NCBI GenBank assembly: GCA_001797815.1 | Contig: MGQK01000081.1 | Span: 80,637 to 95,153 of the forward strand | Source: Deltaproteobacteria bacterium RBG_13_61_14 | GTDB taxonomy: Bacteria; RBG-13-61-14 | Reading direction: 5' to 3' | Length of the DNA stretch: 14,517 nt | Part shown: piece by piece, positions 1-14,517 of the stretch | Layout: each line of letters starts with the position of its first letter | Numbering within the stretch: position 1 is the stretch's first letter | Made by a program: the position numbers and the translations under genes | The notes under the pieces: model-generated | Database searches by the model: none | The model's input: only the letters and a program-made list of their open reading frames with translations | Told to the model about the DNA's origin: nothing

Positions 1-315
1 GACCAGGACGAGTGCGTGACCTGCCACAACTGCGTCCTCTCCTGCCCCTTCGGCGCCATCTTCACCCACGACGATTTCGACGTGCCCTTCAAGTGCGACC
101 TTTGCCAGGGCGACCCGCAGTGCGTCAAGGCCTGTCCCAAACAGGCGATCCAGTATGTGCCCAAGCACATCATCGGCCAGACCCAGCGCATGCGCCACGT
201 GCTCAATTACGCCAACATGCGCCAGGTCGAATACGTGGAGGCGGGCGAGAAAAAGGTGCTGCGCTACGTCCAGGCGCCCATCCCCGACCGCGGCAACCCC
301 CAGACCGGAGATTGA
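1..315 (+). CDS. 4Fe-4S polyferredoxin subunit next to AOR (5' end cut by window)
   Basis: This is the C-terminal 104 residues of an iron-sulfur electron-transfer protein; the start lies left of the window. The visible part has two cysteine sets typical of [4Fe-4S] clusters: C5-x2-C8-x2-C11-x3-C15-P, then C32-x2-C35-x5-C41-x3-C45-P. The uneven spacing of the second set resembles the HycB/DmsB/AorA type of multi-cluster ferredoxin subunit, so more clusters may lie in the missing part. The gene ends one base before the AOR start codon, so the two are surely cotranscribed. The inferred role is to carry electrons between the tungsten enzyme and cellular ferredoxin or another acceptor. The tail after residue ~60 has no cysteines and no recognised motif. 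The family is clear; the exact subunit type is an inference. Confidence 0.88.
   Translation, partial: DQDECVTCHNCVLSCPFGAIFTHDDFDVPFKCDLCQGDPQCVKACPKQAIQYVPKHIIGQTQRMRHVLNYANMRQVEYVEAGEKKVLRYVQAPIPDRGNPQTGD
307..310 (+). promoter_or_regulatory. Ribosome binding site setting the AOR start
   Basis: GGAG lies six bases before the ATG at 317, inside the last codons of the ferredoxin gene. It supports starting AOR at 317. The same frame stays open upstream to 155, but that stretch overlaps the ferredoxin gene. Confidence 0.6.
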
Positions 316-316
316 A

Positions 317-2161
317 ATGAAAGTGAAAGGCGGTTATTTCTGGAAGGCGCTCTTCGTGGACCTGAGCGCGGGCCAGGCCTTCGGCCTGCCCTTTGACGAG
401 GAATTCGCCAAGAAATATATCGGCGGCCGGGGATTCAACATCAAGTTCCTGTGGGACAACCTGCGCCGACATAAATTCAAGATCAACCCCTTCGGCCCGG
501 AAAACGTGATTTGTATGTCGCCGGGTCCGCTCGGCGGCACCTACACCGTGGCCGCCGGCAAGACCAGCTTCGCCACCATCTCGCCCGCCACCGGCATCTA
601 CGGCGATTCCTCCATGGGCGGAGTGTTCGGCCCCGAGTTCCGCCAGACCGGCCACGACGCGCTCATCCTCTCCGGCCGCGCGCCCGAGCTTTCCTATTTG
701 CTGATTGACGGCGCCAAGGTGCGGATCGTCCCCTTCCCCGAGCTCAAGGGCAAGAGCGCGCTGGAGGCCGAAGGCATGATCCGGCAGCAGACCGGCGACC
801 AGGATCTGAAGATTGCCGTGATCGGCCCGGCTGGCGAGAACCGGGTCGTCTTCGCCTGCGTCAACTCCGACTGGTCGCGGAACGCGGGCCGGGTCGGGAT
901 CGGCGCGGTGCTGGGCTCCAAGAACCTGAAGGCCATCGCGGTCCGGGGCGCCTGCGACCTGCCGGTGGCCGAGGTGGGCCAGTTGATGGAGATCACCAAC
1001 GCCGGCTTTGCCCGGCTCAAGTCGCACAAGCTCTTCAGCTTCTGGCAGGAGCAGGGGCTGATGAGCGTGGTGGATTACGTCAACGGCATCGGCGTGATGC
1101 CCACCTACAACTTCAAGGACGCCCACTTTGACCGGGCTGACCAGATCAACGGCTTCGTGATGGAAGAGCGCTACAAGATCGGAGACACCGCCTGCTTCTG
1201 CTGCCCCATGAGCTGCGGCAACGCCTGCCTGGTCAAGGAGGGCAAATATTCGGGCGCGGTCTGCGAGGGGCCGGAGTATGAGACCGCCTGCATGTTCGGC
1301 TCCAACCTGGGGATTGACAACTTCGCTTTCATTGTGCGCGCCAACCAGCTTTGCGACGAACTGGGGATTGACACCATCAGCACGGCCAACCTGATCGGGG
1401 TGATGATCGAGGCGGTGACCAGCGACCTGGTGCCGGTGGAAGAAGTGGACGGCCTGGCGCTGGAATGGGGCGATGAAGAAGGCGTGATTACGCTCATGCA
1501 CAAGATCGCGAACCGGGAGGGCGTGGGCGACACCCTGGCCGGCGGAAGCAAGGCGGTGATCGCCCGCTGGCCCCGGCTCAAGCCGATCATCAGCCAGGTC
1601 AAGGGACTGGAGCAGTCGGCCTACGACGCGCGCACCGCGGTCTCCATGGCGCTCGCCTATGCCACCTCGGACATCGGCGCCCACCACACCCGCGCCTGGA
1701 CCCTGGCCCACGAGATGGAGCAGGGCCTGAACTGGTCGCCGGAGAAAAAGGTGGACCTGGTCATGTATCACCAGACCGTGCGGCCGCTGTTTGACATGCT
1801 CGGGGTCTGCCGGCTGCCCTGGATCGAGCTGGGCTTCCCGGAGGACTATTATGAGCAGGCCTACCAGGCGGTGACCGGCGTCAAATATTCGCTTCAGGAT
1901 CTCCTGGCCAAGTCGGCGCTGCTCTATGACTTGACCCGGCTGATCGGCGTCAAGCTGGGCATCTCCCGCCAGGACGACCAGCCGCCGGACCGCACCTTTG
2001 ACCAGCCGGTGCTCTCCGGCCCGCAAAAAGGCAAGGTGGTGCGGCGCGAGGATTTTGAGGAACTGCTCGAGCTTTACTACCGCAAGCGCGGCTGGGATCA
2101 GAACGGAATTCCGCCCCAGGAGCGGGAGCGGGAATTCAGCGAGCCCTTGGTCTCGGAATGA
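317..2161 (+). CDS. aor: Aldehyde ferredoxin oxidoreductase (tungsten-bispterin enzyme)
   Basis: The 614-residue protein is full length for the AOR family (about 600-620). Family members oxidise aldehydes to carboxylic acids, or reduce acids in reverse, using a tungsten-bispterin cofactor and one [4Fe-4S] cluster, in the cytoplasm. The N-terminal GGRGFN motif (residues 36-41) and the glycine-rich stretch around PGPLGGT belong to the pterin-binding domain. The cluster ligands are visible as C293-x2-C296-x3-C300 with a distant C498, very close to the spacing in the archaeal enzyme (288, 291, 295, 494). Extra cysteines C295 and C304 flank the motif. A histidine pair at 456-457 lies roughly where the family's conserved active-site histidine is expected. 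The start at 317 has a GGAG site and follows the ferredoxin stop by one base. The substrate (aldehyde type) cannot be told from the sequence; a closely related subfamily such as an aromatic-aldehyde or carboxylate reductase is possible. Confidence 0.96.
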   Translation: MKVKGGYFWKALFVDLSAGQAFGLPFDEEFAKKYIGGRGFNIKFLWDNLRRHKFKINPFGPENVICMSPGPLGGTYTVAAGKTSFATISPATGIYGDSSMGGVFGPEFRQTGHDALILSGRAPELSYLLIDGAKVRIVPFPELKGKSALEAEGMIRQQTGDQDLKIAVIGPAGENRVVFACVNSDWSRNAGRVGIGAVLGSKNLKAIAVRGACDLPVAEVGQLMEITNAGFARLKSHKLFSFWQEQGLMSVVDYVNGIGVMPTYNFKDAHFDRADQINGFVMEERYKIGDTACFCCPMSCGNACLVKEGKYSGAVCEGPEYETACMFGSNLGIDNFAFIVRANQLCDELGIDTISTANLIGVMIEAVTSDLVPVEEVDGLALEWGDEEGVITLMHKIANREGVGDTLAGGSKAVIARWPRLKPIISQVKGLEQSAYDARTAVSMALAYATSDIGAHHTRAWTLAHEMEQGLNWSPEKKVDLVMYHQTVRPLFDMLGVCRLPWIELGFPEDYYEQAYQAVTGVKYSLQDLLAKSALLYDLTRLIGVKLGISRQDDQPPDRTFDQPVLSGPQKGKVVRREDFEELLELYYRKRGWDQNGIPPQEREREFSEPLVSE

Positions 2162-2457
2162 GCCGGGGTAAAGAGTCCATGCCCGATACCAGAAGGCCTT
2201 ACCCCCGCCTGGTCACGGTGAAATTCACCTCCCGCCTCCGCTTTGATCTCGGCCGCGATCAGGAACACGTCCGGGCCGACAGCATTGCGGAACTCCTGGC
2301 CGAACTGGAACACCGCCACGGCGATTCCTTCCGCCATTGGTCGGAGCACTACAAGATCTTTGTCAACGGATCGAGCATCGCCACGCTCCACGGCTCGAAC
2401 ACCAAGCTCGCTGACGGAGACGAGGTCGTTTTCCTCCTGCCCGTGGCCGGCGGCTGA
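2158..2457 (+). CDS. MoaD/ThiS-like sulfur carrier protein
   Basis: This 99-residue protein ends in the Gly-Gly tail (98-99) typical of ubiquitin-fold sulfur carriers. The preceding LADGDEVVFLLPVAGG matches the C-terminal signature of MoaD, the small subunit of molybdopterin synthase. In that family the tail is adenylated and thiocarboxylated and gives sulfur to the pterin dithiolene. Its place directly after AOR suggests it supplies the pterin for the tungsten cofactor, a pairing seen often in AOR operons. The ATG at 2158 overlaps the AOR stop (ATGA), which favours translational coupling. An in-frame ATG at 2179, behind a purine-rich stretch, is a credible alternative and would give 92 residues. 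No moaE, moeB or other cofactor gene is present here. Confidence 0.87.
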   Translation: MSRGKESMPDTRRPYPRLVTVKFTSRLRFDLGRDQEHVRADSIAELLAELEHRHGDSFRHWSEHYKIFVNGSSIATLHGSNTKLADGDEVVFLLPVAGG

Positions 2458-2601
2458 CCAGATTGGAAAACAGGGGTATTTCCAAGCCGCTCGCTGTCTC
2501 TATGCATTTTTGAAAACTAAAAACTAAAGACCTGACCCCATTTACAAATCTTGCGCTTTTGATCCCTCCATGATAACCTCTGCCTTTCAGGAATATTTTC
2601 C
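2458..2601. other. Spacer between the AOR operon and trpE
   Basis: This 144-base stretch is less GC-rich than the genes around it. It holds two tandem 7-base units (AAAACTA, 2513-2526) running straight into a 13-base motif (2527-2539) that resembles one arm of the palindrome after trpG. No Trp-codon-rich leader peptide and no strong terminator were seen. An AGGA ribosome site at 2589-2592 serves trpE. Confidence 0.6.
2527..2539 (+). repeat. Solo half-site of a REP-like palindrome
   Basis: AAGACCTGACCCC matches AAGCTCTGACCCC, the right arm of the palindrome at 4857-4913, at 11 of 13 bases. No inverted partner is found nearby, so this is a single arm or a decayed copy. Motifs of the form GGGGTCAG...CTGACCCC occur as dispersed palindromes near REP-associated (IS200-like) tyrosine transposases in many GC-rich anaerobes. 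Membership in that class is my inference. Confidence 0.4.
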
Positions 2602-4101
2602 ATGGACGGCGTCATTACTTTTCACCCCTCTCGCCGCGAATTCGAGCGCCTGGCGCGGCGGGGCAACCTGATCCCGGTCTATGCCGAGATCCTTTCCGAC
2701 CTGGAGACCCCGGTCAGCGCCTTTCAGCGCCTGGCCGGCTCGGACTATGCTTTTCTGCTCGAAAGTGTCGAGGGCGGAGAGAAATGGGCCCGCTATTCCT
2801 TCCTGGGCGCTGACCCGCAGGTCATCTTCCGGAGCAAGGGCAACCGCGCCGAAATCATCCGCGGCGCCGTGGCCCAGCGCCTCAACGGCTTCCGCGACGC
2901 GCTCGAACCCCTGAAAGCGCTCCTGGCCGAATACAAACCCGTGCCGGTGCCTGGCCTGCCCCGCTTCTTCGGCGGCGCGGTCGGCTACCTGGCCTACGAC
3001 ATGGTCCGCTATTTTGAAAAGCTGCCGGATGCCACGGTGGACGAACTGGGGGTCTGGGATTCGCATTTCTTCATCACCGACACCCTGGTGATCTTCGATA
3101 ACGTGCGCCATACCCTGAAAGTGGTGGTCAACGCCCACCTGGGCCAGGGCCAATCGCCTGAAAAAACTTACGCCAAGGCCTGCACCCGGATCGAGGGGAT
3201 CATCGCCCGGTTGCAAGCGCCCGTGGCCCCGCCCCCGCCCCGGCCTTACCCGGGCGAGCTCAAGTTCCAGAGCAACTTTACCCGGGCCCAATATTATGAG
3301 GTGGTTCGCAGGTGCAAAAAATATATCCGGCAGGGCGACATCATCCAGGTGGTGCCCAGCCAGCGCTTCCGGGCGCCGGCCAAAGTGGACTCGTTCGAGC
3401 TTTACCGGGCGCTCCGGCACGTCAACCCTTCGCCCTATCTTTTTTATTTGCGGCTGGGCGGAGAAACCCTGGTTGGATCCTCGCCCGAGGTGCTGATCCG
3501 GGTCGAGGGAAGACAGGCGGAGCTGCGGCCGATTGCCGGGACGCGGCCCCGGGGAAGGACGCCGGAAGAGGACCGCAAATTGGAACACGATTTGCTTTCC
3601 GATCCCAAGGAGATGGCCGAGCATATCATGCTGGTGGACCTGGGGCGGAACGACCTGGGCCGGGTGTGCAAGACCGGGAGCGTGAAGGTGACCGAGCTGG
3701 CGGTGGTCGAGCGCTACAGCCACGTCATGCACATCGTTTCCAACGTGCAAGGCGAGGTGGCCAAGGGCCGGGATTGCTACGACGTGCTCCGCTCGTCCTT
3801 TCCGGCCGGGACCTTGACCGGCGCGCCCAAGATCCGGGCGATGGAGATCATCGAGGAGATGGAGTCGGAGAAGCGGGGTTGTTACGGCGGGGCGGTCGGC
3901 TATTTCAGTTTCACCGGCAACATGGACATGTGCATTGCCATCCGCACCATCCTGATCAAGGACGGCATGCTCAACCTCCAGGCCGGCGGCGGGATCGTGG
4001 CCGACTCGAAACCCGCGCGCGAATACCAGGAGACCGTGAACAAGGCCAAGGCCCTGATCAAGGCGGTGGCCATGGCGCGAAGCGGATTGAAAGTCAGCTA
4101 A
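2602..4101 (+). CDS. trpE: Anthranilate synthase component I (TrpE)
   Basis: This 499-residue chorismate-using enzyme makes anthranilate, the first committed step of tryptophan synthesis, with ammonia supplied by TrpG. The LLES motif at residues 52-55 followed by RYSFLG is the tryptophan feedback site of TrpE, which argues against PabB. The C-terminal chorismate-binding domain shows, in order, PIAGTRPRGRT, DLGRNDLGRV, PAGTLTGAPK (GAPK at 407-410), GAVGY and QAGGGIVADS. The last motif is normally QAGAGIVADS, a mild Ala-to-Gly change. The ATG at 2602 has AGGA nine bases upstream. trpG follows after 106 bases; no trpD, trpC or other trp gene is in the window. The length is normal and the gene looks intact. 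Confidence 0.97.
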   Translation: MDGVITFHPSRREFERLARRGNLIPVYAEILSDLETPVSAFQRLAGSDYAFLLESVEGGEKWARYSFLGADPQVIFRSKGNRAEIIRGAVAQRLNGFRDALEPLKALLAEYKPVPVPGLPRFFGGAVGYLAYDMVRYFEKLPDATVDELGVWDSHFFITDTLVIFDNVRHTLKVVVNAHLGQGQSPEKTYAKACTRIEGIIARLQAPVAPPPPRPYPGELKFQSNFTRAQYYEVVRRCKKYIRQGDIIQVVPSQRFRAPAKVDSFELYRALRHVNPSPYLFYLRLGGETLVGSSPEVLIRVEGRQAELRPIAGTRPRGRTPEEDRKLEHDLLSDPKEMAEHIMLVDLGRNDLGRVCKTGSVKVTELAVVERYSHVMHIVSNVQGEVAKGRDCYDVLRSSFPAGTLTGAPKIRAMEIIEEMESEKRGCYGGAVGYFSFTGNMDMCIAIRTILIKDGMLNLQAGGGIVADSKPAREYQETVNKAKALIKAVAMARSGLKVS

Positions 4102-4112
4102 CCGCACTTTCC

Positions 4113-4188
4113 ATTTTGGATTTTAGATTTTGGATTTTGGATTAGCGGTCGGCAGGCAATCCAAAATCCGCAATCCCCAATCCAAAAT
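4113..4188. repeat. Inverted repeat of tandem heptamers between trpE and trpG
   Basis: The left arm (4113-4143) is four 7-base units, three ATTTTGG and one ATTTTAG, plus ATT. The right arm (4158-4188) is four units of the form AATCCNN plus AAT. The arms match as inverted repeats at 26 of 31 positions around a 14-base centre (4144-4157), so the trpEG transcript could form a long hairpin here. There is no U-run after it, so a Rho-independent terminator is unlikely. The pattern resembles the short tandemly repeated repetitive (STRR) sequences of intergenic regions. It probably originated as a repeat rather than as a regulator. Confidence 0.8.
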
Positions 4189-4207
4189 TTGTGCTAGGGA
4201 CAAATTG

Positions 4208-4786
4208 ATGTTGCTCATGATAGATAACTACGACTCCTTCACCTACAACCTGGTCCAATACCTGGGCGAGCTGGGGGCCGCGGTCAAGACCTTCCGCAAC
4301 GACAAGATTACGATCGCCGAGATCGCCCGGATGCGGCCCCGGCAGATCGTGATCTCGCCCGGGCCCTGCACGCCGAAAAAGGCCGGGATCTCGGTGGAGG
4401 TGGTCAAGCACTTCGCCGGCCAGGTGCCCATCCTTGGCGTCTGCCTGGGTCACCAGAGCATCGGCGCGGCCTTCGGCGCCAAGATCGTGCTCGCCAAGCG
4501 CCTGATGCACGGCAAGACTTCGCCCATCCGCCACGACGGCCAGACCATCTTTAAAAACCTGCCCGACCCCTTCTCCGCCACCCGCTACCATTCCCTTTTG
4601 ATTGAGCGCAAGTCCCTGCCCGAATGCCTGGCTATCTCCGCCTGGACCCGGGAAGGCGAGATCATGGGCGTCCGCCATAAAAAGTTCCTGGTCGAGGCCA
4701 TCCAGTTCCACCCAGAATCTATCTTAACCGCCGAGGGCAAACACCTCCTGAAAAACTTCCTCGCCCTCTCTTCCCGCGCACGCTAG
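4208..4786 (+). CDS. trpG: Anthranilate synthase component II, glutamine amidotransferase (TrpG/PabA)
   Basis: This 192-residue class I glutamine amidotransferase hydrolyses glutamine and passes ammonia to TrpE. It opens with LMIDNYDSFTYNLVQYLGELG, the standard family N-terminus. The catalytic nucleophile is C79 in GVCLGHQSIG and the His-Glu pair is H168/E170 in QFHPES. The oxyanion segment SPGPCTP is present at 50-56. The ATG at 4208 follows AGGGA (4196-4200) by seven bases; an open frame back to 4130 is only repeat DNA. The protein may also serve p-aminobenzoate synthesis, as TrpG and PabA cannot be separated by sequence alone. The last residues (after LALS) differ from the duplicated tail copy downstream, so the present C-terminus may be a secondary product of that rearrangement. 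Confidence 0.95.
   Translation: MLLMIDNYDSFTYNLVQYLGELGAAVKTFRNDKITIAEIARMRPRQIVISPGPCTPKKAGISVEVVKHFAGQVPILGVCLGHQSIGAAFGAKIVLAKRLMHGKTSPIRHDGQTIFKNLPDPFSATRYHSLLIERKSLPECLAISAWTREGEIMGVRHKKFLVEAIQFHPESILTAEGKHLLKNFLALSSRAR
4723..4770 (+). repeat. Direct repeat copy 1: end of trpG
   Basis: These 48 bases inside the 3' end of trpG recur at 4921-4968 with only two differences (C/G at the eighth base and C/T in an Asn codon). The start-to-start distance is 198 bases, and the copies bracket a palindromic element. Confidence 0.9.
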
Positions 4787-4856
4787 AGGCTTGAGGAGTT
4801 TATCCAGGCATTCGTTTCTTGACCAAGACAAGTATAATTGGTAGTAGTGTCGTTTA

Positions 4857-4913
4857 GGGTCAGAGCTTCACTTGGAAGATAACTGAGTTAAGTTTCATGT
4901 GAAGCTCTGACCC
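4857..4913. repeat. Palindromic REP-like element downstream of trpG
   Basis: Two perfect 15-base inverted arms, GGGTCAGAGCTTCAC (4857-4871) and GTGAAGCTCTGACCC (4899-4913), enclose a 27-base loop. The element sits exactly between the two copies of the trpG tail. Its arm sequence is akin to the solo half-site at 2527-2539. It resembles the non-autonomous palindromes spread by REP-associated tyrosine transposases, but no transposase gene is nearby. Confidence 0.75.
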
Positions 4914-4920
4914 CCATCTT

Positions 4921-4983
4921 CTTAACGGCCGAGGGCAAACACCTCCTGAAAAATTTCCTCGCCCTCTCCGGGGCGTAACGCAC
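4921..4983 (+). pseudogene. Duplicated 3' end of trpG
   Basis: These bases encode, in one frame, LTAEGKHLLKNFLALSGA and a stop at about 4976-4978, repeating the C-terminus of trpG. The 48-base core (4921-4968) is 46/48 identical to 4723-4770. The rest of trpG is absent, so it cannot be a gene. The LSGA ending could be the original C-terminus displaced by an insertion, with the functional gene now ending in SSRAR. One Asn-codon difference is silent and the other is in a Thr codon (ACC/ACG), also silent, so the repeat has changed little at the protein level. Confidence 0.75.
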
Positions 4984-5051
4984 GTAAGACTTCTTCTCCC
5001 TCTTTTCCGGCCGGCCACCCGAGAAAAAGATTCGAGCAGGCGCAGGTTGAT

Positions 5052-5963
5052 TCAAGCCGGTAGCTCAACCCGGTATTTCTCGATCAGGTGGTCCGGGAAA
5101 AAGGACTCTTTGGCCTGGCGAAGGCCCGGCTCGCCCAGATCCTGCTCGCGGTTGATCCAGGCGACGTCCGGCCAGGCGTTTTTCACGTATTCGTGGGTCA
5201 GGGTGGGGTAAAGGCCCTCGAGCTCGGGGTTGGCCTTTTCCACGTGGATGACCGCGGTGTCCGGGTTCAAACTCTCGCCCAGGGAGAAAGCCTGGATCTT
5301 GCCGGCTACCGCGATGCAGGCGCCGGCAAAGCTGAGCCGATCGGCATGGCGCAGGGCGATGGCGATCGAGCGGTGTTCCAGCCGCAGGCCCGGGTCTTCC
5401 TCGCAGTGCTTGAGGTTGCACCAGTATTCCTGCAGCTCCAGGCACTGCTGCACCAGCTCCGGGGTGAACGGGAGGTAAGCCCAGTCGTGGCTGCCAGTAA
5501 AGCGCTTGATGTGGTTGCGCTTGCGCGAGTAGCGCCGGCCGGCCAACGTGGCCAGCGCTTCCCGCGAATACACGTAATCAAAGTTGTCCCGGTCCGGGGT
5601 GATCACCAGCTCGGGCAGTTCCGGGGCCAGCGCCTTGGCCACGGCCGCGGGCACCCGCTCCATCCGGCCAGGATGACCCGCCTGCGCCATCGCCTGGAAC
5701 AGGCGCTTGACCTCTCTGAAATCCAGCTTCGGCCCCTTCGGCGGAAAGAGGTAAGGCAGGGTCCCCTCGATCGGCGCGGCCATCAGATAAAGCACCTCTG
5801 CCGCAACCCGCCAGGAAAAGCGGTTCTTATGGTTCCACATGAAGAGATTGGTAAAAGTAAGCTCGGAGATCTCGGGCGGAAACCGCCGCAGGAAGTCGGT
5901 GATGACTTCACGGTCGCCGAGTTCAAGCTCTTTGAATCCGGGCAGGCGAAAGGGCTGATCCAT
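5052..5963 (-). CDS. DUF2156 protein (phosphatidylglycerol lysyltransferase C-terminal-like fold)
   Basis: This 303-residue protein has the hallmarks of the DUF2156 family, which shares the tandem GNAT-like fold of the catalytic part of MprF. Signature segments are FTNLFMWNHKNRFSW (37-51), DNFDYVYSREALATLAGRRY followed by SRKRNHIKRF (126-155), and WINREQDLGEPGLRQAKES near the end, ending in LIEKYRV. It lacks the MprF membrane domain, so it is cytosolic. Stand-alone members are common in anaerobes, and their substrate is unknown to me; aminoacyl transfer from aminoacyl-tRNA is possible but unproven. The start at 5963 is preceded by AGGAG (5970-5974 on this strand) with six bases between. It is the last gene of the leftward cluster, separated from rubrerythrin by a heptamer-repeat hairpin, so cotranscription is uncertain. 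Confidence 0.88.
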   Translation of the reverse strand: MDQPFRLPGFKELELGDREVITDFLRRFPPEISELTFTNLFMWNHKNRFSWRVAAEVLYLMAAPIEGTLPYLFPPKGPKLDFREVKRLFQAMAQAGHPGRMERVPAAVAKALAPELPELVITPDRDNFDYVYSREALATLAGRRYSRKRNHIKRFTGSHDWAYLPFTPELVQQCLELQEYWCNLKHCEEDPGLRLEHRSIAIALRHADRLSFAGACIAVAGKIQAFSLGESLNPDTAVIHVEKANPELEGLYPTLTHEYVKNAWPDVAWINREQDLGEPGLRQAKESFFPDHLIEKYRVELPA

Positions 5964-5982
5964 GCGGAACTCCTGGAGAGGC

Positions 5983-6084
5983 TTTAGGCGTTAGGCATTA
6001 GACTTTAGGCTTCAGGCCGGAGCAAAGATACTATTCATTATTGAATAAGTCCCCCTTGGAGCCTAAGGCCTAAAGTCTAAAGCC
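5983..6084. repeat. Inverted repeat of tandem heptamers between rubrerythrin and DUF2156
   Basis: The left side (5983-6017) is exactly five 7-base units: TTTAGGC, GTTAGGC, ATTAGAC, TTTAGGC, TTCAGGC. The right side (6061-6084) is three inverted units plus GCC: GCCTAAG, GCCTAAA, GTCTAAA. The best arms (5999-6017 with 6061-6079) pair at 17 of 19 positions around a 43-base AT-richer centre. The architecture copies the trpE-trpG repeat with a different unit sequence. It could act as a processing or stability hairpin in the leftward transcript, but it lacks a terminator-type U-run. Confidence 0.8.
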
Positions 6085-6090
6085 TCTCTT

Positions 6091-6594
6091 TTACTCCACT
6101 TGTATGAACTTATCGCGCTTGGCCCCGCAGACCGGGCAGGTCTCCGGCGGAATTCCGTCCACCACGTAGCCGCACACCGAGCAGACGTGGAAGTGGGACT
6201 CCCGCTCCGCGGCCAGGTCGCTCATCGCCTGCTTGTAAAGCGTCTTGTGGTATTCCTCCGCGTCCTTGGCCTGGGTGAAGGCCAGGCGAGCGGCGTTGTC
6301 GTCGTCGGCCTCCGCCTGCTTGATGAATTGGGGGTAGTGGTTCTCGCTGACAATGGTCTCGCTCTCGAAGCTCCGCTGCAGGTTTTCCTCGGTGTTCCGG
6401 ATAATCCCCATCAAGCGGAGCGCGCGGGTGGCGTGGACAAACTCGGCCGCACTCACCGCCCGAAACAGTTTGGCGATCTGCGGATACCCGTCCTGCTCCG
6501 CCTTTTCGGCAAAGCTGCGCAGGCGGACGGTGGCCTTGGCCTCGCCCACAAACGCCTCGAACAAGTTCTTTTCCGTTTCGGTCATTCCGTCCAT
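6091..6594 (-). CDS. rbr: Rubrerythrin
   Basis: This 167-residue rubrerythrin is a cytosolic peroxidase that reduces hydrogen peroxide at a diiron site using electrons from rubredoxin. The four-helix ferritin-like domain (about 1-130) shows E18, the E51-x2-H54 pair, acidic ligands around E77-E84, and E113-x2-H116. The C-terminal rubredoxin-like domain binds one iron through C138-x2-C141 and C153-x2-C156 (CPVCGAKRDKF). It is slightly shorter than the classical ~190-residue enzyme and of normal domain order. GAGGAG lies five bases before the ATG at 6594, so I prefer that start over the in-frame ATG three codons later. The rubredoxin gene lies 43 bases upstream in the same direction, matching its electron donor. 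Confidence 0.95.
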   Translation of the reverse strand: MDGMTETEKNLFEAFVGEAKATVRLRSFAEKAEQDGYPQIAKLFRAVSAAEFVHATRALRLMGIIRNTEENLQRSFESETIVSENHYPQFIKQAEADDDNAARLAFTQAKDAEEYHKTLYKQAMSDLAAERESHFHVCSVCGYVVDGIPPETCPVCGAKRDKFIQVE

Positions 6595-6637
6595 GGCTTC
6601 TCCTCGTCCGGTGCCGGGCCAAACTTTCCGCCCGCGC

Positions 6638-6799
6638 TTAATTCAGCGGCTCGAACTGGTCCTTTTCCGCCCCGCACTGAGGGCAGGTCCAGTCGTCCGG
6701 CAGTTTGGCAAAGGGTGTCCCCGCCGGCACCCCGTTGTCCGGGTCGCCCGCGGCGGGATCATAAATATAACCGCACACCTGACATTCATACTTCTGCAT
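6638..6799 (-). CDS. Rubredoxin
   Basis: This 53-residue protein has the usual rubredoxin length and both iron-binding knuckles: C6-x2-C9 (CQVCGY) and C39-x2-C42 ([12 protein letters not shown]), with the [12 protein letters not shown] and LPDDW segments between. It carries single electrons in the cytoplasm, here most likely to rubrerythrin or the ferritin-like protein beside it. The start at 6799 is set by a strong AGGAGGGAAGG directly upstream. The frame stays open for 46 more codons, but that translation is arginine/serine-rich nonsense, and another frame there encodes a reductase remnant. Confidence 0.96.
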
Positions 6800-6944
6800 C
6801 CTTCCCTCCTTCTCTTTCAGTCTTCGTCCCGGCCTCCTCGGCCCCGCGCAAGAGCTCCTGGAGCAGGATGTCGCGGTTGCGGTTCCGCCGCGGCGGGGAG
6901 GAGAGGCCGAGAAGATAAACCGGGCGGTCCGACTCAAGCCCCAT
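6786..6944 (-). pseudogene. N-terminal remnant of an NADPH-dependent FMN reductase/flavodoxin-like protein
   Basis: A 52-codon frame starts at an ATG overlapping the end of the ferritin-like gene (ATGGGGCTTGA) and ends at a TGA 14 bases inside rubredoxin. Its residues 9-40 ([20 protein letters not shown], then [12 protein letters not shown]) closely resemble the first strand, phosphate loop and first helix of NADPH-dependent FMN reductases, whose usual form is LGISGSPRKNGNT...LL..AL.GAEEAG. The loop has lost both expected glycines and the Thr ([10 protein letters not shown]), and the remaining ~150 residues of the family are missing. I read it as a truncated, decaying gene that once sat between the ferritin-like and rubredoxin genes. 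It could still be translated by coupling as a short peptide. The assignment rests on motif memory, not a search. Confidence 0.6.
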
Positions 6945-7458
6945 CTAATTGGCTTCTCTGTTTCTCCTGGAACCAGGTTTCCGGATCGCTCAGGTATTGG
7001 ACGGTGTCGCTGACCAACTGATAGTGGCCGCGCTCCTCGCCGGCCAGCCGCTCGAAAAACTCTTGCGCAAAGGCGTCCCGCGATTTCGGGATCAGGTCCC
7101 GGTAAAACTTCTCGTTCTTCTCTTCCAGCACCAGGGCGGTCTCAAGCGCCTGGATATCATCGCTGTCGCCCTTGAGGTGCTTGGCCTGCTCCTGGACCAG
7201 TCGCGCGAAAACCTTGCCCGGCGCTTCGATGGGGGCCGCAACTCCCTTGGTCTCGGGCCAGGGACGCTTTTCCTGCAAGGCCTGAAACACGTCCCGGATC
7301 CGCTCCAAGTGGCCGTCCTCCTCCTTGACCAGATGGGCGAAGATCTGCTTGCCCAGTTGGTGCTTGGCCTGGTCCCGCGCCTGGACGTAAAAGGCCTTGC
7401 CTTTCAACTCGATCTCAATCGCCTCTAAAAGCGCCGCCTGGCGGTCATGTTGCGCCAT
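6934..7458 (-). CDS. Ferritin-like diiron protein (rubrerythrin family without rubredoxin domain)
   Basis: This 174-residue, mostly helical protein has two paired iron-ligand motifs of the ferritin-like superfamily: [10 protein letters not shown] near E15/E17 with E47-x2-H50 (KEEDGH), then LEEKNEKFY near E112/E113 with E142-x2-H145 (EERGH). The repeated E...ExxH pattern is that of rubrerythrin-type diiron proteins, but there is no C-terminal CxxC knuckle, so it needs an outside electron donor such as the neighbouring rubredoxin. Oxygen, peroxide or iron handling is the inferred role. The ATG at 7458 has GGAAGGGAG eight bases upstream; an open frame to 7512 has only a TTG start. It is the first gene of the leftward cluster. 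Confidence 0.88.
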
Positions 7459-7484
7459 CGCTTTGGCTCCCTTCCATCCTCGTT

Positions 7485-7512
7485 TTATTACAGGTTCTAT
7501 GTAAGTTAGCAA
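7485..7512 (-). promoter_or_regulatory. Candidate promoter of the leftward oxygen-defence cluster
   Basis: On the - strand TTGCTA (7507-7512) and TAATAA (7485-7490) are spaced 16 bases, 27 bases before the ferritin-like start codon. An overlapping TGTAAT (7487-7492) is a better -10 but would leave only 14 bases. No clear Fur or PerR palindrome was seen. Confidence 0.3.
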
Positions 7513-7604
7513 CTTTCTCTCTACCTTTCAAGCCTTCGGTTCGATGGATACAATCCCTATCCCTGAAATCATCCTCTCTCGCCTCTCGTCTTGGCTTCAC
7601 TATC

Positions 7605-7676
7605 CCCGGCACTTGCCCTGGCACCCGCCGGGAAGCACGGGTTTGATTCCCTGGGGGAAATCAGATAGAATTTTTT
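7605..7676 (+). promoter_or_regulatory. Attenuator-like leader with overlapping hairpins
   Basis: Three stems share strands. Stem A pairs CCCGGC (7605-7610) with GCCGGG (7627-7632) over an inner TGCC/GGCA stem. Stem B pairs GGGAA (7630-7634) with TTCCC (7647-7651). Stem C pairs TTTGATTCCC (7642-7651) with GGGAAATCAGA (7655-7665, one bulged A). A run of six T follows at 7671-7676, five bases past stem C. B excludes both A and C, as in a terminator/antiterminator switch upstream of the radical SAM operon. It matches no riboswitch class I know. The offset U-run weakens the terminator reading. Confidence 0.35.
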
Positions 7677-7760
7677 CAGATGTCTTCAGGCGTTTCCGGT
7701 GCGCGGCGCATCGCGGAATGCGCACTTTTCCAAGGGGTTAGTTGTCTGAAACCATAGGGA

Positions 7761-9257
7761 ATGTCAGATCCCCGCCACATCGAAAGGGTCTTTCTCCTTT
7801 TCCCGCCTATCCGTTTATACCGCGAGACGATGAAGCTCGTCTTCTCGCCTCTCGGTGTCAGCTACCTGGCGTCGTTCATCCGCCAGGACGTGGACGTCGC
7901 CATCATGGACGCGGTGGCCGAAGGCTTTGACCACGAGGTGGAGCTGGACGAGGACTTCATTTCCTACGGCTCGCCGCTTTCCGAGATCCGCAAACGGATC
8001 GAGGCTTTTCGGCCACAAGTGGTGGGCATCACCTGTCTCTTCTCCTCGGTCTTTCCGGTCATCCGCCAGCTCTGCCGCATGGTCAAGCAGGTGGACCCCA
8101 ACATCCTCACCGTCATCGGCGGAACCTACCCCTCTTTTCTCCCCGAGCATTGCCTGGGGGAGGAGAGCCTGGACCTGATCGTGCTGGGCGAAGGGGAGGA
8201 CAGCTTCCGCGACCTAATTCTCCGGCTGCGCGAGGGCCGGCCGCTCGGCGAGGTGGACGGTCTCGCCTTTCGGGTGGACGGCAAGGTGGTGGTCCAGCCC
8301 AAGACCCGCTGGATCGCCGACCTGGACACCATCCCCTTTCCGGCCCGCGACCTTTTGCCCATGGAGGTTTACGCCCGGATCAACGTGCCCCACAGCCTCA
8401 GCGCCAAGGAAAAGCTCAACACCCCGCTCATCACCTCCCGCGGCTGCCCGGCGCGGTGCATCTACTGCTCGAGCTCCCGCTACTGGGGCCACCGCTTCCG
8501 GGCGCGCTCGCCGGAGAACGTGCTCGACGAGATCGGCGAGCTGATCGAGCGCTTTAGTATCCGCGAGCTCCAGTTTGAGGACGACAACTTTACCGCCAAC
8601 CCGAAGCGGGCCAAGGCCATCCTCCAAGGCATCCTCGACCGGGGCTACCAGGTCTCGTTCAATTTCCCGAACGGGGTGGCGCTGTGGACGCTGGACGAGG
8701 AGTTGGTGGAGCTGATGAAGGCAGCCGGCTGCTACGAGATGACGCTGGCTTTCGAGTCCGGCAGCCAGTTCGTGCAGGACCACATCATCAAGAAGCCGCT
8801 CAACCTCGAGCGCGCCCGCCGGATCACCCGGCTCATCCACCAGAAGAAAATCCGCACCAACGCCTTCTACATCTTCGGCTTCCCCGGCGAGACCCGCGAG
8901 CAGATGCAGGAGACCTTCCGCTTCGCCCGGGAGATGAAGACCCACATGGCCTACTTCTTTATCGCCAACCCCCTGCCCGGCACCGAGCTTCACCGCCTGG
9001 CCCGGGAACAAGGCATCCTGCCCGACGACTTCAACTTCGAGAACCTGACCTTCACCCGCTCGGTGTTCAAGCCCGGACTGTTCCGGCCTCGGGAGTTGGA
9101 GCGCCTGGCCGGCCGGGAGTTCGTAAAATACAACCTCCGCGCCTTCTTCCGCCACCCCTGGATCCTGTTCAAGAAGGCAATCGTGGACCTGCTCCTCCGC
9201 CGGCCCCGCTACACCCTGGGTCTGCTGATCCGGGTCTGGAAACGGAACCTCCGCTAA
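7761..9257 (+). CDS. B12-binding-domain radical SAM protein (first paralogue)
   Basis: This 498-residue protein joins an N-terminal cobalamin-binding-like Rossmann domain (about 10-160, opening VFLLFPPIRLY, with VIGGTYPSFLPEH and VLGEGEDSF) to a radical SAM barrel. The [4Fe-4S]/SAM motif is C229-x3-C233-x2-C236 in RGCPARCIYCSS. FESGS, FGFPGET and ANPLPGTEL mark the C-terminal half of the barrel. The cobalamin-ligating DxHxxG motif of classical B12 enzymes is not seen, as is usual in this class. Members catalyse methylations, ring closures or other difficult radical chemistry on lipids, pigments or natural products; the substrate here is unknown. The frame cannot extend upstream (stop at 7755), and AGGGA abuts the ATG. 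It opens the rightward operon and is paralogous to the gene at 12903. Confidence 0.92.
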   Translation: MSDPRHIERVFLLFPPIRLYRETMKLVFSPLGVSYLASFIRQDVDVAIMDAVAEGFDHEVELDEDFISYGSPLSEIRKRIEAFRPQVVGITCLFSSVFPVIRQLCRMVKQVDPNILTVIGGTYPSFLPEHCLGEESLDLIVLGEGEDSFRDLILRLREGRPLGEVDGLAFRVDGKVVVQPKTRWIADLDTIPFPARDLLPMEVYARINVPHSLSAKEKLNTPLITSRGCPARCIYCSSSRYWGHRFRARSPENVLDEIGELIERFSIRELQFEDDNFTANPKRAKAILQGILDRGYQVSFNFPNGVALWTLDEELVELMKAAGCYEMTLAFESGSQFVQDHIIKKPLNLERARRITRLIHQKKIRTNAFYIFGFPGETREQMQETFRFAREMKTHMAYFFIANPLPGTELHRLAREQGILPDDFNFENLTFTRSVFKPGLFRPRELERLAGREFVKYNLRAFFRHPWILFKKAIVDLLLRRPRYTLGLLIRVWKRNLR

Positions 9258-9261
9258 GCCG

Positions 9262-10536
9262 ATGGCCACCCCCATCCTCCACCGCGAATGGCGCCAGGCC
9301 CTGCTCGCCGCGATCGTGCTCAAGCTGGCCGCGCTCGCCGTCCTCTACTGCGGCTGGCAATTCATCCCCAAGCCCCTTTACCCGGCCGACCTCTGGATGA
9401 CCCGGCCCGCCACCTCCTTTGGCGATAACCTGGTCAACTTCGACGGCGCCTGGTTCGTGCGTCTGGCCGCCCTCGGCTACCGCCGCCTCGCCGCCGGCGA
9501 CTACGACCTGGCCGCGGAGACCAAACGCCTGCGCGTGCTCGATTCCCTCGGCTACCAGCAAGGGCTCTACCCCGGCGACCCGGCGCGCCTGGACCGCGGC
9601 TACGGCTTCCGCCACTGGCCGCTCTTCCCTTGGCTGGTCCGAGCCACCGCCCTCATCGTCCGCGACTACGTCACCGCCGCGGCGCTGCTCGCCAACCTCG
9701 GCTACCTCGCCTTCGCGCTCCTCTTCTACGCGCTCGTCCGCCTCGACTTTGACCACGCCGCCGCCCTCAAGGCCCTGCTCTTCGCCTCCATCCATCCCGG
9801 CGCCTACAGCCTGACCGCCGGCTTCAACGAAAGCCTCTTCATGGCTCTCACCGCCGGCGCTTTCCTCGCCGGCCGCAAAGACCGCTGGCTCTGGGCCGGG
9901 CTGCTGGCCGGCCTGGCCTGCACCACCCGCATCCTGGGCGAGATCATCCTGGTCCCGCTGCTCTACGAGTATCTCCGCCGCACCTGCAACCCGGAAGCCG
10001 GGCCCGCCCCGCTCAGCGCCGTGCTCGGCCCCGAGAACCTGCGCCGCGCCTGGCAGCGCTTCCGAACCCGGCCGGCCTTGCTCTGGCTGCTCCTCATCCC
10101 GGCCGGCACCGGCGTAGTGCTCCTCACCTTCCAACAGACCGCGGGCAGTGCCTGGGTCTTTTTCGGCGCGCACGAGGCCAACGTCCACGGCCATATCAAC
10201 TGGCCCTGGCTCATGCTGATGGAAACCTATCGCAAGGGCGCTCACGTCTGGCTTAAGGAAATTCCGCTCCACGCCGCGCTCCTCCTGGTCATCCTGGCGT
10301 CGCTCCGCCATCTCCGCAAGTCCTACCTGCTCTGGATGATCCTCTTCTTCCTCATCCAGACCGCGAACGCCAATCACTCCTACCTCCGCTACCAGATCCA
10401 GTGCCTGCCCCTGTTCATCGGCCTCGCCGAGATCGGGCGCCGGCACCCGGCCCTGGAAGCGGGCATGATCGCGCTCAGCGCCGGCCTGTTCGGCGTGTTC
10501 GCGACCATGTTCATCAACGGCTATTGGACGGCATGA
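9262..10536 (+). CDS. PIG-V-like integral membrane mannosyltransferase
   Basis: This 424-residue hydrophobic protein has about ten membrane helices, beginning near residues 13-31. Several features recall the PIG-V (GPI mannosyltransferase 2) family of GT-C glycosyltransferases: FDGAWFVRLAALGYRR (60-75, with D61 in the first large loop), HWPLFPWLVR, and GFNESLFMALTAGAFLAG followed by WAGLLAGLACTTRILG (E190, R223). Such enzymes move a sugar from a polyprenyl-phosphate donor to an acceptor on the outer face of the membrane. It starts four bases after the radical SAM stop with no clear ribosome site, so translation is probably coupled. It could also be another unassigned GT-C enzyme. The sugar and acceptor are not readable from the sequence. 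Confidence 0.8.
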   Translation: MATPILHREWRQALLAAIVLKLAALAVLYCGWQFIPKPLYPADLWMTRPATSFGDNLVNFDGAWFVRLAALGYRRLAAGDYDLAAETKRLRVLDSLGYQQGLYPGDPARLDRGYGFRHWPLFPWLVRATALIVRDYVTAAALLANLGYLAFALLFYALVRLDFDHAAALKALLFASIHPGAYSLTAGFNESLFMALTAGAFLAGRKDRWLWAGLLAGLACTTRILGEIILVPLLYEYLRRTCNPEAGPAPLSAVLGPENLRRAWQRFRTRPALLWLLLIPAGTGVVLLTFQQTAGSAWVFFGAHEANVHGHINWPWLMLMETYRKGAHVWLKEIPLHAALLLVILASLRHLRKSYLLWMILFFLIQTANANHSYLRYQIQCLPLFIGLAEIGRRHPALEAGMIALSAGLFGVFATMFINGYWTA

Positions 10537-11960
10537 TGGAAAAGCATGAGCCGGAACGCGTGGTGATCCTGGGCGGCGGCCCGGCCGGGCTGGCCGCGGG
10601 CAAGGTGTTGGCGGACCATGGCCGGCCCTGCACCGTGTTCGAGCAGGACGAGGCCGTGGGCGGACTGTCCCGCACCCACTCCTACCAGGGCTTCCTCTTC
10701 GACCTCGGCGGCCACCGCTTCTTCACCAAGAAGAACGAGCTCGACCAATTCCTCCGCGCCCTCCTGGCCGACGAGCTGATTGACGTCGCCCGCTCGAGCA
10801 AGATCTACTTCCGCCACCGGTACTTCAATTACCCGCCCACCCTGCTCAACGCTTTCTTCGGCCTGGGCCCGATCACCTCGGCCCAGATCCTGCTCACTTT
10901 CCTGCGGGAAAAGCTCCGCTACCAGAAGCCGGCCATCGTCACCCTGGAAGACTGGATGGTTTCCCAGTTCGGCCGCGCCATGTACGAGATTTTCTTCAAG
11001 ACTTACACCGAGAAGGTCTGGGGCATCCCCTGCTCGCAAGGCTCCGCGATCTGGGCCGCCCAGCGGATCAAGGGGCTGTCGCTCCTGGCCACCCTCAAGG
11101 AGGCGGTCTGGCCCGGAACCAAGGACCGGCCGGTGAGCCTGATCGGGAGTTTCAAATACCCCGCCCACGGCATCGGCCGCATCTCCGAGCGCCTGGCCCA
11201 GGAGATCCGCAAACACGGAGAGGTCCGGCTCAACTCCCGGGCGGCCCAGATCCTCCACGACGGCCGGCGGGTGACCGGCGTCCGGGTCCAGACCCGTGAC
11301 CGTCAGAGCTATGATTTCCCCGGCGGGCGCTTCTTCTCCAGCATCCCGGTCACCGAGCTGGTCCAGAACTTCGACCCGCCGGCCCCGCCCGAGGTGCTCG
11401 AGGCCAGCCAAGCGCTCCGCTACCGGGACCTGCTGATCGTGGTCCTGCTCTTTGACGCCGAGCGCATCACCCAGGACACCTGGATCTACATCCCGGACCC
11501 GGAGATCCCCTTCGGCCGGCTCCACGAACCCACCAACTGGTCCCCGGCCATGAGCCCGCCCGGCAAGACCGCGCTGGTCTTCGAATACTTCTGCTTCGAG
11601 ACCGACCCGATCTGGAAAGAGCCGGACGGCCGGCTGATCGAGATGACCCGGGAGAGCTTCCGCCGGATCGGGCTGGCGCCCGGCGCCGCGGACCGGATCA
11701 TCGGCGGCTGCGTGGTCCGCGCCAAGAAGGCCTACCCCATGCACGAGATCGGCCACGAGCAGCCGCTCCAGATCCTCCAGGAATTCGTGAACCGCTTCGG
11801 GAACCTCACCCTGATCGGCCGCTACGGCACCTTCATCTACAACAACATTGACCACTCGATCGAGACCGGGATCCAGGCCGCGCAAAACCTGCTCGGCGCC
11901 CGCCCCGCCGGCACCGGCGCGATCCCGCCGGATGAATACCTGGAAGTCAAATATGAATGA
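10533..11960 (+). CDS. FAD-dependent oxidoreductase of the protoporphyrinogen oxidase/UDP-galactopyranose mutase-like family
   Basis: The 475-residue protein has an N-terminal FAD-binding Rossmann motif (VVILGGGPAGLAAG, 10-23), an acidic ribose-binding residue in VFEQDE, then GGLSRT and FDLGGHRFFTKKNEL, the pattern of the COG1232 amine-oxidase-like flavoproteins. The middle part (TLEDWMVSQFGRAMYEIFFK, then TYTEKVWGIPC, AAQRIKGLSLLATL) and the C-terminal RYGTFIYNNIDHSIETG are typical of a subgroup often found in polysaccharide clusters and recall UDP-galactopyranose mutase. It is therefore more likely to act on a sugar nucleotide or isoprenoid lipid than on haem. The ATGATG start overlaps the preceding TGA at 10534-10536; the ATG at 10536 is equally possible. 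It overlaps the next gene by eight bases. Confidence 0.87.
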   Translation: MMEKHEPERVVILGGGPAGLAAGKVLADHGRPCTVFEQDEAVGGLSRTHSYQGFLFDLGGHRFFTKKNELDQFLRALLADELIDVARSSKIYFRHRYFNYPPTLLNAFFGLGPITSAQILLTFLREKLRYQKPAIVTLEDWMVSQFGRAMYEIFFKTYTEKVWGIPCSQGSAIWAAQRIKGLSLLATLKEAVWPGTKDRPVSLIGSFKYPAHGIGRISERLAQEIRKHGEVRLNSRAAQILHDGRRVTGVRVQTRDRQSYDFPGGRFFSSIPVTELVQNFDPPAPPEVLEASQALRYRDLLIVVLLFDAERITQDTWIYIPDPEIPFGRLHEPTNWSPAMSPPGKTALVFEYFCFETDPIWKEPDGRLIEMTRESFRRIGLAPGAADRIIGGCVVRAKKAYPMHEIGHEQPLQILQEFVNRFGNLTLIGRYGTFIYNNIDHSIETGIQAAQNLLGARPAGTGAIPPDEYLEVKYE

Positions 11961-12903
11961 CCCGGCCCCCGCCTGCCGGCTGTGCGGCGGCACCGCCTCC
12001 CGGCTCTACCTGGCCCGGGTCTATGCCATCGGCGGGCAGAGCTACGACCTGCGCCAGTGCCGGGACTGCCGGCTGGTCTTTGTCCACCCGTTCCCCCAAG
12101 TGGAAACCCTGCGCGGCCTCTATTCCGAAAACTATTTCCATTCCGATTTTGCCTGCGGCATCCGCGCCGGCAGCTACCTGGAAACCGAGCGCTCGCGGGT
12201 GGAGGAATACCGGGAGATCCTCCAGGAGATCCAGCGGCGCAAGCCCCGGGGCCGGCTCCTGGAAGTGGGTTGCGCCGCGGGCAGCTTCCTCAATTACGCC
12301 CGGCGCGCGGGCTTCGAGGTGACCGGGGTGGACATCTCCACCTGGGCCGCCCGGACCGGGCAGGAACAGTTCAGCCTCGACATCCGCGCCGGCCGGCTCC
12401 AGGAAGTCAAGCTCCCGGACCGCCGGTTCGACGTGGTCTTCCTGGGCGACCTCCTGGAACACGAGCCCGAGCCGGTCACCTTTCTTCAGGAGGTCTTCCG
12501 GATGCTCACGGACGACGGCCTGGTGGTGATCAAGGTGCCGGTCTATGTCAACTCCTTTTACTACCTGCTCTTCCGGCGCCTGCCCTGGCAATGGACGCTG
12601 GGCAAGCTCGATCATCGCCTGCTCCAGGCCCTCAAGATCCATCAAGACGAGGTCCGGTTGCCGCCTTATCACCTTTTCGAGTTCTCGCCCAGGACTCTGG
12701 CCCGGCTCTGTCGCCGGGCGGGCTTAAAGATCGTGGCGCGCCAGAACTCGCTCTTGATCCCCGAATTTCTCTCCCGCCACCCCAAGGGCTGGAGCGAGAA
12801 GCTCGTGCTCCGGGGGTTTCGTCTGCTCAAGTTTCTGGTGGCCACTTTCAATGTTCACGGCGGACACGTGATGGTCCTGGCCGTCAAGGAGGCCGCGGCC
12901 TGA
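11953..12903 (+). CDS. Class I SAM-dependent methyltransferase with N-terminal Cys knuckles
   Basis: The 316-residue protein begins with CRLCGG and, ~25 residues later, CRDCRLVFVHPFP. These paired CxxC knuckles probably bind zinc and recur in methyltransferases of sugar and surface-polysaccharide clusters. The Rossmann methyltransferase core follows: motif I LLEVGCAAGSFL (about 98-109), the acidic VTGVDIS that binds the SAM ribose, and FDVVFLGDLLEHEPEP, then LTDDGLVVIKVP. The C-terminal ~100 residues (HLFEFSPRTLARLCRRAGL) are also usual for this group. C- or O-methylation of a sugar or lipid intermediate is the inferred role. The ATG at 11953 overlaps the flavoprotein stop by eight bases and has TGGAAG seven bases upstream. 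Its stop overlaps the next start (TGATG). Confidence 0.92.
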   Translation: MNDPAPACRLCGGTASRLYLARVYAIGGQSYDLRQCRDCRLVFVHPFPQVETLRGLYSENYFHSDFACGIRAGSYLETERSRVEEYREILQEIQRRKPRGRLLEVGCAAGSFLNYARRAGFEVTGVDISTWAARTGQEQFSLDIRAGRLQEVKLPDRRFDVVFLGDLLEHEPEPVTFLQEVFRMLTDDGLVVIKVPVYVNSFYYLLFRRLPWQWTLGKLDHRLLQALKIHQDEVRLPPYHLFEFSPRTLARLCRRAGLKIVARQNSLLIPEFLSRHPKGWSEKLVLRGFRLLKFLVATFNVHGGHVMVLAVKEAAA

Positions 12904-14309
12904 TGGCGCGGATTCTGCTAGTGGAGTCCGGGGTGGAGAGACCCGGGAGCTTCGTCTATCAGGTCTATCCGCCCACCGGGCTGATGTACCTGGCGGCTTA
13001 CTTGCGCCAGAAGGATCCCGGCCACCAGCTCCGGCTCCGCGACTTCCTGATCGAGCGCCGGCCGGCCCCAGCCCTGGCCGATGAGGTCCAGAGCTTCCGG
13101 CCCGACCTGATCGGCATCCACGCCATGAGCTTCCAGGCCAGCCACTTGCTCCGCCTGGCCCGGGTCGCCAAGGCCGCCCGGCCCGAGGCCGAGGTCATCG
13201 CCGGCGGGCCGCACCCGACCATTGACCCGGCCTCGGTGCTCCTGCCGGGCGATGTGGACGCTGTCGTCCTGGGCGAGGGCGAGGCGACCTTTGCCGATAT
13301 TGTCTCCCGCCTGGCGCAGGGGCAAGACCTGGCCGAAGTCCCGGGCACGGTGGTGCGGCGAAACCGCGAGCTGGTCCGGGGCCCGGAGCGCCCCTTCCTG
13401 GAAAACCTCGACCAGCTTCCCTTCCCGGCCTGGGACCTGATTGATCCCTCCCGCTACTTCGCCGACCGGGTCCTCAACCAGAACGATCTGCGCTGGCGAC
13501 GCGAGGTGGCCACCCTCTTCACTTCCCGCGCCTGTCCTTACGGCTGCATCTACTGTCACAACATGTTCGGCAAGCGCTTCCGCCCGCGCTCGCCCGGCAA
13601 TGTGCTGGCCGAGATCGAGTTGCTGGCGGCGGAGCACGGCATCCGCGAGTTCCATTTCATTGATGACTGTTTCAACTTCCAGCCGGAGCGGGCCAAGGCC
13701 ATCCTGCAAGGGATCCTGGACCGGGGGCTCGACCTCAAGCTCGCCTTTCCCAACGGCATCCGCGGCGACCGCCTGGACGATGAACTGCTGGACTTGATGA
13801 AGCGGGCGGGGACCTATAAGATCAACTTCGGGATCGAGAGCGGTTCCCGGCGCATCCAGAAGCTGATCCAGAAGGGCCTGGACCTGGGGGTGATCGAGGA
13901 CGCGATCGCCCGCACCGCCGCGGCCGGGATCTTCACCCACGGCTTCTTCATGCTCGGCTTTCCCGGCGAGACCGAGGCGGAGATGCGTGAGACCATCGCC
14001 TTGGCCTGCCGCTCGCGCCTGCACACCGCCGGGTTTGCGCTGCTCTCGCCCTTTCCCGGCACCCGGGTCCGGCAGATGGCGGAAGAGAGGGGGATCGCGA
14101 TCGCTTACCGTCCCGAGGACACCTCTTATGCACAATTGAGTGCAAACCTGAGCGCGGTGGACGACGCCGCCTTGCTCCGCCTGCACCGGGAGGCGCACCG
14201 CCGCTTCTACTTCCGGCCGGGGCAGCTCGGGCGCATCCTCCGGGCCATGCCCCGCCGCTCGGACCTCTTTCGCCTGGCCCGGCGCCATTACCGGCTGAAG
14301 TTCGTGTGA
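12903..14309 (+). CDS. B12-binding-domain radical SAM protein (second paralogue)
   Basis: This 468-residue protein has the same build as the enzyme at 7761. It has an N-terminal cobalamin-binding-like domain (ILLVESGV at the start, GGPHPTIDPA at 101-110, VVLGEGEATF) and a radical SAM domain with C211-x3-C215-x2-C218 in RACPYGCIYCHN. FIDDCFNF, AFPNGI, GIESGS, LGFPGET and SPFPGTRV line up one by one with its paralogue. It starts on the TGATG overlap with the methyltransferase gene. The ending (YFRPGQLGRILRAMPRRSD) is basic and may touch a membrane or partner, but no membrane helix is seen. Two such enzymes in one operon suggest two successive radical steps on related intermediates; that is an inference. 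Confidence 0.93.
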   Translation: MARILLVESGVERPGSFVYQVYPPTGLMYLAAYLRQKDPGHQLRLRDFLIERRPAPALADEVQSFRPDLIGIHAMSFQASHLLRLARVAKAARPEAEVIAGGPHPTIDPASVLLPGDVDAVVLGEGEATFADIVSRLAQGQDLAEVPGTVVRRNRELVRGPERPFLENLDQLPFPAWDLIDPSRYFADRVLNQNDLRWRREVATLFTSRACPYGCIYCHNMFGKRFRPRSPGNVLAEIELLAAEHGIREFHFIDDCFNFQPERAKAILQGILDRGLDLKLAFPNGIRGDRLDDELLDLMKRAGTYKINFGIESGSRRIQKLIQKGLDLGVIEDAIARTAAAGIFTHGFFMLGFPGETEAEMRETIALACRSRLHTAGFALLSPFPGTRVRQMAEERGIAIAYRPEDTSYAQLSANLSAVDDAALLRLHREAHRRFYFRPGQLGRILRAMPRRSDLFRLARRHYRLKFV

Positions 14310-14312
14310 GCC

Positions 14313-14517
14313 ATGACCGCGACCTTTTCCCAACCTTCGCGCCGGCTGGAACGCCTGGCCCTGCTCCTGGTGCTGCTTCTGGGCCTGGCGCTCCGGCTCG
14401 CGCACTTCCAGTTTTTCATCCCCTATTTCTATTACCTGGACGAATTCCGCACCACCGCTTTGGCCCTCCGCCTGTTTCAGGAGCGCACCCTCGACCCGCA
14501 CTTCAGCCTCTATCCCG
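14313..14517 (+). CDS. GT39-type membrane glycosyltransferase (3' end cut by window)
   Basis: Only the first 68 residues are present. After a basic start (SRRLERL) comes one strongly hydrophobic helix (about 14-30), then an outer loop with YYLDEFRTTALALRLFQERT. The acidic DE pair at the start of this loop, followed by an alanine/leucine helix, is characteristic of the PMT/ArnT (GT39, RgtA/B-like) family, which uses polyprenyl-phosphate sugars as donors. The ATG at 14313 lies three bases after the radical SAM stop, so it belongs to the same operon. The family call rests on this short N-terminal stretch. Confidence 0.72.
   Translation, partial: MTATFSQPSRRLERLALLLVLLLGLALRLAHFQFFIPYFYYLDEFRTTALALRLFQERTLDPHFSLYP

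Follow-up and report, generated by a model that had tools for sequence, protein, structure and literature searches.

A conserved bacterial operon joins a UDP-galactopyranose-mutase-like flavoenzyme to B12-binding radical SAM enzymes and GT-C glycosyltransferases

The window analyzed here, a stretch of 14,517 nucleotides from a metagenome-type bacterial assembly (4.7 Mb in 132 contigs, 95% complete), contains six genes, all on the plus strand and separated by gaps of +4, -4, -8, -1 and +3 bp. The run opens with rSAM1 (7761–9257), encoding a B12-binding radical SAM enzyme (B12-rSAM; Pfam B12-binding 2e-21, Radical_SAM 1e-20; motif CPARCIYC), followed by GTC_A (9262–10536), a polytopic glycosyltransferase of the GT-C superfamily with Pfam PMT_2 and GT87 matches, and FAD (10533–11960), a flavoenzyme that by HMM comparison, AF2 fold and active site resembles the eukaryotic type of UDP-galactopyranose mutase (UGM). 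MT (11953–12903) is a class I SAM methyltransferase with N-terminal Cys pairs (Pfam Methyltransf_23 2.3e-22), rSAM2 (12903–14309) is a second B12-rSAM (Radical_SAM 5.4e-23, B12-binding 8e-22; motif CPYGCIYC), and the window closes with the N-terminus of GTC_B (14313–14517), a second GT-C enzyme of the GT39/PMT_2 type with a DE motif in its first loop. The original prediction of six co-directional genes with gaps or overlaps of a few bases, encoding two B12-rSAMs, GT-C enzymes, a flavoprotein and a methyltransferase, agrees with these coordinates and domain matches, the flavoprotein having an amino-oxidase fold.

The window edge is not the end of the operon. GTC_B, which has two N-run assembly gaps in its middle, reaches to approximately 15718, and the rightward extension of the contig that had been proposed extends the run to about ten genes reading in one direction, all spaced at -10 to +10 bp. 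Beyond the rest of GTC_B, the downstream piece L009 (window coordinate = L009 + 14163) carries rSAM3 (L009 1552–2928), a third B12-rSAM with both Pfam domains and the motif CSGQCSYC; a GT2 glycosyltransferase whose C-terminal part holds three TM-like segments (L009 2931–3962); rSAM4, a SPASM radical SAM enzyme (L009 3953–5047); and an exported protein without a Pfam match (L009 5058–6479), after which a divergent sulfatase bounds the operon. The full complement is thus three B12-binding and one SPASM radical SAM enzyme, two GT-C-type membrane glycosyltransferases, a GT2 enzyme, a methyltransferase, a flavoprotein and an exported protein. The operon itself has no sugar-nucleotide biosynthesis gene or flippase. 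No Rfam element, cobalamin riboswitches included, was found in the window, and a promoter scan 5' of rSAM1 returned a single weak -35/-10-like site (7643–7671) that may be due to chance.

From its predicted fold, the flavoprotein is a UGM-like enzyme of the eukaryotic type. A profile built from three orthologues matches the Trypanosoma cruzi enzyme (TcUGM, 4dsg) over its full length (4.8e-25), and amine oxidases and similar enzymes match at the N-terminal FAD part only. An AF2 model based on 18 homologues (pLDDT 88.2, pTM 0.88) retrieved eukaryotic-type UGMs at Foldseek ranks 1–34, with 4dsh as the best fold match (Z 37.6, rmsd 2.6 Å, 433 residues) and 4dsg and 4dsh together at Z 37.5–37.6 over 433–443 residues; including the Aspergillus fumigatus enzyme (3ukh), the full-length similarity to eukaryotic UGMs lies at Z 34–38. 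The best match outside the UGMs is protoporphyrinogen oxidase (Z 30.4). Given the lower Z and the matches confined to the N-terminal FAD domain, we rejected a CrtI/HpnE or protoporphyrinogen-oxidase identity. The bacterial Glf model TIGR00031 scores 45 bits against a cut-off of 303.75, while the protein belongs to its own family, PRK07208/NF005548 (468.5 bits, cut-off 389), named ‘hypothetical protein’ by NCBIfam. None of the three genomes compared below has a second UGM-like candidate. The original prediction had linked the flavoprotein to sugar-nucleotide or isoprenoid chemistry; HMM, fold and active site favor the former, and the latter is not supported.

The active site of TcUGM comprises His62, Arg176, Asn201, Tyr317, Arg327, Tyr395, Arg423, Tyr429 and Asn433 (PMC4192007). 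In a HMMER alignment, where the chain index is the published number + 3, the nine positions correspond, in order, to H61, R178, I204, Y319, R329, Y401, R430, Y436 and N438 of the flavoenzyme. Eight of the nine residues are invariant across the 18 homologues: the flavin-contacting His, both catalytic, diphosphate-binding Arg, both phosphate Tyr, and the Tyr317, Arg423 and Asn433 positions. In contrast to the eukaryotic UGMs, the enzyme is bacterial, has only about 21–23% identity to them, is encoded in an operon with B12-rSAM and GT-C genes, and has I, V or A, never Asn, at the Asn201 position (Asn207 in AfUGM) in all 18 homologues. Asn201 contributes to catalysis in UGM. Hence, we file the flavoprotein as UGM-like rather than as a UGM, and its reaction may not be galactopyranose mutation. 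Judging from the conserved residues, the enzyme likely performs a flavin-assisted opening of a sugar ring, and the sugar may differ.

A different flavin enzyme built on the UGM fold, for example one acting by redox on a lipid-linked or nucleotide sugar whose product the B12-rSAMs then use, is a less probable reading to which we still give some weight. The universal replacement of Asn201 is in line with it, as are the NCBIfam family without an assigned function and a uridine side that is only partly conserved, with Y-T/S at the RPYN site of UGMs. However, a redox enzyme would not need the eight invariant residues. Protoporphyrinogen oxidases share the UGM fold (Z 30), a point against the mutase reading in general.

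The partnership of this flavoenzyme with B12-rSAMs extends to other genomes. We searched for the flavoenzyme family in 386 genomes across the domain and read 20 loci outside the order to which the window belongs. In five of these (G149, G287, G043, G320 and G076) a B12-rSAM is the direct same-strand neighbor of the flavoenzyme, against 0.117 adjacent loci expected under a simple Poisson model that uses each genome's own B12-rSAM count (P 1.7e-7). One family supplies two of these pairs, and with four pairs P is approximately 7e-6; counting three independent lineages only, it is 2.5e-4. In G149 the adjoining B12-rSAM is the only one detected in the genome, and an additional rSAM4-like gene lies next to the pair. 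A GT2 gene resembling that of the operon adjoins the flavoenzyme in another five of the 20 loci, and in some of the outside loci PMT_2 GT-C genes are its neighbors. In the flavoenzyme tree, the clade of the window's enzyme groups with G149 and G287 (94/94), both of which carry the pair; the B12-linked forms require two changes, and one origin is also possible. This excess of pairs in unrelated genomes means that the pairing is probably functional, and it suggests that the flavoenzyme and B12-rSAMs work together on one product.

Within the order, we compared the operon with two lake-sediment MAGs (AlinenSediments), G001 and G002. The latter carries rSAM1-GTC_A-FAD-MT-GTC_B-GT2-rSAM4, seven genes in identical order with similarly small gaps or overlaps, and G001 carries rSAM1-GTC_A-FAD-MT in order as far as its contig end. 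Identities of full-length pairs range from approximately 45% (GTC_A, GT2) to 69% (rSAM1); in both genomes rSAM1 (69%), GTC_A (45–47%) and MT (56–60%) occupy the same positions. Loss of gene order in relatives had been named as grounds for abandoning the original prediction; the order is instead kept within this taxonomic order, which makes the operon more than a chance arrangement. Conservation of the whole arrangement is known from one order-level lineage and three genomes, with the seven-gene order spanning two families. A scan of genome contigs with the flavoprotein found only the two same-order MAGs and one relative at 24%, and rSAM1 orthologues beyond the order have different neighbors, GTC_A and the flavoenzyme not being among them. 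Missing from the G002 operon are rSAM2, whose closest relative there (54%) lies on a different contig, and rSAM3, which has no relative above 36% in G001 or G002. The core is therefore seven genes with one B12-rSAM, and the other two B12-rSAMs are accessory. Both rSAM1 and the SPASM enzyme are found in every copy of the operon whose contig reaches far enough.

At E<=1e-20, this genome encodes about 28 B12-rSAM proteins and its two relatives 23 and 29, so the presence of several together is less striking. The original view that two B12-rSAMs plus a methyltransferase signal unusual carbon modification is weakened accordingly: the genes are as described, but only one B12-rSAM is conserved in the G002 operon. 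The same abundance favors a reading of the operon as a common O-antigen or capsule locus that varies between strains and has no dedicated product, where radical SAM enzymes occur since the lineage has many. The absence of rSAM2 and rSAM3 from the G002 copy fits such a locus, glycan loci being variable in general. We nevertheless consider this explanation unlikely, as seven genes are kept in order across two families at 45–69% identity and the flavoenzyme–B12-rSAM pairing recurs in distant genomes, which together argue for a dedicated pathway.

All three B12-rSAMs combine an N-terminal B12-binding domain with a radical SAM domain carrying CxxxCxxC, each Pfam domain scoring above its cut-off. 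No NCBIfam equivalog model passes its cut-off for any of them. For rSAM1, the scores (bits/cut-off) are 271/575 for the Sden_1168-type model, 176/481 for BchE and 173/578 for HpnJ; the Sden_1168-type model is also the best for rSAM2, and HpnJ is the best for rSAM3. Against solved structures, rSAM1 aligns over the radical SAM core with AprD4 (6.7e-19), which acts on aminoglycoside sugars, TokK (1.4e-13) and OxsB (3.5e-9); none is close, and the scores give no substrate. Chemistry other than methylation is performed by the B12-rSAMs BchE and OxsB. HpnJ, which turns a sugar bound to a lipid into a cyclitol, is a further example that B12-rSAMs need not be methylases (PMC12583986). With no named equivalog near its cut-off, the enzymes of the operon may perform methylation, ring contraction or other chemistry.

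A pathway in which an ether, hopanoid-like or polyprenyl lipid tail is the target of the radical SAM enzymes and the methyltransferase, the glycosyltransferases adding only the head group, is also improbable in our judgment. The B12-rSAMs HpnR and HpnJ do act on hopanoid lipids (PMC12583986), the HpnJ model gives 173, 160 and 261 bits for rSAM1, rSAM2 and rSAM3, and all three enzymes score 119–145 bits on TIGR04072, ‘lipid biosynthesis B12-rSAM’. However, every such score is far below its cut-off (577.6 for HpnJ, 360 for TIGR04072), the operon has no acyl, ether-lipid or isoprenoid gene, and the flavoenzyme is UGM-like rather than CrtI- or HpnE-like. The HpnI-HpnK-HpnJ pathway to bacteriohopanetetrol cyclitol ether (PMC12583986) resembles the operon in that a GT2 enzyme is followed by a B12-type rSAM whose substrate is a lipid-bound sugar, and HpnJ is the best family score of rSAM3, at under half its cut-off, but the operon lacks a deacetylase and has GT-C and UGM-like enzymes in addition. 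A hopanoid cyclitol route was rejected as unlikely on these HpnJ scores and because no squalene-hopene cyclase was found in the three genomes with TIGR01507, a model that is also weak in control genomes.

By sequence comparison, GTC_A and GTC_B are members of the GT-C superfamily, PMT_2/GT39-like. GTC_A scores above the Pfam cut-offs for PMT_2 (33.4 bits, cut-off 26.1) and GT87 (29.7, cut-off 25) and has six TM-like segments, with the loop motif NFDGAWF placing Asp61 after the first. A complete GTC_B orthologue in G002 matches PMT_2 (38.5 bits, 1.8e-9) and has ten TM-like segments and the DE motif. GTC_A had been called PIG-V-like, an identity that did not hold up: the Pfam PIG-V model is unmatched even at E<=10 in all three orthologues, in which PMT_2 and GT87 are present. 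GTC_A finds nothing among PDB sequences at E<=1, and its AF2 model, built from three sequences only, is too poor for a structure search (pLDDT 41.5). ArnT/PMT and the mycobacterial arabinofuranosyltransferases are GT-C systems that use polyprenyl-phosphate sugars, and B12-rSAMs are not known from them. The operon resembles such systems in placing PMT_2/GT87 GT-C enzymes beside a furanose-forming-type enzyme and a GT2, but no homology of its GT-C enzymes to ArnT or Emb/Aft was seen, and donor-synthesis genes are missing from it.

The reading that we prefer, and hold with about as much confidence as doubt, is that the approximately ten genes form an operon for a surface glycan or glycolipid that is linked to a lipid, contains a furanose and is carbon-modified by B12-rSAMs. 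With a UGM-like active site, the flavoenzyme would convert a UDP-hexopyranose into the furanose through a flavin-N5 sugar adduct, and the loss of Asn201 hints that the substrate carries either a different sugar or a modified galactose. The GT2 enzyme may then pass the sugar to a membrane-bound acceptor, giving a polyprenyl-phosphate sugar or a longer lipid-linked chain. As expected for their family, the two GT-C enzymes would transfer sugar from polyprenyl-phosphate donors at the outer side of the membrane. Finally, rSAM1, the SPASM enzyme and the methyltransferase may modify sugar or lipid carbons, by C-methylation or by HpnJ-like ring remodeling, with rSAM2 and rSAM3 as putative accessory tailoring enzymes gained in this genome or lost in the relative. 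The modified glycolipid or surface-glycan pathway first proposed is supported insofar as the operon is conserved and points to a glycan or glycolipid that is uncharacterised.

A match to a pathway with an assigned product would have contradicted that proposal, and none was found in the open-licence literature. The same literature yielded no paper on PRK07208, nothing joining B12-rSAMs to glycan or membrane-lipid clusters and no relevant paper for UGM with radical SAM, a single dairy-starter genome paper being judged unrelated. To our knowledge, there is no described example of carbon-modified furanose chemistry by a mutase and a B12-rSAM. A bolder and rather speculative generalization is that a widespread, unnamed family of bacterial UGM-like mutases cooperates with B12-rSAMs in making carbon-modified (C-methylated or ring-remodeled) furanoses for lipid-linked glycans, the present operon being the most elaborate example among those examined.

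With a UGM fold and a nearly full UGM active site, the large family PRK07208/NF005548 gains an enzymatic handle that can be tested with nucleotide sugars. The recurrent pairing would make sugars or glycolipids, rather than peptides or hopanoids, the likelier substrates of many B12-rSAMs that are uncharacterised. Several further B12-rSAM genes of this genome lie in other glycan clusters: in L106, on the same contig, the neighbors are GT-C, GT2, epimerase and GT4 genes; in L113 they are GT2 and GT4 genes; and in L117 they are SPASM radical SAM genes, a GT2 and the gene for a Wzt_C ATPase of O-antigen export.

B12-binding radical SAM proteins are expanded across the whole lineage, with about 28 encoded in the 4.7 Mb source genome (G000) and 23–29 in the two relatives G001 and G002. 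The first gene of the operon, itself a B12-binding radical SAM enzyme, has a 62% paralogue at L011:8634-10127 (− strand) that stands alone, with unrelated genes on both sides, and orthologues of approximately 60% in G001 and G002 likewise stand alone. Other B12-binding radical SAM genes lie in glycan loci. A second glycan cluster on the contig of the window (G000:C81:20000-32000) contains one such gene together with GT-C, GT2, NAD-epimerase and GT4 genes, and G000:C57:1-11000 is an O-antigen-export-like locus containing radical SAM enzymes, in which two B12-binding and two SPASM-type enzymes and a GT2 adjoin a Wzt_C ABC exporter ATPase.

At the right end of the operon, just beyond the window, L009:5058-6479 encodes an exported protein with no match in Pfam or NCBIfam. 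It is present in 12 copies in the G000 genome, and another copy (L116:5722-7113) directly adjoins a B12-binding radical SAM gene.

Outside the operon, window 5052-7512 (− strand) encodes an LPG_synthase_C (DUF2156-like) protein followed by a rubrerythrin, a rubredoxin and a second rubrerythrin; these genes point away from the operon, and the rubrerythrin/rubredoxin genes are the oxygen-stress set of an anaerobe. Window 155-2457 holds an aldehyde ferredoxin oxidoreductase and then a ThiS/MoaD-like protein, preceded by a ferredoxin-like frame.
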